Part shown: positions 1-64,000 of the stretch, piece after piece
Position numbering within the stretch: the stretch's first letter is position 1
How the letters are laid out: each line of letters opens with the position of its first letter
Source: Bacteroidales bacterium
GTDB taxonomy: Bacteria; Bacteroidota; Bacteroidia; Bacteroidales; Bacteroidaceae
Direction: 5' to 3'
Length of the DNA: 64,000 bases
Assembly: GCA_015060965.1 (NCBI GenBank)
Contig: SUXN01000009.1
Coordinates: forward strand, 1 to 64,000
Notes under the pieces: model-generated
Told to the model about the DNA's origin: nothing
The model's input: only the letters and a program-made list of their open reading frames with translations
Database searches by the model: none
Made by a program: the position numbers and the translations under genes

Positions 1-198
1 CATGCCTTACGACATTTCATTGCAATAGTATTTTGCTCTGTTACTCTCTTTTCCTAAATCACTCAACTTTTTGCTTAGCCCCCCAGACTTTGCAGGTGAG
101 CCGTTTTATTGGATGACTAACGTCTATTGTATGTGTTGTTTGACTACCTTGGAGTTTCTTTTTGATTTTGTTGGTGGCAGTTTTTTATCTTTTGATAT

Positions 199-228
199 AT
201 TGTAATTCTAAATTAATTCCTACATTTG
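199..228 (+). promoter_or_regulatory. Bacteroidota-type promoter
   Basis: The -7 element TACATTTG lies at 221-228 and fits TAnnTTTG. ATTG at 199-202 stands 18 bases upstream as a weak -33 element. Transcription would start near 235 and could feed the short terminator at 268-289 or the hairpin beyond it. No protein gene follows at once, so a small RNA is the likeliest product. Confidence 0.45.
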
Positions 229-267
229 CAGATATATGATATAAATTATTTGCCTATGGTATAACAG

Positions 268-289
268 GCGCAGTGTGCGCACCTTTTTT
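268..289 (+). terminator. Short intrinsic-terminator-like hairpin
   Basis: A 5-bp GC stem (268-272 with 276-280, loop GTG) is followed by a run of six T at 284-289. It may end a roughly 55-base transcript from the promoter at 199-228, or a gene lying left of the window. The short stem makes this a tentative call. Confidence 0.4.
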
Positions 290-311
290 AGACATATTAT
301 TTAAGCGTTGG

Positions 312-468
312 CTTTACTGATTGTATTCTGAAACTTAGGAAATTTCATTTATCGCAATAGGAGTAAAGTTAATGCTCGTGTTTATATAACACGGGCTTAA
401 CTATTATTCATTGCGATGGGTATCCTAAGACCTCAGAATACGGGTAATGGTTTTGCTCGTGTTTTTTT
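312..468 (+). ncRNA. Rod-shaped structured RNA candidate (6S-like fold possible)
   Basis: The segment folds into one long rod. Stems pair 323-331 with 433-441 (9 bp), 334-340 with 423-429 (7 bp), 351-358 with 410-417 (8 bp), 367-372 with 397-402 (6 bp) and 374-382 with 388-396 (9 bp, one G-U), closing on a 5-base loop. Internal bubbles of about 10/5 and 8/7 bases separate the stems. The outer stem may extend weakly through 314-317 with 444-447. A T7 run at 462-468 follows. A rod with central bubbles is what 6S RNA looks like, but I cannot confirm the family. It could also be a 5' leader of the lipoprotein gene at 560. The strand is inferred from the T-run. Confidence 0.45.
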
Positions 469-559
469 GTGTCCTTAGGTGAACCGGATATACGCTCCGT
501 TTGTTATTCCATTATGCCCATTTATTTTCAAGACAAAACTGACCTTAAAACGATATGCT

Positions 560-991
560 ATGATTAAAAGATTGTTTGCAAAGGCAATGCTTGCATCCAT
601 GGTGCTTGCCTTTTCCCTTGTATCTTGTACCGATGATGACTCATCCTATGATTTTGCTCCTTATAAAGGACGTGAGTGGTATGGCCTATGGAATGGTGAT
701 TCGGTATTCCTCAAACTCACCTCTTCCGAAGATGCTGTCTTGTATTCAAGTAAGGGGATAGTTCCCGGTACTACGGCAAAGTACACTACACACCGCGGAA
801 TGTTCCCGTTCTCGGAGTTTGCTCTTTATTTTGACTCGGTGTTGTACAATGTCTATTATGCCCTGTTTGACCCTCACCTCAATATGGTCATCTATGGTGA
901 TTCTTTTGACATTCGCCGTGATACAGCTCTTGTAGATTGGCAGAAACCGCTTATCCCGACGGTGCCGTATAATAAACCCGAAAGTCACTGA
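560..991 (+). CDS. Small hypothetical lipoprotein
   Basis: The 143-aa product has an SPII signal: MIKR, a hydrophobic stretch and the lipobox LVSC with the lipid-bearing Cys at about residue 23, followed by acidic residues (TDDDSS). An upstream in-frame ATG at 479 would give 170 residues but places 27 unrelated residues before the signal, so 560 is preferred. No domain was recognised in the mature part. It faces pgeF tail to tail with only three bases between the stop codons and no obvious terminator. It is probably a membrane-anchored surface or periplasmic protein. Confidence 0.7.
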   Translation: MIKRLFAKAMLASMVLAFSLVSCTDDDSSYDFAPYKGREWYGLWNGDSVFLKLTSSEDAVLYSSKGIVPGTTAKYTTHRGMFPFSEFALYFDSVLYNVYYALFDPHLNMVIYGDSFDIRRDTALVDWQKPLIPTVPYNKPESH

Positions 992-994
992 TAC

Positions 995-1777
995 TCATAG
1001 AACCATTATACCATTGAAAATCCTGCCAGACTCTATTCCTAACCTGCGTGCCGAGAAGAACTCGCTGTAGCGGCTGTAGGTACAGATGCCTGCAATGTGG
1101 ATATTCTCCTGCCTCATGCCTTTTCCGAGCAGTTGCAGTCTGTTGGCCTCCCAAAGGTCGATGTGCCATTTTGTGCCGCCTGTGGCAGTAGGGTAGCGAG
1201 CGGCAATCTTTTCCATCGGGAATCCGCACTCTGCGAACCTCTCGTACACCTCATCGCCAATCTCAAAGGCATCCATTGAAATGCCGGGGGCAATAATGGC
1301 CTTTATGTCTGCAGGGTCGCTGTCGTAATGTTTTATCATTACCTCTATGCATTTCTCGGCAATACGTGCCACTGTACCGCGCCAGCCTGCGTGTATGGCC
1401 GCTACAGCTCTTTTTCCGGTGTCATAGAGCAGTAATGGAATACAATCGGCTGTTGAAACGCCTATGCAGGTTTGTGGAATGTCTGTGACAATGGCGTCAA
1501 TGCCTTCCAGTTTCTCCTTCTGCTCTTCAGTGGTGAGCGCAAGGAAATTCTTGTCTATTACGATTGTCTTGCAGCTGTGTGTCTGGCGTGGGAGGATAAG
1601 TCTGCTGTCATTGACGCCAAGTTCATTGCATAGTATCTCCCTACACTCTGTAACGTGCTCGGCCGTGTCACCGCAGTAGTGTGTTATATTGAACCCGCCA
1701 TAATTGCCGGAGCCTTCTCCACGCTTGGTAGAGAAGGCTCTTGCTCCATTTCCGATATTATATTCAAACAATTCCAT
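995..1777 (-). CDS. pgeF: Purine nucleoside phosphorylase, YfiH/LACC1 family
   Basis: The 260-aa product has the family's zinc-binding and active-site motifs: RQTHSCK with His67, STADCIPLLL with Cys112 and HAGWRGT with His129. Family members, formerly called laccase-domain or polyphenol oxidase proteins, are cytoplasmic enzymes that phosphorolyse purine nucleosides and can deaminate adenosine. The length is normal and the start is ATG. It is the last gene of a tight minus-strand operon with the TonB-C protein (4-base gap) and metY (5-base gap). Nothing in the neighbours explains a purine function, so the operon may just share transcription. Confidence 0.85.
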   Translation of the reverse strand: MELFEYNIGNGARAFSTKRGEGSGNYGGFNITHYCGDTAEHVTECREILCNELGVNDSRLILPRQTHSCKTIVIDKNFLALTTEEQKEKLEGIDAIVTDIPQTCIGVSTADCIPLLLYDTGKRAVAAIHAGWRGTVARIAEKCIEVMIKHYDSDPADIKAIIAPGISMDAFEIGDEVYERFAECGFPMEKIAARYPTATGGTKWHIDLWEANRLQLLGKGMRQENIHIAGICTYSRYSEFFSARRLGIESGRIFNGIMVL

Positions 1778-1781
1778 CCTG

Positions 1782-2405
1782 TTATCGTCCGGGTCTGAAT
1801 GTAAATGTCATGTTGTATATGCGCTCCTTGCCGTTCTCGGGGTCTTTGGCAGGTGTCCAGGCCGGCATTAACTCTGCTACACGCATGGCCTCGGCGTCCA
1901 TCGCCTCGTTGCCGCTGCTTGAGGTTATCTCCATCTTGCCCGGTACTCCGTCGGGGGCAATGGTTATTGAAACGGTTACCTTGCCGCTGATGCGTCTGGC
2001 CTTGCACTCCTCGGGGTACTGCCTGTTGCTTCTGATGAACTCCCTCAATGCTTTTTCACCGCCGGGGTATGTTGGCATGTCTTCTGTGTTCGGTACGTTG
2101 AATACCCCCTGAGTCCTCTGGTTGATCTTTATGGGTGTATCGGTATGCTCCATTGGCTGTTCTGCTGTCATATCCTTTGTAGTATTTGCAGAACTCTCCT
2201 GGGATTTATTGCGCGCGGCAGGTTTCTTTGTCTCTTTAAGTTCCTCTTTGGTCTTTGTGTCAATGGCTTTTCCGGCCTTGTCGGCCTTCATGATCCTCAA
2301 CGGCTTGATGCTGTCAAGAGGCAAAGCGTCAACTCTGGCAGCATTATATGCGCCAGCTGTAGCCGCAAAGGCCAATAATGCGAATATGAGAAGTGACTTG
2401 CGCAT
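1782..2405 (-). CDS. Periplasmic TonB C-terminal-domain protein
   Basis: The 207-aa protein begins with an export signal (MRKSLLIFALLAFAATAGA). A low-complexity Lys/Glu/Thr-rich linker runs to about residue 100. The C-terminal hundred residues form a TonB-C domain, with the typical YPGGEKAL and later ISGKVTVSITIAPDG motifs. The domain is common in Bacteroidota proteins that are not the energising TonB itself: the classical N-terminal ExbB-interacting anchor is not evident here. It sits between metY and pgeF with gaps of 4-5 bases, so it is co-transcribed. Its exact partner cannot be deduced. Confidence 0.8.
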   Translation of the reverse strand: MRKSLLIFALLAFAATAGAYNAARVDALPLDSIKPLRIMKADKAGKAIDTKTKEELKETKKPAARNKSQESSANTTKDMTAEQPMEHTDTPIKINQRTQGVFNVPNTEDMPTYPGGEKALREFIRSNRQYPEECKARRISGKVTVSITIAPDGVPGKMEITSSSGNEAMDAEAMRVAELMPAWTPAKDPENGKERIYNMTFTFRPGR

Positions 2406-2410
2406 GTTTC

Positions 2411-3694
2411 TTAGATTATCTCAAGTGCCTGCTCAATGTCTGCAATTAGGTCGTCAACATCCTCAATGCCTACAGAAAGACGAATCAGGTCCGGGTCAAT
2501 ACCGGCCTCTCTCAGCTGCTCGTCGTTTAGCTGGCGGTGTGTGTGGCTTGCAGGGTTAAGCACGCAAGAGCGGGCGTCGGCAACGTGTGTCACAATGGCA
2601 ATGAGCTTTAGGCTGTCCATGAAGCGGATAGCATCTTCCTTGTCGCCCTTGACTGCAAATGCCATCACTCCGCATCCGCCGTTGGGAACATATTTCTTTG
2701 CAAGTTCATAATATTTGCTGCTTGGCAAACCGCAGTAGTTCACCCATTTTACCTTTGGATGATTCTCGAGGTATTCTGCAATCTTCTGCGCATTCTCGCA
2801 GTGGCGTGGCATACGCAGGTGCAGGGTCTCGAGTCCCAGGTTAAGCAGGAATGCATTCTCGGGTGCCATCATCGCACCCAGGTCGCGCATCACCTGTGCA
2901 ACCATCTTTGTGATGTATGCGGCCTTGCCGAAGTTCTTTGTGTAGATAAGGCCGTGGTAGCTGTGGTCGGGCTCGGTGAGGCAGGTGAATCTGTCATGCT
3001 GTGCCTCCCAGTCAAAGTTGCCGCTGTCCACAACGCAACCGCCTACAGCAACGGCGTGGCCGTCCATATATTTTGTCGTTGAGTGTGTCACGATGTCTGC
3101 TCCCCACTCAATGGGACGGCAGTTCACGGGTGTGGCAAAGGTGTTGTCTACGATTAGGGGCACCCCGTTGCGGTGTGCAATGTCGGCAAATTTCTCGATG
3201 TCGAGCACGTTTACGCTGGGGTTGGAGATTGTCTCGCCGAAGAGGGCCTTTGTGTTGGGGCGGAAAGCCTTCTCTATCTCCTCGGCAGGAGCATCGGCGT
3301 CAACGAATGTGACCTCAATGCCCATCTTCTTCATTGTCACTGCAAAAAGGTTGTATGTGCCGCCATATATTGTGGTAGCCGAAACAAAATGGTCGCCCGA
3401 CTGGCAAATGTTCAGTATCGCATAAAAATTCGCAGCCTGGCCCGATGAGGTCATCACAGCACCGACACCGCCCTCAAGGGCATTGATCTTTGCACCTACA
3501 GCATCAACGGTGGGGTTCTGAAGGCGGCTGTAGAAATAACCGCTGTCCTCAAGGTCGAAGAGGCGTGCCATCTGCTCACTTGTCTCGTATTTGAAAGTTG
3601 TGCTCTGGTAAATGGGGAGTACTCTCGATTCGCCCTTCTTGGGCTGCCAGCCTCCCTGTACACACAATGTTCCTGAATTTAGTTTCTTTGTCAT
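2411..3694 (-). CDS. metY: O-acetylhomoserine sulfhydrylase (Cys/Met metabolism PLP enzyme)
   Basis: The 427-aa protein is a fold-type-I PLP enzyme of the Cys/Met metabolism family. The Schiff-base lysine is Lys208 in HSTTKYMDGH, with SSGQAA at 83-88 and VDNTFATP at 182-189. The N-terminus (GTLCVQGG) and the length of about 427 residues favour O-acetylhomoserine sulfhydrylase (sulfide plus O-acetylhomoserine giving homocysteine and acetate) over cystathionine gamma-synthase, which is nearer 380 residues. It is cytoplasmic and first in the operon with the TonB-C protein and pgeF. Confidence 0.85.
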   Translation of the reverse strand: MTKKLNSGTLCVQGGWQPKKGESRVLPIYQSTTFKYETSEQMARLFDLEDSGYFYSRLQNPTVDAVGAKINALEGGVGAVMTSSGQAANFYAILNICQSGDHFVSATTIYGGTYNLFAVTMKKMGIEVTFVDADAPAEEIEKAFRPNTKALFGETISNPSVNVLDIEKFADIAHRNGVPLIVDNTFATPVNCRPIEWGADIVTHSTTKYMDGHAVAVGGCVVDSGNFDWEAQHDRFTCLTEPDHSYHGLIYTKNFGKAAYITKMVAQVMRDLGAMMAPENAFLLNLGLETLHLRMPRHCENAQKIAEYLENHPKVKWVNYCGLPSSKYYELAKKYVPNGGCGVMAFAVKGDKEDAIRFMDSLKLIAIVTHVADARSCVLNPASHTHRQLNDEQLREAGIDPDLIRLSVGIEDVDDLIADIEQALEII

Positions 3695-3732
3695 ATTTGT
3701 GTTGTTTTAGTTTTCTTTATATAAATCTGTCG

Positions 3733-3740
3733 CGAAGATA
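3733..3740 (-). promoter_or_regulatory. Probable -7 box for metY operon
   Basis: On the minus strand this reads TATCTTCG, one base off TAnnTTTG, about 40 bases upstream of the metY start. No convincing -33 TTTG is seen. Confidence 0.45.
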
Positions 3741-3905
3741 ATACTATTCATTGTGAAAATGTTTTAAATGTTCCGTTTTTTATAAATAATGTTATCGGAA
3801 TCATGTGCCGGAAGATTACGTTTCCATATTTCCTGTGTATATTCTCAATAATGGACCGTTCGTCAATTCTCTTCTCCGGGGCAGTTTTTCGTGGTGTGAA
3901 AATTG

Positions 3906-3935
3906 ATTGAAAAGTTATTAATTTGATTATCTTTG
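3906..3935 (+). promoter_or_regulatory. Promoter of the M60 peptidase gene
   Basis: TATCTTTG at 3928-3935 matches the Bacteroidota -7 consensus and ATTG at 3906-3909 lies 18 bases upstream as a -33 element. It stands about 47 bases before the start codon at 3983. The rest of the gap from 3741 to 3905 holds nothing I recognise. Confidence 0.65.
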
Positions 3936-3982
3936 CGGAAGTGCAAAATCTGATAACTGTAGAATATAAGTAGACACAAAAT

Positions 3983-6900
3983 ATGAAAAGGATTTTTATT
4001 TATCTCATGACTACAGCCCTTTTCGCGTTGTATGGTACAACTGCTTGGGCGCAGTTGTCATCTCTTGAAAACGGCAAGGTCTATCATTTTACCTGCGGAG
4101 GGACAACCTCTGTCTCTTTGGGCGCGAGTGCAGTGGATGATGTGGCTGCTGTAGCAACTGATATCAGTGACAAGGCCCAGCAATGGCTTGTTACAAAAAA
4201 CGGCAACTACTACACACTGCGTAACCTCGCAAACGGTTATTACCTGAGTGGCGCTGGGACAAGCACCGGTTGGGCTCTCACTGCAGGAAGCAGTGACGAT
4301 ACCAATCTCTTTGAACTTGCTACAGTAGGCGGCTCTTATAATGCTATACGTAGTAAGTCGCATAGTTCAAACGGATATGCCTGGATGCATAAGGATGCGC
4401 AGAACAATATTGTTGGTTGGGAGAATGGGGCAGTGAACAGCCAATGGACTATAGCTGCTGTAGATATCTCAGCCGACGAACTTGCAGCCAATTGGAAGTA
4501 TATCGAGGAAATGCAGGGCGTAGCCGGCAATCTGTCAAGTTTCCAGAGTGCCCTTGACAATCTTTTTGCAGATAAGGCGTGCACAACCCTCAAGAAACAA
4601 TTTGCGAACGTTGCGGCTATTGAGGCTGATGCCGATTACAAGGCGCTTCCTGCTGTTTTGCAGGCGATGGTAAAGAAAGTGTATACCGATGATTGGACCG
4701 AGGATAATGTCGACAGTTCAAAGGATGGATGGGACAACGATTATGCCCGTAAGTTCCGCGTTCAGATGTACGAGCCTTACAGTGTGGCCGGCGCTATAAC
4801 ATCCTTCCTGCGCATTAATGCCCACGCGAACAACGATAACCCAACCGGTATCTATCCGCATGAGCGTGGTATGGTATATGTTATGGTTGAGGGCGCAATT
4901 GCCGAAGGCGCGTCGCTGCGCTTGGTCGATGCCGGAGTGAACAACCGCATCGGAAATCCGTTGGGTGCCGGTGTGGAGCTCAAGGAGGGCCTGAATGCAG
5001 TTCCTTATTATGTGTCGGGAGGTCATCTGTATGTATGCTATAATGTCTCTACTTATGATGCTTCAACGGGCAGTTTCCCGTATAAACTCTCCGATTTTTC
5101 CCCATTGAAGATACATATCGAGGGTGGTGCCATAAACGGTTACTACAATGCCTGTGGCGATTTCCGTGCAACATCCGAGACCGAGGACCTTTGGGGTGGT
5201 GTCGATAATGATGCCGACTGGAACTACTATGAGGAGCGTGCGAATCTGGGTGTGCTGCCATTGCTCGGCCACCGTCAGGTGCTGCTGTTCCAGCTGGAGG
5301 ATACCGATGGCAACAAGGGCATGAGATCCCTGCTTACCGACTATCTTTCTGTTCCTACTGTTCCTTATAACCGCACCAAGCAGTGGAGCGATTACGGTAT
5401 GGGCCTTGACCCCAACACGGGAAAGATAAACATAATGATGGAGGCATGGGACCGCATAATGTATTCCGAACTTGCGACATTGGGTCTTGTGAGCCGTTCA
5501 CAATTGGATAAGATGAACAGTTTCTATCCACGTTGGAAAAGTGACGGCACATACGCCGAGATATACAACTATGGCAGTGCCACGGTAAACGGTGTCACTA
5601 CTACCTATCAGGAGTTCTGCGAAGGACGCGACTACAGCGAGTATTTCAATCACCATGGTGTGGCATTGGGTACAACAAGCGGTTATATGTATGGTGGCTG
5701 GGACCACTGCGGCTATCACATAAATACCTTCGGCAGCATTGTGTCGAGTATCGCTAACGAGGCAGGTCCTACATGGGGCCCAGCACATGAGATCGGTCAC
5801 CAGCATCAGGGAGTAATAAACCTTAACGGCCAGACTGAGGTCACCAACAACTTCTTCTCGAACGTGGCTGTGTGGTACATGGGTATGGGCACGTCGCGTT
5901 ACAACGGCAGCGAGGGTAATCTTGAACACGTGCTTGCAGCATTCAATACCGAGGGCAACGACGCATATACAAACAACATATGGGCTCTTACACATATGTA
6001 CTACCGTCTGTGGCTCTACTACCATCTTGCCGGCAACAATACTCAGTTCTGGCCGAGGCTCTTTGAACTATGTCGCCAGAAGCCCATTGAGAACGGAACG
6101 TCAATAGACGGTGGCGCATCTCTGCTCCGTTTCTACCAGCATGCCTGTGATGCAGCCGGTGAGGACCTTACGGAGTTTTTCCGTGCGCACGGCTATCTTG
6201 AGGTTATGGACAACCGTCTTGTAGGCGATTATACCAATGCTACATACAATGTGACACAGGAGCAGATAGACGTTGCTGTTGCTTCGGTCAAGGCAAAGAA
6301 TTATCCGGTCAACTATGCTGTGCTGCTCATCAATGACGGTACTGCAGAGACTACGCTGCAACACGACGGCGCAACGAAGCGTGCTCTATGGGATGGAAGT
6401 GCTTCGGCCGAGCTGGGCTCAGTCAATGATTTCATTGACGGTACGGTATCTGTAGGAGACTACTCAGCGGAGGTCTCTTCCGACGGAAATGTGACGATGA
6501 GCGGTGAGGGCGGTGTCGGATTCATTATCCTTGACAGCGAAGGCAAGATTGTGTCATTCTGCAACAAGAAGACCTTTAAGCTCAGTGATGAGGCTGCATA
6601 CCTTGTGGCTACTGGCAATGCAAGTGTCAGCGTCGTGGCTTCGGACAACGAGGTGTATGAGGCCGAGGTTGACCTTACAGCGGTGCAGGGTAATCTGTTG
6701 CAGAGCCTTATTTCTAAAGTGGAGGTGTTGCCAATGGAGAGCGAGGCAACATATACACATATAGGTTTCTACTCGGCTCCGGCTTCCGCTCCTTTGCGTG
6801 CTGCACTTGCACAGGCAAAGGAAACTGCAGAGAGCGGGATAGGAATTGCAACTGCTTACGAACTTCTCTACAACGAATATACAGCGTTGCTTGCTGCCGA

Positions 6901-9900
6901 CCCTGTGAATGTGAAGGTGCAGTTCAATCCGTCACTCACATATACCCTCAAAAACTATGCTTATCCTTTGCGTACAATGACGGTGAGCGGGAGTACGGTA
7001 TATGCAAATACAGGTGTTGACCTTTCCTCTGCTGCAGCACAGTGGCAGTTTGTTCCGACAGCAACTGAAGGCGTGTACAACGTAAAGAATATGGACGGAG
7101 ACTATTGTCCTGCCATATCTGCATCTGCCGCGATGACAGTGACAAGCGACCAGAGCGATGCCGGAACATATATCCTTGAGGATTTGGGCGCAGGTCTGTG
7201 GGCTATAAGCCTTATCCCGTCGGCAAACAACAGCTCTTTCCACAGTGCTTCGAACGACAGTTACAAGGTGGTAGGATGGAACACCGGTTCTGATGCTACA
7301 AGGTGGTATCTGACAGCAGTGGAAGCTGATGCCGATGCAAAGGCCGAGGCCGAGCTTCTTGCTTTGGTGGAGAAGACCGGGTCGCTCGTGAACTCGTTGG
7401 CGACATTTGAGAGTGAGGCCGCGGAAGATGCCTTGCCCCTGCAGACAGCAGAGGGCGCCCCTTGTTACATCTGGAGCAACGCTCCGCAAAGCGATTCGCC
7501 CGTTGCCAATCTGCTCGACAATTCGTCAAGCACTTTCTTCCACTCCAATTGGCAAAGCAGTACTGCCCCTGTAGACGGTCTCGACCATCACCTGACCGTG
7601 GAACTTGGCACTGATAACAGCCTATCAACTTTCAAATTCTATTATCAGGCACGCACAGGTGCGGGACTGGGCGATTATCCCAAGACCATAAAGGTGCAGG
7701 GAAGCAACAACGGCACTGATTATGTCGATATTGTAACCGTTGAACCCCGTGATGCCAACGGCGGCGTGATACAGAATGGTGCAGAGTGGACCTCGGATGT
7801 GATTGAATGTGGTATACGGTACAGCTATCTGCGTTTTATGGTTACTGCTACCACTACAAACAAGAAAACAGACGGTCACATATACTTCCATATGGCTGAA
7901 TTCAAGATATATCCCGCATCCATATATGCTATATTGAAGGACGAGTATGCGGAATATGAGGGGGTAATAACAACTGAAAATGTCGCAGCTGCTTGGGAGG
8001 AAGCATTGCTGGCCAAGGCCCTATTGGCTGATGGCAGCACAACAAACGGGGAGATAACGGAGTGTACAGCAAGCCTGCAGGCAAAGTATGACGCCTTGTA
8101 TGCAGAATATATGCAGGTGGTTGATTCTGAAAGAGAGAAACTACAGGCACTTGTTGTTGCTACTGATGAGCTGATAGATAAGGTTGGTGAGGCGACTGTT
8201 GTGGCGGGCGGCGATGTAAATCTTCTTGGCAAGCTCTATGCAGAGAGACCCTATGAAGCCGGGGGAACTGCTGACAGTGACTATTCGTCGGCAGAGAATG
8301 GCTATAATCTGCTTGACGGCAATACAGGAACACATTTCCATTCCGACTACAACACTGCTACAATGATTGTACCTCCTTTCATCCGTGTGGATCTGGGCGA
8401 GGGTGAGAGTGTGAGCCGTTTCAGCTTCAATTATACAACACGCTCAAACGGTAACAACTGCCCGCGCCGTATCGATGTCTATGGCAGCAACGAAGCCGAT
8501 GAGGCTTATCAGCTGATAAAGAGTTTCACTTCTTCTGATATCGCCAATCCGTTGCCTACGGATTTTGCATCTTGGGACTCTGGTGAGGTGGAAGCCACTG
8601 CAGCGTACCGTTATTTCAAATTCGTGGTAACGGAGTCGGAGAGCTCTAACAACGGCGGCCTTTTCTTTGTGATGTCGGAGTTCGGTTTCCGGAAACTTGC
8701 TTCTGTTTCGGCAACGGTAAATGAGGCATATAAAGAGAGTGTCTCTAATGAATTGCTCATTGAAACCCGCAGAACGGTAGATGCTTCAATGGTGCTCTGC
8801 GGCTATGCTGCCGATGGTTTGGCAACTGTTGTACAGCTTAAGGCGCAGCAGAAACAACAGCAGGCTGCATATGACGCATTGAACGCGGCTGTCAATGCAT
8901 CTGTATTGCCTGATCCTGCTAAGTACTATGCTCTGCGTTGTAACTACCAGAACCGGTACGTATATGTGAATGAGACAAACATGATGCAGTGGAACGGAGA
9001 GTATGATTCTTCGTCAAGCCGTGCCGTATGGCAGTTCGAGAACGTGGATGAGGCTCAAGGTATCTTCAGGATGAAGAGCCTGCATACAGACGGTTATCTG
9101 GGAACTTTGTCGAACAATGCACAGGCTGCACTTGGCGCTGATGCCGCCGAGGTAATTATCTCTCCATCGGAGAGTTTTGACGGTGCTGTTGTGTTTAGTG
9201 TAGGCGACAACGCCCTTGGCTTGCACGCACACGGTAGCAACAACCGTGTGATAGGCTACACCAACACTGCAGAGGCCAACAACTATTATCTTGAGGAAGT
9301 TTCTCCGGAGGATATACACTTTGATGTGACAATGGTGGCGACATACTCATCGGTGATGCTCAACTACAATGCAGTTGTTCCTGCGGGTGTCACAGCGTAT
9401 ATAGCAACCGGTATTGACGGTGGACGCGTAACTCTTGAGACAGTAGCAGAGGAGGGTGGTGTGCTTCCGGCGAACACGCCTGTTATCCTTTACCGTCAGG
9501 ACGAGGAGACTCTTAAACGCTTCGTCTACACTGACGAACAGGCTGTATCCGACACTTCGGCCTCACTGCTTGAGGGACGTCTGTGTGTCGATTACATCGA
9601 ATGTCTCGACGGTTACAAGTACTACAAACTGCTTCTCGTGGATGGTGAGGCAAAGATGTATCACATGTATGAGGAGTTTGACAAGGACGGTACATTCGGC
9701 CCGAACGATATATACAAGTTGACCAATGACGGCGGTTACATCAAGTGCAGCGCAAACAAGATATATATGGTGCTGCCGGTGAGTGAGGCCGGGATGAGCG
9801 CTTTTGACGTACGTGTGGACGGTGCAACGGGTATTGTAGAGGTTGAAGATGTCACTGCCGGCAAGGCTATATATGACTTGCTGGGCCGTAAGGTAGGTGA

Positions 9901-9955
9901 GATTGCATCTCCCGGTTTCTACATTATTGGCGGTAAGAAAGTGTTTGTTGAGTGA
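3983..9955 (+). CDS. Secreted multidomain M60 (enhancin-like) metallopeptidase
   Basis: This 1990-aa exported protein starts with a signal peptide ending TAWAQ near residue 24. A ricin/beta-trefoil-like region lies at about 25-155. The M60 catalytic domain has HEIGH at 602-606 and Glu619 as probable third zinc ligand, giving HExxH-x12-E. Further trefoil-like segments lie near 989-1109 and 1646-1772, and two F5/8-type-C (discoidin) domains at about 1150-1311 and 1411-1572. The last 40 residues (YDLLGRKVG...GFYIIGGKKVF) resemble a type-A Por-secretion sorting tail. M60 enzymes of gut Bacteroidales cleave mucin-type O-glycoproteins; the carbohydrate-binding modules fit that role, but the substrate is an inference. 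A 55-aa peptide gene follows. Confidence 0.88.
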   Translation: MKRIFIYLMTTALFALYGTTAWAQLSSLENGKVYHFTCGGTTSVSLGASAVDDVAAVATDISDKAQQWLVTKNGNYYTLRNLANGYYLSGAGTSTGWALTAGSSDDTNLFELATVGGSYNAIRSKSHSSNGYAWMHKDAQNNIVGWENGAVNSQWTIAAVDISADELAANWKYIEEMQGVAGNLSSFQSALDNLFADKACTTLKKQFANVAAIEADADYKALPAVLQAMVKKVYTDDWTEDNVDSSKDGWDNDYARKFRVQMYEPYSVAGAITSFLRINAHANNDNPTGIYPHERGMVYVMVEGAIAEGASLRLVDAGVNNRIGNPLGAGVELKEGLNAVPYYVSGGHLYVCYNVSTYDASTGSFPYKLSDFSPLKIHIEGGAINGYYNACGDFRATSETEDLWGGVDNDADWNYYEERANLGVLPLLGHRQVLLFQLEDTDGNKGMRSLLTDYLSVPTVPYNRTKQWSDYGMGLDPNTGKINIMMEAWDRIMYSELATLGLVSRSQLDKMNSFYPRWKSDGTYAEIYNYGSATVNGVTTTYQEFCEGRDYSEYFNHHGVALGTTSGYMYGGWDHCGYHINTFGSIVSSIANEAGPTWGPAHEIGHQHQGVINLNGQTEVTNNFFSNVAVWYMGMGTSRYNGSEGNLEHVLAAFNTEGNDAYTNNIWALTHMYYRLWLYYHLAGNNTQFWPRLFELCRQKPIENGTSIDGGASLLRFYQHACDAAGEDLTEFFRAHGYLEVMDNRLVGDYTNATYNVTQEQIDVAVASVKAKNYPVNYAVLLINDGTAETTLQHDGATKRALWDGSASAELGSVNDFIDGTVSVGDYSAEVSSDGNVTMSGEGGVGFIILDSEGKIVSFCNKKTFKLSDEAAYLVATGNASVSVVASDNEVYEAEVDLTAVQGNLLQSLISKVEVLPMESEATYTHIGFYSAPASAPLRAALAQAKETAESGIGIATAYELLYNEYTALLAADPVNVKVQFNPSLTYTLKNYAYPLRTMTVSGSTVYANTGVDLSSAAAQWQFVPTATEGVYNVKNMDGDYCPAISASAAMTVTSDQSDAGTYILEDLGAGLWAISLIPSANNSSFHSASNDSYKVVGWNTGSDATRWYLTAVEADADAKAEAELLALVEKTGSLVNSLATFESEAAEDALPLQTAEGAPCYIWSNAPQSDSPVANLLDNSSSTFFHSNWQSSTAPVDGLDHHLTVELGTDNSLSTFKFYYQARTGAGLGDYPKTIKVQGSNNGTDYVDIVTVEPRDANGGVIQNGAEWTSDVIECGIRYSYLRFMVTATTTNKKTDGHIYFHMAEFKIYPASIYAILKDEYAEYEGVITTENVAAAWEEALLAKALLADGSTTNGEITECTASLQAKYDALYAEYMQVVDSEREKLQALVVATDELIDKVGEATVVAGGDVNLLGKLYAERPYEAGGTADSDYSSAENGYNLLDGNTGTHFHSDYNTATMIVPPFIRVDLGEGESVSRFSFNYTTRSNGNNCPRRIDVYGSNEADEAYQLIKSFTSSDIANPLPTDFASWDSGEVEATAAYRYFKFVVTESESSNNGGLFFVMSEFGFRKLASVSATVNEAYKESVSNELLIETRRTVDASMVLCGYAADGLATVVQLKAQQKQQQAAYDALNAAVNASVLPDPAKYYALRCNYQNRYVYVNETNMMQWNGEYDSSSSRAVWQFENVDEAQGIFRMKSLHTDGYLGTLSNNAQAALGADAAEVIISPSESFDGAVVFSVGDNALGLHAHGSNNRVIGYTNTAEANNYYLEEVSPEDIHFDVTMVATYSSVMLNYNAVVPAGVTAYIATGIDGGRVTLETVAEEGGVLPANTPVILYRQDEETLKRFVYTDEQAVSDTSASLLEGRLCVDYIECLDGYKYYKLLLVDGEAKMYHMYEEFDKDGTFGPNDIYKLTNDGGYIKCSANKIYMVLPVSEAGMSAFDVRVDGATGIVEVEDVTAGKAIYDLLGRKVGEIASPGFYIIGGKKVFVE

Positions 9956-9980
9956 AAATGTAAATGAAAATATAAATGAT

Positions 9981-10148
9981 ATGATTATGAAAAAGGATTA
10001 TATGCACCCGCAGGCAGAGGAAGTGAGCGTTGTCGCAGAGTCAATACTTGCGCTCAGTACAGGTAGTGGTCAACAAGGTAGCGAGACTCCTGAGGCTACA
10101 AATGACAGACGTGGCACTTGGGGCGATGTCTGGGGAAGTGAACGGTGA
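9981..10148 (+). CDS. 55-aa conserved-type small peptide
   Basis: The ORF begins MIMKKDYMHP (ATG at 9981, alternative ATG at 9987) only 25 bases after the M60 stop, and ends in GTWGDVWGSER. It has no hydrophobic signal. Its plan (MKK-aromatic-x-P start, small polar middle with LALSTGSG, basic NDRRGTW and acidic/aromatic end) recalls short peptides often seen after surface-protein genes in Prevotella-type genomes. The function is unknown, and that family link is from memory rather than a search. Its position suggests co-transcription with the peptidase. Confidence 0.55.
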   Translation: MIMKKDYMHPQAEEVSVVAESILALSTGSGQQGSETPEATNDRRGTWGDVWGSER

Positions 10149-10202
10149 GCGTTTAACGTTTAACGATTGATGGATGTGGGCCTTGGTTTTATGAGGCTTG
10201 TT

Positions 10203-10261
10203 ATACAACAGACGCGGCAGGGAGTTCCCTGCCGCGTCTGTTGTATGTGTGTGTCTTTTTT
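10203..10261. terminator. Strong bidirectional terminator between the peptide gene and nuoN
   Basis: A perfect 21-bp inverted repeat, 10203-10223 with 10226-10246, has a 2-base centre and is followed by a T-rich run at 10255-10261. It lies between convergent genes, so it can serve both strands. Confidence 0.85.
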
Positions 10262-11684
10262 ACAGTCCGAAAGCAATCTTGTCTATGCCGGAATAAATGA
10301 AACTGCATATACCGCACAGGATGATTCCTGCAACGCATATCGTAAGGCTGGCACGTGTGTAAGGGTCGCTCTTTATGCAAGGAAGTTCCTTCATACTCTC
10401 TTTCATATACATAGCCTTTACTATCAGCAGATAGTAGTAGAGTGAGATGACGGTGTTCAACAGGGCCAGGAATACGAGGACCTTGAAGCCTGAACCGAAA
10501 GCACTCATGAAGACGAAGAATTTGCTGAAGAATCCTGCAAACGGTGGTATACCGGCCAATGAGAAAAGTGCAAGGGTCATGACAAGGGCAAGCTTGGGGT
10601 TGCTCTTGTAGAGCCCGTTGCATGTTTCACGCTTGACGGTATCTCCTGTCTGCCATTCAATGGTCTCGATGATTGCGAATACAGCCATATTGGCAACTAT
10701 GTAAACAATGACGTAGAACACCATAGCAGTCATTCCACCGGCATTACCGCCAATGACGGCCAGCATAATGTATCCGGCCTGTGAGATACTGCTGAAAGCC
10801 ATGAAACGCTTGAGAACACTCTGCTTCAGAGCCATTAGGTTAGCAACTGTAATGCTGGCAAGTGAGGTGATGTAGATGATAGTCTGCCACTGCTCCATCA
10901 TTGAACCGAATACTTTTACAAGCACAATGAACAGGGTGAAGACAGCTGCGCCTTTGGAAATTACCGACAGGTAAGCCGTTACCGATGTGGGGGCTCCCTG
11001 GTAGCTGTCGGCTGTCCACATATGGAACGGGACAAGGGAGATCTTGAAGCCCATACCTGTGAAGAACAGCACAAGGGCGAATACCTGCATAGGTGTACCC
11101 GCCAACAGGTTGCCCATGTCTGCAAAATAGAGCGTGCCGGTAGTACCGTATAGGAACGATACACCGTAGAGCATCATTGCCGACGAGAACATCGATGTGA
11201 GGATATACTTTATTCCGGCTTCGGCCGAGTTGTGGCTGTACTTGTCGAATGCCACAAGGCAGGCCAGCGGCAACGATGCCAGCTCAATACCCACGAACAA
11301 CAGCAGGAAGTGGCGCGCACTTATCATGAAGTACATTCCCAACAGCGTGCTGAGCAAAAGGATATAGAACTCTCCCTGCTTGTAGAAGGTTGTGGAACTT
11401 GTGAGCCATCTGTTTGCCTGGAGAATGACAAGCATGCTTCCGAAGGCGAGTATGGCCTTCATGAAAACAATGATGGAATTGCTCTCATACATTCCGCCGA
11501 ACAGCGTGAAAGAACTCCTGTCGCTCAGTGTGAGTACAACAAGTACAAGTGTCGATATGCACACCAACGGGTGGAACATACGGCGGTAGTGTCCTGTAGA
11601 TATCAGGTCGTACAGGAATATCACGAGGTATATGCATAGCAGGCTCACCTCGGGCCGCATCGCAAAAAATTGGATATAATTCAT
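10260..11684 (-). CDS. nuoN: NADH-quinone oxidoreductase subunit N
   Basis: The 474-aa polytopic protein is an antiporter-like proton-pumping subunit of complex I, with about 14 hydrophobic segments. Conserved signatures are the helix with PFHMWTADSYQGAPTS and later charged residues within membrane helices (ISKGAA, KQSVLKRFMAFSSISQAGY). The length is normal. It is the last gene of the nuo operon, 21 bases after nuoM, and is followed by the bidirectional hairpin. It acts in the inner membrane. Confidence 0.95.
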   Translation of the reverse strand: MNYIQFFAMRPEVSLLCIYLVIFLYDLISTGHYRRMFHPLVCISTLVLVVLTLSDRSSFTLFGGMYESNSIIVFMKAILAFGSMLVILQANRWLTSSTTFYKQGEFYILLLSTLLGMYFMISARHFLLLFVGIELASLPLACLVAFDKYSHNSAEAGIKYILTSMFSSAMMLYGVSFLYGTTGTLYFADMGNLLAGTPMQVFALVLFFTGMGFKISLVPFHMWTADSYQGAPTSVTAYLSVISKGAAVFTLFIVLVKVFGSMMEQWQTIIYITSLASITVANLMALKQSVLKRFMAFSSISQAGYIMLAVIGGNAGGMTAMVFYVIVYIVANMAVFAIIETIEWQTGDTVKRETCNGLYKSNPKLALVMTLALFSLAGIPPFAGFFSKFFVFMSAFGSGFKVLVFLALLNTVISLYYYLLIVKAMYMKESMKELPCIKSDPYTRASLTICVAGIILCGICSFIYSGIDKIAFGL

Positions 11685-11705
11685 ATATAAATACTGTAAC
11701 CGTTA

Positions 11706-13190
11706 TTAATGTATGTTTGCAAGCACGTCGCCCACGCCGCTGCCTACAAGGTTGCTTATCCACATCGGTGCAACGCCGATGGCTATCACGCAGATGACAA
11801 GGCAGATGACAGTGAAACGCTCGTCCCAAGTGGCGTCACTGAGTTTCTTGTGCTCTTCATTCTCGGGTTCACCGTAAAGTATACGGCCCACAACGCGCAG
11901 AATGTATACGGCTGTGATTACAATACTTGTGCAGGCGATGATTGTCACTACACGGTGGAACATGTCGTTCACCTCAAATGCACCCACAAAGATTGTCATC
12001 TCCGCAACGAATCCGCTGAATCCTGGCAAACCGAGATTTGCGAGTCCGGCAATGACGTATCCTACAGCGAGGAACGGCATGATCTTCATGAGTCCGCGCA
12101 TCTGGCGTATGTCGCGTGTATGTGTGCGGCCGTAGATCATACCGATGAGCGCGAAGAACAGTGCTGTCATCAATCCGTGTGAAAGCATCTGCAATATCGC
12201 ACCTGTGCAGGCGCTCTTTGTCATCATCAGGATTGCGAAAAGTACGAGTCCGCAGTGTGATACCGATGAGTATGCGTTAATGTACTTGAGGTCGGTCTGG
12301 CTTATGGCGCTCAAGGCTCCGTAGACAACACTCACGGTTGTAAGTATGATGAATATCCAGGCGAGGTCCTCGGCAGCCTGTGGCAACAGGTACATGGCGA
12401 TGCGGAAACAGCCGTAGCCTCCCAGCTTCATCAACACTCCTGCATGGAGCATTGATACCGATGTGGGCGCGCAGGCGTGTCCGTCGGGGCTCCATGTATG
12501 GAACGGGAAGAGTGCTCCAAGAACACCGAAACCGATGAACGTGAGCGGGAAGAAGATGTATTGTGTCTCGACAGGGATGCAGTCGAGTGCTGCAATCTCG
12601 TGTATGTTCATTGTTGTGGCACCGCTGCCGAAATATATGCCGAGTATACCCATCAGCAGGAACGCGGAGCCTCCCATTAGCATCAGTGTCAGCTTCATTG
12701 CAGAGTACTCTTTCCTGCCGCTGCCCCATACACCGATGAGCAGGTACATGGGGATGAGCGCTGTCTCATAGAACATGAACATTGTGAAGAGGTCTGTTGA
12801 GATGAAGAAACCGTATACTCCCAAAGAGAGCAGTGTGAACCAAAGGAAGAACTCCTTTGTCATCGGTTTCAGCCTCCATGATGCGAATGTTCCGGTGAAT
12901 ACTATTATAGAAGAGAGCAACAGCATTGCTACCGATATTCCGTCTACACCTATTGAAAGGCAGATATTCAGCGGCTCATACCAGCTCCAGGAGTCGCAGT
13001 AGAGCATGATGTCGCTGTTTCCGCCGTTGCGCTGGGCAATAAAGTCCACTGTAAGATAAACCGACAACACAAGCAGTGCCGTTGAACCGGCTACCATTGT
13101 CGCACGCACCTGGTTGAGGCTGCGGCTACCCCATAATGCAAGCAGCATCGCAAGGGGGATAATAACAAATAAAAGCAATATATTCATCAT
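11706..13190 (-). CDS. nuoM: NADH-quinone oxidoreductase subunit M
   Basis: The 494-aa antiporter-like complex I subunit carries the family signatures FYETALIPMYLLIGVWG (with the membrane Glu), PFHTWSPDGHACAPTSVSML and the Lys-bearing LMKLGGYG helix. The start ATG is doubled (MMNILL) and is preceded by a clear GGAG ribosome-binding site in the short gap after nuoL. It pumps protons in the membrane arm. The length is typical. Confidence 0.95.
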   Translation of the reverse strand: MMNILLLFVIIPLAMLLALWGSRSLNQVRATMVAGSTALLVLSVYLTVDFIAQRNGGNSDIMLYCDSWSWYEPLNICLSIGVDGISVAMLLLSSIIVFTGTFASWRLKPMTKEFFLWFTLLSLGVYGFFISTDLFTMFMFYETALIPMYLLIGVWGSGRKEYSAMKLTLMLMGGSAFLLMGILGIYFGSGATTMNIHEIAALDCIPVETQYIFFPLTFIGFGVLGALFPFHTWSPDGHACAPTSVSMLHAGVLMKLGGYGCFRIAMYLLPQAAEDLAWIFIILTTVSVVYGALSAISQTDLKYINAYSSVSHCGLVLFAILMMTKSACTGAILQMLSHGLMTALFFALIGMIYGRTHTRDIRQMRGLMKIMPFLAVGYVIAGLANLGLPGFSGFVAEMTIFVGAFEVNDMFHRVVTIIACTSIVITAVYILRVVGRILYGEPENEEHKKLSDATWDERFTVICLVICVIAIGVAPMWISNLVGSGVGDVLANIH

Positions 13191-13206
13191 TTATTCTCCT
13201 TTCATC

Positions 13207-15135
13207 TTAATTGAAGTATAGCAAGAACAGCAGTATCATAAGCGCACCGCTCAGGAAGTAGATACAATAGGACTGTACGTTTCCGCTCTGCAACGGGCGG
13301 ATGAAAGCACCGGCCCACTGTGTGCCCTTTGCGATGAGGTCGAGTGAACCGTCGATGACATGACGGTCGAACCATGCGATAGGGCGGCTTATGCTGTTGA
13401 ATATTATTCTCTTTGTAACGAACAGCCATGCCTCGTCCATGTAGAAACGGTGGTAGGCCGCTCTGATGGGCTCACGCAGCACTACATTGACAATTCGTGT
13501 TATACGGCTGTTTGCCCTTATGTACATTATTGTGGCAACGACAATGCTTGAAACGGCAAGCATGATGCTTGTTGTCGCCACCTCGGTGTCAAGGTGTATC
13601 GTGTATGCCTCACCGTTGCTGCTTATGAACTCTCCGAATGGGATGAAGCCGGCAACGCAGGTTGCAGCAGCAAGTATTATGAGCGGAAGGGTCATTGTCC
13701 AGGGCGCTTCGTGCGGCTTGTGCGGCTCATGCGCTGTAGCACCGGCCTTGTATTGTGCCAACTGCTCCTCGTAGTGGCTTTTGCCCCAGAAGATGAGGTA
13801 GTAGAGACGGAACATGTAGAATGCTGTCATTGCAGCGATGGCGCTCATGAAAAGTCCCATAGGTGCCGAGAAACTGTAACATGCCGCCAGAATCTCGTCC
13901 TTGCTGAAGAATCCGCTGAACGGCGGTATTCCTGCTATGGCAAGACAGGCGATGAGGAATGTTATATGGGTTATAGGCATATACTTGCGCAGGCCGCCCA
14001 TGTGGCTCTTCTCGTTGCTGTGTACGGCATGTATGATGGCTCCGGCGCCAAGGAAAAGCAGTCCCTTGAAAATTGCGTGCGTGAAGAGGTGGAACATTGA
14101 TGCCATGTAGCCGAGGCCGCCTTCATGCGGGTCGGTACTTGTGCATACACCCAAAGCGACCATCATGAATGCAATCTGCGATATCGTGGAGAATGCGAGC
14201 ACGCGTTTGATGTCTGTCTGCACGCAGGCAACTACAGCAGCGTAAAGCGCGGTGAAAGCGCCGACGTATGCGATGATGTGCAGCATATCGGGAGCATAGC
14301 CGACGAAAAGCGGGAACATACGTGCCACAAGGAACACTCCGGCAACAACCATTGTGGCAGCGTGTATGAGTGCCGATACAGGCGTCGGGCCCTCCATTGC
14401 ATCGGGCAGCCATATGTGCAACGGGAACATGGCGCTCTTTCCTGCACCGCCTATGAACATCAGTATAAGTGCTGTGGGCAACACACCGCCGGCTGTCGCA
14501 AGTGCCGCCTCGTCCGGGGTGAAAGAGAATGTGCCCATGTAGTACCCGTACACGAGTATTCCTATGAGGAAGAAGAGGTCGGCAAAACGTGTTACAATGA
14601 AGGCCTTCTTGGATGCCGCAATGGCCGCCGGCTTGGTGTAGTAGAAGCCTATGAGCAGGTACGATGAAACACCTACAAGCTCCCAGAAGATGTACATCTG
14701 GAAAATGTTCGTTGCAACGACGAGTCCTAACATTGAGAATGTGAAGAGCGAAAGGAACGCGTAATAGCGCTGGAAACCGCGCTCACCTTCCATGTAGCCC
14801 AGTGAGTAGATATGTACCATAAGGCTTATGGTGGTAATCACCACAAGCATCATTGCCGAGATGGGGCTGATGAGTATACCCATATCGATGCTCAATGTCT
14901 CGTTGATAGGCAACCAGGTGAAGTTGTACGGCATGACTTCTGCAAAGATACCCTCGGCATCACGCCCTGCAGTAAAGTAACCTATGGTTACGGTGTATGC
15001 AAGCACGGTGGCGGCAAGCAGCGACAGGGTACCGATGGTGCCGGCAACCTTGTGCGGCATCTTGTTGCCTGCAAGTGCGAGTAATATGAAACTCAACAGC
15101 GGCAGTGCCAATATGTATATTGAATGTTCCATCAT
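13207..15135 (-). CDS. nuoL: NADH-quinone oxidoreductase subunit L
   Basis: The 642-aa product is the largest antiporter-like subunit. It has the core motifs (FWELVGVSSYLLIGFYY, PLHIWLPDAMEGPTPVSALIHAATMV), a hydrophilic loop rich in His, Lys and Pro near residues 465-485, and C-terminal hydrophobic segments corresponding to the lateral helix and its anchor. The gap to nuoK is one base. The membrane-arm role in proton translocation is established for the family. Confidence 0.95.
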   Translation of the reverse strand: MMEHSIYILALPLLSFILLALAGNKMPHKVAGTIGTLSLLAATVLAYTVTIGYFTAGRDAEGIFAEVMPYNFTWLPINETLSIDMGILISPISAMMLVVITTISLMVHIYSLGYMEGERGFQRYYAFLSLFTFSMLGLVVATNIFQMYIFWELVGVSSYLLIGFYYTKPAAIAASKKAFIVTRFADLFFLIGILVYGYYMGTFSFTPDEAALATAGGVLPTALILMFIGGAGKSAMFPLHIWLPDAMEGPTPVSALIHAATMVVAGVFLVARMFPLFVGYAPDMLHIIAYVGAFTALYAAVVACVQTDIKRVLAFSTISQIAFMMVALGVCTSTDPHEGGLGYMASMFHLFTHAIFKGLLFLGAGAIIHAVHSNEKSHMGGLRKYMPITHITFLIACLAIAGIPPFSGFFSKDEILAACYSFSAPMGLFMSAIAAMTAFYMFRLYYLIFWGKSHYEEQLAQYKAGATAHEPHKPHEAPWTMTLPLIILAAATCVAGFIPFGEFISSNGEAYTIHLDTEVATTSIMLAVSSIVVATIMYIRANSRITRIVNVVLREPIRAAYHRFYMDEAWLFVTKRIIFNSISRPIAWFDRHVIDGSLDLIAKGTQWAGAFIRPLQSGNVQSYCIYFLSGALMILLFLLYFN

Positions 15136-15136
15136 T

Positions 15137-15448
15137 TTAGTGCTTTAAGTTAGTCAACCGTTTGATATGTATTGAGTGGAAGTTGCGGTATACATTGATG
15201 ATGATGGCAATTGCCACCGCTGTCTCTGCCGCTGCGATACCGATACCGAAGAGCGAGAATATATATCCCTCGAGGTGCTCGGGGTGGCAGTATGCGTTGA
15301 ATACGGCAAAATTGATGTCAACCGCATTGAGCATAAGCTCCGTACATATGAGCAATGATACCAGGTTACGGCGTGTGAAGAAACCGAATACTCCCACAAA
15401 GAAGAGTACAGCCGAAAGAATCAGCATATATTGTGCAGGTATTGTCAT
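15137..15448 (-). CDS. nuoK: NADH-quinone oxidoreductase subunit K
   Basis: The 103-aa protein has three membrane helices. Helix 2 carries the conserved Glu of the family (CTELMLNAVDINF) and helix 3 the second (GIAAAETAVAIAI). These glutamates belong to the proton path of the membrane arm. It lies 5 bases after nuoJ and 1 base before nuoL. Confidence 0.95.
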   Translation of the reverse strand: MTIPAQYMLILSAVLFFVGVFGFFTRRNLVSLLICTELMLNAVDINFAVFNAYCHPEHLEGYIFSLFGIGIAAAETAVAIAIIINVYRNFHSIHIKRLTNLKH

Positions 15449-15453
15449 GGCTT

Positions 15454-15957
15454 TTACTTTTTACGTGCAATGAGTATGGCTCCCACAGTGCAGGCAAGCA
15501 GCAATACGCTCATCACCTCGAACGGGAGTATGTAATTGTATTTCTCTGTACCCATCAGCGCCAGTCCGAGCTCGCGCATCGCAACGCCGTCTGCATTGAC
15601 GGTGCCCTGTGCGAACTGGGTGGTATTGACAAGGTATATGGTTATAATCATTCCGGTCATTGCCGTTACTGTTCCGGCAAGGTATCGCCGCATTGAAGTC
15701 TGTGTCACGTCGACGCTGCCTTTACCGAGCAACAGGACAACAAAGATGAGCAACACTACAATACCGCCTGCATACACGGTAATCTGTACTGCACCCAGGA
15801 ATGTGTAGTGGAGCATGAAATAGAGGCCGGCTGTACCGAACAGCACGAACAGCAGCAGGGTGGTGGCACGCATGATCTTGCTCGATGTCACTGCAAAGAG
15901 CGCTGCGATTACCATCATGAAGGCAAGCCCCGAGAAAATAATCAGGTTGATACTCAT
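15454..15957 (-). CDS. nuoJ: NADH-quinone oxidoreductase subunit J
   Basis: The 167-aa membrane protein has five predicted helices. It includes the family segment with Tyr and Gly in helix 3 (ITVYAGGIVVLLIFVVLLLG), which forms the pi-bulge region that couples redox chemistry to the membrane arm in known structures. It is positioned between nuoI and nuoK as usual. Confidence 0.93.
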   Translation of the reverse strand: MSINLIIFSGLAFMMVIAALFAVTSSKIMRATTLLLFVLFGTAGLYFMLHYTFLGAVQITVYAGGIVVLLIFVVLLLGKGSVDVTQTSMRRYLAGTVTAMTGMIITIYLVNTTQFAQGTVNADGVAMRELGLALMGTEKYNYILPFEVMSVLLLACTVGAILIARKK

Positions 15958-15963
15958 ATCCTT

Positions 15964-16410
15964 TTATCTGTTAAGTTTCAAAACTAGTTTCTTGCGGTCG
16001 AAGACTGCATTCTCGAACTCATTGCTGAACTCGATTGCATTCTTCGGACATACATTCACACACAGCTGGCAGAACATACATGCTCCGAGGTCGTAATTGT
16101 ATTCTACAAGCATCTTCTTGCTTTTGCCGGTCTCCTCGTCTGTGACAGTCTTTGTCGTTATTCTGATTGTGCCGTTGGGGCAGGTCTGTTGGCAAAGTCC
16201 GCAGGCAATGCACTTGTTGTTGCCGTCGGCATCGTGTGGCATTACAAGGCGCGCCCTATGACGTTCAGAGATATGCTGTGTCTTCCTGTTTTCGGGGTAC
16301 TGCTCTGTCACCTTGCGTGTGAAGAACTCCTTGAGTGTCACTTTCAAGCCTGTTGACAGGGACTTCACTGTATACCAGACAGCTCCTATATATGTATCTT
16401 CAAATTTCAT
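15964..16410 (-). CDS. nuoI: NADH-quinone oxidoreductase subunit I (2x[4Fe-4S])
   Basis: The 148-aa peripheral subunit has two ferredoxin-type motifs: Cys67, Cys70, Cys73, Cys77 (CIACGLCQQTCP) and Cys111, Cys114, Cys117, Cys121 (CMFCQLCVNVCP). These hold clusters N6a and N6b, which pass electrons towards N2 in NuoB. All eight ligands are present. In this operon it is the outermost cluster subunit, because NuoG, E and F are absent. Confidence 0.95.
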   Translation of the reverse strand: MKFEDTYIGAVWYTVKSLSTGLKVTLKEFFTRKVTEQYPENRKTQHISERHRARLVMPHDADGNNKCIACGLCQQTCPNGTIRITTKTVTDEETGKSKKMLVEYNYDLGACMFCQLCVNVCPKNAIEFSNEFENAVFDRKKLVLKLNR

Positions 16411-16421
16411 GTCATACTATT

Positions 16422-17498
16422 TTAAAAGGTCCAACCCATTACCACGCAGATTGTCATTATCAGCAGGTTCAGAAGTCCTATGGGAACAAGGTATTTCCAC
16501 TCCAGTACAAGCACCTGGTCAATGCGCAGGCGGGGGAATGTCCATCTTATCCACATAAGTACCCATACCACGAACAGTGTCTTGCCGATGAACCACACAC
16601 AGCCCGGAATGTAGCACATTATGTGGTTGAATGTGTCGAGCCCTGATATGTAGAACGGTGCCCAGCCTCCAAGGAATATCGTAGATGCTATTCCTGCGAT
16701 GATGAACATGTTCATGAACTCTGCAACATAGAAAAGACCGAAGCCCATACCCGAATACTCGGTGTGGAATCCTGCCGTCAGCTCCGACTCGGCCTCGGGA
16801 AGGTCGAACGGTGCACGGTTGGTCTCGGCGTTACCTGCAATGATGTATATGATGAATGCAATGATTGCCGGAATGTGCCCGCGGAAGATGAACCAGCCCT
16901 TGGTCTGTATCTCTGTAAGCTCGCTTATCTGCATTGTACCGCTCAATACCACAAGTGTGAGGATGCTGAGGCCCATGGAGAGCTCGTAGCTGATCATCTG
17001 TCCACCGCTTCGCATGGCGCCTATCATGGAGAACTTGTTGTTGCTGCTCCATCCTGCCAGCAGAATACCGAGGATTCCGAACGATGAGGCTGCCATGATG
17101 AAGAATATACCTATGTTGAAATCGAGTACCTGAAGTCCGCGTGCGAACGGCAGGCAACTGAATGTGATAAGCGAACTCATCACGACAAGGAACGGCGCAA
17201 GGTTGTAGAGGATGCGGTCGGAGTTCTTTATCTCGATGATCTCCTTGATAAGCATCTTGAATACGTCCGAGAATACCTGCAACAAACCCCATTTGCCCAC
17301 TCGGGTGGGGCCCAGGCGGCACTGGAACGATGCGCACACCTTACGCTCCATGTAAATCATCAGTATGGCAAACGACAAGTACGCCACCAAGGCGCACACC
17401 GCAGCCAGGATGCACTCCACCACAATTGCCAGCTGATGGGGCATTACCGACTCTAAAAAACTGTCGATAGCTGTGACTATTGTATTGAAATCTATCAT
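16422..17498 (-). CDS. nuoH: NADH-quinone oxidoreductase subunit H
   Basis: The 358-aa membrane protein anchors the peripheral arm and forms part of the quinone pocket. Family signatures are RLGPTRVGKWGLLQVFSD near residue 62 and the acidic loop ETNRAPFDLPEAESELTAGFHTEYSG near 224-249. Eight or nine hydrophobic helices are visible. It lies between nuoCD and nuoI, with 11-base gaps on both sides. Confidence 0.95.
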   Translation of the reverse strand: MIDFNTIVTAIDSFLESVMPHQLAIVVECILAAVCALVAYLSFAILMIYMERKVCASFQCRLGPTRVGKWGLLQVFSDVFKMLIKEIIEIKNSDRILYNLAPFLVVMSSLITFSCLPFARGLQVLDFNIGIFFIMAASSFGILGILLAGWSSNNKFSMIGAMRSGGQMISYELSMGLSILTLVVLSGTMQISELTEIQTKGWFIFRGHIPAIIAFIIYIIAGNAETNRAPFDLPEAESELTAGFHTEYSGMGFGLFYVAEFMNMFIIAGIASTIFLGGWAPFYISGLDTFNHIMCYIPGCVWFIGKTLFVVWVLMWIRWTFPRLRIDQVLVLEWKYLVPIGLLNLLIMTICVVMGWTF

Positions 17499-17509
17499 CT
17501 TTTCTCTTT

Positions 17510-19075
17510 TTATCGGTCAATGTCGGGGATTACGTAATCGAGCGAAGCTCCAATTGTTATGAGGTCGGCAATCTTGCAACCCTTCATTATCTTGTGTGCA
17601 GCGGCAAGCAAGGGAAGGCCTGTCGGGCGGAACTTCAGACGGTAAGGTGTCTTGTCGCCACGGCTCTCGATGAAGACGCTGAACTCTCCACGGGTGCCCT
17701 CTACCGATGCGCTGAAACGGCCCTCGGGCAATTTGATAATGGGCTTTGTCTTGATCTTGTACTCGCCCTCGGGAATATTGTCGATGAGCTGTTCGATTAT
17801 ATGTATCGATTCAAGAATCTCCTCAAGGCGCACTATAAGGCGTGCATAGCAGTCACCTTCGGTGTGCAGTATCTCCTTGAACTCTACCTTGTCATATAAC
17901 GCATAAGGATGACGCTTTCTCACGTCGCAGGCCCAGCCAGAAGCACGTCCTGTGCCGCCTGTTGCACCAAAAGAGATTGCATCCTCACGTGAGAGTACGC
18001 CCACGCCTATTGAGCGGTTGCGGAAAATCACGTTGTTTACAAAAAGGTCGTAATACTCCTTTATCCTCTTCTTCTGGTCATTGCAATACTCCTTTACTTT
18101 TCTTGCGAAATCGGGGGTGATGTCTGCCTGTACTCCACCTATCACATAATAGTTCTGTATGAGTCTTCCGCCGGTGACCTCTTCCATGATGTCAAGGATT
18201 TTCTCACGCTCGCGGAATCCGTATATGAAGCCGGTAATCGCACCCATATCCATTGCCATACATGAATACATGAGCAGGTGCGAGTCAATTCGCTGCAACT
18301 CGTCCATAATGGTACGTATGTATTGCGAGCGGTCGGTAAGCTCAAGGCCCAAGGCTTTTTCCACGCACATACATACCGCGTGACGGTTCTGGTGGGCGCT
18401 CAGATAGTCGAGCCTGTCGCAGAACGGGAGAATCTGCGGATAGGTACGGCTCTCGCACATCTTCTCAATACCGCGGTGTATGTAGCCGCAGCGTATATCA
18501 ACCTTGCGCACCTCCTCGCCTTCAAGGGCAAGGTGAAAGTGCAGCACACCATGGGTGGCAGGGTGCTGGGGGCCGATGTTTATGATGAACTGGTCGTAGT
18601 GGAGTATCTTCAGTTTCTCCACAATCTCGGCCATCTCCTTGTCGTCCTGGATGTCATATTCGCGCTTGAACTCCTCGGCGGGCTCGCTGTTCAGGCGTAC
18701 CGGGTTCAGCTCCTCACTTGCGTCGTAATCCTTACGCAACGGATGGCCTACCCAGTCATTGCGCAGGAACAGGCGTCGCAGGTCGTGGTGCCCTGTGAAC
18801 GCTATTCCGAAAAAGTCGTATACCTCGCGCTCATACAACTCTGCAACCTGCCATATATCGCTGACAGAGGGCAACTGCGGTTTCTCGCGGTCGGTAGTGC
18901 GCACGGCAAGTTCTATGTTCTCGTGTGTCTCGCTGTTCTCGAGTATATATATGGCTCCAAGGCCCTCTTCGCCCCAGTCCATTCCCACAACTTCGCGCAG
19001 AAAGTCCATACCGTTCTTGCGCTGTTCAAGCATGGTGTCGCGGAAATCCTTTATATCTATGAATTTAACCTCCAT
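17510..19075 (-). CDS. nuoCD: NADH-quinone oxidoreductase fused subunits C and D
   Basis: The 521-aa protein fuses NuoC (about 1-155, with YEREVYDFFGI and GHHDLRR) to NuoD (about 160-521). The NuoD quinone-site motif is GPQHPATHG (169-176), and the C-terminus ends YVIPDIDR as expected for the 49-kDa family. The CD fusion is usual in Bacteroidota and several other groups. It forms the peripheral core with NuoB and NuoI at the cytoplasmic face. Confidence 0.95.
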   Translation of the reverse strand: MEVKFIDIKDFRDTMLEQRKNGMDFLREVVGMDWGEEGLGAIYILENSETHENIELAVRTTDREKPQLPSVSDIWQVAELYEREVYDFFGIAFTGHHDLRRLFLRNDWVGHPLRKDYDASEELNPVRLNSEPAEEFKREYDIQDDKEMAEIVEKLKILHYDQFIINIGPQHPATHGVLHFHLALEGEEVRKVDIRCGYIHRGIEKMCESRTYPQILPFCDRLDYLSAHQNRHAVCMCVEKALGLELTDRSQYIRTIMDELQRIDSHLLMYSCMAMDMGAITGFIYGFREREKILDIMEEVTGGRLIQNYYVIGGVQADITPDFARKVKEYCNDQKKRIKEYYDLFVNNVIFRNRSIGVGVLSREDAISFGATGGTGRASGWACDVRKRHPYALYDKVEFKEILHTEGDCYARLIVRLEEILESIHIIEQLIDNIPEGEYKIKTKPIIKLPEGRFSASVEGTRGEFSVFIESRGDKTPYRLKFRPTGLPLLAAAHKIMKGCKIADLITIGASLDYVIPDIDR

Positions 19076-19080
19076 CTCTG

Positions 19081-19719
19081 CTACTGTTTTTTCTCATCCC
19101 CGATGGGGTGGTTGGTTACGATTATCGGCTCAGACGGCAAGTGCTTCCTCTCCTGATGCCTGTTCTTGCCTCCGAAGAATTTCTCTACCTTCACTTTGCG
19201 CTGTAGCTGCATCATACCGTACAGTATCGCTTCGGGACGTGGCGGGCATCCGGGGATGTACACATCGACAGGTATTATCTTGTCAATGCCGTTGAGTACG
19301 TGGTATGAGTCCTTGAAGGGGCCACCGCTGATGGCACATCCGCCTACTGCGACCACATATTTGGGCTCTGCCATCTGGTCATAAAGACGCTTTAGTACAG
19401 GTGCCATCTTGTGGGTTATCGTGCCGGCACACATTATAAGGTCGGCCTGACGTGGCGAGTTACGTGTCACCTCAAAACCGAAACGCGCAAAGTCGTATCT
19501 TGCAGCGCCTACTGACATGAACTCGATTCCGCAACAGCTGGTGGCGAAAGTAAGTGACCACAATGAATTGCTGCGGCCCCAGTTGATGAGGTCATCAAGC
19601 TTACCCAGGACAACATTCGTGCGCTCCTTGTTTATCTCGGCAATCATTGCCTCAAGCGTCTCGTTGTCCTTGAACTCCTCGTAAGGGATAGATTTTATCT
19701 TTGGTCTATTTATTTCCAT
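19081..19719 (-). CDS. nuoB: NADH-quinone oxidoreductase subunit B (cluster N2)
   Basis: The 212-aa protein contains the tandem-cysteine ligand set of cluster N2: Cys62, Cys63, Cys128 and Cys158 ([25 protein letters not shown]). N2 donates electrons to quinone. The extended C-terminal tail is charged. The start overlaps the end of nuoA by 10 bases, so translational coupling is likely. Confidence 0.95.
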
Positions 19720-20060
19720 TCAAGTGCGTTTTTGCGCCAAGCGTATGCAAGGCCGAGTATAAGAAATGAGAGGAAAAACAACACGCCTACAAGAGCTTTC
19801 ATTCCTAACTCCTGGACAATGGTGGCCCATGGGAACAGGAATACAGCCTCGATGTCGAACATGAGGAAGAGGATTGCGAAAAGATAGTATCCGGCCTTGA
19901 AGTGTATCCAAGTGGAGCCTTGTGTGGGGATACCGCATTCGTAAGTCTCGCCTTTCTGTCTGTTGAAAGTGCGTGGTGAAATCCACCTCGTAATTATCAT
20001 AACCATAGCCACAAAGGCAATGGATGCGATAACTATCGCAAAGAGCATTACCAGATTCAT
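19710..20060 (-). CDS. nuoA: NADH-quinone oxidoreductase subunit A
   Basis: The 116-aa protein has three membrane helices and the conserved loop [10 protein letters not shown] (the ECG motif, near residue 41), which contacts the quinone channel. The acidic [13 protein letters not shown] segment is also characteristic. It is the first gene of the operon, with a roughly 170-base leader from the promoter at 20238-20245. Confidence 0.94.
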
Positions 20061-20237
20061 ATATTAGAAACTATTTAAATTTAAAAAAAATAATCTCGTT
20101 GAAACCGTATCGTTTGTTTCGCGATACAAGTTCAAAAAGTCTTTTGAAAATTATAAGTTCTTTTGTTGTAAGGCGTTGCGTGGAGAGCTCCTTTCGGGGA
20201 CAGTCGAGATGACGTTCTGCCTTTGTTTTTGACCGTG

Positions 20238-20245
20238 CAAACTTA
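20238..20245 (-). promoter_or_regulatory. -7 box of the nuo operon
   Basis: On the minus strand this reads TAAGTTTG, an exact TAnnTTTG. Transcription would start near 20232, leaving about 170 bases of leader before nuoA. The leader is not clearly structured to the eye. A TTTGG at 20271-20275 (minus strand) is 25 bases upstream, longer than the usual spacing. Confidence 0.65.
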
Positions 20246-20309
20246 CAAAAAATATTAGGCGGGGTGGATGCCAAAAAAGAAATATTTTTAAATTCTTTTT
20301 GCTTTTAAC

Positions 20310-21083
20310 TTAGTTTAAAACCGCATCGAGCATCATCATAAGTGTAAAACCCACGGCAAAGCATATTGTTCCGATGTTGCTGTGCTTGCCTTGTTGGGAC
20401 GACGGTATCAATTCCTCAACTACAACATACAACATTGCGCCTGCTGCGAAAGCGAGCAGAGGTGGCATCGCTCCGTTGCTGTCGTTCAGGAATAGCATTG
20501 TGGCAATTGCAGCAACAGGCTCTACAAGTCCTGACAACGCTCCCATGACGAATGCCTTCGTTTTGCTTTTCCCCTCGCCGTGGAGCGGGATTGAGATTAT
20601 TGCACCCTCGGGGATGTTCTGTATAGCCATACCTATCGAAAGGGCAAGTGCGCCGGCGATAGTGAGGCTTGTGCTGCCGCTCATCACTCCCGAGAATACT
20701 ACTCCGACAGCCATTCCCTCGGGGATGTTGTGCAGGGCCACAGCAAGTATCATTTTTGTGGAGCGTGAGAGTGAGGATTTCGGGCCTTCCGGGGTGTTGC
20801 TGTCGCTGTGTTGGTGAGGAATCACTGTGTCGAGCAGCAATAGGAAACCCATGCCGGCAAGGAATCCTGCTATAACGGGCCAGTTGTCGGCCAATCCTTC
20901 GCCTGTCTGTTCAAGCGCCGGTTGCAGCAGCGACCAAAAGCTGGCTGCAACCATGATACCCGATGCAAATCCCAGCATCGCGTTGTTTGTCAGTTGTGAT
21001 ATCCTGTCTCTTATGAGAAAAACCAGTGCAGCACCTAATGCGGTACCTGCCAATGGTATTGTGAGTCCTATGAAAAGTTCCAT
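20310..21083 (-). CDS. ZIP-family divalent metal transporter
   Basis: The 257-aa membrane protein has about eight hydrophobic segments. It has the paired ZIP metal-site helices HNIPEGMAVG (about 117-126) and IQNIPEGAII (about 153-162), a His-containing cytoplasmic loop (HQHSD near 90) and VVEELIPSS near the end. It belongs to the GufA/ZupT-like branch and probably imports Zn(II) or another divalent metal. It is monocistronic, divergent from purL, with its own -7 box at 21141-21148. Metal specificity cannot be read from the sequence. Confidence 0.88.
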   Translation of the reverse strand: MELFIGLTIPLAGTALGAALVFLIRDRISQLTNNAMLGFASGIMVAASFWSLLQPALEQTGEGLADNWPVIAGFLAGMGFLLLLDTVIPHQHSDSNTPEGPKSSLSRSTKMILAVALHNIPEGMAVGVVFSGVMSGSTSLTIAGALALSIGMAIQNIPEGAIISIPLHGEGKSKTKAFVMGALSGLVEPVAAIATMLFLNDSNGAMPPLLAFAAGAMLYVVVEELIPSSQQGKHSNIGTICFAVGFTLMMMLDAVLN

Positions 21084-21140
21084 TTTATCGTATGTTTTCG
21101 TTAAAGTGCAGTTTCATCACGCATGGGCGTGGATTGACTG

Positions 21141-21148
21141 CAAATTTA
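21141..21148 (-). promoter_or_regulatory. -7 box of the ZIP transporter gene
   Basis: The minus strand reads TAAATTTG, an exact TAnnTTTG, 57 bases upstream of the ATG. No clear metalloregulator operator was seen around it. Confidence 0.55.
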
Positions 21149-21242
21149 TGAAATAATTGTTTAAAACAGCTCTGTACATGAATAATAATGTTGCATCCGA
21201 ACAAATGTTTCCCAATATTGCCTTAAAATCATTTTTTATGGT

Positions 21243-21250
21243 TATCTTTG
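21243..21250 (+). promoter_or_regulatory. Distal -7 box upstream of purL
   Basis: TATCTTTG matches the consensus, with ATTG 22 bases upstream at 21217-21220. A small inverted repeat GCGCTAAAGCGC follows at once (21251-21262). Confidence 0.5.
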
Positions 21251-21328
21251 CGCTAAAGCGCGAAAATAGGCTGCACACGCTGTGAGAAATCATTGAAATA
21301 AGTTTCATATTTCTCGCTCGTTTGCTGC

Positions 21329-21336
21329 TATCTTTG
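21329..21336 (+). promoter_or_regulatory. Proximal -7 box upstream of purL
   Basis: A second exact TATCTTTG gives a start near 21343, just before the two leader hairpins at 21345-21390. One of these two promoter-like sites, or both, could drive purL. Confidence 0.6.
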
Positions 21337-21344
21337 CATTATTA

Positions 21345-21390
21345 TGTGCGCATGCATCATGCGCACACGTCCGCGATGATATTGTCGCGG
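21345..21390 (+). promoter_or_regulatory. Two-hairpin 5' leader of purL
   Basis: A 10-bp stem (21345-21354 with 21358-21367, 3-base loop) is followed three bases later by a 6-bp stem (21371-21376 with 21385-21390, 8-base loop). Both lie between the proximal promoter and the ATG at 21436. They may stabilise the mRNA or regulate it. No purine-riboswitch core was recognised. Confidence 0.5.
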
Positions 21391-21435
21391 GCTTATCACT
21401 CAACCGATTACAATAAAACATAAAATAAATCATCT

Positions 21436-24400
21436 ATGATCTACTTTTTCAGTACACCTGCCGGTTCGGTTATCGCAACTCAGGCAAACGGCACTTTGAC
21501 AACTGCCGACATTGAAAAACTTTGTTGGCTCTACGGCGAGGCAACTCCCGTTGAGAGCGAGGTGATGGGGGGCTTCTTCATCGGTCCTCGTCGTGAAATG
21601 ATTACTCCTTGGAGTACCAATGCAGTGGAAATCACCCAGAATATGGGTCTTACAGGCATTGCCCGCATAGAGGAGTATTTTGCAGTGAAGGACGAGAATG
21701 CAGAGTATGACCCCATGTTGCAGCGTATGTACCGTGGTCTTGACCAGAACATATTCACTGTCGATATCCAGCCAAAGCCAATCGAGTTCATCGAGGACCT
21801 CGACAGCTATAACGAGCAGGAGGGTCTTGCACTTTCAAAAGAGGAGATTGACTATCTGCACCGTGTTGAGGGCGAACTCGGCCGCAAGTTGACCGATAGC
21901 GAGGTGTTCGGCTTTGCGCAGATCAACTCGGAGCACTGTCGCCACAAGATTTTCGGCGGAACATTCATCATCGACGGCGAGGAGATGCCTTCATCACTCT
22001 TTGCGATGATAAAGCGCACCACCAACGAGAACCGCAACAGCATCATTTCTGCTTACAAGGACAATGTGGCTTTTGCTCAGGGTCCTGTTGTAGAGCAGTT
22101 TGCTCCGGCTGACCACTCAATCCCCGACTATTTCGTAATCAAGGATATCGAGACTGTCATCTCTCTCAAGGCCGAGACTCATAACTTCCCTACAACTGTT
22201 GAGCCTTTCAATGGTGCTTCAACCGGTACCGGAGGTGAGATCCGCGACCGTATGGGTGGCGGTAAGGGTTCATGGCCCATCGCAGGTACAGCTGTTTATA
22301 TGACATCTTATCCACGCACATACAACGACCGCAAGTGGGAGGAGGTCCTCCCCGTGCGCAAGTGGCTCTATCAGACACCTGAACAGATTCTTACAAAGGC
22401 ATCGAACGGTGCTTCGGACTTCGGTAACAAGTTCGGTCAGCCGCTTATCTGCGGTTCTGTGCTTACTTTCGAGCACAAGGAGAACGATGAGGTATACGGT
22501 TACGACAAGGTAATCATGCTTGCCGGCGGTGTTGGCTACGGTACACGCCGCGACTGCCTCAAGGGCGCTCCCGAGAAGGGCAACAAGGTGATTGTGATGG
22601 GTGGTGACAACTACCGCATCGGTCTTGGCGGCGGTTCTGTGTCTTCGGTTGATACAGGCCGTTACTCATCGGGTATCGAGCTCAATGCAGTACAACGTGC
22701 GAATGCCGAGATGCAGAAGCGTGCATACAATGTCGTACGTGCTCTCTGCGAGGATGATACAAACCCTGTAGTTTCAATCCATGACCACGGTTCAGCAGGT
22801 CATGTGAACTGTCTCTCGGAGCTTGTTGAGGAGTGTGGCGGTCTCATCAATATGGCAAATCTGCCTGTCGGTGACAGCACCCTGTCGGCAAAGGAGATCA
22901 TTGCCAACGAGTCACAGGAGCGTATGGGCTTGCTCATCAAGGAGGATGCAATCGAGTATGTACGCAAGGTGGCAGAGCGTGAGCGTGCTCCAATGTATGT
23001 TGTCGGTGAGACAACCGGTGATGCACGTTTCGCATTCGAGCAGGCCGACGGCAAGCGTCCGTTCGACCTCTCAGTAAGCCAGATGTTCGGTTCTTCTCCA
23101 AAGACATATATGGTCGACAAGACTGTGGAGCGTCACTACAAGGATGCAGAGTATGACGAGGTGAACATTGAGGAATACCTTACAGATGTACTCCGTCTTG
23201 AGGCGGTTGCTTGTAAGGACTGGTTGACAAACAAGGTCGACCGCTCCGTAACCGGTAAGATTGCACGCCAGCAGTGCCAGGGTGAAATCCAGCTCCCGTT
23301 GAGCGATTGCGGTGTGGTAACACTCGACTACCGTGGTCGGAAGGGTATCGCTACATCAATCGGTCATGCGCCTCAGGCCGGTCTTGCCGATCCTGCAAAG
23401 GGTTCTGTGCTTGCCGTTTCCGAGGCTCTTACAAATATAGCTCTTGCTCCGCTTGCAAACGGCATCAAGAGTATCTCCCTCAGTGCAAACTGGATGTGGC
23501 CTTGCCGCTCACAGGAGGGTGAGGATGCACGTCTCTACCGCGGTGTTGAGGCTTTGAGCGACTTCTGCTGTGCACTCAAGATAAATGTCCCCACAGGTAA
23601 GGACTCTCTCTCAATGACACAGAAGTATCCCGACGGTACAAAGGTCATCAGCCCGGGTACAGTGATTGTATCTGCCGGTGGCGAGGTTTCCGATGTACGC
23701 AAGGTGGTTTCTCCTGTTATGGTCAACGAGCCGAAGAGTGCATTCTATCACATAGACTTCAGTTTCGACCATTTGCGTCTGGGTGGTTCGGCATTCGCAC
23801 AGACCCGCAACTGTATTGGTGACGATGTTCCTACAGTTGCCAACCCAGAGTATTTCGCCGAGGCATTCGATGCTGTACAGCAGCTTGTGAAGGAGGGTCT
23901 TGTCATGGCCGGTCACGACGTCTCTGCCGGTGGTCTCATCACAACACTCCTTGAGATGTGCTTCGCCAATACAACAGGCGGTATGGAGATAGACCTCAAC
24001 AATGTCGTTGAGAAGGATATCGTGAAACTTCTCTTCGCCGAGAATCCTGCATTGGTTATCCAGGTTGCCGACAAGGACAAGTGCCGCATGCAGCAGATTC
24101 TTGATGAGGCGGGTATCTGTTTCGTTAAGATAGGTACTCCTTGCGAGAAACGTCATATAGCAGTTGCCAAGGATAAGCGTACACGTCTGTTCGACATCGA
24201 GCACTACCGCGATGTATGGTTCGACAGCTCTTACCTTATGGACCTCAAGCAGAGCTTCAACGGCTGTGCAAGCGAGCGTCTGAAGAATTACAAGAACCAG
24301 CCTCTGCGTTTCCGTCTGCCGGCACGTTTCAACGGTATGCTCTCAAGCTACGGAATGTCGGCCGACCGCCGCGAGAAGTCCGGCGTACGCGCTGCCATAA

Positions 24401-25137
24401 TCCGCGAGAAGGGTACCAACGGCGAGCGTGAGATGGCTTATGCAATGCACCTCGCAGGCTTTGACGTGAAGGATGTTACAATGACCGACCTTATCAGCGG
24501 CCGCGAGACACTCGACGAGGTGAACTTCATCGTATTCTGCGGTGGATTCTCCAACTCTGACGTTCTCGGTTCAGCCAAGGGTTGGGCAGGTGGCTTCCTC
24601 TTCAATCCAAAGGCAAAGGCTGCGCTTGACCGTTTCTACCAGCGTGAGGATACTCTCTCACTCGGTATATGCAACGGTTGCCAGCTGATGATGGAGCTTA
24701 ACCTTATCAATCCTGAGTATGCCGAGCGCGGACGTATGCTCCACAACAACTCGCACAAGTTCGAGTCTTCGTTCGTAGGCGTGAATATACCGCAGAACAA
24801 CAGCGTTCTCTTCGGTTCTCTATCAAACAGCCGTCTGGGTGTTTGGGTTGCCCACGGTGAGGGTAAGTTCTCTCTTCCATACGAGGTCGAGAAGTACAAC
24901 ATAGTTGCACAGTATGCATACGAGGGCTATCCTGCGAACCCCAACGGTTCGGACTATAATGTAGCAGCTCTTGCAAGCGCTGACGGCCGTCACGTGGCAA
25001 TGATGCCTCACCCAGAGCGTGCTATCTTCCCATGGCAGTGTGCTACTTATCCGGCAGACCACATCGCTGATGATGTTACTCCATGGATTGAGATATTCCG
25101 CAATGCTTACAATTGGGTAAATGAAAAGATAAAATGA
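21436..25137 (+). CDS. purL: Phosphoribosylformylglycinamidine synthase, single-chain
   Basis: The 1233-aa large-type PurL converts FGAR, glutamine and ATP to FGAM in purine synthesis. It joins the synthase halves (HSEHCRHKIF near 155; ETHNFPTTVEPFNGASTGTGGEIRD near 250) to a C-terminal class-I glutamine amidotransferase domain. The nucleophile is Cys1079 (GICNGCQ), and the partner residues are His1192 and Glu1194 in HPERAIFPW. The length fits the proteobacterial and Bacteroidota large type, so no separate purQ/purS is needed. Two promoter-like boxes and a hairpin leader precede it, and a long imperfect hairpin follows. Confidence 0.95.
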   Translation: MIYFFSTPAGSVIATQANGTLTTADIEKLCWLYGEATPVESEVMGGFFIGPRREMITPWSTNAVEITQNMGLTGIARIEEYFAVKDENAEYDPMLQRMYRGLDQNIFTVDIQPKPIEFIEDLDSYNEQEGLALSKEEIDYLHRVEGELGRKLTDSEVFGFAQINSEHCRHKIFGGTFIIDGEEMPSSLFAMIKRTTNENRNSIISAYKDNVAFAQGPVVEQFAPADHSIPDYFVIKDIETVISLKAETHNFPTTVEPFNGASTGTGGEIRDRMGGGKGSWPIAGTAVYMTSYPRTYNDRKWEEVLPVRKWLYQTPEQILTKASNGASDFGNKFGQPLICGSVLTFEHKENDEVYGYDKVIMLAGGVGYGTRRDCLKGAPEKGNKVIVMGGDNYRIGLGGGSVSSVDTGRYSSGIELNAVQRANAEMQKRAYNVVRALCEDDTNPVVSIHDHGSAGHVNCLSELVEECGGLINMANLPVGDSTLSAKEIIANESQERMGLLIKEDAIEYVRKVAERERAPMYVVGETTGDARFAFEQADGKRPFDLSVSQMFGSSPKTYMVDKTVERHYKDAEYDEVNIEEYLTDVLRLEAVACKDWLTNKVDRSVTGKIARQQCQGEIQLPLSDCGVVTLDYRGRKGIATSIGHAPQAGLADPAKGSVLAVSEALTNIALAPLANGIKSISLSANWMWPCRSQEGEDARLYRGVEALSDFCCALKINVPTGKDSLSMTQKYPDGTKVISPGTVIVSAGGEVSDVRKVVSPVMVNEPKSAFYHIDFSFDHLRLGGSAFAQTRNCIGDDVPTVANPEYFAEAFDAVQQLVKEGLVMAGHDVSAGGLITTLLEMCFANTTGGMEIDLNNVVEKDIVKLLFAENPALVIQVADKDKCRMQQILDEAGICFVKIGTPCEKRHIAVAKDKRTRLFDIEHYRDVWFDSSYLMDLKQSFNGCASERLKNYKNQPLRFRLPARFNGMLSSYGMSADRREKSGVRAAIIREKGTNGEREMAYAMHLAGFDVKDVTMTDLISGRETLDEVNFIVFCGGFSNSDVLGSAKGWAGGFLFNPKAKAALDRFYQREDTLSLGICNGCQLMMELNLINPEYAERGRMLHNNSHKFESSFVGVNIPQNNSVLFGSLSNSRLGVWVAHGEGKFSLPYEVEKYNIVAQYAYEGYPANPNGSDYNVAALASADGRHVAMMPHPERAIFPWQCATYPADHIADDVTPWIEIFRNAYNWVNEKIK

Positions 25138-25146
25138 TAAAGTAAA

Positions 25147-25220
25147 TTAAGGGCTATTAAGGGGGATTAAGGAGCATTAATGTGCTTTAGTCCTCCTTAA
25201 TTCTCTTTATTGGCCTTTAA
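25147..25220. repeat. 74-base imperfect palindrome after purL, same repeat family as the 26.4-27.0 kb element
   Basis: The arms 25147-25183 and 25184-25220 pair along nearly their whole length, with about three mismatches and several positions that would be G-U in RNA. The sequence is built from ATTAAGG-type decamers like those bordering the four-helix-bundle gene 1.2 kb downstream. It can act as the purL terminator, but its likeness to those borders suggests a solo repeat or miniature element. Confidence 0.7.
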
Positions 25221-25236
25221 ATTTTAATCTATTACA

Positions 25237-25782
25237 ATGGCGACATCACTCTTTAAACTGTTCACGACATTCTTTCGCATAGGACTCTTTACCTTTGGCG
25301 GAGGCTATGCTATGATTCCGCTCATCGAGCATGATGTGGTGGAGAAGAACGGATGGCTCAGGAAGGATGAGTTTCTTGACCTGTTGGCAGTGGCGCAGTC
25401 GGCTCCAGGCGTCTTTGCCGTAAATATGGCTGTGTTCGTCGGCTATAAGTTGCGTGGCAAACGTGGAGCATTGGCGGCTTCTTTCGGTTGTGTGCTGCCT
25501 TCGGTTGTAATAATACTGTTGATAGCTCTTTTCTTCCGCCGCTTCCGTCATATTGAGGTGGTGAACAACATCTTCATGGGTATAAGGCCGGTTGTGGTGG
25601 CACTGATAGCAGTACCGGTGTTCAATGTTGCGAAGAGTGCAAGATTGGGGTGGAGTACCGTGTGGATTCCTGTCGTGGCAGCCTTCCTGATAGTCGCTTT
25701 GGGAGTATCTCCGATATATGTGATAATAGTTGCCGGTGTTGCAGGTTATGTTTGGGGTAGAATGGGGAGGGACAAGGCATGA
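25237..25782 (+). CDS. chrA: Chromate transporter, N-terminal-type half
   Basis: The 181-aa membrane protein is a single CHR domain. The family signature FTFGGGYAMIPLIEHDVV is at about 18-35, and AQSAPGVFAVNMAVFVGYKLRG near 52-73. Short CHR proteins work as pairs of oppositely oriented halves. The second half follows with a 4-base ATGA overlap, so the pair is translationally coupled. The family exports chromate or related oxyanions, but physiological substrates in gut Bacteroidales are not established. Confidence 0.87.
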   Translation: MATSLFKLFTTFFRIGLFTFGGGYAMIPLIEHDVVEKNGWLRKDEFLDLLAVAQSAPGVFAVNMAVFVGYKLRGKRGALAASFGCVLPSVVIILLIALFFRRFRHIEVVNNIFMGIRPVVVALIAVPVFNVAKSARLGWSTVWIPVVAAFLIVALGVSPIYVIIVAGVAGYVWGRMGRDKA

Positions 25783-26369
25783 TGATTTTTATTGAACTCT
25801 TTTATACGTTCCTCAAGATAGGTCTTTTCTCCTTCGGTGGGGGGTATGGGATGCTGTCCGTTATACAGGGTGAGGTTGTTGCCCGTCACGGGTGGCTCAC
25901 TGCAGCCGAGTTTACCGATATTGTGGCAATAAGCCAGATGACACCGGGTCCCATAGGTATAAACTCCGCAACTTATGTAGGATACACGGCGGTGTTGAAT
26001 GCAACGGGCTCGGAGCTGTTTGCCGTTGTTGGTTCTCTTGTGGCTTCATTTGCCGTGATGCTCCCGTCGATTGTGCTGATGCTTATTGTAAGCCGTTACT
26101 TTATGAAATACAGCAAGCACCCCTCTGTTGAGGCTGTGTTCAAATGCCTGCGTCCTGCGGTGGTGGGATTGATTGCTTCGGCAGCGCTGTTGCTGATGAC
26201 AGAAGAGAACTTCGGCTCGCCTGTAGGGTCGCCTTTGCAGTTCTGGGTGAGTGTAGCACTGTTTGTCGCGGCTTTTGTAGCTATGAAGTTCTTCAAGGTA
26301 AGCCCTATTCTCATTCTTCTCCTTGCCGGTGTTTTCGGTGGGGTTTTCTATGGGGTTGCAGGAGAGTGA
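25779..26369 (+). CDS. Chromate transporter, second half
   Basis: The 196-aa CHR-domain protein has the parallel signature FSFGGGYGMLSVIQGEVV and ISQMTPGPIGINSATYVGY. It overlaps the preceding half by 4 bases (ATGA), with an alternative in-frame ATG one codon on. Six or so hydrophobic segments are visible. Together the halves form the equivalent of one full-length ChrA. The stop codon directly abuts the tandem GGTTATTAAG decamers. Confidence 0.87.
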   Translation: MMIFIELFYTFLKIGLFSFGGGYGMLSVIQGEVVARHGWLTAAEFTDIVAISQMTPGPIGINSATYVGYTAVLNATGSELFAVVGSLVASFAVMLPSIVLMLIVSRYFMKYSKHPSVEAVFKCLRPAVVGLIASAALLLMTEENFGSPVGSPLQFWVSVALFVAAFVAMKFFKVSPILILLLAGVFGGVFYGVAGE

Positions 26370-26370
26370 G

Positions 26371-27039
26371 GGTTATCAAAGGTTATTAAGGGTTATTAAG
26401 GGTAATTAATGTTGCTGATTATTTGCTCTTTTGCGGAACTCAACTCTTTCTCTGGTGAGTTTCTCTCGGAATCCGCCTTGGTGCAAGAAACGTTCTCCAA
26501 CAGCCTGGAGGTATTTGTATAACAGGTAATCTGCTTGGTATATAAGAATTATTGCAAGATTGGCTGTTGTTTCAGCATTACGGGTTTTAATTAACTTCAT
26601 CCAGAATTCTGTTTCATTATGCTCACGCCCTAATTCCTGAGCGCGTTTCATCTGCTTAGAACCTTTATCCCAGCGTACGAGGTTATGCGTGCGAATATAA
26701 TCCTCGTAATCTATAAGGAGTTCCTGTAGACTGCTTTTGGCAACATTGAACAACTTGATTTCTGTTTCTGTGGATGTGGCGCCGGCTGCATATCCTTCAA
26801 CAATGTTCTGTTTACCGCTACGTGCTGCTTGTACCATCTGGTCTATGGTGCGGTCTCCCTTGCTGAAATAGTTCCTGGTAAAATGGTATGTGATGTCATA
26901 GATGGTTTCTGCTTTGCGGTAGCATAGCAGTTCACGGTAGTTGCTTCTGTTTGGAATTAGATTGGGCATATATAACGGTGTCAGACAGTTAAAGTAGAGG
27001 GACATTAATAACCTTTAATATCCCTTAATTCTCTTAATG
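26371..27039. repeat. Four-helix-bundle gene bounded by inverted decamer repeats (IVS-like element)
   Basis: The left border 26371-26411 is four tandem decamers (GGTTATCAAA, GGTTATTAAG twice, GGTAATTAAT). The right border 27003-27039, read on the opposite strand, is made of the same ATTAAGGG/TTATTAA units. The terminal 29 bases of the two arms match at 24 positions as an inverted repeat. The enclosed gene is of the 23S rRNA intervening-sequence protein type. Intervening sequences in 23S genes likewise place such a gene in the loop of a terminal stem, so this looks like a free-standing relative. Confidence 0.6.
26406..26969 (-). CDS. Four-helix-bundle protein (23S rRNA IVP / S23 family)
   Basis: The protein is 187 aa from the ATG at 26969. 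An upstream in-frame ATG at 27005 would add 12 residues but runs into the border repeat. The core DQMVQAARSGKQNIVEGYAAGATSTETEIKLFNVAKSSLQELLIDYEDYI is typical of the IVP four-helix-bundle family, and the later NAETTANLAIILIYQADYLLYKYLQAV gives the suffix helix seen in longer members. The family includes the proteins encoded in 23S intervening sequences and relatives of Avd, the accessory subunit of diversity-generating retroelements. No reverse transcriptase is nearby. The role is unknown; nucleic-acid binding is plausible from its basic surface. Confidence 0.8.
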   Translation of the reverse strand: MPNLIPNRSNYRELLCYRKAETIYDITYHFTRNYFSKGDRTIDQMVQAARSGKQNIVEGYAAGATSTETEIKLFNVAKSSLQELLIDYEDYIRTHNLVRWDKGSKQMKRAQELGREHNETEFWMKLIKTRNAETTANLAIILIYQADYLLYKYLQAVGERFLHQGGFREKLTRERVEFRKRANNQQH

Positions 27040-27042
27040 TTT

Positions 27043-29823
27043 TTATCCCAGTTTTTCTTTAAGGAACTTGCCTGTGTATGAGGCTGCGCATGCCGCAACC
27101 TCCTCCGGCGTTCCGGCAACTACGAGTCTTCCACCTTCCTCGCCACCTTCCGGTCCAAGGTCAATTACATAGTCGGCACATTTTATAACGTCCATGTTGT
27201 GCTCGATGATGACAAGCGAGTGCCCGCGGGCAAGCAGGCGCTCAAAGGACTTGAGCAACTTCTTGATATCATGGAAGTGCAGGCCTGTCGTGGGCTCGTC
27301 GAAGATGAACATGGTGGGGCGGTCGGTCTGCTGGCTCAGATAGTAGGCGAGCTTTACACGCTGGTTCTCACCGCCTGAGAGTGTCGACGATGATTGTCCC
27401 ATCTTTATATATGCGAGTCCTACATCCTGTAAAGGCTGAAGGTTCTCTGCAATGCGTTTCTGCCCATGTTCCTGGAAGAAGTTTATTGCATCGCCTATGG
27501 TCATCTCCAGTATGTCGTAGATGTTCTTCCCGTGGAACTTCACCTCAAGGACCTCGTTCTTGAAACGTTTGCCGTGGCAGGCCTCACATTCGAGCTTGAG
27601 GTCGGCCATGAACTGCATCGATACGGTTATGGTTCCCTCGCCCTTACATTCATCGCAACGGCCTCCGTCAGAGTTGAAAGAGAAATGTCCTGCCCCGAAT
27701 CCCAACTGCTTTGCCAACGGTTGTTGTGCAAAGAGATGACGTATCTCGTCATATACCTTTAGGTATGTGACGGGGTTTGAACGCGATGACTTGCCAATGG
27801 GGTTCTGGTCAATGAACTCTACACCGCAAAGCTGTCTCAGGGCACCACCAACCTCCTCGCACTGCCCGGGGGCCTCGCAGGTATTGCCGAAGTGTCGCAT
27901 GAGTGAGCGGTAAAGGATGTTGCGTACAAGGGTCGATTTGCCCGAGCCGCTCACTCCGCTGACCACGGTAAAGAGATTAAGAGGTATATTGACGTCAATG
28001 CCCTGCAGGTTGTTTTCGCGTGCTCCCTTTATTGTTATCCAGTTGTTCGATGTGCGGCGGTGCTTGGGTACTTCAATGGTCTCTTCGCCCAATAGATACT
28101 TGACCGTATAGCTGTTGCTGCCTTTTTCAAGGTCGCTCATGTTGCCACGGTAAACGATGTTGCCGCCATATGAGCCTGCCTTCGGACCTACATCTATTAT
28201 ATAGTCGGCTGCACGTATGATCTCTTCGTCGTGTTCAACTACAACAACAGTGTTGCCAAGGTCACGCAAGCGGTAAAGGACGCTTATCAGACGGTCCGTG
28301 TCACGGCTGTGGAGTCCGATGCTGGGCTCGTCAAGGATGTATAGCGAGCCTACAAGGGCACTTCCCAATGATGTCACAAGGTTTATTCTCTGGCTCTCTC
28401 CACCTGACAATGTGTTGCTCAAACGGTTGAGTGTCAGGTAACCGAGGCCGACGTCGAGCAGGCAGTCGATGCGGCTGCGGATCTCGGTGAGAATACGCTT
28501 TGCCACAGCTGCATCGTGCTCGTCAAGCGTTAGGTTGTCGAAGAACTCTTTAAGGCGTGTTATAGGCATCTCAATGAGCTCTATGATGCTCGTACCGCCA
28601 ACCTTTACATAGCTTGCCTCTTTCTTGAGGCGTGTGCCGTGGCATGTGGGGCAGATGGGCTTGCCACGGTAGCGCGCGAGCATCACCCGGTACTGTATCT
28701 TGTACTGGTTGGCCTTGACCATGTTGAAGAAGTTGTCGATGCAGATGCTCTCGCCGTACTCCTCAATCCATGGGCCTTTGTGCCATAGGTAATCCTTCTG
28801 CTCCTGGGTTAGGTTGTAGTATGGCTCAAAAATAGGGAAGTCGTCTTTGGGCGCGCGGCGGCAGAACTCATTCTTCCATTCTCCCATCTTTTCGCCGCGC
28901 CAGCAGAATACCGCACCGTCATATACACTCAACAGCTTGTTGGGTATCACAAGGTCCTCGTCAATGCCTACTATGCGGCCGAAGCCTTCGCAGTCGGGGC
29001 ATGCACCGATGGGTGAGTTGAAAGAGAACATCTGTTCCGATGGTTCCTCGAACTCAATGCCGTCGGCCTCAAAACGGATGCAGAAACTGTGTGGTACCTC
29101 CTCGTCCATGAACTGTAACAAGCAGGTGCCGTTGCCCTCGTAGAAGGCGGTCTCGGCAGAGTCGAGCAGGCGGCTGACTGTCTCATTGCTGTCGCTCACC
29201 GTCAAACGGTCTACCAGCAATGCGGGTTTCTCACCTTTTTTCGGGGTGTACTCCTCAATGCGTATTATCTCTTTATCGAGTACTATGCGTGTGAAACCCT
29301 GTTGCAGGTATATCGATAGTTGCTCCTCGAGTGTGCGTCCCTTGCGTTTTGGAATAGGGGCGAGCAACAGGAAACGTGTCCCCTCTGGGCGGCTCTTCAT
29401 GCACTCCACAAGGTCCTCGGGGTTGTCTTTCTTTACCAGCTTGCCACTTATAGGGGAGTAGGTCTTTCCTATGCGTGCATAAAGCAGTTTTAGATATTCG
29501 TAAATCTCGGTAGATGTTCCTACTGTGGAACGCGGGTTGCGGTTGTTCACCTTCTGCTCAATGGCAATGGCGGGCGGTATACCTTTGATGAAGTCGCACT
29601 CGGGCTTGTTCATCTGTCCGAGGAACTGGCGTGCGTATGACGAAAGGGACTCCACATATCTGCGCTGTCCTTCGGCATAAAGGGTGTCGAAGGCAAGTGA
29701 TGACTTACCCGAGCCCGAGAGCCCTGTGACGACAACGAGTTTGCCGCGTGGAATTTCAACGTCGACATTTTTCAGGTTGTTTACCCTTGCTCCTTTTATT
29801 ATGATATTCTTGCTTTCGCCCAT
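27043..29823 (-). CDS. uvrA: Excinuclease ABC subunit A
   Basis: The 926-aa nucleotide-excision-repair ATPase has two ABC modules. Walker A motifs are GLSGSGKS (34-41) and GVSGSGKST near 630, with signature motifs LSGGESQRI and LSGGENQRV. Zinc-binding pairs are visible as CPDC...CPTC in the first half and CDEC...CEAC in the second. The extra N-proximal CxxC pair found in the E. coli protein is reduced to a single Cys ([11 protein letters not shown]). It recognises damaged DNA with UvrB. The start ATG lies 28 bases downstream of a weak -7 box (TAAATTCG, minus strand, 29852-29859). Confidence 0.95.
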
Positions 29824-29965
29824 AAGAACCTACAATCTTTATTTAGTCTTGCGAATTTACATAAAATTCATCCATCTTGTATATAAAAAGGAGTCTAAAG
29901 TGGTTGTTAAATATTCTTTATTTGTGATTATTTGGTTATCTTCGCGTTTGAAAAATAAAGGTTAT

Positions 29966-31468
29966 ATGAAGTTGAGGAACATATTATTGTTTGCAGCGGT
30001 GCTTTTGTTCGCATCATGTAGTACAAAGAAGGTCGTCCAGCAGTCACAATATCCCAAACGCGAGTTCCGCGGAGCATGGATACAGGCTGTCAATGGACAG
30101 TTCTCGGGAATGGACGAGGTGCAGATGAAGAGGTACCTGACCGAGATGCTCGACAATCTTGAAAAGGTGAATGTCAATGCAATCCTCTTTCAGGTACGTG
30201 TCGAAGGTGACGCTCTATATCCATCCGATATCGAGCCCTGGAGCCGTTTCCTTACAGGTGTGCAGGGGCGTTCTCCGGGCTGGGACCCTTTGGCGTTCAT
30301 GGTCAACGAGTGCCACAAGCGCAATATGGAGTTGCATGCATGGATAAACCCTTATCGTGCCCGCACAAAGGGTACTAAATTTGTGGCTCCTGAGCATCAG
30401 AGTGTCCGTAATCCCGGTAATTTCGTTGAGTTTGAAGGACAACTCTATTTCAACCCGGCACTGCAGAGCAATCGTGACCACATATGTAGAGTGGTTACTG
30501 ATATCATAACACGTTATGATGTCGACGGTCTGCATATCGATGACTATTTCTATCCTTATCCGGTCAAGGGTAAGGAATTCAATGATGACAGGCAGTACCC
30601 CAAACAGGGCTACGGCAGCAAAGGCGAGTGGCGCAGGGAGAATGTGAATCACTTGATCTATCAGCTCCATCGTACAGTACGTGAACTAAAACCGTGGGTT
30701 AAGTTCGGTGTCTCTCCGTTCGGTATCTACCGTAACCAGGCAAGTGACCCGGCAGGTAGCAAGACAAAAGGTCTGCAGTGCTATGATGACCTGTATGCCG
30801 ATGTCCTTTTCTGGATAAACGAAGGTTGGGTAGACTACTGTATTCCACAGGTATATTGGGAAATAGGACATTCTGCTGCCGACTATGAAGAGCTTGTAGA
30901 GTGGTGGGCCAAGTATGCCTCAAAGCGTCCTCTTTATATAGGCCAGGATGTGCAGCGTACCGTCAAGGCTAAGGATGTGACAAGTGCAACCGGCAACCAG
31001 CAAGAGGCAAAGTACAGGATGCAGCGTGCTCAAAGAAACATCCAGGGTTCGTGCTTCTGGGATGCGGCCTCTGCGGCAAATAATGTCAGCGGTTACCGCG
31101 ACTATCTGGCTACGGGGCTCTACCGCTATCCGGCACTTATGCCGCAGTACGGCTTCATGGACAATGTGGCACCAAAGAAGCCCGCAGGTGCCGATGTCAT
31201 TGAGGATGCAGGCAAGAAGGTGCTTGTATGGATTCTTGACGAAAAAGCCGCAAGCAATGTAATGAATGCTCCTCACCGCTACGTGATATATCGTTTCGGT
31301 AAGGGCGAGAAACTCAACACGGCCGATCCTTCAAGGATTGTAGAGATTACTGCGCAACGGTATTATGAATTGCCGGCGGATCTTGAAGGCGAGTATACAT
31401 TTATGGTTACCGTGCTCGACCGTATGCAGAACGAGTCGGAGGGCGTGAAATGTAAGGTGAAATTATAA
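29966..31468 (+). CDS. GHL10/DUF187 glycoside-hydrolase-like lipoprotein
   Basis: The protein is 500 aa from the ATG at 29966. Longer in-frame starts lie inside the uvrA 5' end and are rejected. An SPII signal ends LFASCSTKK with the lipid Cys near 17. A GHL10 (DUF187) TIM-barrel domain covers about 35-370, with [19 protein letters not shown] and [13 protein letters not shown], the last containing the likely acidic catalytic residues. A C-terminal beta-sandwich (Fn3-like) follows. Family members hydrolyse glycans, with peptidoglycan or polysaccharide proposed. TATCTTCG near 29937-29944 is a plausible -7 box. Confidence 0.85.
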
Positions 31469-31472
31469 TGTT

Positions 31473-31910
31473 ATGAATGGCGATGTTTCTGTATATGAGT
31501 TGAAGGAGGCTACTGCAGGTCTTGTAGAGCCGATAAACCGTCTTTTAAGACAGTTGTCTTCTTCACCGCATCCGTTTACGGTGGATTCTCTTGAAGCTAT
31601 TGTGAATTCCGCCAACTCGCATCTTTTTATTGCAGAGGTCGACGGTGCGGTTTCGGGTATGCTCACACTTTGTGATTATCTTGCGCCTACAGGACGTAAA
31701 ATGTGGATTGAGGATGTTGTGGTCGATGAGGTTGCCCGTGGACGTTCGGTAGGGCGCTTGTTGGTAAATACAGCCATTGAGTATGCCAAGAACATCGGTC
31801 CGGGAACGCTCATGCTCACTTCGCGTCCTTCGCGCGAGGCTGCCAATGCTCTCTACCGTTCATGTGGCTTTGTATTTAAAGAGACCAACAATTACAAGAT
31901 GGACGTGTAA
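31473..31910 (+). CDS. GNAT-family N-acetyltransferase
   Basis: The 145-aa protein follows the glycosidase-like gene by 4 bases and is probably co-transcribed. GNAT motifs are visible: MWIEDVVVDEVARGRSVGRLLV (motif A with the acetyl-CoA loop R-G-R-S-V-G-R) near 75-97, and SREAANALYRSCGFVFKETNNY (motif B) near 119-140. It uses acetyl-CoA, and the acceptor is unknown. A 20-bp-stem terminator follows. Confidence 0.85.
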   Translation: MNGDVSVYELKEATAGLVEPINRLLRQLSSSPHPFTVDSLEAIVNSANSHLFIAEVDGAVSGMLTLCDYLAPTGRKMWIEDVVVDEVARGRSVGRLLVNTAIEYAKNIGPGTLMLTSRPSREAANALYRSCGFVFKETNNYKMDV

Positions 31911-31921
31911 ACGGTAGAATA

Positions 31922-31974
31922 AAGAAATAAAACAAGGACTCTTCATATAATGAGGAGTCCTTGTTTTATTTCTT
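31922..31974. terminator. Bidirectional terminator
   Basis: The 20-bp perfect stem 31922-31941 with 31955-31974 has a 13-base loop. Its A-rich and T-rich flanks make it work for both converging genes. The right arm overlaps the last codons of the sigma-like gene. Confidence 0.88.
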
Positions 31975-32613
31975 CTTGTTCAGTTTCTCAAGATGCTCTA
32001 TGAGGCTGAGTTGTGCCCGCTGTTTTACCATTGATATCGTTCCTTGTATGCGTTTTGTTGTCAACTGGCTGATGTCCTGTTTGCTGTCAATGAAGGTCCA
32101 CAGGTATTCTGCAACCGATAACATACGTTTACCTTCAATCACTAATAGGCGTAACACCTCCTGGTCGCGCTTGTTCAGCATGTTGAAGGCTTGCCACACC
32201 GGAGGTATCTCTTCATTGTCGTCATAATCTTCGGCAAGAGATGCCAACTGCTCCAGGAGCTCAGGGGTTGATGCCTGTATCTCATTTTCCTGGCGCTTTT
32301 TCTCTGCGGCTTCCTTCTGCAGGAAGTAGTTGGTCGCACAGCGGGCTATGTAGCTGCTCAATGAGGCCCCGTTGCGTCCTTCCCATTTCTTGAGGACGCT
32401 CCAGTTGTTGTCCGATAGGAATTCGTACAATTCGCCTGCAAGGTGACTGCTGTCATGGCATTTGTATATTCTCAATGATATGTAACGGAGTGTCGGAGCG
32501 CACATGGACTGAAAGAAAGATTCCTGGAGCCTCCTGTCAGCGTCGGGCGCAGTTATCGCTTCAATCCACTCCCGGTCACTCAGTCGGGAATATTTGTCTA
32601 TTGCCTTTAACAT
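31966..32613 (-). CDS. Divergent sigma-70-like factor
   Basis: The 215-aa protein has an arrangement like small sigma factors. A region-2-like part (about 25-110) ends in WEGRNGASLSSYIARCATNYFLQKE, resembling the ECF region 2.4 helix. A charged linker follows, then a region-4-like part (NMLNKRDQEVLRLLVIEGKRMLSVAEYL). The intervening acidic stretch and the unusual end make it an atypical member. It begins 3 bases after the stop of the lipoprotein gene, so the two are co-transcribed. It may control a cell-envelope regulon, but there is no anti-sigma gene nearby. Confidence 0.6.
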   Translation of the reverse strand: MLKAIDKYSRLSDREWIEAITAPDADRRLQESFFQSMCAPTLRYISLRIYKCHDSSHLAGELYEFLSDNNWSVLKKWEGRNGASLSSYIARCATNYFLQKEAAEKKRQENEIQASTPELLEQLASLAEDYDDNEEIPPVWQAFNMLNKRDQEVLRLLVIEGKRMLSVAEYLWTFIDSKQDISQLTTKRIQGTISMVKQRAQLSLIEHLEKLNKKK

Positions 32614-32616
32614 CGG

Positions 32617-33552
32617 TTACTTGCTGAATGTTACGCTGTAAGTATCGTAAACGTTTGAAATTCCTGAATACATCAGTTTATTGTTGACGTCACCATCAAA
32701 GTTGTAGCTGTTCCTTACCTCGGTGTTTTCTGATGTCACGTTGCCGAATTTTGTATAGCCGCCCTGAACCTCGTCGGTAAGGATATAAGGGGTGCATTTG
32801 CCAAGGTAACCCATTGAGGCAAATATCTGTGGAATGCCGCTCTGTACGAATGGCAGGACCTCACAACCAGAATAACGGTAGAACTCCTTTGTGTCAAAAG
32901 TGTATTTGTATGTGTTGTAGTCAACAGTGTTGTTCTTGTAGTTCTCTCTGAGGATGGTGACGTTTTTAAGCTGGTGGGCACTCCAGTTGTATTTGTATGT
33001 CACCTGTGTGTTCTCGTCGTTATATGTGCTGCCGGTACAGAAATCACCGTTGTATGTGAATGTACGTCTGCTGGTACTTGTCTGTGGAACTGTAGCATTA
33101 TTCTCGAAGTGGTCGATTGTCGATGAGATTACTCCTATGTACCCGTACTTGTTGAGCTCGATATTCTCCTGTACCTTTTGTGTATATCTCTCTTCGATGC
33201 CGTTGTGTGCCTTGTGAAACTCAACATCCGACTTTGTCCTTATGACGCTCTTGCCTTCGTGGTCGGTATAATAATCAATGGCGCATACTCTCTTTTCATT
33301 TTCTGTGAGTTCTCCCTTGACTTCGCGGGTGTATTCGTAGCTGATGACCCTGTCGTTCTTGTCACGCACAATGTTAGACCATTTCTCGATTATGTCCATA
33401 CTGTTGCTGCTCTTGCGGAATGTCACGTCAGCGGGGTAGAACTCACCCTTTGTCTGCTGTGCAAACGGGTCAAAGTCATCACTGTCACTACAAGATACAA
33501 AAAACAGACCGCTGAAAGCAATAAATAATGTGTATAAGATTTTTTTATTCAT
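32617..33552 (-). CDS. Hypothetical lipoprotein
   Basis: The product is 311 aa from the ATG at 33552. The ATG six codons earlier, at 33570, is less likely because MNKK gives a standard signal. The lipobox is FFVSC with the lipid Cys near 21, then SDSDDFDPF. The mature part is rich in Tyr, Thr and Asn, with alternating beta pattern (YTREVKGELTENEKR, TYKYNWS), resembling Bacteroidales beta-sheet lipoproteins of unknown function. It lies directly upstream of the sigma-like gene on the same transcript. Confidence 0.7.
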   Translation of the reverse strand: MNKKILYTLFIAFSGLFFVSCSDSDDFDPFAQQTKGEFYPADVTFRKSSNSMDIIEKWSNIVRDKNDRVISYEYTREVKGELTENEKRVCAIDYYTDHEGKSVIRTKSDVEFHKAHNGIEERYTQKVQENIELNKYGYIGVISSTIDHFENNATVPQTSTSRRTFTYNGDFCTGSTYNDENTQVTYKYNWSAHQLKNVTILRENYKNNTVDYNTYKYTFDTKEFYRYSGCEVLPFVQSGIPQIFASMGYLGKCTPYILTDEVQGGYTKFGNVTSENTEVRNSYNFDGDVNNKLMYSGISNVYDTYSVTFSK

Positions 33553-33658
33553 AAAATAAATGTTTTTCAAGTTGATATTTATCGCAAATATAAGCTAAAA
33601 CGATGTAAAAAAGAGTTAAACAGGCAATAATAATTCATTTTGTGCCCGAGTAGGCCGT

Positions 33659-34060
33659 TTATCTGTTGGTGTAGAAGTCAAAGGCTTCAAATATATCCTG
33701 TTTGCAACACTCCTTGTAGTGCGTTTTTCCATCTTTGTCAAGCAATGCTGTCTGTTTGAGTGATTCCGGTTGTATTTTTTCAAAAATAGTGTCGTACATC
33801 TTGCAGTCGAATGTGAAACTGCCGCAGTTGTCCCATATGTATCTTACGTATATGTTGAGCCTGTCGGTAGGGAACCCTTCTTTAATGGCAGACAGGAACA
33901 GCGAACAGATAAGTGCTGCACTCATCAGCTCCTCTTCGCTTCCTTGTGTATAGACAGCCTTGAATGCACTCAAAAAGGGCTCACCGAAAACTTCCGGCAA
34001 TGTGGTCCTTGCAATGTGGGCTAATGCTTCCCGTGGCTCTGTGGCATTTGTCTGCGTCAT
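33659..34060 (-). CDS. Hypothetical 133-aa protein
   Basis: The small acidic protein has no signal peptide and no recognised domain. The mostly helical sequence contains several Cys residues (ALICS, DNCGSF, FDCKMY, ECCKQD). The start ATG and the codon pattern agree with neighbouring genes, so it is probably real. It stands alone between the lipoprotein gene and the divergent outer-membrane barrel gene. Confidence 0.55.
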   Translation of the reverse strand: MTQTNATEPREALAHIARTTLPEVFGEPFLSAFKAVYTQGSEEELMSAALICSLFLSAIKEGFPTDRLNIYVRYIWDNCGSFTFDCKMYDTIFEKIQPESLKQTALLDKDGKTHYKECCKQDIFEAFDFYTNR

Positions 34061-34241
34061 ATTTTAAGGGACTGTTGTAGTGTAGATGTGGAACTTGCGG
34101 TGTCTGTGGTAAAGTTAATGAAGAATTTTTTGGATTTTGTGAACAAAAACGGTTATTTTACGGAATTATACGAAAGTTTATTAAACTTTATGACTTTTGT
34201 GCGGTCAAATTGAATGTATGGTTGAATAATATAATAAAAAT

Positions 34242-37163
34242 ATGAAAAGATTTCTATTATCGCTGTCCCTGTTGCTGCTTGTCGCTGTTGCTGCAAATGC
34301 GCAGAAACAGGGAACAGTGACAGGAAAGGTCGTTGAAGCGGCCAATCAGGAGGGCATGATTGCCGCATCGGTACAATTGTACTCTTTGCCCGATTCTGTA
34401 TTCAAAGTGGGTGTGGCAACAGATACCAAGGGCGGGTTCAGCCTCAAGGCAACTCCGGGTAACTATTTTGCACGCGTGTCATATCTCGGATATGTCGCGA
34501 AGGATGTGAAAGTCAAAGTTTCCAAAGGCAAGACAGTAGAGCTCGGGACTATAACCCTTGAGCAGGATGCGGTCTCTTTGAAAGACGCTCTCGTGACAGC
34601 CGAGGTTCCGCCTGTTACCGCTTCCGACGATACTTTGATGTTCAATACAGCTGCTTTCCGCGTGCCCGAAGGCTCTATGCTTGAGGAACTTATCAAGAAA
34701 TATCCGGGTGTCGATATTGACGAGAACGGTACAATCAAAATCAACGGAAAGACCGTTAACCGAATACTGATGAAGGGTAAGGATTTCTTCGGTACCGACA
34801 AGGATATGGCATTGAAAAACATCTCGGTAGATGCAGTTGACCAGGTGAAATTCTACGATAAAAAGAGTGATTTCTCGCGCATTACGGGTATTGACGATGG
34901 TGAGGAGGAGACCGTGCTCGACCTGCAGATGAAGAAAGGTGTCTCTGACGGTTTCTTCTCTAATACAGATGTCGGTTATGGTACAAAGGACCGTTACCTC
35001 TTCAGGAATACCACAAACTATTATAATGACGTTGCACAGTACACAATGGTGCTCGCTGCAAACAATATGAACAACCAGGGCTTCTCTGATGGTCGTGGCC
35101 GTGGATTCCGTGGTGGCGGTGGTGGCTTGGTGGCACCCAAACAGGGTGGTTTCAATTTTGCATACGAGAACAAGAAACTTGAAATCGGTGGTAACGTGCG
35201 TGCAAACCACAGGGATACAGATTCAAAGAACTGGAGCTCTATCGAGACATTCATGCCGCAGATAGGACGTAACCAGTTCAGCAACAGCCGTAGCACAAGT
35301 TTCGGCCGTAATTCAAGTTTCAATGCCGACCTGCGTCTTGAATGGAAACCGGATACAATGACAAACATCATTTTCAGTCCTTCGGTGAGCTACTCTACAT
35401 CGGACAACTGGTCGCAGAGTGTCTCTGCTACATTCAACCAGGACCCGTTCGATATTGTAGAGGCTTATGAGAAAGCAGCCTATGGTGATGTTTTCGAGGC
35501 TCTTGACAGCATTGCCATCAACAGTAACCGTAGCGAGTCGATGAGCAACAACGAGAATTTCTCAACAGGCGGAAATCTGCAGGTGAACCGCCGTCTCCAG
35601 AAACCCGGCCGCAACATCACATTCCGTGCCTCTTATTCTTATAGCAACAGCGAGAGCAAGAGCTTCTCTACAAACAATGTGAAGTACTATCAGGCAGCTG
35701 CCGGCAGTTCGGGATACGACCGCAAGCGCTACTCGACGACTCCATCGACAAACTGGAACTATAATCTGCGTCTCAGCTATACCGAGCCGTTGATGAAGAA
35801 CCTGTTCCTGCAGTTGAACTACAGTTTCAGCAACAGCTACAACGACAGTGACCGCTCAACATACATCTTTGATGCGCTTACCGATTATGTAATGTCCCTC
35901 AACCACAACTATCTGTTGCCGGGCCTGCCTCCGGGTTACGAGCAGTACCTCAGTGACAGCCTCAGCCGTTACTCCACATACCGTACACAAAGGCACGATG
36001 TGCAGGTGATGTTCCGTTATGTTACCGACAAGATGAACCTTAACGCCGGCGTCACATATATGCCGCAACACACCGAAATGGCTTACCAGTACTTTGGTGT
36101 TGATACAGTGCTCAAGCGTGATGTCTACAACATATCACCGAACATCCGTTTCAGATACCGTTGGTCAAAGCAGACAAGCCTCAATATCAACTACCGCGGT
36201 TCTACAAGCCAGCCTTCGATGACCGACCTGCTTGATATCACTGATGATTCCAATCCGTTGAACATCACAAAGGGTAACCCGGGCCTCAAACCATCGTTCA
36301 GCAATAATGTGATGGTGCACTTCAATACATACAATGTCGATGCCCAGCGTGGCTTCAATGTGTATGCTAACTTCAACAACACTCTCAACAGTATCAGCCG
36401 TAAGGCTACATATGATGAGACCACCGGTGCAACAACTACACAGCCCGACAATATCAACGGTAACTGGAGGGCTTCAGGAGGCTTCTCGTTCAACTCGGCA
36501 ATACCGGCGAACACAAAGTTTACATACTCGACATTTACCGATGTCTCTTTCAACAACAGTGTATCGTACATAAGCATGAACCGTCAGAGCAACAGTGTGA
36601 AGAGCAAGGCAAAAACTCTTAACCTTAGTGAGCGTCTTGCTTTCAATTACCGTGCCGACAATTTCGATGTGTCGCTCAACGGATATGTGCGTTACTCTAA
36701 CTCGAAGTCAAGCGTGCAACCCGATGACGATATGAATGTCTTTGATTTCTCATATGGCCCATCGGCAAACTATACTTTCCCTTGGTATAACATCAAACTC
36801 TCGACGAACCTTTCCATGAGCAGCCGTAGGGGATACAGTAACCCCGATGCAAATACCGATGAGTTGTTGTGGAATGCTCAGTTGTCGGCAAGCTTCCTTG
36901 CAAGGAACGCGCTCACATTCTCTGTCCAGGTTTATGATATCCTGCAACAACAGAGCAACATCAGCCGTACAGTGACTGCACTTTCACGCAGTGACTCGGA
37001 AACGAATGCCATATACAACTACATCATGTTCAACGTATCCTACAAGTTCAATAATACGGGCGGCAAATCCGATAAGAAAGGTGGTCGTGGCGAAGGTATG
37101 CGTGGCTTCGGAATGCCGGGCGGTATGTCTCCCGGCGGTTTCCCCGGTATGAGGATAATGTAA
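34242..37163 (+). CDS. TonB-dependent-receptor-like outer-membrane barrel
   Basis: The 973-aa protein has a signal peptide ending AANAQ near 21. A carboxypeptidase-regulatory-like beta-sandwich follows (about 24-110, GTVTGKVVEAANQEGMIAASV), then a plug-like region (about 130-230, with MLEELIKKYPGVDIDENGTIKINGK). The rest is a C-terminal barrel rich in aromatic/Asn beta-strands. It belongs to the Bacteroidota outer-membrane barrel group related to SusC-like receptors, but no SusD gene is adjacent. A Gly/Arg-rich insert lies near 283-296, and the C-terminal tail is Gly/Met-rich (GMRGFGMPGGMSPGG). The substrate is unknown. Confidence 0.8.
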   Translation: MKRFLLSLSLLLLVAVAANAQKQGTVTGKVVEAANQEGMIAASVQLYSLPDSVFKVGVATDTKGGFSLKATPGNYFARVSYLGYVAKDVKVKVSKGKTVELGTITLEQDAVSLKDALVTAEVPPVTASDDTLMFNTAAFRVPEGSMLEELIKKYPGVDIDENGTIKINGKTVNRILMKGKDFFGTDKDMALKNISVDAVDQVKFYDKKSDFSRITGIDDGEEETVLDLQMKKGVSDGFFSNTDVGYGTKDRYLFRNTTNYYNDVAQYTMVLAANNMNNQGFSDGRGRGFRGGGGGLVAPKQGGFNFAYENKKLEIGGNVRANHRDTDSKNWSSIETFMPQIGRNQFSNSRSTSFGRNSSFNADLRLEWKPDTMTNIIFSPSVSYSTSDNWSQSVSATFNQDPFDIVEAYEKAAYGDVFEALDSIAINSNRSESMSNNENFSTGGNLQVNRRLQKPGRNITFRASYSYSNSESKSFSTNNVKYYQAAAGSSGYDRKRYSTTPSTNWNYNLRLSYTEPLMKNLFLQLNYSFSNSYNDSDRSTYIFDALTDYVMSLNHNYLLPGLPPGYEQYLSDSLSRYSTYRTQRHDVQVMFRYVTDKMNLNAGVTYMPQHTEMAYQYFGVDTVLKRDVYNISPNIRFRYRWSKQTSLNINYRGSTSQPSMTDLLDITDDSNPLNITKGNPGLKPSFSNNVMVHFNTYNVDAQRGFNVYANFNNTLNSISRKATYDETTGATTTQPDNINGNWRASGGFSFNSAIPANTKFTYSTFTDVSFNNSVSYISMNRQSNSVKSKAKTLNLSERLAFNYRADNFDVSLNGYVRYSNSKSSVQPDDDMNVFDFSYGPSANYTFPWYNIKLSTNLSMSSRRGYSNPDANTDELLWNAQLSASFLARNALTFSVQVYDILQQQSNISRTVTALSRSDSETNAIYNYIMFNVSYKFNNTGGKSDKKGGRGEGMRGFGMPGGMSPGGFPGMRIM

Positions 37164-37203
37164 ATATATGATTGATTGTATCTGTAAATAATAAACGGTT
37201 AAG

Positions 37204-37250
37204 AACGGTGGCGACAAAAAAATATATTTTGTCGCCACCGTTTTATCTTT
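37204..37250 (+). terminator. Intrinsic terminator after the barrel gene
   Basis: The 16-bp stem 37204-37219 with 37227-37242 has a 7-base loop and a T-rich tail to 37250. It lies about 40 bases after the stop codon and before the cardiolipin synthase start. Confidence 0.88.
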
Positions 37251-37282
37251 TATGTTTATATTCGCAGAAAATATATGATGAT

Positions 37283-38692
37283 ATGACGGCAATGGGAATC
37301 TTCTATTGGGTATATTGCATTGTTGCAATACTGGTAATGGTGAGGGTTGTGCTCAACAACCGCGATACCGTCAAGACCCTTGCCTGGATTCTGGTATTCA
37401 TATTCCTTCCCTTCCTGGGGCTTATAATCTATTTCTTCTTCGGACGCGATACGCGAAAGACAAAGATGATAAGCCGACGGATGCTCTCGCAGATACAGCA
37501 ACGCCGTCAACTCAATGATGATGCCGATAATCAGGCCGATGTGCCACAGGGGTATGAACCGTTGGTCTCTTTTTTCAAGAATACATCTTCGTCTTATCTC
37601 CTTGGCGCAGGTGATGTTGAGGTGCTCTCAACAAAGCAGTTTGCAGAATCCTTGTACAATGAGATTGATGCGGCAAAAGAGCATATACATCTGCAGTTCT
37701 ACATCATCGAGGATGACGAGTTCGGCTCTTTGCTCTGCGAACATCTTATTGCAAAGGCCAGACAAGGGGTAGAGGTACGTGTCATATATGACAGCGTGGG
37801 ATGCTGGAAAGTCAACAAGGAATTCTATGAGAAGATGCGTTGTGCCGGTGTCTATGTGGAGTCGTTCCTAAAGGTGCGTTTCCCTCTACTCACCAACAGG
37901 GTGAACTACCGCAACCACCGTAAGGTTGTTGTCATTGACGGCAAGGTGGGCTTTGTGGGCGGATGCAACATTGCAGACAGGTATCTCAAAGGCGTGGAGT
38001 GGGGCGATTGGCGCGACACAATGCTGCTTGTGCGCGGTATGGCTGTGCATGGCCTGCAGTCCTCTTTTCTGGTCGACTGGTACTTTGCCAACCGTACTTT
38101 AGTGAGCGGCAAGCGCTATTTCCCGCAGTTGCCGGCCGGCAATGATGCACTGGTACAGGTGGTCCAGTCAAATCCGGTTGGTGAGGCACGTTCTGTAATG
38201 ACCGGCCTGATAAAGGCTATGTATATGGCAAAAGGGTATGTCTACCTGCAGACTCCCTATTTTATGCCCAACAGCGACTTTATACAGGCTCTCAAGAGTG
38301 CCGCGATGTCGGGCGTTGATGTGAGGCTGATGATTCCGGAGCGTTCGGACAACAGGATTACTGATTATGCCTCAAGGTCCTATCTTGTAGATATAATGGG
38401 GGCCGGTGTGAAAGTATACCTTTATACGGCAGGTCTTCTGCATAGCAAGACTTTCGTGTGTGATGACAACCTCTGTTCTGTAGGCTCTGTAAACCTTGAT
38501 TTCCGCAGTTTCTACTATAACTTCGAGGTTTCGGCATTCGTGTACGGACGAAAGGTTGCCTGCACCCTCAAGGAAAAATTCATTGACGAGACAAGGTACT
38601 GCAAACTGTTGTCCCTGTCGACATTCAAGGAACGATCATTCGGTGAACGGTGTCTGGAGTCTGTTGCAAGGCTCTTCTCGCCGTTATTGTAG
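37283..38692 (+). CDS. cls: Cardiolipin synthase (phospholipase D family)
   Basis: The protein is 469 aa from the ATG at 37283. An earlier in-frame ATG at 37172 would span the terminator and is rejected. Two N-terminal membrane helices (IFYWVYCIVAILVMVRVV; LAWILVFIFLPFLGLIIYFFF) precede two HKD motifs, NHRKVVVIDG and LHSKTFVCDDN. The enzyme condenses phosphatidylglycerols to cardiolipin in the inner membrane. The length and motif order match the ClsA type. A TATATTCG box near 37257 may be its promoter. A palindromic terminator follows. Confidence 0.92.
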   Translation: MTAMGIFYWVYCIVAILVMVRVVLNNRDTVKTLAWILVFIFLPFLGLIIYFFFGRDTRKTKMISRRMLSQIQQRRQLNDDADNQADVPQGYEPLVSFFKNTSSSYLLGAGDVEVLSTKQFAESLYNEIDAAKEHIHLQFYIIEDDEFGSLLCEHLIAKARQGVEVRVIYDSVGCWKVNKEFYEKMRCAGVYVESFLKVRFPLLTNRVNYRNHRKVVVIDGKVGFVGGCNIADRYLKGVEWGDWRDTMLLVRGMAVHGLQSSFLVDWYFANRTLVSGKRYFPQLPAGNDALVQVVQSNPVGEARSVMTGLIKAMYMAKGYVYLQTPYFMPNSDFIQALKSAAMSGVDVRLMIPERSDNRITDYASRSYLVDIMGAGVKVYLYTAGLLHSKTFVCDDNLCSVGSVNLDFRSFYYNFEVSAFVYGRKVACTLKEKFIDETRYCKLLSLSTFKERSFGERCLESVARLFSPLL

Positions 38693-38695
38693 GGT

Positions 38696-38738
38696 ACATA
38701 TACAGCAACAGAAGGCCATGGCCTTCTGCTGCATATGT
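38696..38738. terminator. Palindromic terminator between cls and rsmD
   Basis: The 20-bp perfect palindrome 38709-38728 is extended by ACATAT/ATATGT and CAG/CTG outer pairs across small bulges. It lies between convergent genes. Confidence 0.7.
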
Positions 38739-38755
38739 AGGACAATAATTCATCT

Positions 38756-39298
38756 TTAATCTGCTTTCTTCCTGAAAAAACTGAAGTTTACACTTCCGTA
38801 GGCAATGTGCCTGAAGAAATTGGGGTGTTCGCTGAAGTCGTAGTCCTTGCCGTGCTCAAATACAAGGATACCGTCCTCCTTTAACATGTTGCCTTCGAGG
38901 ACAAGTCCCGGTATTTCCTTCAACTCCTTGAGGGCGTATGGGGGGTCGGCAAAGATGAGGTCGTAACTGCTGCTGCAACGGCGTATGAAACGGAATACAT
39001 CGTCGCGTACTATACGCCAGTTGCTGTCACCCAGAGTCTGTACACATTTCTTCAGATGGGCGAAGTGCAGTGAGTCCATCTCTACCGATGTTACCGATTT
39101 GCAACCTCTGGAGAGCAGTTCAAGGCTGATGCTGCCTGTGCCCGAGAAGAGGTCAAGTGTGTTACACTCTTCAAAATCGATGATGTTGGTGAGGATGTTG
39201 AAGAGGTTCTCCTTCGCAAAATCTGTTGTAGGACGTGCCTTGAAATTGCGTGGCACGTCAAAGTGGCGTCCTTTATATTTTCCGCTTATTATTCGCAT
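38756..39298 (-). CDS. rsmD: 16S rRNA (guanine966-N2)-methyltransferase
   Basis: The 180-aa class-I SAM methyltransferase has the SAM loop LDLFSGTGSISLE (48-60) and the catalytic DPPY (118-121). The N-terminus RIISGKYKGRHFDVP and the RPTTDFAKENLFNIL segment are typical of RsmD. It methylates G966 of 16S rRNA in 30S subunits. It overlaps the upstream DUF3822 gene by 10 bases, a pairing I know from other Bacteroidota. Confidence 0.92.
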   Translation of the reverse strand: MRIISGKYKGRHFDVPRNFKARPTTDFAKENLFNILTNIIDFEECNTLDLFSGTGSISLELLSRGCKSVTSVEMDSLHFAHLKKCVQTLGDSNWRIVRDDVFRFIRRCSSSYDLIFADPPYALKELKEIPGLVLEGNMLKEDGILVFEHGKDYDFSEHPNFFRHIAYGSVNFSFFRKKAD

Positions 39299-40092
39299 AG
39301 TATCAGTGCTTGCAGGTCAAATGGTATTCCTTCTATTCTGTTCAGCAGGCTGGGCGGGAACAGTTCGTTGGGGTTTATTCTCTTGCGGTTCTTGATGAAA
39401 CGCGAAATTAGCAGCTGCATCTCTTCCACGCTCTTGTTGCCGCACAGGTACAGTGTGTCTTCGGTCTGTGAGAATCCCTGCTCTTTCCATATGCTCAGCA
39501 TATAAAAGAGGTGGTCCTCATGGCTCTTCGCCCTGAATATGTTGGTAAGTCCTATTTTACCTTCCTTTACGGGAATGAACAGTGAGTATTCCTGTTGTAT
39601 GTATGCCAACATGTAGTTCTCCTCGGGTAGTGGCTTGCGGGTGATGTAGCCCATGAGTATGCTTGCCGGGGTGTAGTATGTTATCTCACCTAGGCCCTGG
39701 AGCACCTCGTATACACCGCGCTCTACAGGGAATATCAGTGTGAATCCTTGCGCTGTGAGCCTGTTGGACACAATCTCGATATTGCTGTCACTCTTGGGGA
39801 AACAGCAACGGTAGAATATCTTGTAGTCCTTCTTGTTGTCATATTCGGCAGGAATGACGGTGTACTCTGTTGTCTCTATTATGGCCTTTACCTGTTGTTC
39901 GCCTTCCTTGTTTACCAATGGGCAACTTTCAATGGCTTTGCGCAGGTTGACCGCCAGACTCTTGTCATCGTCTGTCGGGTGAAAGTGATACTGCAGGGAG
40001 TCGGGATGCGCCGGGGAATAGCTGCAAAAACAAAATCCATTCGTACTGATACGAATGGATAATGTTTTATTCTGTATGTTACTTTCGCTCAT
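39289..40092 (-). CDS. DUF3822 family protein
   Basis: The protein is 267 aa from the ATG at 40092; a TTG one codon upstream is possible. It looks like the DUF3822 family, restricted to Bacteroidota, whose members resemble a split actin/ASKHA-type fold (ending LLNRIEGIPFDLQALILCE) and sit beside rsmD. No catalytic motif is visible and the function is unknown. It overlaps rsmD by 10 bases and begins 3 bases after the stop of the pseudopilin-like gene, so all three may be co-transcribed. Confidence 0.75.
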   Translation of the reverse strand: MSESNIQNKTLSIRISTNGFCFCSYSPAHPDSLQYHFHPTDDDKSLAVNLRKAIESCPLVNKEGEQQVKAIIETTEYTVIPAEYDNKKDYKIFYRCCFPKSDSNIEIVSNRLTAQGFTLIFPVERGVYEVLQGLGEITYYTPASILMGYITRKPLPEENYMLAYIQQEYSLFIPVKEGKIGLTNIFRAKSHEDHLFYMLSIWKEQGFSQTEDTLYLCGNKSVEEMQLLISRFIKNRKRINPNELFPPSLLNRIEGIPFDLQALILCE

Positions 40093-40095
40093 CAA

Positions 40096-40968
40096 TTACT
40101 CCCAGTTACCGATATTCTTGTTAGGGATTCTCTTGTCACCGATTTTCAAGCAAGGAATAACATCAAAGATCTCTTTACCCTCTGTATCGCGCAGTGTAAC
40201 GCCATTCTCGTCCTTGTGGTACTCTTTTCTTACAGGGCGGTTGTTCTTCTTTACCTCGAGAAGGTAGTTGTCAAGCTCCTGCTGGTTGATCTCCTGAAGG
40301 TAGATGTAGCTGTCTGCGTAAGCCTCGAAGAGAGCGCCTGTACCTGACATGCCGCTTGTTTCCATAACGAACTTCTCGCCATTGCCGAATGGGATGAACT
40401 CGAGAGAATCTGCGGGATAGTTGGGGTTGTGGTACAAAGTATCGCGGAGGTTGATCCATGTGGTATCACGGCTGAACTCCTTGAGGTCCAATGTCTGGTG
40501 AGGACCTTTCTTTGCCTCGATATCCTTGTAAACCTTCCAATCATCGGTCTCCTGTGCCTTTGCAACGATTGCGAGGAATACAGAGTCTGCCTGGTTGTTT
40601 GTCAAACCGTGGTACTCTTCAACCTGCTCGCTGTTTCTCCTTTTCTTGTTGTCCTTCTTGATCTGGTCATTAACGTAAGAAAGGATGTATGCCTGCTGCT
40701 CGTCATTGAGCTCGTAGATCTTTCTTACGACACCCATTCTGCCGGTTCTAACGAACTCGATAAGTGTCTCGAAATCGGGAGCATACTCGTTGTTCTGAGA
40801 ATAGTACTCCTCCTGTGCCTTCTTGATGTCAACAAGACGCTTGATTACAACTTCCTCTCTCTGTTCCTTCACTTCCTGGAACTCGATAGGGTTCATTACG
40901 CTGCGGTAACAGATGAATACCAAGCCCGCAACTGCAATAAGCAAAACAACTTTTAATACGTTTTTCAT
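40096..40968 (-). CDS. Membrane-anchored pseudopilin-like protein
   Basis: The 290-aa protein has one N-terminal membrane helix (KVVLLIAVAGLVFICY). The segment IKRLVDIKKAQEEYYSQNNEYAPDFETLIEFVRTGRM follows, as in type II/IV pseudopilin soluble domains (residue sampling of the 'AQEEYYSQNGEYA' sort). The remainder is periplasmic, with two Cys-poor repeats. The usual prepilin peptidase site (G-F/M-T-L-x-E) is absent, so it is probably not a processed pilin. It is widespread in Bacteroidales to my knowledge and has no assigned role. A TATTTTTG -7 box lies at 41004-41011. Confidence 0.6.
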   Translation of the reverse strand: MKNVLKVVLLIAVAGLVFICYRSVMNPIEFQEVKEQREEVVIKRLVDIKKAQEEYYSQNNEYAPDFETLIEFVRTGRMGVVRKIYELNDEQQAYILSYVNDQIKKDNKKRRNSEQVEEYHGLTNNQADSVFLAIVAKAQETDDWKVYKDIEAKKGPHQTLDLKEFSRDTTWINLRDTLYHNPNYPADSLEFIPFGNGEKFVMETSGMSGTGALFEAYADSYIYLQEINQQELDNYLLEVKKNNRPVRKEYHKDENGVTLRDTEGKEIFDVIPCLKIGDKRIPNKNIGNWE

Positions 40969-41003
40969 TGTTCTATATTTTTTTATTATGTACTTTCGTG
41001 TCG

Positions 41004-41011
41004 CAAAAATA
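41004..41011 (-). promoter_or_regulatory. -7 box upstream of the pseudopilin-like gene
   Basis: The minus strand reads TATTTTTG, an exact TAnnTTTG, 36 bases before the ATG. It may drive the pseudopilin-like, DUF3822 and rsmD genes together. Confidence 0.55.
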
Positions 41012-41060
41012 AGAAATAAAAACGAAAATCCGTTTTTATATACATTTTTTTATTGAAAAA

Positions 41061-42488
41061 GTGATAAATAAATATTTAGCCTCGCAAATTAAATCAAATT
41101 TTCCTTTCAATCCAACAGCTGAGCAGGAAAATTGTCTTGAAAATATCTCGGAATTCATACTTTCGGCCGATGACCGCAAAGTATTCATGCTGTGCGGATA
41201 TGCCGGAACGGGTAAGACCACTCTTATATCGGCTCTTGTGAAGACGATGTCACAACTCGAGAGACGTTGTGTCCTGTTGGCTCCTACAGGGCGTGCGGCA
41301 AAGGTGTTCTCTTCCTATTCGGGCAAGAGTGCATATACCATCCACAAATGGATATACCGCCAGAAATCGATACTTAACGGCTCACCGTTCGTGCTTATGG
41401 AGAACAGGGCCATAAATACCCTGTTCATCGTTGATGAGGCTTCAATGATAGCCAATGAGGGTGGTTCGGTGTTCGGTACAGGTGCCCTGCTCGATGACCT
41501 TATAGAGTTTGTCTATTCCGGCCGCGGCTGCTCTTTGTTGCTTTTGGGTGACACAGCCCAGCTTCCTCCAGTGGGTGAGGTGCTCTCTCCGGCCCTGTCG
41601 GCAGAGTATCTGCGCTCGATGTTTCTGGATGTAACAAGGGTGGAACTCACACACGTAATGCGCCAGCTCGACGGTTCGGGTGTCCTGCAGAATGCCACCA
41701 TGCTGCGCGATATCATACGGAGTGGCGAGTGTGGTTTTGTCCCTAAAGTGAAACTGAAGGGATTTGCCGATATCTGCGTTGTGACAGGAGAGGAACTGAT
41801 TGAGGCCATAGAGGGCAGCTACTCCTCGGTGGGTGTAGAAGAGACAATTGTGCTCTGCCGTTCCAACAAGCGCGCCAATGTCTACAACGAGGGCATACGC
41901 CGCCGTATTCTCTACCGAGAAGAGGAACTGAACCGTGGGGATATGCTTATGGTGGTGAAGAACAACTACTATTGGCGTGAGGTGTTGGGTAAGGAGGATA
42001 AATCCTTGCTTGACAAGATTGATTTCATTGCCAACGGTGATGTGGCACAGATTGTCCGTGTGGGTGGTATCGAGGAGATGTATGGCTTCCGTTATGCCGA
42101 GGTCACCCTTTCACTCATCGACTATGAGGATTGCGAGATTGATGTGATGATAATGCTCGACACCTTGACAAGTGAATCGCCTTCGCTGACACGCGACGAG
42201 AACGAGCGCCTTTTTACAGCGGTATGGGAGGATTATCCCGAGATACGTTCAAAGCGTAAGCGCATGGAGGCGCTCCGCAATAATCCTTATTATAATGCCC
42301 TGCAGGTTAAGTACGGTTATGCCGTCACATGCCACAAGGCGCAGGGTGGACAATGGTGTAACGTATTCCTTGACCAAGGATATGTTACCGAGGATATGAT
42401 GAATGCAGATTACTACCGCTGGTTGTATACCGCCTTTACCCGTGCAACGGAAAAACTATATCTTGTCAACTGGAGAGTGAGCGAGTAA
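41061..42488 (+). CDS. RecD/Dda-like ATP-dependent DNA helicase
   Basis: The 475-aa SF1 helicase starts at GTG 41061, reading INKYLASQIK. Walker A is GYAGTGKTT near 48-56, Walker B is FIVDEASMIA near 114-123, then LLLGDTAQLPPVG (motif III). The C-terminal UvrD_C_2 part has YAVTCHKAQGGQW and YTAFTRATEKLYLVNW. It is a single-subunit type common in Bacteroidota, distinct from long RecD2 (no N-terminal extension), and probably acts in repair or fork processing. A 21-bp-stem terminator follows. Confidence 0.88.
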   Translation: MINKYLASQIKSNFPFNPTAEQENCLENISEFILSADDRKVFMLCGYAGTGKTTLISALVKTMSQLERRCVLLAPTGRAAKVFSSYSGKSAYTIHKWIYRQKSILNGSPFVLMENRAINTLFIVDEASMIANEGGSVFGTGALLDDLIEFVYSGRGCSLLLLGDTAQLPPVGEVLSPALSAEYLRSMFLDVTRVELTHVMRQLDGSGVLQNATMLRDIIRSGECGFVPKVKLKGFADICVVTGEELIEAIEGSYSSVGVEETIVLCRSNKRANVYNEGIRRRILYREEELNRGDMLMVVKNNYYWREVLGKEDKSLLDKIDFIANGDVAQIVRVGGIEEMYGFRYAEVTLSLIDYEDCEIDVMIMLDTLTSESPSLTRDENERLFTAVWEDYPEIRSKRKRMEALRNNPYYNALQVKYGYAVTCHKAQGGQWCNVFLDQGYVTEDMMNADYYRWLYTAFTRATEKLYLVNWRVSE

Positions 42489-42523
42489 TGGGAAATATAT
42501 TGGATGAACATAGACTTATGGTG

Positions 42524-42570
42524 ATAAAAGCGATATGCGCCGGCTGTTTGCCGGCGCATATCGCTTTTAT
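42524..42570. terminator. Bidirectional terminator between helicase and alaS
   Basis: The perfect 21-bp stem 42524-42544 with 42550-42570 has a 5-base loop. A-rich and T-rich ends serve both strands of this convergent pair. Confidence 0.92.
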
Positions 42571-42581
42571 GTCATTCTCCG

Positions 42582-45200
42582 TTATCCTTCGATAATCTCG
42601 AATACCTTGTCAATGGCAGCCTTTATACCGGCAGGGTTCTTACCGCCTGCCTGTGCAAAGTGTGCCTGACCGCCACCGCCGCCCTGCATCTCGCGGGCAG
42701 CCTGTCCTACGATCTTGCCGGCGTTGATGCCGCGCTCCACCAGGTCAGCACTTGCCGAGATTGTGAGCTGTGGCTTCTCGTTGTAGATGCTGCCGACAAC
42801 TACCAACAGGTTCTCGGGCTGCTCCTGACGCAACATGAACACAATGTCCTTCACTGTTGCAGGTGCAGCAGGGAGTACCGCGCTGATGTAACGCATGCCG
42901 CCCTTCTCCTTTATCTCCTTAAGCAACTCGTTCTTCATTGTTGCAGCCTTCTCCTTTGCGTACTCCTCAATCTCCTTCTTGAGCTCGGCGTTCTCTGCAA
43001 TTGACTTTGCAATTGTCGCCTTGAGGTTTGGCACGTTGTTGAAGAGGGCGTGGATCTCTTTCATCAGTGTCTGCAACTTGTAGAGGTGGTTCTCAAGAGC
43101 CTCGCCTGTTATCGCCTCGATACGGCGCACGCCTGCTGCAACGGAACTCTCGCTGATGATTTTCACCATACCGATCTTGCCTGTTGACTCCACGTGTGTA
43201 CCGCCGCAGAACTCTATTGAGCTTCCGAACTGTACTACACGTACATGGTCGCCGTACTTCTCGCCGAAGAGGGCAATGGCACCCATCTTCTTGGCATCTT
43301 CAATGGGGATATTGCGGTGGTCGGTAAGCTGGATGTTCTCGCGGATGCGTGCATTCACAATGCGCTCAACCTGCTCTATCTCCTCGTCGGTAACCTTCTG
43401 GAAGTGTGAGAAGTCGAAGCGTATGGCATCGGGTGTAACGAGTGAACCCTTCTGCTCCACGTGGGTGCCGAGTACCTGACGGAGTGCCTGGTCGAGCAGG
43501 TGGGTGCAAGAGTGGTTGGCCGCACATGCAGCATGCTTCTCCTTGTTGACCTCGGCGCTGAATGTGGCAGCGGGGTCCGCAGGGAGTTTCTTTGTTATGT
43601 GGATGGGGAGGTTGTTCTCCTTCTTTGTGTCGATGACCTCGATGCGCTCCTCGCCGCATACAAGGAAGCCTGTGTCGCCTACCTGACCTCCGCTCTCTGC
43701 ATAGAATGGAGTCTCCTTGAGGACAATCTGGTAGAGTGTCTGGTTCTTCTGCTTTGTCTGGCGGTAGCGCAGTATTGTTGTGCTGTACTCTGTATTGTCA
43801 TAGCCGACAAATGTACAGTCACCCTCGTTCACTGTCACCCAGTCGCCGTTCTCCACGGCTGCTGCGTTGCGTGCACGGGTCTTCTGCTTGAGCATCTCCT
43901 CGTCGAATTGTGTCATGTTCACAGTGAGGCCGTTCTCGCGCAGGATAAGCTGTGTGAGGTCAATGGGGAATCCGTATGTGTCGTAGAGGGTGAACGCCTC
44001 AACACCGTTTATCTCGCTGTTGCCAGCGCCCTTTGTTGCAGCGATGATCTTGTCAAGCATCTGCATACCTGTGGCAAGAGTGCGAAGGAATGACTCCTCC
44101 TCCTCCTTTATCACCTTTGTGATAAGCTCCTGCTGCTGTTTCAACTCGGGGTATGCGTCGCCCATATTCTCGATGAGGGTGGGGACGAGCTTGTACATGA
44201 ATGCCTGCTTCTGGCCAAGGAATGTGTAACCGTAGCGTACAGCACGGCGCAGTATGCGGCGGATTACATAGCCGGCCTTTGCGTTTGAAGGCAACTGACC
44301 GTCGGTGATTGAGAATGAAATTGTACGTATATGGTCTGCAATAACGCGCATTGCGATGTCGGTCTGTGCATCATCACCGTACTTCTTGCCGGAAATCTCG
44401 CCGATAGTCTTGATGATGGGCTGGAACACGTCGGTATCATAGTTCGACTGCTTGCCCTGGAGTGCCATACAGAGGCGCTCGAAGCCCATACCGGTGTCTA
44501 TTACCTTTGCAGGGAGTTCCTCAAGGTGACCGTCTGCCATGCGGTTGTACTGCATGAACACGAGGTTCCATATCTCAATTACCTGTGGGTGTGAACCGTT
44601 AACAAGGTCGCGTCCGGGAATTGCCGCACGCTCCTCGTCGCTGCGGAGGTCAATATGGATCTCGCTGCAAGGGCCACAAGGGCCTGTGTCGCCCATCTCC
44701 CAGAAATTGTCCTTGAGGTTGCCGTTTAGGATGCGCTCTACAGGAAGGTGCTTCTCCCATATTGAGGCTGCCTCGTTGTCACGATCAAGTCCCTCGCTTG
44801 CCGCGCCCTCGAAAACTGTTGCATAGAGGCGGTTGGGGTCGAGCTTTACAACCTCGGTGAGGTACTCCCATGCCCAGTCGATAGCATCCTGCTTGAAGTA
44901 GTCGCCGAATGACCAGTTTCCGAGCATCTCGAACATTGTGTGGTGGTATGTATCGTGACCAACCTCTTCAAGGTCGTTGTGCTTGCCGCTTACGCGCAGA
45001 CATTTCTGTGAGTCTGCTACGCGCTTGCTCTTTGCGGGGGCATTGCCCAAAATGATATCCTTGAACTGGTTCATTCCTGCATTTGTGAACATGAGTGTAG
45101 GGTCGTCCTTTACAACCATAGGTGCAGAGGGTACAATGAGGTGGCCCTTCTGCTCGAAGAACTTCTTGAAAGAATCTCTAATCTCTTTTGATGTGAGCAT
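42582..45200 (-). CDS. alaS: Alanyl-tRNA synthetase
   Basis: The full-length 872-aa enzyme has the class II catalytic core (about 1-240, with [14 protein letters not shown] and [15 protein letters not shown]). The tRNA-recognition region follows, then the editing domain with HSCTHLL (the HxxxH zinc pair) and CGGTHVEST, and the C-Ala oligomerisation domain ending in [16 protein letters not shown]. It charges tRNA-Ala and clears Ser/Gly mischarging. It is monocistronic, with a -7 box at 45282-45289. Confidence 0.96.
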
Positions 45201-45281
45201 ATCTGTATGATTTTATTATTCTTAAATGCTTTTACGCGCTTTCCTGATGTTGCATTTGTGGTGCCTTTCTTGCGCGCCGCG

Positions 45282-45289
45282 CAAAGTTA
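45282..45289 (-). promoter_or_regulatory. -7 box of alaS
   Basis: The minus strand reads TAACTTTG, an exact TAnnTTTG, about 82 bases upstream of the alaS ATG. Confidence 0.6.
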
Positions 45290-45403
45290 CAACTTTTTAA
45301 TGAAATATTATGCTCCGTGGCTGAATATAATTAAGCAGTGGCTGTTATAATGCCCCTTAAAGCCTGCTGTTGTGTTACAACAAGTTAAAACAACACTCTT
45401 GTG

Positions 45404-45434
45404 TTTGTAATTTTTTTATGTTTTACTATCTTTG
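45404..45434 (+). promoter_or_regulatory. Canonical Bacteroidota promoter for the M23 gene
   Basis: TTTG at 45404-45407, a spacer of exactly 19 bases and TATCTTTG at 45427-45434 match the full -33/-7 consensus. The in-frame ATG at 45432 overlaps the -7 box, which is why the later ATG at 45480 is taken as the start of the M23 gene. Confidence 0.8.
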
Positions 45435-45479
45435 CACAAAAGTGCGGAATTTGTTTCCGGTCACAGCGGAATTCTACAG

Positions 45480-46460
45480 ATGGGAAAGAGAAAAGTCTAT
45501 TACATATTCAATCCTGAAACCAGGACATACGACCGCGTCTATCCGAACCTCGCCCAGAAGTTCCTGACGATTGTGCGCCGCTGTGTATATTATATCATTT
45601 TTGGCGGCCTCTCGTTTTTGCTTTTCTCCCTGCTTTTCGAGAAACCTGTGGTGCGTGAGTTCGAGAGCGAGAACTCGCAGTTGCTTGCGCAGTATCAGGT
45701 CCTTTCGCAACGCCTTGACAAGGCATTGCTGGTGCAAGAGGATATCAGACAGCGCGATGACAATCTTTATCGCGTGATGCTTGATGCAGAACCGGCCTTC
45801 TCCGAGGCACGTAATGCCGGCTATGCAGGTACCAACCGTTACGACGAGTTGCTCAAGATGGACAATTCGGAACTCATTGTCGAGACAACACAAAAGCTCG
45901 ACCTGCTTGAAAAGCAACTCTACCTGCAGATAAAGTCGTTCGATGAGGTCGTGGCGTTGAACGAAGAGGCAAAAGACCGTATAAACCACATACCTTCGAT
46001 ACAGCCTATCGCTAACCGCGATCTCAAGCGTACAGCTTCGGGTTACGGTTATCGTATGGACCCCATATACAACGTGCGCAAGTTCCATAAAGGTATGGAT
46101 TTCTCTTGCGACAAGAAGACACCCGTATATGCTACCGCTGACGGTGTGGTTGAGGCTGCTCAGTGGCAACGGGGTTATGGATATACCGTAATCATAGACC
46201 ATGGTTATGGCTACAAGACCCTTTATGCCCATCTGCTCGACAAGAAGTTCCTTGTAAAGAAAGGACAGAAGGTGGTGCGCGGTGAACAGATTGCATTCAG
46301 TGGAAACTCCGGTAAAAGTTCCGGACCTCACCTGCACTATGAGGTTATTGTAAAAGGGCAGAACGTGAATCCTGTAAACTACTATTTTATGGATCTTGAT
46401 GCCGAGGGGTACGACCAGATGTTGCAGATGGCCGAGAACCACGGTAAAATATACGATTGA
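45480..46460 (+). CDS. M23-family (LytM) peptidoglycan endopeptidase
   Basis: The protein is 326 aa from ATG 45480. A cytoplasmic N-terminus (MGKRKVYYIFNPETRTYDRVYP) is followed by one membrane helix near 37-58, a periplasmic coiled coil about 65-150, and a C-terminal LytM domain. The zinc ligands are present: HKGMD (His and Asp), and HLHYE with its HxH. Because all ligands are intact it should be an active DD-endopeptidase rather than an activator. It is paired with the MerR gene, the start lying one base after its stop codon. Confidence 0.88.
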   Translation: MGKRKVYYIFNPETRTYDRVYPNLAQKFLTIVRRCVYYIIFGGLSFLLFSLLFEKPVVREFESENSQLLAQYQVLSQRLDKALLVQEDIRQRDDNLYRVMLDAEPAFSEARNAGYAGTNRYDELLKMDNSELIVETTQKLDLLEKQLYLQIKSFDEVVALNEEAKDRINHIPSIQPIANRDLKRTASGYGYRMDPIYNVRKFHKGMDFSCDKKTPVYATADGVVEAAQWQRGYGYTVIIDHGYGYKTLYAHLLDKKFLVKKGQKVVRGEQIAFSGNSGKSSGPHLHYEVIVKGQNVNPVNYYFMDLDAEGYDQMLQMAENHGKIYD

Positions 46461-46461
46461 T

Positions 46462-46812
46462 ATGGCACTCAACAAGAATAAGGACTTGAAGATGTATTAC
46501 TCCATTAAGGAGGTTGCAGCGGAACTGCAGGTGACGGAAACCACATTGCGCTATTGGGAGACCGTATTTCCGCAGGTATCTCCTTATAAAGGGGCTAATG
46601 GCGTTCGCCGTTATACAAAGGATGATATCAAGACTTTGCGCACGATATATCATCTTGTCAAGGAGCGTGGGTTAACCCTCTCCGGTGCAAAGAAACAGTT
46701 CAAATCGGGTGGCCCGAAAGAGAGTGCCGAAAATGTAAGCGAGGTCATTGACAGGCTCAAGTCAATCCGTGAGGAACTGCTGGCATTGAAAGAACAACTT
46801 GACAATCTATGA
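46462..46812 (+). CDS. MerR-family transcriptional regulator
   Basis: The 116-aa protein has an N-terminal winged helix (YYSIKEVAAELQVTETTLRYWETVF, then GVRRYTKDDIKTLRTIYHLV) and a C-terminal coiled coil for dimerisation. There are no effector-binding cysteines or extra domain. It starts one base after the M23 stop codon and is co-transcribed with it, a Bacteroidota pairing. The target genes are unknown. Confidence 0.85.
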   Translation: MALNKNKDLKMYYSIKEVAAELQVTETTLRYWETVFPQVSPYKGANGVRRYTKDDIKTLRTIYHLVKERGLTLSGAKKQFKSGGPKESAENVSEVIDRLKSIREELLALKEQLDNL

Positions 46813-46848
46813 TTAGAGGCGACCAACGGTCGCCTCTAATCATAGATT
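46804..46848. terminator. 21-bp-stem terminator shared by merR and the displaced rsh 3' end
   Basis: The perfect stem 46804-46824 with 46828-46848 has the loop AAC. It overlaps the merR stop codon on one side and the stop codon of the rsh remnant on the other, showing that rsh and merR once converged here. Confidence 0.9.
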
Positions 46849-46968
46849 ACCCTATTCTTGCTATAGTCTTGATATTCTGTATCTTCTTAAGGTTTTCGCA
46901 GATGTTCTTTACATCATCCACATCGTGTACGTTGGTCCAGAATGTACCCTCGAAAATGCCGTTGTTAC
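46847..46968 (-). pseudogene. Displaced 3' end of rsh (relA/spoT)
   Basis: These 122 bases match the last 122 bases of the intact rsh gene (55490-55611) at 105 positions (86%). They encode NNGIFEGTFWTNVHDV... and end ...IKTIARIG with its stop, differing by five amino acids from rsh over 40 residues. The homology ends abruptly at 46968, and further upstream the frame meets a stop. The first 15 bases (46847-46861) are identical in both copies. It is a gene-end remnant marking the left edge of the accessory block. Confidence 0.9.
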
Positions 46969-46986
46969 GACGCCGGTCATTTTCCT

Positions 46987-47287
46987 TCAAGCATTTTCTA
47001 AAATAGATTCAAGTAATTCTAATTGTATCTTATAATTATTGGCATCAAGTGGAAGAGGGCTGTCTTCTGTCGGGTATTCACCTGTGGAGCTGTCAATTTG
47101 GTTAGTACCAATCCATTTTTATCTTTATTGTAAATTCCAATCAATAAAGGTTCATTTCTATCTACTTGGTAAGTATATCCATTTTCATAATACACATGAG
47201 AACCAATACTGTCTGGATAATGGTTCGTCTGTGAAAAAATACAGTTTGTAAAAACACGAATAGTGTTGTTAATAAAATCTTTTTCAT
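46987..47287 (-). pseudogene. Decayed and truncated copy A of the small exported-protein family
   Basis: Copy A starts ATG at 47287, 6 bases beyond the stop of copy B. Translation matches the intact family member (51543-52100), but only when two frameshifts are allowed: one within the signal-peptide codons and one near the codons for NKDKNG/WIGTN. The readable pieces include TNCIFSQT, YPDS, YENGYTYQ and STGEYPTEDS. Homology stops after about 97 codons (ESILEN), where the sequence runs into the rsh remnant. It is non-functional. Confidence 0.85.
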
Positions 47288-47293
47288 GTGCAG

Positions 47294-47854
47294 TTACTTA
47301 AATTTGTAGTCATTCCAATAGTATATGTAATTGAACTGTTTTCCGTAATCTGTAACTTCGAATTGTAATCTTTCTTTTATTTTTAGTTCAATTTCTCTGA
47401 ACTTTGATACTGGAATGTACATGTAGTATGATAATCTATAGAAAGAGAAGCGTACATCATCGACTTTACCGGTTATCGGGTTTATGAATAGGTTTATAAA
47501 GCATTCTCTTCCTATACCTGCTTCTTTGATTTTTTTCTTTTCTTCAGTTGAGTATGATTCTTACAGAATAGAAAATAAAACGTTTACTTGTATTCTCCAA
47601 ACGTCGACATCAAGTAAGTTCGGTCCATATTCCAATGGTGGTTCTCCTGTTATTTTATTTACTGGAGTAATTCCAATCCATGTGTTATTTTTGTTATAAA
47701 CATAAATGTCACCACCGCTTGACCTATTAGCCTGGTATGTGTATCCGTTCTCATAAAAAACTTTGGTACCAACACTATCAGGATATATGCTTGTCTGTGA
47801 AAAAATACAGTTTGTAATAAGCAGGAATAGGGTAATTAATAAAATCTTTTTCAT
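47294..47854 (-). pseudogene. Copy B of the small exported-protein family, broken by one in-frame stop
   Basis: Copy B reads MKKILLITLF...NCIFSQTSIYPDS and stays in frame to the end (YYWNDYKFK), except for a single TAA at 47561-47563 where the intact copy has GAA (ILEESY). Its 187 codons therefore hold one nonsense mutation, a recent loss or a sequencing error. The ATG overlaps the stop of the upstream Cys-rich lipoprotein by 4 bases (ATGA). Ends are very like copy C, while the middle (about codons 45-100) differs. Confidence 0.85.
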
Positions 47855-49494
47855 GGACAGTTACTTGAAATTGTTCTTAGATTCTCAAAGTTTGATAATA
47901 AATCAGTCCTATCCTCATATTGATAATTTTTATATCCATCAATAGAGTGATAAGCTTCAATAACTTTTGCGAAAGTTATTTCAAAATCTAATAGGGATAA
48001 ATCTGTCATAGGAGCAATAAAATTACCTTTATAATCAATAAATCTATTTAATTTTTTTATAGCTTCTGTTAGTGGAGTAGTTGTTGATGTGTTATCTTTA
48101 ATTGCTTTTAAAGTATCCGCAAACACTAACTGTGCAAACTTCGCTTCAATCTCTCCATTCAATCTTGATGAATTGTATTTTGCAGTATCATTAATTGTTA
48201 AATAGCGATGAGCGTGCATCATTTCATGCAACAATTGCGTGCAATCCAATTGTTCTCCTAAAACAATACGAATAACATGTTTGTTATTTATTACTTTGTG
48301 CCCGAATTTACCGTTATAATCCTCTGCGATACTAATATACATTGTTTCTCCCTTTTGTAAATTGAATAGCATGTCATATAGATTACCTCCCATACATAGA
48401 CGTGTGATTTTTTCAAGCAAATCACCAATTTTAGTCCACTGTGAATCTGTAAATTCAGAATTATGAAACAAACCCCGTGCTAATTTAATCTTGGCTTCAT
48501 CATATTCTTTATTGTTGTCCGGTGTTTCTGAACCTTCGTGATGATTCTGTTCATACTCAACTTCGTACCATCCGCATTGACAACTCCATTTTGGGAAAAA
48601 ACATTCCTTACATACACATATGCACTCAGAAGTCATTTCTCCGCAATTTGAGCACTTTGCGCATTTGCATCCATTTTGTTCACCACAAATTCTACATGCT
48701 TTAATAACAATGCACTCACAATTTTCTGCGTTACCACCACAAATGCTACAAACAATGTAGTATTCACCCCCAACACCTCTTGTCATTATTACAGTGCTTT
48801 CTTGAAAGGATATTGACATCAAGAGGCTATGCCCATGTTCTGAATCATGGTTGTGGTTCCCCTCTTCTGTGTTTTCAATACTGTTGAAGGCGAGTGTTAG
48901 AGTACCGTTGTTCCTACCATTTGTATAACCGAATCCTTTGATAAGCTGTCCGTTTAGTTCGGAGATGAATACCTTTCCGCAGAACTTATTGTCTCCACTA
49001 AGGTATCTGAAATTTTTCAGCATCTCTTTCGCATCGTTATCGGTATTCTCTATTTCCGGAATTATTGTGGTCACGAACATCTCCATATCCCCATTGCTTC
49101 GTTTTGCAATAAGAAGTCGTCTTTCTGATTCCGGATGGTATTTGTATTCGAACTTTCCGTCCTTGAATATCGTTGCATTGACAAGTGGTACAGATATGGA
49201 ACGCAATGGTATAAGAAATAGTGTTACTTCGCTATTGTGTTCTATGGTTGCACAATCCCAGTTCGGTGTCAGTTCTACAGCTGATGCTCCGTCATTTCTA
49301 GTCTTTACTCTTGCTGACAATGTCAGGGGTTGTAAATCTTCTGCATTCTCTTCAAAGTATGTACGTGCCTCATCAAGCGAGAATGACGAAGTCCATTGCC
49401 CTTCTTTTGATGAATCATTCAACAAGTCGGTACATGATATGTAGACGACATACAGTGATAGAAGGAATAATATAAAGAATATCTTGTGTCTCAT
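47851..49494 (-). CDS. Cys-rich lipoprotein 1 with HExxH C-terminal domain
   Basis: The protein is 547 aa from ATG 49494. An in-frame extension to 49620 crosses the promoter and is rejected. The lipid Cys is near 21 (VYISC). Residues 1-340 are identical to lipoprotein 2. Residues 249-307 hold four tandem CxxC-x5-7-CxC units, probable zinc knuckles. The C-terminal part (341-547) has HEMMH at 423-427 followed by LNGEIEAKFAQ, suggesting a zinc metalloprotease. The C-terminus resembles lipoprotein 2 only distantly. A small exported-protein gene overlaps its stop by 4 bases. I do not recognise the family. The gene is AT-rich compared with flanking core genes. Confidence 0.8.
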   Translation of the reverse strand: MRHKIFFILFLLSLYVVYISCTDLLNDSSKEGQWTSSFSLDEARTYFEENAEDLQPLTLSARVKTRNDGASAVELTPNWDCATIEHNSEVTLFLIPLRSISVPLVNATIFKDGKFEYKYHPESERRLLIAKRSNGDMEMFVTTIIPEIENTDNDAKEMLKNFRYLSGDNKFCGKVFISELNGQLIKGFGYTNGRNNGTLTLAFNSIENTEEGNHNHDSEHGHSLLMSISFQESTVIMTRGVGGEYYIVCSICGGNAENCECIVIKACRICGEQNGCKCAKCSNCGEMTSECICVCKECFFPKWSCQCGWYEVEYEQNHHEGSETPDNNKEYDEAKIKLARGLFHNSEFTDSQWTKIGDLLEKITRLCMGGNLYDMLFNLQKGETMYISIAEDYNGKFGHKVINNKHVIRIVLGEQLDCTQLLHEMMHAHRYLTINDTAKYNSSRLNGEIEAKFAQLVFADTLKAIKDNTSTTTPLTEAIKKLNRFIDYKGNFIAPMTDLSLLDFEITFAKVIEAYHSIDGYKNYQYEDRTDLLSNFENLRTISSNCP

Positions 49495-49498
49495 TTTT
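48475..49498. repeat. 1-kb direct repeat, copy 1
   Basis: About 1024 bases are the same as 52751-53774, offset 4276. The repeat begins at the start-codon region of each lipoprotein gene and ends after codon 340, where a C/T difference at 48474 and then full divergence begin. Such identity beside diverged flanks implies recent duplication or gene conversion. Confidence 0.88.
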
Positions 49499-49506
49499 TT
49501 ATTTCC

Positions 49507-49556
49507 ACCTCGGATATAATTAGTACAGTCTATATCCGAGGTTTGTATCAAAGATA
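49507..49556 (-). promoter_or_regulatory. Promoter and 5'-end hairpin of lipoprotein 1
   Basis: The -7 box TATCTTTG (minus strand) is at 49549-49556. Just downstream, 49531-49542 and 49507-49518 form a 12-bp perfect stem with a 12-base loop at the expected 5' end of the mRNA. The repeat copy 2 has neither this hairpin nor this box. Confidence 0.6.
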
Positions 49557-49613
49557 ATGATTTTGTGTTGAAAAATATAATATCTATGAATAAAAAGAAA
49601 ATATGTTGGCAAA

Positions 49614-51515
49614 TTACCAAAACAAGATTTTTCCATTCTCTATAACAAAAGGGCGTTCTTCAACTCCTGTACTGAGATTTCTCAACCAAAGTAAAGCATT
49701 ATTAGGTACATTTTTATATTCTAAAAAACAATCAGTTGCCACTTTTTTACCTAAAGAATGCCAACCGTTGAGCTCATGATAAAAAAGTTCGTACTCATTA
49801 CCTATATAGATGCTATTTCCGTCACTGCGTGGATAACATATTAGTCTTCTTATTTCAATAGGTTCTTTGAAATCAAAGACTATATAATTGTTTGGCTTAA
49901 CTTCTTGATAATTCAATATATCATTGTCATTGATTTTGTTGTATATGCTGTCACACAGGTAGGGTAGTACTTCTTTGTCCTTACCTATAAATAATAGTTC
50001 TGAAACATACATATTCTTATTATGCATGTTCTTTATACGATAATATCTGTATCTCTTTTTTATGTATAATTCATAGACAATATTGCCACCATAAATATTT
50101 TTGTCAAAATTTATCGTATCACATTTGTTCCAATCATTATTGTCAGAAGCCTCAATTGTGACGTTTTTGACAGATGAAGAATAATCATCCAAAAGCATAT
50201 TGTATGGATATTTACGTTCCAATCTGATTTTGTTGTGTTTTTCGTTGTCTGGAATAAGATATTTGATTTTGTTGTTGCTTTTCAGAATGAATGGATAGTT
50301 GAACGGATGTTTTAAGTTCCCTTTATAATACATTGGAAGATATAAAACATTGTGTCCCATTTTCTTAAAATGGATTCTACTTCCTTTGAACTCAGAAATG
50401 GCGACAGGTTCCCATCTTAAATTGTTGAAGACTGCCAGATATGCATACCTTGGGGAAATATTCTCTTTGATATTTTTGACATAAATATCAGAGCATTTTA
50501 AGTATTCCGAAGTTACATCTTTATAGAAAGGAGTACTGAATAAACTCGGCAGAAATTCGTTTTTGTATTTCTTGTAATCATTTTGTATTGAGAACATTTG
50601 CCTGTATATCTTTGCTGCTGAATAATTCTTGAATATATCCTTATTGCCGTTACAAACTTCTGGTGATATTATTTCGCACCAATAGTGTCTTCCGTTTCTG
50701 TTAGGATGTGCCGGAATAAAATCCAAGGCTGCAGGTATTCCTATTGAACGCAACCATAGCAATTTCATTGTACATGCCCCGAAACAGTTGTTATCAAAAT
50801 CAATTTGTATGAATTTGTTTATGAACTCTCTATTTGCGATAGATCCTTGTGTGTTGAAAGAGTTTTCTAGTTGTAATATACTCTGCTTAGAGATGTTTGG
50901 AGTGTTTGTATACCAGTCGTATATCTGCTGTTTTTCTATAGAATCCAACCAAATGTCAAATTGTTCACTCTCAATTCTGTATGGAAGAATATATTCGAGA
51001 AAATCATCAAAGGGAATATCTTGCAACCACCATGTGTTATCCTTTATCCTGAAGGCTGCTTCTATATGATTTATAAGATAATCTGAAGAAATATTTTCAA
51101 CATCGTTTTTGTGCTGTATCGATTCGTTATGACTCAATGAATAGCTCATTAAAATGTCCAAAACTTTCCTAGAAAAATATTCAATGGAATCAATGCTTTC
51201 GAAATCTTTTTTGTATGTTTCTGGTAATTTCTTTCTTACACTTTTGCCGTTCTTTCTATATTTATCAATATCATCTCCGCTCAAAGTGTAATGTCCAGGC
51301 ATGTTTTCTATCAGGAATTTTACAGCCTTCAATTTAAGTATATCTTCGCTACTACCCTCATAATATGAAATAGCCTTTTCCAGCTCTTTTCTGTTATCAC
51401 CGGATAAGTTTAGGGCAGTGTTAATTTTACAATTGGCTTGGTTGCATGCAACCAAGCCAATTGTAAATGACAGAAATACATATTCCTTTATCTTTGTTAG
51501 TGTTTTATTTGGCAC
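49614..51515 (-). CDS. Transglutaminase-like lipoprotein
   Basis: The 633-aa product starts at GTG 51515; no ATG lies in a suitable place. The SPII signal FTIGLVAC has the lipid Cys at 24. A helical region (35-235) leads to a transglutaminase-like core with CFGACTMKLLWLRSIGIPA (Cys244 or Cys248) and GRHYWCEI (His277). The C-terminal third is beta-rich with a discoidin-like segment (VFDFKEPIEIRRLICYPRSDG). Related Bacteroidales proteins are surface lipoproteins of unknown role, either a peptidase or cross-linking enzyme. A 42-bp palindrome spans the lipobox codons. It follows copy C by 27 bases. Confidence 0.7.
   Translation of the reverse strand: MPNKTLTKIKEYVFLSFTIGLVACNQANCKINTALNLSGDNRKELEKAISYYEGSSEDILKLKAVKFLIENMPGHYTLSGDDIDKYRKNGKSVRKKLPETYKKDFESIDSIEYFSRKVLDILMSYSLSHNESIQHKNDVENISSDYLINHIEAAFRIKDNTWWLQDIPFDDFLEYILPYRIESEQFDIWLDSIEKQQIYDWYTNTPNISKQSILQLENSFNTQGSIANREFINKFIQIDFDNNCFGACTMKLLWLRSIGIPAALDFIPAHPNRNGRHYWCEIISPEVCNGNKDIFKNYSAAKIYRQMFSIQNDYKKYKNEFLPSLFSTPFYKDVTSEYLKCSDIYVKNIKENISPRYAYLAVFNNLRWEPVAISEFKGSRIHFKKMGHNVLYLPMYYKGNLKHPFNYPFILKSNNKIKYLIPDNEKHNKIRLERKYPYNMLLDDYSSSVKNVTIEASDNNDWNKCDTINFDKNIYGGNIVYELYIKKRYRYYRIKNMHNKNMYVSELLFIGKDKEVLPYLCDSIYNKINDNDILNYQEVKPNNYIVFDFKEPIEIRRLICYPRSDGNSIYIGNEYELFYHELNGWHSLGKKVATDCFLEYKNVPNNALLWLRNLSTGVEERPFVIENGKILFW
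51426..51467. repeat. 42-bp perfect palindrome inside the transglutaminase-like gene
   Basis: Bases 51426-51446 are the exact reverse complement of 51447-51467, centred on TGCATGCA. It encodes roughly TIGLVACNQANCK, that is, the lipobox. There is no T-run on either side, so it is not a usual terminator. In mRNA it would form a 20-bp hairpin some 50 bases after the start codon. Confidence 0.95.
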
Positions 51516-51542
51516 AATTGAATGATTTGTTGAAACGTGTTC

Positions 51543-52100
51543 TTATTCAAAATTATAGTTATGGAAATCATAAATATAATTAAGTTCTTTTCCATAGTCT
51601 GTAACTTCGAATTGTAATCTTTCTTTTATTTTTAATTCTATTTCTCTGAATTTTGATACTGGAATGTACATGTAATAAGATAACCTGAAAAAAGAGAAAC
51701 GTACATCATCGACTTTTCCTGTCTCCGGATTTATAAATAGTTCTACAAAACCAATTCCTTTTCTTCCAACTCTTTTTATTTTTTCTTTTTCTTCGTTAGA
51801 ATAAGACTCTTCTAAAATTGAATACAAATTCTCCGTTTGTTTATACCATTCATTTGATTCAAGATCCGGGGTGTTTTCGTCTGGAAAATCCCCTGTGAGC
51901 TTATGGATTTTTGCTATGTTAATCCATTTATTATCGCTGTTATACACTTTGATGATTCCACTTCCTAATCTCTCTGCTTGGTATGTGTATCCGTTCTCAT
52001 AAAAAACTTTGGTACCAACACTATCAGGATAAATGCTTGTCTGTGAAAAAATACAGTTTGTAATAAACAAGAATAGGGTAATTAATAAAATATTTTTCAT
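51543..52100 (-). CDS. Small exported protein, intact copy C
   Basis: The product is 185 aa from ATG 52100; a TTG two codons upstream is less likely. It has a signal peptide (MKNILLITLFLFITNCIFSQ), then YPDSVGTKVFYENGYTYQAERL, a variable middle, and a conserved end with NPETGKVDDVRFSFFRLSYYMYIPVSKFREIE. It is predicted to be periplasmic or surface-located. The ATG overlaps the stop of Cys-rich lipoprotein 2 by 4 bases, so the two are coupled and may act together. The family is unknown to me; inhibitor, chaperone or partner of the upstream protein are all possible. Confidence 0.75.
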   Translation of the reverse strand: MKNILLITLFLFITNCIFSQTSIYPDSVGTKVFYENGYTYQAERLGSGIIKVYNSDNKWINIAKIHKLTGDFPDENTPDLESNEWYKQTENLYSILEESYSNEEKEKIKRVGRKGIGFVELFINPETGKVDDVRFSFFRLSYYMYIPVSKFREIELKIKERLQFEVTDYGKELNYIYDFHNYNFE

Positions 52101-53770
52101 TGGCAATTCTTAGTTATAGTTCGTAAATTTTTAAAATTAGATAAGGCTGTACGATTTGAATCGTACTTATATTTTTCTTTAGAGTATGTTGGACTTGATT
52201 TGTATTCTTTTATAATATTTGTAACATGATTTTCAAGTTCAATTTCTGAGACATCATTATTAAGTTTGCCATATTCATCAATGAACATATAAAGATACGC
52301 GATTTCGATTCTGTATGCATATTGGGGATCTACAGGAAATGTAATATTAGCTTTTATGGCATTTTTATATACAAGTTGTGTATATTGTGCTTCAATTTCT
52401 CCATTTAGGTTTGAAGAGTTATATGCATTGCTATTCTCTTCCGTATAAAAACGGTATGCATGCATTAATTCATGTAGTAGATTATTGCTTTCATAATTTT
52501 CCCCCAAAGTAATTCCGAGAACTTTGCCTGTTGAGAATTTAATTTCGTGTTCATCATATGCTGCATTATCAATTGGACCAAACAAACAATTTTTTATATT
52601 CCTATATTTAATATACAAGGTTTGTCCTTTTAGCGAATCCGATAAAATCCTGCATAATTCTTTTCCCAAGCAAGTGCTCTGTATTTTTTTTAGTGAGTCG
52701 TCAAGTTTCTGCCATACAGAGTCTGGTAATTCGGAATTATGAAACAAATCCCGTGCTAATTTAATCTTGGCTTCATCATATTCTTTATTGTTGTCCGGTG
52801 TTTCTGAACCTTCGTGATGATTCTGTTCATACTCAACTTCGTACCATCCGCATTGACAACTCCATTTTGGGAAAAAACATTCCTTACATACACATATGCA
52901 CTCAGAAGTCATTTCTCCGCAATTTGAGCACTTTGCGCATTTGCATCCATTTTGTTCACCACAAATTCTACATGCTTTAATAACAATGCACTCACAATTT
53001 TCTGCGTTACCACCACAAATGCTACAAACAATGTAGTATTCACCCCCAACACCTCTTGTCATTATTACAGTGCTTTCTTGAAAGGATATTGACATCAAGA
53101 GGCTATGCCCATGTTCTGAATCATGGTTGTGGTTCCCCTCTTCTGTGTTTTCAATACTGTTGAAGGCGAGTGTTAGAGTACCGTTGTTCCTACCATTTGT
53201 ATAACCGAATCCTTTGATAAGCTGTCCGTTTAGTTCGGAGATGAATACCTTTCCGCAGAACTTATTGTCTCCACTAAGGTATCTGAAATTTTTCAGCATC
53301 TCTTTCGCATCGTTATCGGTATTCTCTATTTCCGGAATTATTGTGGTCACGAACATCTCCATATCCCCATTGCTTCGTTTTGCAATAAGAAGTCGTCTTT
53401 CTGATTCCGGATGGTATTTGTATTCGAACTTTCCGTCCTTGAATATCGTTGCATTGACAAGTGGTACAGATATGGAACGCAATGGTATAAGAAATAGTGT
53501 TACTTCGCTATTGTGTTCTATGGTTGCACAATCCCAGTTCGGTGTCAGTTCTACAGCTGATGCTCCGTCATTTCTAGTCTTTACTCTTGCTGACAATGTC
53601 AGGGGTTGTAAATCTTCTGCATTCTCTTCAAAGTATGTACGTGCCTCATCAAGCGAGAATGACGAAGTCCATTGCCCTTCTTTTGATGAATCATTCAACA
53701 AGTCGGTACATGATATGTAGACGACATACAGTGATAGAAGGAATAATATAAAGAATATCTTGTGTCTCAT
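52097..53770 (-). CDS. Cys-rich lipoprotein 2 with HExxH C-terminal domain
   Basis: The 557-aa protein is identical to lipoprotein 1 over residues 1-340 (signal, lipid Cys 21, four CxxC-CxC zinc-knuckle units at 249-307). From 341 on it diverges: HELMH at 433-437, then LNGEIEAQYTQLV. The C-terminal domains keep a common scaffold (HExMHA, NGEIEA, final ...LSNF.NLRTI..NC) but have many substitutions and indels. It is followed with a 4-base overlap by the intact small-protein gene. It has its own promoter (53782-53789). It is unrecognised as a named family; a metalloprotease activity is inferred from the motif only. Confidence 0.8.
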   Translation of the reverse strand: MRHKIFFILFLLSLYVVYISCTDLLNDSSKEGQWTSSFSLDEARTYFEENAEDLQPLTLSARVKTRNDGASAVELTPNWDCATIEHNSEVTLFLIPLRSISVPLVNATIFKDGKFEYKYHPESERRLLIAKRSNGDMEMFVTTIIPEIENTDNDAKEMLKNFRYLSGDNKFCGKVFISELNGQLIKGFGYTNGRNNGTLTLAFNSIENTEEGNHNHDSEHGHSLLMSISFQESTVIMTRGVGGEYYIVCSICGGNAENCECIVIKACRICGEQNGCKCAKCSNCGEMTSECICVCKECFFPKWSCQCGWYEVEYEQNHHEGSETPDNNKEYDEAKIKLARDLFHNSELPDSVWQKLDDSLKKIQSTCLGKELCRILSDSLKGQTLYIKYRNIKNCLFGPIDNAAYDEHEIKFSTGKVLGITLGENYESNNLLHELMHAYRFYTEENSNAYNSSNLNGEIEAQYTQLVYKNAIKANITFPVDPQYAYRIEIAYLYMFIDEYGKLNNDVSEIELENHVTNIIKEYKSSPTYSKEKYKYDSNRTALSNFKNLRTITKNCQ

Positions 53771-53774
53771 TTTA
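52751..53774. repeat. 1-kb direct repeat, copy 2
   Basis: It matches 48475-49498 without a visible difference. The copies lie in the same orientation 4276 bases apart, and recombination between them would delete the intervening transglutaminase-like and small-protein genes and swap C-terminal domains. Confidence 0.88.
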
Positions 53775-53781
53775 TTTTTGC

Positions 53782-53789
53782 CAAATATA
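53782..53789 (-). promoter_or_regulatory. -7 box of lipoprotein 2
   Basis: The minus strand reads TATATTTG, an exact TAnnTTTG, only 12 bases before the ATG, so the leader would be very short or absent. It differs from the lipoprotein 1 promoter. Confidence 0.5.
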
Positions 53790-53839
53790 GTGATTTTGTA
53801 TGATAAAACATAAATATTTGTAAGTTTTATAAAAATAAT

Positions 53840-55477
53840 TTATTGAGATAGACTTTCCAAAAAGATTTTCATTTCGTTGCGTATTCTGATAACCGTTGAA
53901 TTCACGATTTTTACTTTGAATTCAAGTATTTCTATAGCAGTTTCTTTAGCCTTATTTTTATCTCCTGTTTCGATATGTAATTGAAACAGATGAAAACGTG
54001 GAAGTATGCGTGATGGAACCATCTTTTTTGATTGTTCAAAAGAGATAAGTGCTTCATCATATCTTTTCTGCTTCAGGTAGCATACTCCTAATATATCAAG
54101 CATTCTTGAATTTGGATTGATTCTATTTACTTGTTCCAATATGGGAATGGCTTTCTCATATTCATTATTGTTGAAAAGACATTCTCCATAACGGTTCATG
54201 TATAATGCTGAACTGGATAATATGGGATATGAATTTTTTATGTCTTTTTCGCTTGCGATACAATTTTTATAATGTATGAATGCGATAGCTATGTTTATAA
54301 TTATCAACAGAGTTATAGCTATCTTGGCGGTTTTTCCAATATTGATGCTCAAGATTGATTTATAATCGTAATTACTTAAACATGCTATTATGGTTGTAAA
54401 TAACAAGACAAAGAATAATTCATTGAACGGGTAACTGAATAGAAGGAAGCAGCAGAATCCAGAAAGTAATGATTTGTAGTAAAATATATTGTGACTATCT
54501 GTGCTAATTGTCGAAAGGCTTTTGATAATTATGCTTGTAAAAAGTATTAAACCTATAATTCCGGTCTCACAGCCAATATGTATAAATTCATTAAAGGCAA
54601 AATAGTTGTCGTCAGCTATGACTGAGAAAACTGATTCCGGGTGTCGTGACAGCCATTCACCTTGTGCAGGCATGTACATGGCTTTGAATGATGAAACGCC
54701 ATGTCCTGAAATTGGTGAAGAACAAAAGATTCCCAAAGAAATAAGGTTGATGTATAACCGACCGATAACAGATACGGGGCGTAAAGTGTAAAGGTAAAGG
54801 CTTAATAAAAGTAAAATCGGGATAGATATGTAAATGAATTTCTTGTTCTTGTATAGTTGGAACATATACGTGAACCCTATGATAAGTGCCAGCCATGCAG
54901 TTCTCGATTGTGATAGATATAATGCGTAAAATAATAAAGTAATGCATGGCAGGATTATGAATACCGATTTCTTCTTGTTGACATACAGAAAAAATCCGGA
55001 TATTATAGACAGTGACAGATATATGCCCAATAGTGCCGTTGTGTCAAAAGTTCCTGTTGTTTTGTAGAATAGGTTGTAATGTGGCATTAAACCAAAGTAT
55101 TGCATCATTACGGTTACACCTTGTATACAACCGCCACAAAATAGTAAATAGGGCAATGAACTTTTAACCGAACCGCATCTTATATAGATATAAGCATATA
55201 ATGCAATAATAAATATTGAAACTGAAGAAAAATCGGTAGGTATACTTGAAAAGATAACCTTAAAACAGCCCCATACAAATAGGAACAAAGATAAGATGTC
55301 TATTGTGTTAATATGTATTACTTTAGTATGGAATATCTTTATTAGTAGAATTGATGGCAATACACAATATAATGTTAATTCTGTGATACTTCTTCCTGTA
55401 CTGTCAAAGCTTTTGTCTAGTATTGGCAGAACTATTATATACAGAACCGGAAATAATATAAGCATGTTCTTTAGCAT
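53840..55477 (-). CDS. O-antigen-ligase/Wzy-like membrane protein with C-terminal TPRs
   Basis: The 545-aa protein has about 11 membrane helices in residues 1-415. A Wzy_C/ligase-type periplasmic loop (SSPISGHGVSSFKAMYMPAQGEWLSRHP...DNYFAFNEFIHIGCETG) lies near 255-310. About three TPR-like helical repeats follow at 430-520 (YGECLFNNNEYEKAIPILEQVNRINP, CYLKQKRYDEALISFEQSKK). Such proteins transfer glycan chains to lipid A, pilins or proteins. It is AT-rich, begins 12 bases after the rsh stop and takes the last place in that core operon, although it belongs to the accessory block. It might glycosylate the neighbouring lipoproteins. Confidence 0.75.
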   Translation of the reverse strand: MLKNMLILFPVLYIIVLPILDKSFDSTGRSITELTLYCVLPSILLIKIFHTKVIHINTIDILSLFLFVWGCFKVIFSSIPTDFSSVSIFIIALYAYIYIRCGSVKSSLPYLLFCGGCIQGVTVMMQYFGLMPHYNLFYKTTGTFDTTALLGIYLSLSIISGFFLYVNKKKSVFIILPCITLLFYALYLSQSRTAWLALIIGFTYMFQLYKNKKFIYISIPILLLLSLYLYTLRPVSVIGRLYINLISLGIFCSSPISGHGVSSFKAMYMPAQGEWLSRHPESVFSVIADDNYFAFNEFIHIGCETGIIGLILFTSIIIKSLSTISTDSHNIFYYKSLLSGFCCFLLFSYPFNELFFVLLFTTIIACLSNYDYKSILSINIGKTAKIAITLLIIINIAIAFIHYKNCIASEKDIKNSYPILSSSALYMNRYGECLFNNNEYEKAIPILEQVNRINPNSRMLDILGVCYLKQKRYDEALISFEQSKKMVPSRILPRFHLFQLHIETGDKNKAKETAIEILEFKVKIVNSTVIRIRNEMKIFLESLSQ

Positions 55478-55489
55478 AATTCTTCGCTC

Positions 55490-57721
55490 TTACCCTATTC
55501 TTGCAATGGTCTTGATGTTCTTTATCTTCTTGAGATTCTCGCAGATGTTCTTTACCTCCTCCACATCGTGTACATTTATCCAGAACGTGCCTTCAAAAAT
55601 GCCGTCGTTACTCTCGATGTGCATCTTCTGTATGTTGGCATTCAGCTGCTGGTAGATTATTGTAGTGATTTCATGGAGCACTCCCATGTCATCTATGCCC
55701 TTGATTTGAATGGGGACTGCGAAATATAACTGTTTGTGTGTCTCCCACTTTGCGGCAAGTATCCTGTCGCCGTGGCTGCTCTTCAGGGTGTTGGCGTGCG
55801 GGCAACTGCGTTTGTGTATTACGATATGTTTATCCTCGTCATAGTATCCGAGGACATCGTCACCGGGAATGGGGTGACAGCAGTCGGCTATAATGTAGCT
55901 GCTTTTGAGATTGTCATCGGTGAGGTTGATGGCTTTCTTGCGGTCGATATTCTCGTATTTCTCGACCTCTTTCTCCTCTTTCTTCTTGTCGCGGTTGAAA
56001 GAGAACAGTGACTGGAAACTGAACTTCTTGTTACCTAAGAGCTCGTCCTTGTCTTCTGCTCCAAGAATAATCGTGCCCTTGCCGATGGCAGCCAACAGCT
56101 CGTCACGGTCTTTCAGCTTATGGCGCTTCCACAGCTTCTCGACATTGCCTGCATAGTTGCTGAGTCCCTCTTCCTCGAGGAATGCGTTCAGCTTCTCCTC
56201 ACCGTCGCGTTGCAGCAGTCTCTGCTGTCGACGCAGTGCTGCCTGTATCTTGGAACGTGCCTTGGCTGTCGTTACAAAAGAAAGCCAACTCTCCTCCACG
56301 CGTGGAGCGTTTGAGGTGAGGATTTCCACCTGGTCACCGCTCTGCAGCTGGTGGTTCATGGGCACGAGTCTGTGGTTTACCTTTGCGCCTATGCAGTGGT
56401 TGCCAAGGAATGTGTGTATGCTGTATGCGAGGTCAAGCGCAGTACAGTTCTGCGGCATTGTCTTGATCTCTCCTTTGGGAGTAAAAACGAAAATCTCTGT
56501 TGCGTAGAGGTTCAGTTTTATTGTGTCAAGAAAATCAAGGGCGTTAGGCTGCGGGTCATCGAGAATCTCCTTGATGGTGTGCAGCCAGTTGTCGAGCTGG
56601 TCTTCGTTGGATGCCTCGCCCATACTCTTGTATTTCCAATGGGCTGCAATGCCTTTCTCGGCAACCTCGTTCATCTTCTCGCTTCTTATCTGCACTTCAA
56701 TCCACTCGCCACGTTGGCTCATGAATGTGGCGTGCAGTGCCTTGTAGCCGTTGGTGCGTGGTTTGTTCACCCAATCGCGCAGGCGGTCGGGGTGGGCGTT
56801 GTAGAGCTTGGTAAGTGCAATGTATATGTTGAAGCATTCGTTGTTCTCGTCCTTGCCCTCGCGTGGATTGAAGATGATACGCACGGCAAGGATGTCGAAG
56901 ATATCCTCAAAGGCCACGTGCTTCTTCTGCATCTTGTTCCAGATGGAGTAAGGCGACTTCACGCGGCCTATGATGCGGTAGTCATATCCCATCTTGTCAA
57001 GCTGCTCGCAGATGGGGTGGGTGAACTCAGTATAGAGAATATCGCGTTGTTGCTGTGTCTTCTCGATTTTCTTTTCAATGCGGGCATACTCCTCGGGATG
57101 CTCGTATTTGAAACTGAGGTTCTCAAGTTCGGTCTTTATCTTGCTCAGTCCCAGTCTGTACGCAATGGGGGCATATATATATAAGGTCTCACCGGCAATC
57201 TTGTACTGTTTGTTCACCTGCATGAACTCCAGTGTGCGCATGTTGTGCAGGCGGTCGGCAATCTTTATCAGGATTACTCGTATGTCCTCACTCATGGTGA
57301 GCAGGAGTTTCTTGAAGTTCTCGGCCTGTTCCGATGCATGGGCACCGAACACCCCGCCCGAGATTTTTGTCAGGCCGTCTACGATGCCTGCAATTTTGTC
57401 ACCGAAAAGGTTCTTGATGTCATCGACAGTGTAGTCGGTGTCTTCGACAACGTCGTGGAGAAGTGCTGCGCAGATGGATGTGGAACCCAAGCCAATCTCT
57501 TTGCACACGATACGTGCTACTGCCAGCGGGTGCATGATGTAGGGCTCGCCGCTGTGGCGGCGTACGCCCTTATGTGCCTGACGTGCAAAGTTGAAAGCCT
57601 TTGTTATAAGCTCAACCTTCTTGCGGTGCTGCGAAGCCAAATAAATGTCGAGCAGCTCCTGGAAAGCGCTGTTTATCGCACTCTCCTCGTCGATCATCCT
57701 TTTCTCCTCGTAGTTGTCCAT
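55490..57721 (-). CDS. relA: Bifunctional (p)ppGpp synthetase/hydrolase, RSH family
   Basis: The 743-aa protein has an HD hydrolase domain with LLHDVVED (His89, Asp90), so hydrolase activity is likely. The synthetase domain (GRVKSPYSIWNKMQKK, IFDILAVRIIF) follows, then TGS (IFVFTPKGEIKTMPQ near 395), a helical/zinc-finger region (IADCCHPIPGDDVLGY) and a C-terminal ACT domain. It is the usual long RSH of Bacteroidota, controlling the stringent response. It is fifth in the parA-parB-DUF5683-mltD-rsh operon. The last 122 bases are duplicated at 46847. Confidence 0.94.
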   Translation of the reverse strand: MDNYEEKRMIDEESAINSAFQELLDIYLASQHRKKVELITKAFNFARQAHKGVRRHSGEPYIMHPLAVARIVCKEIGLGSTSICAALLHDVVEDTDYTVDDIKNLFGDKIAGIVDGLTKISGGVFGAHASEQAENFKKLLLTMSEDIRVILIKIADRLHNMRTLEFMQVNKQYKIAGETLYIYAPIAYRLGLSKIKTELENLSFKYEHPEEYARIEKKIEKTQQQRDILYTEFTHPICEQLDKMGYDYRIIGRVKSPYSIWNKMQKKHVAFEDIFDILAVRIIFNPREGKDENNECFNIYIALTKLYNAHPDRLRDWVNKPRTNGYKALHATFMSQRGEWIEVQIRSEKMNEVAEKGIAAHWKYKSMGEASNEDQLDNWLHTIKEILDDPQPNALDFLDTIKLNLYATEIFVFTPKGEIKTMPQNCTALDLAYSIHTFLGNHCIGAKVNHRLVPMNHQLQSGDQVEILTSNAPRVEESWLSFVTTAKARSKIQAALRRQQRLLQRDGEEKLNAFLEEEGLSNYAGNVEKLWKRHKLKDRDELLAAIGKGTIILGAEDKDELLGNKKFSFQSLFSFNRDKKKEEKEVEKYENIDRKKAINLTDDNLKSSYIIADCCHPIPGDDVLGYYDEDKHIVIHKRSCPHANTLKSSHGDRILAAKWETHKQLYFAVPIQIKGIDDMGVLHEITTIIYQQLNANIQKMHIESNDGIFEGTFWINVHDVEEVKNICENLKKIKNIKTIARIG

Positions 57722-57725
57722 AATG

Positions 57726-59090
57726 CTACTTGTAAATCTTCAGATATTTTCCTGCGCGTATCTTTGTGTTGCGCATATTGTTCCACCTCATTATCTGCTT
57801 GACGGTAACGCGGTATTTTATGGCTATCTTACCCAATGTCTCTCCGTTCTTTATCTTATGGCGTATGAGGTTACCTGCACCGTCATCGTTTTTCTTTGCC
57901 TCTTTGAGCATCTTCTCTACGTTCGCTTGTGGAAAATGCACCTCGGCGTTGTGCTCGTATATGCTGTCCTCATTCTCGACAAAGCGTGTAATCATCTCGT
58001 TCCTCAAACGAAGCACATATGTCTCGTTCTCTCCAGGAATGACATCCTTGATGAACTGCGGGTTAAGTGCCCTGATTTCTTCGATGTCAGCACCACATAC
58101 ATCAGCAATCTGCTTGAAGTGCAGGTTCTTGTTTATGTGTATAGTGTCTGTGGCAACCGGTATGTTGGGCTCCATGGGGCAGATTCCGTGGTCTTCGTAG
58201 AATGTCATTATGTAGTTGGCTGCGATGAAGCCAGGGAGATAGCCGCGTGTCTCCTTGGGCAACCAACGGTATATTTTCCAGAAGTCGGTCTTGCCGCCCG
58301 AACGCTTGATGGCTTTGTTCACGTTGCCGGGGCCGCAGTTGTATGCGGCAATGGCAAGTTCCCAGTTGCCGAACATACCATAGAGGTCCTTAAGGTATGT
58401 GAGAGCGGCTCTTGTTGATTTAAGGGGGTCGAAACGCTCGTCGATATAGTTGTTCGATTTAAGACCATACTGCTTGCCTGTCGTGAACATGAACTGCCAC
58501 AATCCTTTGGCGCCCATCCTTGATTTTGCCTTGGGGTTCATTGCCGACTCGATGATAGGCAGATACTTGAGCTCGTGGGGCAGGCCCATCCTGTCAATCT
58601 CTTCCTCAATCATTGGCATATAGAACTCCGAGATTCCAAGCATGTAAGATACCTGTGAGCGGTTCTTCTTTGTATAGCGGTCAATGCAGCTGCTTACCAT
58701 ACTGTTGTATGGCATCCTCACTACCGTAAGCATACTGCCGAGCCTCTTGGCATACATCGTGTCGGTCATCCTGATGTTCTCCCAACCTGTAGTGTTGCAG
58801 TCGAGCTTTCTGAGCAATGTACGTGCCTGCCAACTGCTCAACAGGCTGTCGGTGTTGGCTGTCATGCTTTCCGGTATATCAAAACTACAGGTGTCACCTT
58901 CATTTGAGACAGGCCCAACCTCAAATTTGAAGTCAGTTGCAATCTGTGTGGGGGTAACTTTCTGTGTCTGTAGGCCGGATATGTCGCTGTTTTCAGTTCC
59001 GTCGTTTCCCGAAGAGTTCTTGAGTATGCCGCACGATAAGAATGTAGCGGCAGACAGTATAAGTAATATCTTGTATGTAGTTTTGTGCAT
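57726..59090 (-). CDS. mltD: Membrane-bound lytic transglycosylase D-like lipoprotein
   Basis: The 454-aa lipoprotein (lipid Cys near 20, LSCGI) has a family-1 lytic transglycosylase domain at about 150-310. The catalytic Glu181 is in ESAMNPKAKS, followed by GAKGLWQFM and AYNCGPGNVNKAI. One clear LysM repeat closes the C-terminus (HKIKNGETLGKIAIKYRVTVKQIMRWNNM). A weaker LysM-like segment lies near 325-385. It cleaves peptidoglycan non-hydrolytically at the outer membrane. The neighbours are DUF5683 and rsh, with gaps of 1 and 4 bases. Confidence 0.92.
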   Translation of the reverse strand: MHKTTYKILLILSAATFLSCGILKNSSGNDGTENSDISGLQTQKVTPTQIATDFKFEVGPVSNEGDTCSFDIPESMTANTDSLLSSWQARTLLRKLDCNTTGWENIRMTDTMYAKRLGSMLTVVRMPYNSMVSSCIDRYTKKNRSQVSYMLGISEFYMPMIEEEIDRMGLPHELKYLPIIESAMNPKAKSRMGAKGLWQFMFTTGKQYGLKSNNYIDERFDPLKSTRAALTYLKDLYGMFGNWELAIAAYNCGPGNVNKAIKRSGGKTDFWKIYRWLPKETRGYLPGFIAANYIMTFYEDHGICPMEPNIPVATDTIHINKNLHFKQIADVCGADIEEIRALNPQFIKDVIPGENETYVLRLRNEMITRFVENEDSIYEHNAEVHFPQANVEKMLKEAKKNDDGAGNLIRHKIKNGETLGKIAIKYRVTVKQIMRWNNMRNTKIRAGKYLKIYK

Positions 59091-59091
59091 T

Positions 59092-59853
59092 TTAGAATGA
59101 AATGTTGAAATTAAGTCCGTAATAGTCCTGTTGCATGAACTCGCCGTTTCCTCTTATCCTCTGTGGCTCAATGGTGAGGTTTATGTCCTCGGCAATGTCG
59201 AAACTCGACAGTTGGGCATCTACATAAGCGTCAATTACCGATACCGCATATACTCCTATGAATGCAAAGATGCTGAGGTCGCGCCAGCGGCGGTAGCGGT
59301 CCTTTCTTTTCTTGAACACCTTTGTCAGGTATTCCTTGTTTGCCTCATAATCATATCCCGGACGGAAAAAATCCTTGTAGGAGTCGGTATTGGGGTCGCT
59401 GTCCATGATGTCGAGGTAGGCCTGACGGTAGTCCTTGTACATCTGTCCGTTCCAGTTGTAGGCGTAAAGACATCCGACAAAACCGCCGTATACAATCGGT
59501 AATTTCCAGTATTTCCGGTTGTATATCTGTCCTCCTCCGGGGATGATAAGGGCAAGCCAGGTCGCCTTTTCGGGGTCAGGCCTCCATATTCTGCTCTCTT
59601 TGGCAACCGGTCCTTCGGCTCTTTTCAGTGCCACGCGGCTACTGTCGGGAGAGAGGGTGCGCTCTTGGAACTGCATGTTGCGGTATACGCTGTCAAGGGC
59701 TGCCGAGTCGGGTAGTGCGAATGTTGCTGTGGCCTCTCCATTTACGGAGGATATCGCATTGCCGGCCTCAACCTGTGCAGCAGATGGTACAGCAAAGGCG
59801 ATAATCAGCAGCACGGCTGCAAAGAACCTGTATGTCAAACCTGTATGTATCAC
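59092..59853 (-). CDS. DUF5683 membrane protein
   Basis: The 253-aa product starts at GTG 59853. An export signal ends AVPSAAQ near 27. The DUF5683 part (about 95-253) begins KATWLALIIPGGGQIYNRKYWKLP and has two membrane segments (VYGGFVGCLYAYNW; LSIFAFIGVYAVSVIDAYVDAQL). It occupies its usual place between parB and mltD in Bacteroidota. The function is unknown; an envelope role is likely. Confidence 0.8.
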   Translation of the reverse strand: MIHTGLTYRFFAAVLLIIAFAVPSAAQVEAGNAISSVNGEATATFALPDSAALDSVYRNMQFQERTLSPDSSRVALKRAEGPVAKESRIWRPDPEKATWLALIIPGGGQIYNRKYWKLPIVYGGFVGCLYAYNWNGQMYKDYRQAYLDIMDSDPNTDSYKDFFRPGYDYEANKEYLTKVFKKRKDRYRRWRDLSIFAFIGVYAVSVIDAYVDAQLSSFDIAEDINLTIEPQRIRGNGEFMQQDYYGLNFNISF

Positions 59854-59856
59854 TTT

Positions 59857-60738
59857 TTACTGGTTGAGTTTGTCGAATATTGAAATTATGCGCTCGAGCT
59901 CCTGCTCGTCCTTGAACTTGATGCTTATCTTGCCGCTGCCCTTTGCCGAGCATGTAAGCTGTACCGGTGTCTGGAAAAACTGTGTCAAGTGTTTCTTCAA
60001 CTGGTGGTAAACGGCATCCTGCTTCTTGTCGGCGCTCTTCTTCTGGGCCGGTTTCTCGCCGTTTCCCTCCTTGATGCCTCTTGCAATCTCCTCAACCTCG
60101 CGGACCGAGTAACCGTTTTTTTCAATCTCCTGGAAAAGGTTCAACTGATCGGCATGTGAGTCCAATGACAGTAAAGCCTTGGCATGACCCATATCGATTT
60201 TTTTCTCTTTGAGGGCAACCTGAATGGTGGCAGGGAGTCTCAAAAGACGCAGGAAATTCGCGATTGTGGCACGGCCTTTACCCACGCGCTTGCTCAGCTG
60301 CTCCTGTGACAGGTTATGCTGCTCAATGAGCTGTTGGTATGCCAAAGCAATCTCAAGCGGATTCAGGTCCTCGCGCTGGATATTCTCAATAAGGGCCATT
60401 TCCATTGTGTCCTCGTCGTCGGCCTTGAGGATGTATGCGGGGATTGTTGTCTTGCCGGCAAGCTGTGATGCACGGAAACGGCGCTCACCTGCAATGATCT
60501 GGTATGTGCCGTCATCCATCTTCCTCAATGTAATCGGCTGTATCACGCCAAGCTCATTGATGGAGTCTGCAAGCTCCTTCAGCGCCTCTTCATTGAAGTC
60601 ACGACGGGGCTGGTTGGGGTTGGCGAAGATCTTGTCAATCTCAATCTCGCCTATCGATGAAGAACCCGATGTGCGCACAGCCTCAGTGGAGATAAGTGCG
60701 TCGAGTCCACGTCCTAATGTGAATTTCTGTTTTGCCAT
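59857..60738 (-). CDS. parB: Chromosome partitioning protein ParB
   Basis: The 293-aa protein has an N-terminal CTP-binding ParB/Srx domain with QPRRDF and AGERRFRAS. The helix-turn-helix SQEQLSKRVGKGRATIANFLRLLRLP (about 145-170) binds parS. A Lys/Glu linker follows, then a C-terminal dimerisation domain. It overlaps the parA stop by one base (TAATG). No clear parS palindrome was found in this window. Confidence 0.94.
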   Translation of the reverse strand: MAKQKFTLGRGLDALISTEAVRTSGSSSIGEIEIDKIFANPNQPRRDFNEEALKELADSINELGVIQPITLRKMDDGTYQIIAGERRFRASQLAGKTTIPAYILKADDEDTMEMALIENIQREDLNPLEIALAYQQLIEQHNLSQEQLSKRVGKGRATIANFLRLLRLPATIQVALKEKKIDMGHAKALLSLDSHADQLNLFQEIEKNGYSVREVEEIARGIKEGNGEKPAQKKSADKKQDAVYHQLKKHLTQFFQTPVQLTCSAKGSGKISIKFKDEQELERIISIFDKLNQ

Positions 60739-61505
60739 TATTCGTTGTTTCTGTTGATTATTTCCTCGGCAAGTGCCATGTAGTTCTTGGCTCCTGTCGA
60801 CTCTGCGTCATACATGATTACGGGGATACCCATGCTGGGGGCCTCACCAAGGCGTATGTTGCGCTGTATTACCGTGTTGAAGACAAGCTCGCGGAAGTGC
60901 TTCTTTACCTCATTGTATACCTGATTGCTCAAACGCAGGCGCGAATTGAACATTGTGAGCAGGAAACCCTCGATGTCAAGCTTGGGGTTGAGGTTCGATT
61001 TTATGATTTTGATGGTGTTGAGCAGCTTGCTGATACCTTCAAGTGCAAAATATTCGCACTGCACGGGTATTATCACAGAGTCGGCTGCAGTGAGCGAGTT
61101 TACTGTGATTAGACCCAATGAGGGTGAACAGTCAATGAGTATGTAGTCATACTCCTCTTTTATCGGCTCGAGCGCGTCGCGCATGATTCTCTCCCTGTTG
61201 GGCATGTCGAGCATCTCAATCTCAGCACCGACAAGGTCAATGTGTGACGGTATTATGTCAAGGCGCTCCACGCAGGTCTTGTGTATACCTTCTTTAGGTG
61301 CAGCCTTGTTTATGAGACATTCATAAATTGAACACTCAATCTCGCGTATGTCTATTCCCAGACCCGAAGAGGCATTTGCCTGAGGGTCGGCGTCTATTAC
61401 AAGAACTTTCTTTTCAAATGTGGCCAACGATGCGGCAAGGTTGATGGCTGTAGTTGTCTTTCCGACGCCACCTTTCTGGTTGGCCAATGCAATAATCTTT
61501 CCCAT
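60738..61505 (-). CDS. parA: Chromosome partitioning ATPase ParA (Soj)
   Basis: The 255-aa deviant-Walker ATPase has KGGVGKTT at 11-18, VIDADPQANASSG near 36-48 and DYILIDCSPSLG near 112-123. It is the short chromosomal type without an N-terminal DNA-binding domain. It is the first gene of the parAB-DUF5683-mltD-rsh transcription unit, with a -7 box at 61610-61617. Confidence 0.95.
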   Translation of the reverse strand: MGKIIALANQKGGVGKTTTAINLAASLATFEKKVLVIDADPQANASSGLGIDIREIECSIYECLINKAAPKEGIHKTCVERLDIIPSHIDLVGAEIEMLDMPNRERIMRDALEPIKEEYDYILIDCSPSLGLITVNSLTAADSVIIPVQCEYFALEGISKLLNTIKIIKSNLNPKLDIEGFLLTMFNSRLRLSNQVYNEVKKHFRELVFNTVIQRNIRLGEAPSMGIPVIMYDAESTGAKNYMALAEEIINRNNE

Positions 61506-61609
61506 TTTTTCTTTCCCGTTTAGTTTGCAGAATGCGTCGTGTGGCCCTTGTCGGCCTCCCGTTTTCTGTTAGCACACATGCGGGCGTAATGACGCATTCT
61601 ATTATTTGG

Positions 61610-61617
61610 CAAAGGTA
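61610..61617 (-). promoter_or_regulatory. -7 box of the parA operon
   Basis: The minus strand reads TACCTTTG, an exact TAnnTTTG, 105 bases before the parA ATG. The stretch 61618-61717 is AT-rich and otherwise featureless. Confidence 0.6.
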
Positions 61618-61717
61618 GTAAAAAAAACAGAATGTATATTTATTATTTATCAATTACTTATTAACAAGTAATATATAATAAATCTAAAAAACATAACGTA
61701 TTCAAGGAGTGTCCTTT

Positions 61718-61760
61718 ACGCAGCAAAGCGGAGCTATGAAGTAGCCCCGCTTTGCTGCGT
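61718..61760 (-). terminator. Hairpin terminator of the Bax-inhibitor-like gene
   Basis: The 14-bp perfect stem 61718-61731 with 61747-61760 continues inside by GCTA/TAGC across a one-base mismatch. It lies 15 bases after the stop of the minus-strand gene. No strong T-run follows, so it may be an mRNA 3'-end stabiliser. Confidence 0.65.
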
Positions 61761-61774
61761 ATTGCTGTTAGATG

Positions 61775-62479
61775 TCAATCGCGGTCGCCCATTATGCGGA
61801 GCATATACAGGAACAGGTTGATGAAATCAAGGTACAGTGACAATGCTCCCAACAACGCAACCTTGTGAAGGTTGTCGTCGATCTCGTTGTCAGGATCCAT
61901 TATGGCTCTCTTTATCTTCTGGGTATCATATACTGTAAGTCCCACAAACAGCAGGACGCCTACGTAGCTGATAATCCAGTAAAGGGTGTCACTTTCCATA
62001 AAGATATTTACAACCGATGCGATTATAAGTCCAAGTAGTGCCATACCAAGTATACTGCCCCATGAAGAGAGGTCTTTCTTGGTCATGTAGCCATAGAGGC
62101 TCAATGCACCGAATGTGCCGGCTGTTATAAAGAACGTAGATGCTATCGTTGATTCTGTATAAGCCAGAAATATCAATGACATCGTCACGCCGTTCAACAC
62201 GGAGTAGAGTATAAAAAGCAGTGTGGCTGTGGTCATGGAGAGTCTGGATACCATACCTGAAATTACAAATACAAGTGCCATTTCCGCAATGATGATTCCC
62301 CAGAACAGCAGATTGTTCTGCAACAATTCATAAATGATTCTGTCGTTGTTCGCGACAACCATTGCTGTAAGGCCCGTGATGCAGAGGGCGAGTGTCATCC
62401 ACACATATACCTTGCGGAATACTGACAGAAGTGCGCTTCTCTTTCTTTCTAATACAATTGGTGATACGTTGCTTTCCAT
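61775..62479 (-). CDS. Bax inhibitor-1/YccA family membrane protein
   Basis: The 234-aa protein has seven hydrophobic segments. The family features are FRKVYVWMTLALCITGLTAMVV near the start, and the conserved acidic pair in LFVGLTVYDTQKIK and LYLDFINLFLYMLRIMG at the end. Structurally known members are pH-gated Ca2+ leak channels, and others modulate FtsH. Which applies here is unknown. It starts 12 bases after the preceding minus-strand gene, so it may be co-transcribed. Confidence 0.9.
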   Translation of the reverse strand: MESNVSPIVLERKRSALLSVFRKVYVWMTLALCITGLTAMVVANNDRIIYELLQNNLLFWGIIIAEMALVFVISGMVSRLSMTTATLLFILYSVLNGVTMSLIFLAYTESTIASTFFITAGTFGALSLYGYMTKKDLSSWGSILGMALLGLIIASVVNIFMESDTLYWIISYVGVLLFVGLTVYDTQKIKRAIMDPDNEIDDNLHKVALLGALSLYLDFINLFLYMLRIMGDRD

Positions 62480-62491
62480 GATTCTTATGTT

Positions 62492-64000
62492 TTATTTGAT
62501 AACAATCTTGAATGCCTTTTTTCCCTCAGGCCCGCATGCTGTCGCTACATATATTCCTGCGGGCAGTCCCGAGATGTCAGCTACAGAGCCGTCTGCTTCC
62601 GCAACAATCCTGCCGTCAATGGTGTATACGGCTACAGAAACGGTGCCTGTGGGCGGAATGAGCTTGCCGTCTTCTATGACAACTGTTTTGTCACCGGAAA
62701 CTTCGCCAATTGAAGTGTCTCCACCTTTCTTTACAAAGCTTACCGTGTAGCTGTTGGCGCGGTCGATGCTCTTGGCCTCAAGACGGTCGTCCGAAACGAC
62801 TATGTATTGCACACCGTTCTTTGCAGCAGACTGGGTCCATGCAATAGACCACTTGCCGTCCATGGTGGTGAGCAGATAGGTGTTCCAGTCGCTGTAGTAC
62901 TGGTTTGTGCCGAATACACCATACTCGTTCAGGTAGCGGCTGTCGGCATTGCTGGTAATCTTGTAGCAGTTCTTGCCGCTTGCATCAATCGCGATTTTCC
63001 ACTCCTGCGCAGTTCCGGGAGTTGTCACCTCCTTGAAATTCGGAGTGCCGCCGCTGCCTTTCACATTCTGGTTTGTCAGGTAGCGCTCTCCATCCTTGAT
63101 GTAGTAGACAGCCTCTCCGTCAACGAGGGTGCTCTTGGCCTCGCCGCCCAAAGGGATGATGTCAAAGATATATTTGTCGGGTAGGGCATCGCTTGAGCTG
63201 CTCTGCTGTATACGTGTGCCTGCTACGCTCCAGAATTTTGTGCCGGCGCTTCCGCCATTCTGTATCGCGTACTTTCCGTTTGCCATCAGGGTTATCTCGT
63301 ATGTATGCCATACTGCCTCATATGGGTTGGTGTCGTCGCTCGCGGTGAACTCACCCTTTTCGTTGAGGTAGCGTCCGTCCTCAAGATTTATGATCTTGTA
63401 GCGGTTGGTGCTTGGGTCAAGGCTGATCTTCCACTCCTGGCGCTGTGGACGGATGGTGTCGGTGGCGGTCAGGAACTGTGGAACACTGCTTGCAACGTTT
63501 GGCCTGTTGTTCGTGAGATATTTGCCATTGTACTTGATGTAGTATGTACCGTTTTCAAGTACTTGCGCAGGGAATACGTCGGTGCGGTAGTCGTACTTCT
63601 CCTTGTATTCGGCAATAAGCTCGCCCAATGCGTTCTTTATGAACGGTTCAATATGTACTGTTCCTACCACCGGAGTAGCCGTCTTGAGCGAACCGCTGTA
63701 GTCGCGTGAACGCAGTGCTGCCTGTGCATCGTTGTACTCCTTGTAGCGTAGATAGCTGTCGATGAAAATCTCAGGCTCTTCGTTTGTAAGGGCATTGCCC
63801 ATCTCAACTATGCACTCTCCCCTTTTGCCAAGATACTTTGCACAGAGCAACCAAGGCTTTATCTCTTCAATGAGCGCCTTGCTTTCGTCTGCAGCCATAA
63901 GTGTCTCGGCTGTCGTGACGAGCTTTGTGAACTGCTCGCCTACGGCTGCATAAGCGGCAACCTTGTCGCCTGCGGCAATCTTGCTGTCGTAGAGCTGCTT
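62492..64000 (-). CDS. C-terminal part of a large secreted protein (5' end beyond window)
   Basis: The frame is open to the window edge, so the ATG at 63898 is internal and at least 502 residues of the C-terminus are seen. Helical spacer sequence is followed by two ricin-trefoil-like repeats with the shared pattern QEWKI...YKI...RYLNE (about 135-230 and 290-390 of the visible part). The end (VAVYTIDGRIVAEADGSVADISGLPAGIYVATA...KAFKIVIK) is a type-A Por-secretion-like sorting tail. It is probably a surface glycan-binding protein or hydrolase, like the 3983-9955 protein. The catalytic part, if any, is off the edge. Confidence 0.75.
   Translation of the reverse strand, partial: KQLYDSKIAAGDKVAAYAAVGEQFTKLVTTAETLMAADESKALIEEIKPWLLCAKYLGKRGECIVEMGNALTNEEPEIFIDSYLRYKEYNDAQAALRSRDYSGSLKTATPVVGTVHIEPFIKNALGELIAEYKEKYDYRTDVFPAQVLENGTYYIKYNGKYLTNNRPNVASSVPQFLTATDTIRPQRQEWKISLDPSTNRYKIINLEDGRYLNEKGEFTASDDTNPYEAVWHTYEITLMANGKYAIQNGGSAGTKFWSVAGTRIQQSSSSDALPDKYIFDIIPLGGEAKSTLVDGEAVYYIKDGERYLTNQNVKGSGGTPNFKEVTTPGTAQEWKIAIDASGKNCYKITSNADSRYLNEYGVFGTNQYYSDWNTYLLTTMDGKWSIAWTQSAAKNGVQYIVVSDDRLEAKSIDRANSYTVSFVKKGGDTSIGEVSGDKTVVIEDGKLIPPTGTVSVAVYTIDGRIVAEADGSVADISGLPAGIYVATACGPEGKKAFKIVIK

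Follow-up and report, generated by a model that had tools for sequence, protein, structure and literature searches.

Among the systems closest to the one considered here, REPIN-RAYT pairs a single gene, which encodes the Y1 transposase RAYT, with numerous scattered inverted repeats whose sequence matches that on either side of the gene. Another is the intervening sequence (IVS) of the 23S rRNA, which in Coxiella burnetii has a 28-bp terminal stem and carries tandem GACAGAT heptamers before the S23 open reading frame, two or three according to strain, as described in passages of one report (PMC4990558). Structures of S23/IVP proteins have been available since 2006 and are filed under function unknown. 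Heptamers, for their part, were described as the commonest class among longer simple repeats in the majority of genomes surveyed in 2007 and were ascribed to polymerase slippage, according to passages of a paper on TAACTGA repeats, which in its judgement may have spread by horizontal transfer, with 'no mechanism evident' (PMC4679880). The titles, abstracts and passages of the open-licence literature that were searched yielded no prior link of S23/IVP proteins to these repeats.

The locus described here lies in a window of 64,000 nucleotides, the whole stretch of DNA that was analysed, from the genome of a Bacteroidales bacterium. It occupies positions 26370..27042 and fills all the space from the stop codon of chrA (26369) to that of uvrA (27043), and its gene sits between protein genes and not, like a 23S IVS, inside an rRNA gene. 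To the left is an array of about four units of the degenerate 10-mer (G/A)GGTTATTAA on the plus strand (26370..26409; by tandem-repeat analysis period 10 and 4.1 copies at 26369-26409), with two exact GGTTATTAAGGGTWATTAA matches; to the right, inverted-repeat and tandem-repeat analysis places an array of about 3.5 units on the minus strand (27005..27038, period 10, 3.5 copies), inverted relative to the left one. The original prediction of decamer borders inverted to each other is borne out by arms of 28 nt at 26385-26412 and 27002-27029, which are 89% complementary with 589 nt between them, and needs amending in that each border is itself an array of a variable word, which makes the pair more than a simple inverted repeat. 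The enclosed gene is on the minus strand at 26406..26969 (187 aa). Its open reading frame extends to 27005, giving 199 aa from the first ATG, and the second ATG (26969) is probably the start because most relatives begin there. The gene is present in one copy in this genome, the assembly of which is 94.9% complete, and a 19-base array pattern, allowing up to three mismatches, has 16 matches genome-wide against one for the reversed control. One gene-less (solo) array lies nearby, between purL and the first chrA gene, with a forward half at 25146..25182 (plus strand) and an inverted half, read from the sequence, at 25186..25220 (minus strand). An Rfam scan of 24900-27300 gave nothing above gathering score, and three sub-threshold matches there were taken as chance.

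The protein matches TIGR02436 at 33.5 bits against a cut-off of 24, which upholds the predicted membership of the IVP family; what that prediction had missed is the TIGR04258 suffix at residues 144-192 (60.1 bits, cut-off 40). It falls below the gathering score of the Pfam IVP model PF05635 (29.7 versus 33.8), and in Pfam and NCBIfam the gene belongs only to S23/IVP families, with no RAYT (Y1) transposase match. The sole gene of the element thus encodes a four-helix bundle, and its predicted structure (md77559fa4273, pLDDT 84.2) superposes on Xcc0516 of the S23 family (2gsc_D) with Z 16.3 and an rmsd of 1.3 over 112 residues, on BT_0352 of the same family (2rld_B) with Z 13.9, and on the DGR Avd structures 8ub7_B and 4dwl_D with Z 12.3 and 11.8; as Z under about 13 may reflect merely a common arrangement of helical bundles, only the 2gsc and 2rld matches count as strong. 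Foldseek comparison with solved S23 members gave probability 1.00 and E 0.07-0.25. The 2gsc and 2rld structures have chains up to E and are presumably pentamers. A profile search of PDB sequences with A1 gave no match. The protein of one related locus (L230) had no match in a phage collection, and phage carriage was dropped on that ground. No catalytic domain was found in the protein and no known partner gene accompanies it, which counts against a mobile element.

Between two close relatives (G016 and G023, loci L015/L016), the gene differs by three synonymous and no non-synonymous codons, and the upstream flank has 120 gap columns in an alignment of 310, which suggests that the gene is constrained while the arrays turn over. 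Another pair (L010/L014) has four synonymous and six non-synonymous changes, so this constraint is not equally plain everywhere. Two further observations concern the distribution of the family: one genus (G206, G279, G336, G427) has TIGR04258 matches within open frames 576-590 aa long, possibly fusions or chance long frames, and one genome of 5.1 Mb (G282) holds 29 TIGR02436 matches.

The association of gene and array extends well beyond the window. Within the genus, a 9/10-mer array lies within 350 bp of the gene at 18 of 20 suffix-gene loci (the misses being L002 and L008; rows L020/L023 of the broken G022 gene are left out), and the repeat word differs between lineages. A set of 80 suffix loci, kept from a longer candidate list in one scan of named genomes, spans Bacteroidales, Verrucomicrobia, Kiritimatiellae, Planctomycetes, Chlorobi, Nitrospirae and Mariprofundaceae by record titles. 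Here 9/10-mer arrays were found at autocorrelation of at least 0.68 in 38 of the 80, against 11 of 748 control gene flanks from the same loci, and at 0.6 in 60 of the 80 against 23 of 748. Around suffix-less genes, 56 of 152 flanks have arrays at 0.7 or above, compared with 2 of 109 windows taken as controls. No array is present by this measure at 20 of the 80 suffix loci (below 0.6) and at 21 of 77 suffix-less loci, which counts against a class of elements made of gene and arrays.

The motif also follows the protein: similarity of the flank words rises with protein identity (Mantel rho 0.30, reached in 0 of 500 permutations; distal control flanks 0.07) over 86 of 92 loci, with L100, L109, L111, L129, L176 and the mis-set L018 dropped for in-frame stops. 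Where a genome has several copies, the upstream and downstream arrays of the same copy rank first as a pair in 14 of 21 cases. Plasmid copies, cyanobacterial and other, have arrays in 13 of the 18 records used of 23 (H5, H13, H15, H18 and H21 were left out). These are mostly heptamers, which we take to resemble the STRRs of Nostoc, and in several they are visibly inverted across the two sides, for example GGGAGTA/TACTCCC and GGTGACA/TGTCACC; at some loci the arrays are direct rather than inverted.

Unit length goes with protein class. Suffix-less genes encode about 120 aa and sit in 7/8-mer arrays, while the suffix proteins of about 185 aa sit in 9/10-mer arrays. At a threshold of 0.7, arrays occur at 41 of 77 suffix-less loci, with best lags of 7 (24 flanks), 14 (14), 8 (14), 12 (3) and 9 (1), and at 36 of 86 suffix loci, with lags of 9 (36 flanks) and 10 (14), so that at this strict threshold the two classes barely overlap; the Fisher test comparing the two classes was run without the three flanks of lag 12. 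The suffix-less genes were sampled in the genus and the order, 38 being found in scans (one of them, L275, dropped) and 40 hand-picked down the order list, skipping extra copies of some genomes; L252, L253 and L259 are not among the 77. On the tree of suffix proteins, 9 versus 10 requires eight changes, fewer than in any of 300 shuffles (mean 14.6, all at 10 or more). The corresponding 7 versus 8 on the suffix-less tree requires 11 changes, with 69 of 300 shuffles as low, and is unsupported as a clade marker. In degenerate arrays the conserved run averages 4-5 columns, and the varying columns number about 2.8, 3.8, 4.5 and 5.0 for units of 7, 8, 9 and 10, which, with a wide spread, points to a core of nearly constant size and a spacer that grows.

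Copies of the border repeat exist both with and without the gene, and gene-less ones are common. In the genus, where the suffix gene is over cut-off in 18 of 44 genomes, these dispersed arrays track the gene. TAAGG arrays are present in 16 of 19 suffix-gene genomes (one with a broken gene) against 5 of 25 gene-free ones (p 2.7e-5), with up to 115 matches in one genome (G012) and three control matches over all 44. Among 30 genomes, all with the suffix gene, TAAGGNCTT arrays occur in all 13 whose gene bears the TAAGGNCTT word and in 3 of 17 others (p 5e-6). Of these three exceptions, L122 bears a word almost identical to it; of the 13, four have counts of 1-3, which may reflect no more than the arrays flanking the gene. 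For TAAAC arrays the link is weaker than hoped, at 5 of 8 short-gene genomes versus 4 of 36 others. Several facts count against the reading as a mobile element. Five gene-free genomes of the genus have TAAGG arrays; G012, G031 and G038 are rich in AACG arrays, and of the genes looked at only that of G028 bears AACG, so that these heptamers are not a clean cognate test. Arrays lacking a cognate gene could be explained by incomplete metagenome assemblies or gene loss. Solo arrays at ddl, apt and the purL-chrA stretch occupy the same place in more than one species, which argues that many arrays are old and not recently moved; in the purL-chrA stretch, ahead of chrA, six more of the 17 relatives also have array motifs, gene-free genomes included. 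The window's genome has 14 AACGNNN heptamer-array matches, yet no suffix-less S23/IVP gene was found in it. Decamer arrays and two or more families of heptamer arrays occur side by side in G012 (L210-L220), together with other dispersed repeats; several of its contigs end in or near arrays, so these probably break the assembly.

Insertion is seen where occupied and empty sites are compared. We located chrA in 37 of the 44 genus genomes and took 30 loci, with strand set by tblastn, and 17 gaps were readable through to uvrA. Gene and arrays are present in four of the 17 (G000, the window's genome, G011, G016 and G023) and neither in 13, the element-free gaps measuring 48-117 bp (L042, L054, L063, L064, L066, L069) or holding other content; in G002 the gene is about 2.4 kb beyond chrA. 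The repeat is therefore not fixed at this place in all relatives, and the idea of a free-standing mobile element, put forward from the window's sequence, gains support from this polymorphism and from a plasmid relative with a 98%-identical empty site. The chrA-uvrA element has inverted arrays, and no empty site was close enough for a comparison of target duplications. The plasmid element, from Trichormus variabilis, encodes a suffix-less S23/IVP protein (WP_011316862.1) and is absent from 98%-identical plasmids of Nostoc linckia NIES-25 and N. carneum, and the 5-bp GTAAT flanks it twice and is found once in the empty site. This is the only site with a clean target duplication: a second pair (L332/L345) has 3 bp and another (L346/L345) about 6 bp with a mismatch, and at L330, L333, L334 and L336 the junctions are replaced, with no clear duplication, which counts against the mobile-element reading. 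The Nostoc C052 site (L341) holds short remnants of an array.

Some of these sites lie in CRISPR loci. In Picosynechococcus PCC 7003 an element sits between cas10 and cmr3, and PCC 7002 is without it. Anabaena sp. 90 has an element at a cas6-cas4 site that in Dolichospermum UHCC 0315A is occupied by another kind of small repeat insertion (L342 600-960), and L342 was accordingly rejected as a clean empty site. Four-helix-bundle genes annotated in CRISPR-Cas operons of cyanobacterial plasmids (L334 versus L343; L331; L338) likewise resemble element insertions. Passages of PMC3936711 list as a CRISPR-associated function those IVP genes found together with cas4 and cas6 or flanked by cmr2 and cmr3; insertion would be a simpler reading of them.

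We consider it rather probable that the locus belongs to a widespread class of small selfish elements in which an S23/IVP gene is combined with the arrays that its protein reads. In such an element a single S23/IVP gene would lie between degenerate tandem arrays, often inverted like transposon ends, and the protein would read 7-8 nt units in its form of about 120 aa and 9-10 nt units in its suffix-bearing form of about 185 aa. A ring-shaped oligomer may bind one unit per subunit, for which TRAP-like wrapping, a ring protein on consecutive units, offers an analogy. The bound ring would bring the two arrays together in synapsis and promote movement of the DNA between them, with cutting supplied by a host or other nuclease. 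Gene-less arrays would be non-autonomous copies moved in trans, or remains, and the 23S rRNA IVSs copies that landed in rRNA. Near-identical DNA with and without the unit, together with the layout found in several phyla and the unit length by class, means that many unexplained short repeats in bacteria may stem from one overlooked class of mobile element. We put at about even chances the broader proposal that the 7-10 nt short tandem repeats of many bacteria (cyanobacterial STRRs, TAACTGA, GGGAATC and others) are largely S23/IVP arrays and their non-autonomous offspring, with the ring setting the unit length at one unit per subunit, and rRNA IVSs and CRISPR-locus IVP genes as landing places. 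The window's locus is an ordinary member; it is the class itself that is new.

A resident RNA- or DNA-binding regulator could have the dispersed arrays as its regulon sites in untranslated regions, as has been proposed for the TAACTGA heptamers in Beggiatoaceae, and this would suit a single gene copy with many arrays, the arrays kept beside the ddl and apt start codons in G000 and G006, and a conserved core with a variable spacer. Such a regulator would hardly be so patchy (18 of 44 genus genomes over cut-off) or have such unrelated neighbours, nor would one expect multiple copies in a genome, every one with an array of its own, or insertion inside plasmid operons and occupied and empty sites, and we regard this account as unlikely. 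That the arrays are host microsatellites, in or near which the gene merely lands, is distinctly less probable still: their units vary, array length differs between close relatives, and slippage was proposed for heptamers by Mrazek in 2007 (as told in passages of PMC4679880), but it does not account for a unit length that differs by protein class, a motif that follows the gene, or empty sites that lack the array.

The other option raised from the window's sequence is an RNA-processed element, whose arrays would pair in the transcript and let RNase III excise the gene, while its DNA would not move by itself. In the predicted fold, pairing of the two arrays gives the minus-strand transcript a terminal stem (z -2.48 relative to 20 shuffles), which would be compatible with RNase III cleavage, and excision by this enzyme is shown for the Coxiella IVS (PMC4990558); insertion polymorphism, gene-less arrays and unit length by class would all be left unexplained, some loci have direct arrays, and we think this account very improbable. 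Least credible of all is a retroelement in which an Avd-like protein works with a reverse transcriptase copying the array RNA. The fold shared with DGR Avd (Z 11.8 and 12.3) is its support, and PF00078 was found neither in the window's genome, at 94.9% completeness, nor in the gene-bearing G008, G011, G016 and G037, which rules out reverse-transcriptase partnership as a requirement.

With a mobile S23/IVP element as the preferred reading, the proteins gain a candidate ligand and the repeats a candidate cause, and the link between them is directly testable by binding assays. MITEs and insertion sequences share with it inverted ends, intergenic insertion and, in the plasmid relative, one 5-bp target duplication, whereas here the ends are arrays of variable length and there is no known transposase. 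DGR Avd has the same fold (4dwl_D), but no reverse transcriptase was found in the window's genome. REPIN-RAYT likewise combines one gene with dispersed inverted repeats like its flanks; here, however, a four-helix bundle without a known catalytic site takes the place of the transposase, and tandem arrays that of the repeats. The 23S IVS of Coxiella burnetii, as passages of PMC4990558 describe it, has the S23/IVP gene, stem-capable terminal inverted repeats and tandem heptamers by its open reading frame; the window's element differs in lying between protein genes and in having 10-mer arrays and dispersed gene-less ones. Finally, the cyanobacterial STRRs, TAACTGA (PMC4679880) and the Xanthomonas GGGAATC repeats (PMC4692102) likewise form short, degenerate tandem arrays between genes, frequently paired in inverted orientation in Xanthomonas; no S23/IVP gene is named in the passages of these papers that were searched, whereas the arrays described here make up a single unit with the gene.

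What the first reader, a model, noticed from the sequence alone, without database searches (positions are those of the whole stretch)
47851..53774. Twin Cys-rich lipoproteins: identical 340-residue heads, divergent HExxH tails
About 1 kb (48475-49498 and 52751-53774) is essentially identical, beginning at the start codons and ending sharply after codon 340. The C-terminal domains keep HExMHA and NGEIEA motifs but are otherwise strongly diverged. Constant heads with exchangeable tails, each overlapping by 4 bp a gene for a small exported protein, are the logic of polymorphic effector or antigen-variation systems. I do not recognise the family; protease and effector roles are inferred from motif and layout.
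Basis: partly seen in the sequence, partly recalled or inferred. Interest (0 to 1): 0.85.

Follow-up and report, generated by a model that had tools for sequence, protein, structure and literature searches.

The report
Polymorphic lipoprotein toxins of gut Bacteroidales
Two nearly twin genes in a gut bacterium belong to a scattered family of lipid-anchored proteins that join one kind of head to many different protein- or cell-wall-cutting tails, each tail paired with its own small exported gene, which is the layout of weapons that bacteria use against rivals and of the antidotes that protect their owners.

Summary
In detail: 48474-49497 and 52750-53773 are identical over 1,024 bases, from 3 bp before ATG to codon 340; the tails share 43% of residues. 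Relatives in Bacteroidaceae and other Bacteroidales join this head family to at least six peptidase- or amidase-like tail classes (M91-like and other zincins, M23, C39-like, CHAP/NlpC-like, JAB). The next gene, exported and usually overlapping or within 20 bp, matches the tail class one to one (39 pairs; 0 of 100,000 shuffles). The head tree needs 15 tail changes (minimum 9). Tandem immunity arrays, headless tails, toxin-free DUF5043 genes at the same site, and cassette transfer between congeners (99.4-99.7% identity inside 84-86% flanks) complete the signature of a polymorphic toxin-immunity system. Heads carry a lipobox plus acidic +3/+4 residues (24 of 26), fitting surface lipoproteins. I infer envelope-acting antibacterial toxins; DUF5043 and DUF6705 become candidate immunity families. 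Delivery is unknown: no T6SS marker in this genome; a transglutaminase-like lipoprotein and a Wzy_C-TPR protein often lie nearby. Caveats: the DUF5043 gene beside copy A has an internal stop; nothing is bench-tested; without reads, assembly smoothing of the two heads cannot be excluded.

The parts
52097..53770 (-). Lipoprotein effector B (557 aa): lipobox, head (52751-53770), M91-like zincin tail (52100-52750)
47851..49494 (-). Lipoprotein effector A (547 aa): identical head (48475-49494), diverged tail of the same class (47854-48474)
52750..53773 (.). Identical repeat block, copy B (1,024 bp)
48474..49497 (.). Identical repeat block, copy A (1,024 bp)
51543..52100 (-). DUF5043, exported, candidate immunity gene of effector B; overlaps it by 4 bp; intact
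47294..47854 (-). DUF5043 gene next to effector A, overlaps it by 4 bp; internal stop at codon 98 (47561-47563)
46980..47287 (-). Frameshifted, truncated third DUF5043 copy
49614..51515 (-). Transglutaminase-like protein with F5/8-type C-terminus; frequent neighbour of such effectors; role unknown
53840..55477 (-). Wzy_C (O-antigen-ligase-like) protein with TPR repeats; frequent neighbour; role unknown
55490..57721 (-). RelA/SpoT-type gene after whose 3' end the cluster is inserted
46847..46968 (-). Duplicate of the 3' end of the spoT-type gene (86% to 55490-55611), far border of the insertion

Best explanation
This is a polymorphic lipoprotein toxin-immunity cluster inserted after the spoT-type gene of an uncultured gut Bacteroidaceae species. 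Each effector is exported by Sec, lipid-anchored in the outer membrane and probably displayed at the cell surface. A constant head (a small alpha/beta core followed by a Cys-rich stretch) presents an exchangeable C-terminal enzyme, here a predicted HExxH zinc peptidase. In a rival cell the tail would act in the envelope, on peptidoglycan or periplasmic proteins; the producer and its siblings are protected by the small exported protein made from the overlapping next gene, here DUF5043. Tails move together with their immunity gene; the identical heads most simply reflect gene conversion or recent duplication confined to the part where homology is high. Shown here: shared head, exchanged tails, tail-matched exported partner, arrays, orphans, recent transfer, insertion site. 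Inferred: toxicity, neutralisation, surface exposure, target, delivery.
For: Head family with many tails. Partner gene family matches tail class in 39 of 39 pairs, 0 of 100,000 shuffles; DUF5043 14 of 14 with the M91-like tail, 0 of 25 with others. Tail class needs 15 changes on the head tree, least possible 9. Same tail and partner under unrelated heads: Bacteroides sp. 224 and B. timonensis. Tandem DUF5043 arrays of up to five (L022), headless tails (L020, L025), toxin-free DUF5043 at the same site in G691. Cassette transfer: 99.4-99.7% inside 84-86% flanks in G761; empty site in four congeners. Lipobox with acidic +3/+4 in 24 of 26 against 15 of 41 other lipoproteins, as described for surface lipoproteins (PMC5080379). 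Tail model pLDDT 87.4, best alignments zincins.
Against: No toxicity or neutralisation has been shown. The DUF5043 gene next to effector A has an internal stop, so effector A would need protection by the other DUF5043, or be inactive, or the stop is an assembly error. No delivery machine is identified. Zincin alignments are below the Z 8 guide and M91 is below Pfam's cut-off. Heads and tails retain some association on the tree (15 changes against 18.7 shuffled).
Confidence: 0.74

Rival explanations
1. The proteins are surface or periplasmic peptidases used for nutrition, host interaction or the cell's own envelope turnover, each with a dedicated exported inhibitor or folding partner; they are not weapons.
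For: The recognised tails are all peptidase- or amidase-like and many Bacteroidales surface lipoproteins serve nutrition (general knowledge). Frequent neighbours are a transglutaminase-like and a Wzy_C-TPR protein, found also in loci without effectors. Effector A persists beside a broken DUF5043.
Against: Tandem paralogous partner arrays, toxin-free partner genes at the same site, patchy presence (26 of 399 genomes) and transfer between species fit conflict better than nutrition.
Confidence: 0.17
2. An antigen-variation or phase-variation device: a constant anchor whose exposed tail is changed by recombination inside one lineage to escape hosts or phages.
For: Identical heads with different tails in one genome; near-identical heads with unrelated tails in L045.
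Against: The own genome holds only two copies and no silent tail library; no flipping device recognised; tails keep catalytic motifs and a matched partner gene.
Confidence: 0.06
3. The perfect 1-kb identity is an assembly artefact: two similar heads smoothed into one sequence, or one head used twice.
For: The genome is a 69-contig draft, about 95% complete; 1,024 identical bases are hard for short reads; in the congener G761 the contigs break inside this gene.
Against: Both copies sit on one contig between different flanks and run into different complete tails. Independent genomes show near-identical heads with unrelated tails. The conclusion about the family does not rest on this pair.
Confidence: 0.15

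Closest known systems
SitA/SitI lipoprotein toxins of myxobacteria (PMC5562445, PMC8546572)
   Same: Polymorphic toxins that are themselves lipoproteins, constant N-terminal escort domains of several unrelated families, exchangeable C-terminal toxin, cognate immunity gene downstream, several copies per genome.
   Different: SitA tails are nucleases acting in the cytoplasm and are moved by TraA/TraB outer membrane exchange; here the recognised tails are peptidase- or amidase-like, partners are exported, the phylum is Bacteroidota and no delivery route is known. Head homology to SitA was not tested.
Polymorphic toxin systems in general (Zhang et al. 2012, PMC3482391)
   Same: Constant N-terminus, variable C-terminal toxin, adjacent matched immunity, standalone cassettes, immunity arrays. 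Tox-JAB and HopH1/NleD-like peptidase tails are in that catalogue.
   Different: This head, DUF5043 and DUF6705 were not seen among the passages read; the paper's supplements were not available.
APD1/APD2 lipobox heads of Amoebophilus asiaticus (PMC3482391)
   Same: Bacteroidota lipobox N-terminal domains joined to polymorphic C-termini.
   Different: Those are predicted to act on the eukaryotic host; here each tail has a matched exported partner gene, which points to bacterial targets.
Orphan immunity genes against T6SS effectors in gut Bacteroidales (PMC12247911, PMC10470768)
   Same: Gut Bacteroidales; immunity genes kept without their toxins.
   Different: Effectors here carry a lipobox, and the Bacteroidota TssC family is absent from this genome and from 22 of 24 carrier genomes.

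Membership tests
Polymorphic toxin-immunity system | Constant N-terminal part joined to many different C-terminal enzyme domains | tested here: met
Polymorphic toxin-immunity system | Adjacent small gene specific to the C-terminal domain | tested here: met
   39 of 39 pairs; gene within 110 bp by construction
Polymorphic toxin-immunity system | Standalone tails, partner arrays or orphan partner genes | tested here: met
   L020, L025 headless tails; L021, L022, L029 arrays; G691 orphans
Polymorphic toxin-immunity system | Tail is toxic and partner neutralises it | not testable with these tools
   needs bench work
SitA lipoprotein toxin family | Toxin is a lipoprotein with constant N-terminal domain | tested here: met
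   lipobox in 26 listed effectors
SitA lipoprotein toxin family | C-terminal nuclease acting in the cytoplasm | tested here: not met
   M23, C39-like, JAB-like, HExxH tails; partners exported
SitA lipoprotein toxin family | Delivery by TraA/TraB outer membrane exchange; sequence homology to a SitA escort domain | not tested
   no TraA/TraB or SitA sequence was searched
Pfam Peptidase_M91 (PF14891) | Score over the curated cut-off of 25 bits | tested here: not met
   B 19.2 bits, E 0.0016; A no match
Zincin (gluzincin-type) metallopeptidase | HExxH on a helix with a conserved Glu on the following helix | tested here: met
   H93, E94, H97, E118 and E120 invariant in 14 tails; helices 88-103 and 114-131
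Zincin (gluzincin-type) metallopeptidase | Zincin fold | tested here: inconclusive
   VIA-align 2 Z 6.3-7.5 to zincins, below the guide of 8; Foldseek not significant
T6SS effector | T6SS sheath gene in the carrier genome | tested here: not met
   VipB 0 of 24, Bacteroidota TssC 2 of 24, neither in G000; genome about 95% complete
Surface-exposed lipoprotein (LES-type export) | Lipobox Cys followed by acidic residues, mostly +3/+4 in Bacteroides | tested here: met
   24 of 26 against 15 of 41 other lipoproteins, P 4e-6; exposure itself not testable here

The most novel reading that the evidence does not exclude
The transglutaminase-like lipoprotein and the Wzy_C-TPR membrane protein form a dedicated maturation or delivery module for these toxins, for example attaching a glycan to, or processing, surface lipoproteins before release or transfer: a lipoprotein-toxin delivery route of Bacteroidota not yet described, shared with other exported peptides such as those of NVEALA-type loci.
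Probability: 0.22. Interest if true: 0.87.

Novelty: new variant of a known kind. Interest (0 to 1): 0.72.

Why it matters
It would add a second kind of lipoprotein-borne polymorphic toxin, in Bacteroidales, a dominant order of the mammalian gut, where T6SS effectors and secreted pore-formers are the studied weapons. It gives testable roles to two families of unknown function (DUF5043, with a solved relative 4QE0, and DUF6705). The recognised tails are all peptidase- or amidase-like with exported partners, which suggests that a toxin held by an outer-membrane anchor attacks only the envelope of the next cell, in contrast to SitA with its cytoplasmic nucleases; that contrast can be tested directly.

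Tried and rejected
Phage and plasmid records and viral contigs: no relative of the effector. PADLOC and NCBIfam: no match for the effectors. PDB by sequence with the tail profile: none. Foldseek against PDB for tail and head: nothing significant; the head model is poor outside its core (pLDDT 61.8), so the head fold is open. The first head alignment had no stretch conserved enough for a genome-contig scan. Antigen variation by inversion: only short inverted repeats, a hairpin and one palindrome. Resemblance of the tail to clostridial light chains is taken only as the generic zincin core, since thermolysin and aminopeptidase N score alike. Literature: no paper held names DUF5043 or DUF6705, and none found describes this head; most subscription journals are not held. 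The contig of G761 that starts with 72 bases of the spoT end joined to the tail of B may be a headless cassette or a contig-end chimera; no weight was put on it.
Full report
WHAT IS THERE. The window lies on contig C42 of a 2.59-Mb, 69-contig genome, about 95% complete. A congener that shares the locus, G761, appears to be the MAG Bacteroidaceae bacterium RGIG7477 from water buffalo colon: its contig C92 agrees with L118 in length and match. The source is therefore probably a related uncultured gut Bacteroidaceae species. All genes of the cluster are on the minus strand. In order of transcription: spoT-type gene (55490-57721), Wzy_C-TPR protein (53840-55477), lipoprotein B (52097-53770), DUF5043 (51543-52100), transglutaminase-like protein with F5/8-type C-terminus (49614-51515), lipoprotein A (47851-49494), a DUF5043 gene with an internal stop (47294-47854), a frameshifted DUF5043 remnant (about 46980-47287) and a 122-bp copy of the 3' end of the spoT-type gene (46847-46968).

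THE REPEAT. 1,024 bases are identical between the two lipoprotein genes, without one mismatch, from 3 bp before ATG to codon 340. Upstream regions are unrelated; tails are 43% identical in residues. Gene conversion or recent duplication confined to the homologous head explains both sharp borders: upstream there is no homology, downstream the tails are too different. This mechanism is inferred.

ONE HEAD, MANY TAILS. The whole protein B found 14 of 301 genomes of the family, several with a match to only the head or only the tail. A profile of 20 heads found 26 of 399. Tails seen: M91-like zincin (window and several Bacteroides), other HExxH tails (L045, L031, L048), M23 (L026, L030, L176), C39-like (L107, L163, L167, L173; L164 weaker), CHAP/NlpC-like (L024, L027, L028, L045, L175) and JAB-like (L032, L033, L049, L165, L166, L168, L169). 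Pfam supports M23 strongly and C39 over cut-off in two; JAB and M91 are below cut-off; the CHAP/NlpC-like and other HExxH classes rest on motifs that I read in the sequences. On the head tree the tail class needs 15 changes, where 9 is the least possible and 18.7 the shuffled mean: heads and tails keep some association by descent but are exchanged often. Near-identical heads carry unrelated tails in L045 (7141 and 13895) and between L030 and L163; conversely Bacteroides sp. 224 and B. timonensis share tails (62%) and partners (61%) under heads only 25% identical.

THE PARTNER GENE FOLLOWS THE TAIL. Among 39 effectors with a same-strand gene within 110 bp, tail class and partner family match one to one: M91-like with DUF5043 14 of 14, CHAP/NlpC-like 5 of 5, C39-like 4 of 4, JAB-like 6 of 6, and partners of their own for the rest; no shuffle of 100,000 reaches the observed mutual information. 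One tail cluster was split in two by motif after seeing the data; the Fisher test for DUF5043 alone (14, 0, 0, 25; P 7e-11) does not depend on that split. The pairs are not all independent by descent. The partners printed begin with a hydrophobic, signal-like segment (my reading). The JAB partner is DUF6705. Within the M91-like set, tail and partner distances correlate more strongly (rho 0.85) than head and partner distances (0.66).

MOBILITY AND DECAY. In congeners G777, G214, G721 and G699 the spoT stop is followed directly by the merR side of the window: an empty site. G691 has two DUF5043 genes and no recognised toxin there, read from two contig ends. In G761 the head-tail-DUF5043 stretch is 99.4-99.7% identical to the window while the flanks are 84-86% identical, so it moved recently between species; its lipoprotein gene has lost the N-terminal part. 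The duplicated spoT end marks the far border of the insertion; a recombinase, if there is one, is unknown.

THE TAIL. The AlphaFold model (14 sequences) has pLDDT 87.4 and pTM 0.87. HExxH sits on helix 88-103 and the invariant N-x-E-x-E on helix 114-131. VIA-align 2 puts zincins first, at Z 6.3-7.5, below the guide of 8, so the fold is probable but not proved. DUF5043 has a solved relative, 4QE0, deposited as a hypothetical protein.

THE HEAD. 24 of 26 lipoboxes checked are followed by D or E at +3 or +4, against 15 of 41 other predicted lipoproteins of the same loci (P 4e-6), matching the enrichment described for surface lipoproteins of Bacteroides fragilis (PMC5080379). The closest subset carries conserved Cys that may bind metal or form disulfides; the model is disordered there.

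NEIGHBOURS. A transglutaminase-like or Wzy_C-TPR gene lies within 6 kb of an effector in 24 of 40 loci; one of these, L107, was found through the transglutaminase-like gene and should be discounted. The two also occur together in many loci without a recognised effector. A part in maturation or delivery is a guess. T6SS is unlikely to carry these proteins: the Bacteroidota TssC family is absent from this genome and from 22 of 24 carriers.

THE BROKEN PARTNER. The DUF5043 gene next to effector A stops at codon 98, while the one next to effector B is intact. Protection of A by the other DUF5043, an inactive A, or an error in the assembly are all possible; this is the main point against the toxin-immunity reading in this very genome.

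VERDICT. It works like SitA/SitI in being a modular lipoprotein with a matched partner, but it is not filed as SitA because the nuclease tail was not met and homology was not tested. Toxicity, neutralisation, surface exposure, target and delivery remain inferred.

Noticed in passing
L084, L085, L109 and other loci: The transglutaminase-like and Wzy_C-TPR genes form a wider Bacteroidales pair, found also beside NVEALA-type short peptides with a propeller-like lipoprotein and an S26-type signal peptidase (L085), at a radical-SAM-like peptide locus (L084) and elsewhere in the window's own genome (C63).
   Followed up: partly
window 51426-51467: A perfect 42-bp palindrome inside the 5' part of the transglutaminase-like gene; meaning unknown.
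   Followed up: no
window 46846-46860, 52068-52082, 55490-55503: A 14-15 nt stretch of the spoT 3' end recurs exactly, inverted, at the start of the DUF5043 gene; it may be chance or may bear on how the cluster inserted.
   Followed up: no
window 46804-46848: A perfect hairpin with 21-bp arms just beyond the duplicated spoT end, probably a terminator shared by convergent genes.
   Followed up: no
L045 1-19501 (G013): One contig carries an array of four or five effectors of this family with three tail types, each followed by its own small gene, between a transglutaminase-like and a Wzy_C-TPR gene.
   Followed up: partly
L221 and L224 (G691): At the same spoT-merR site a congener has two DUF5043 genes and no recognised toxin: candidate orphan immunity genes.
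   Followed up: partly
L164 (G710), 1619-3887: C39-like-tailed effector whose next gene overlaps it by 47 bp and belongs to no family seen with other tails.
   Followed up: no
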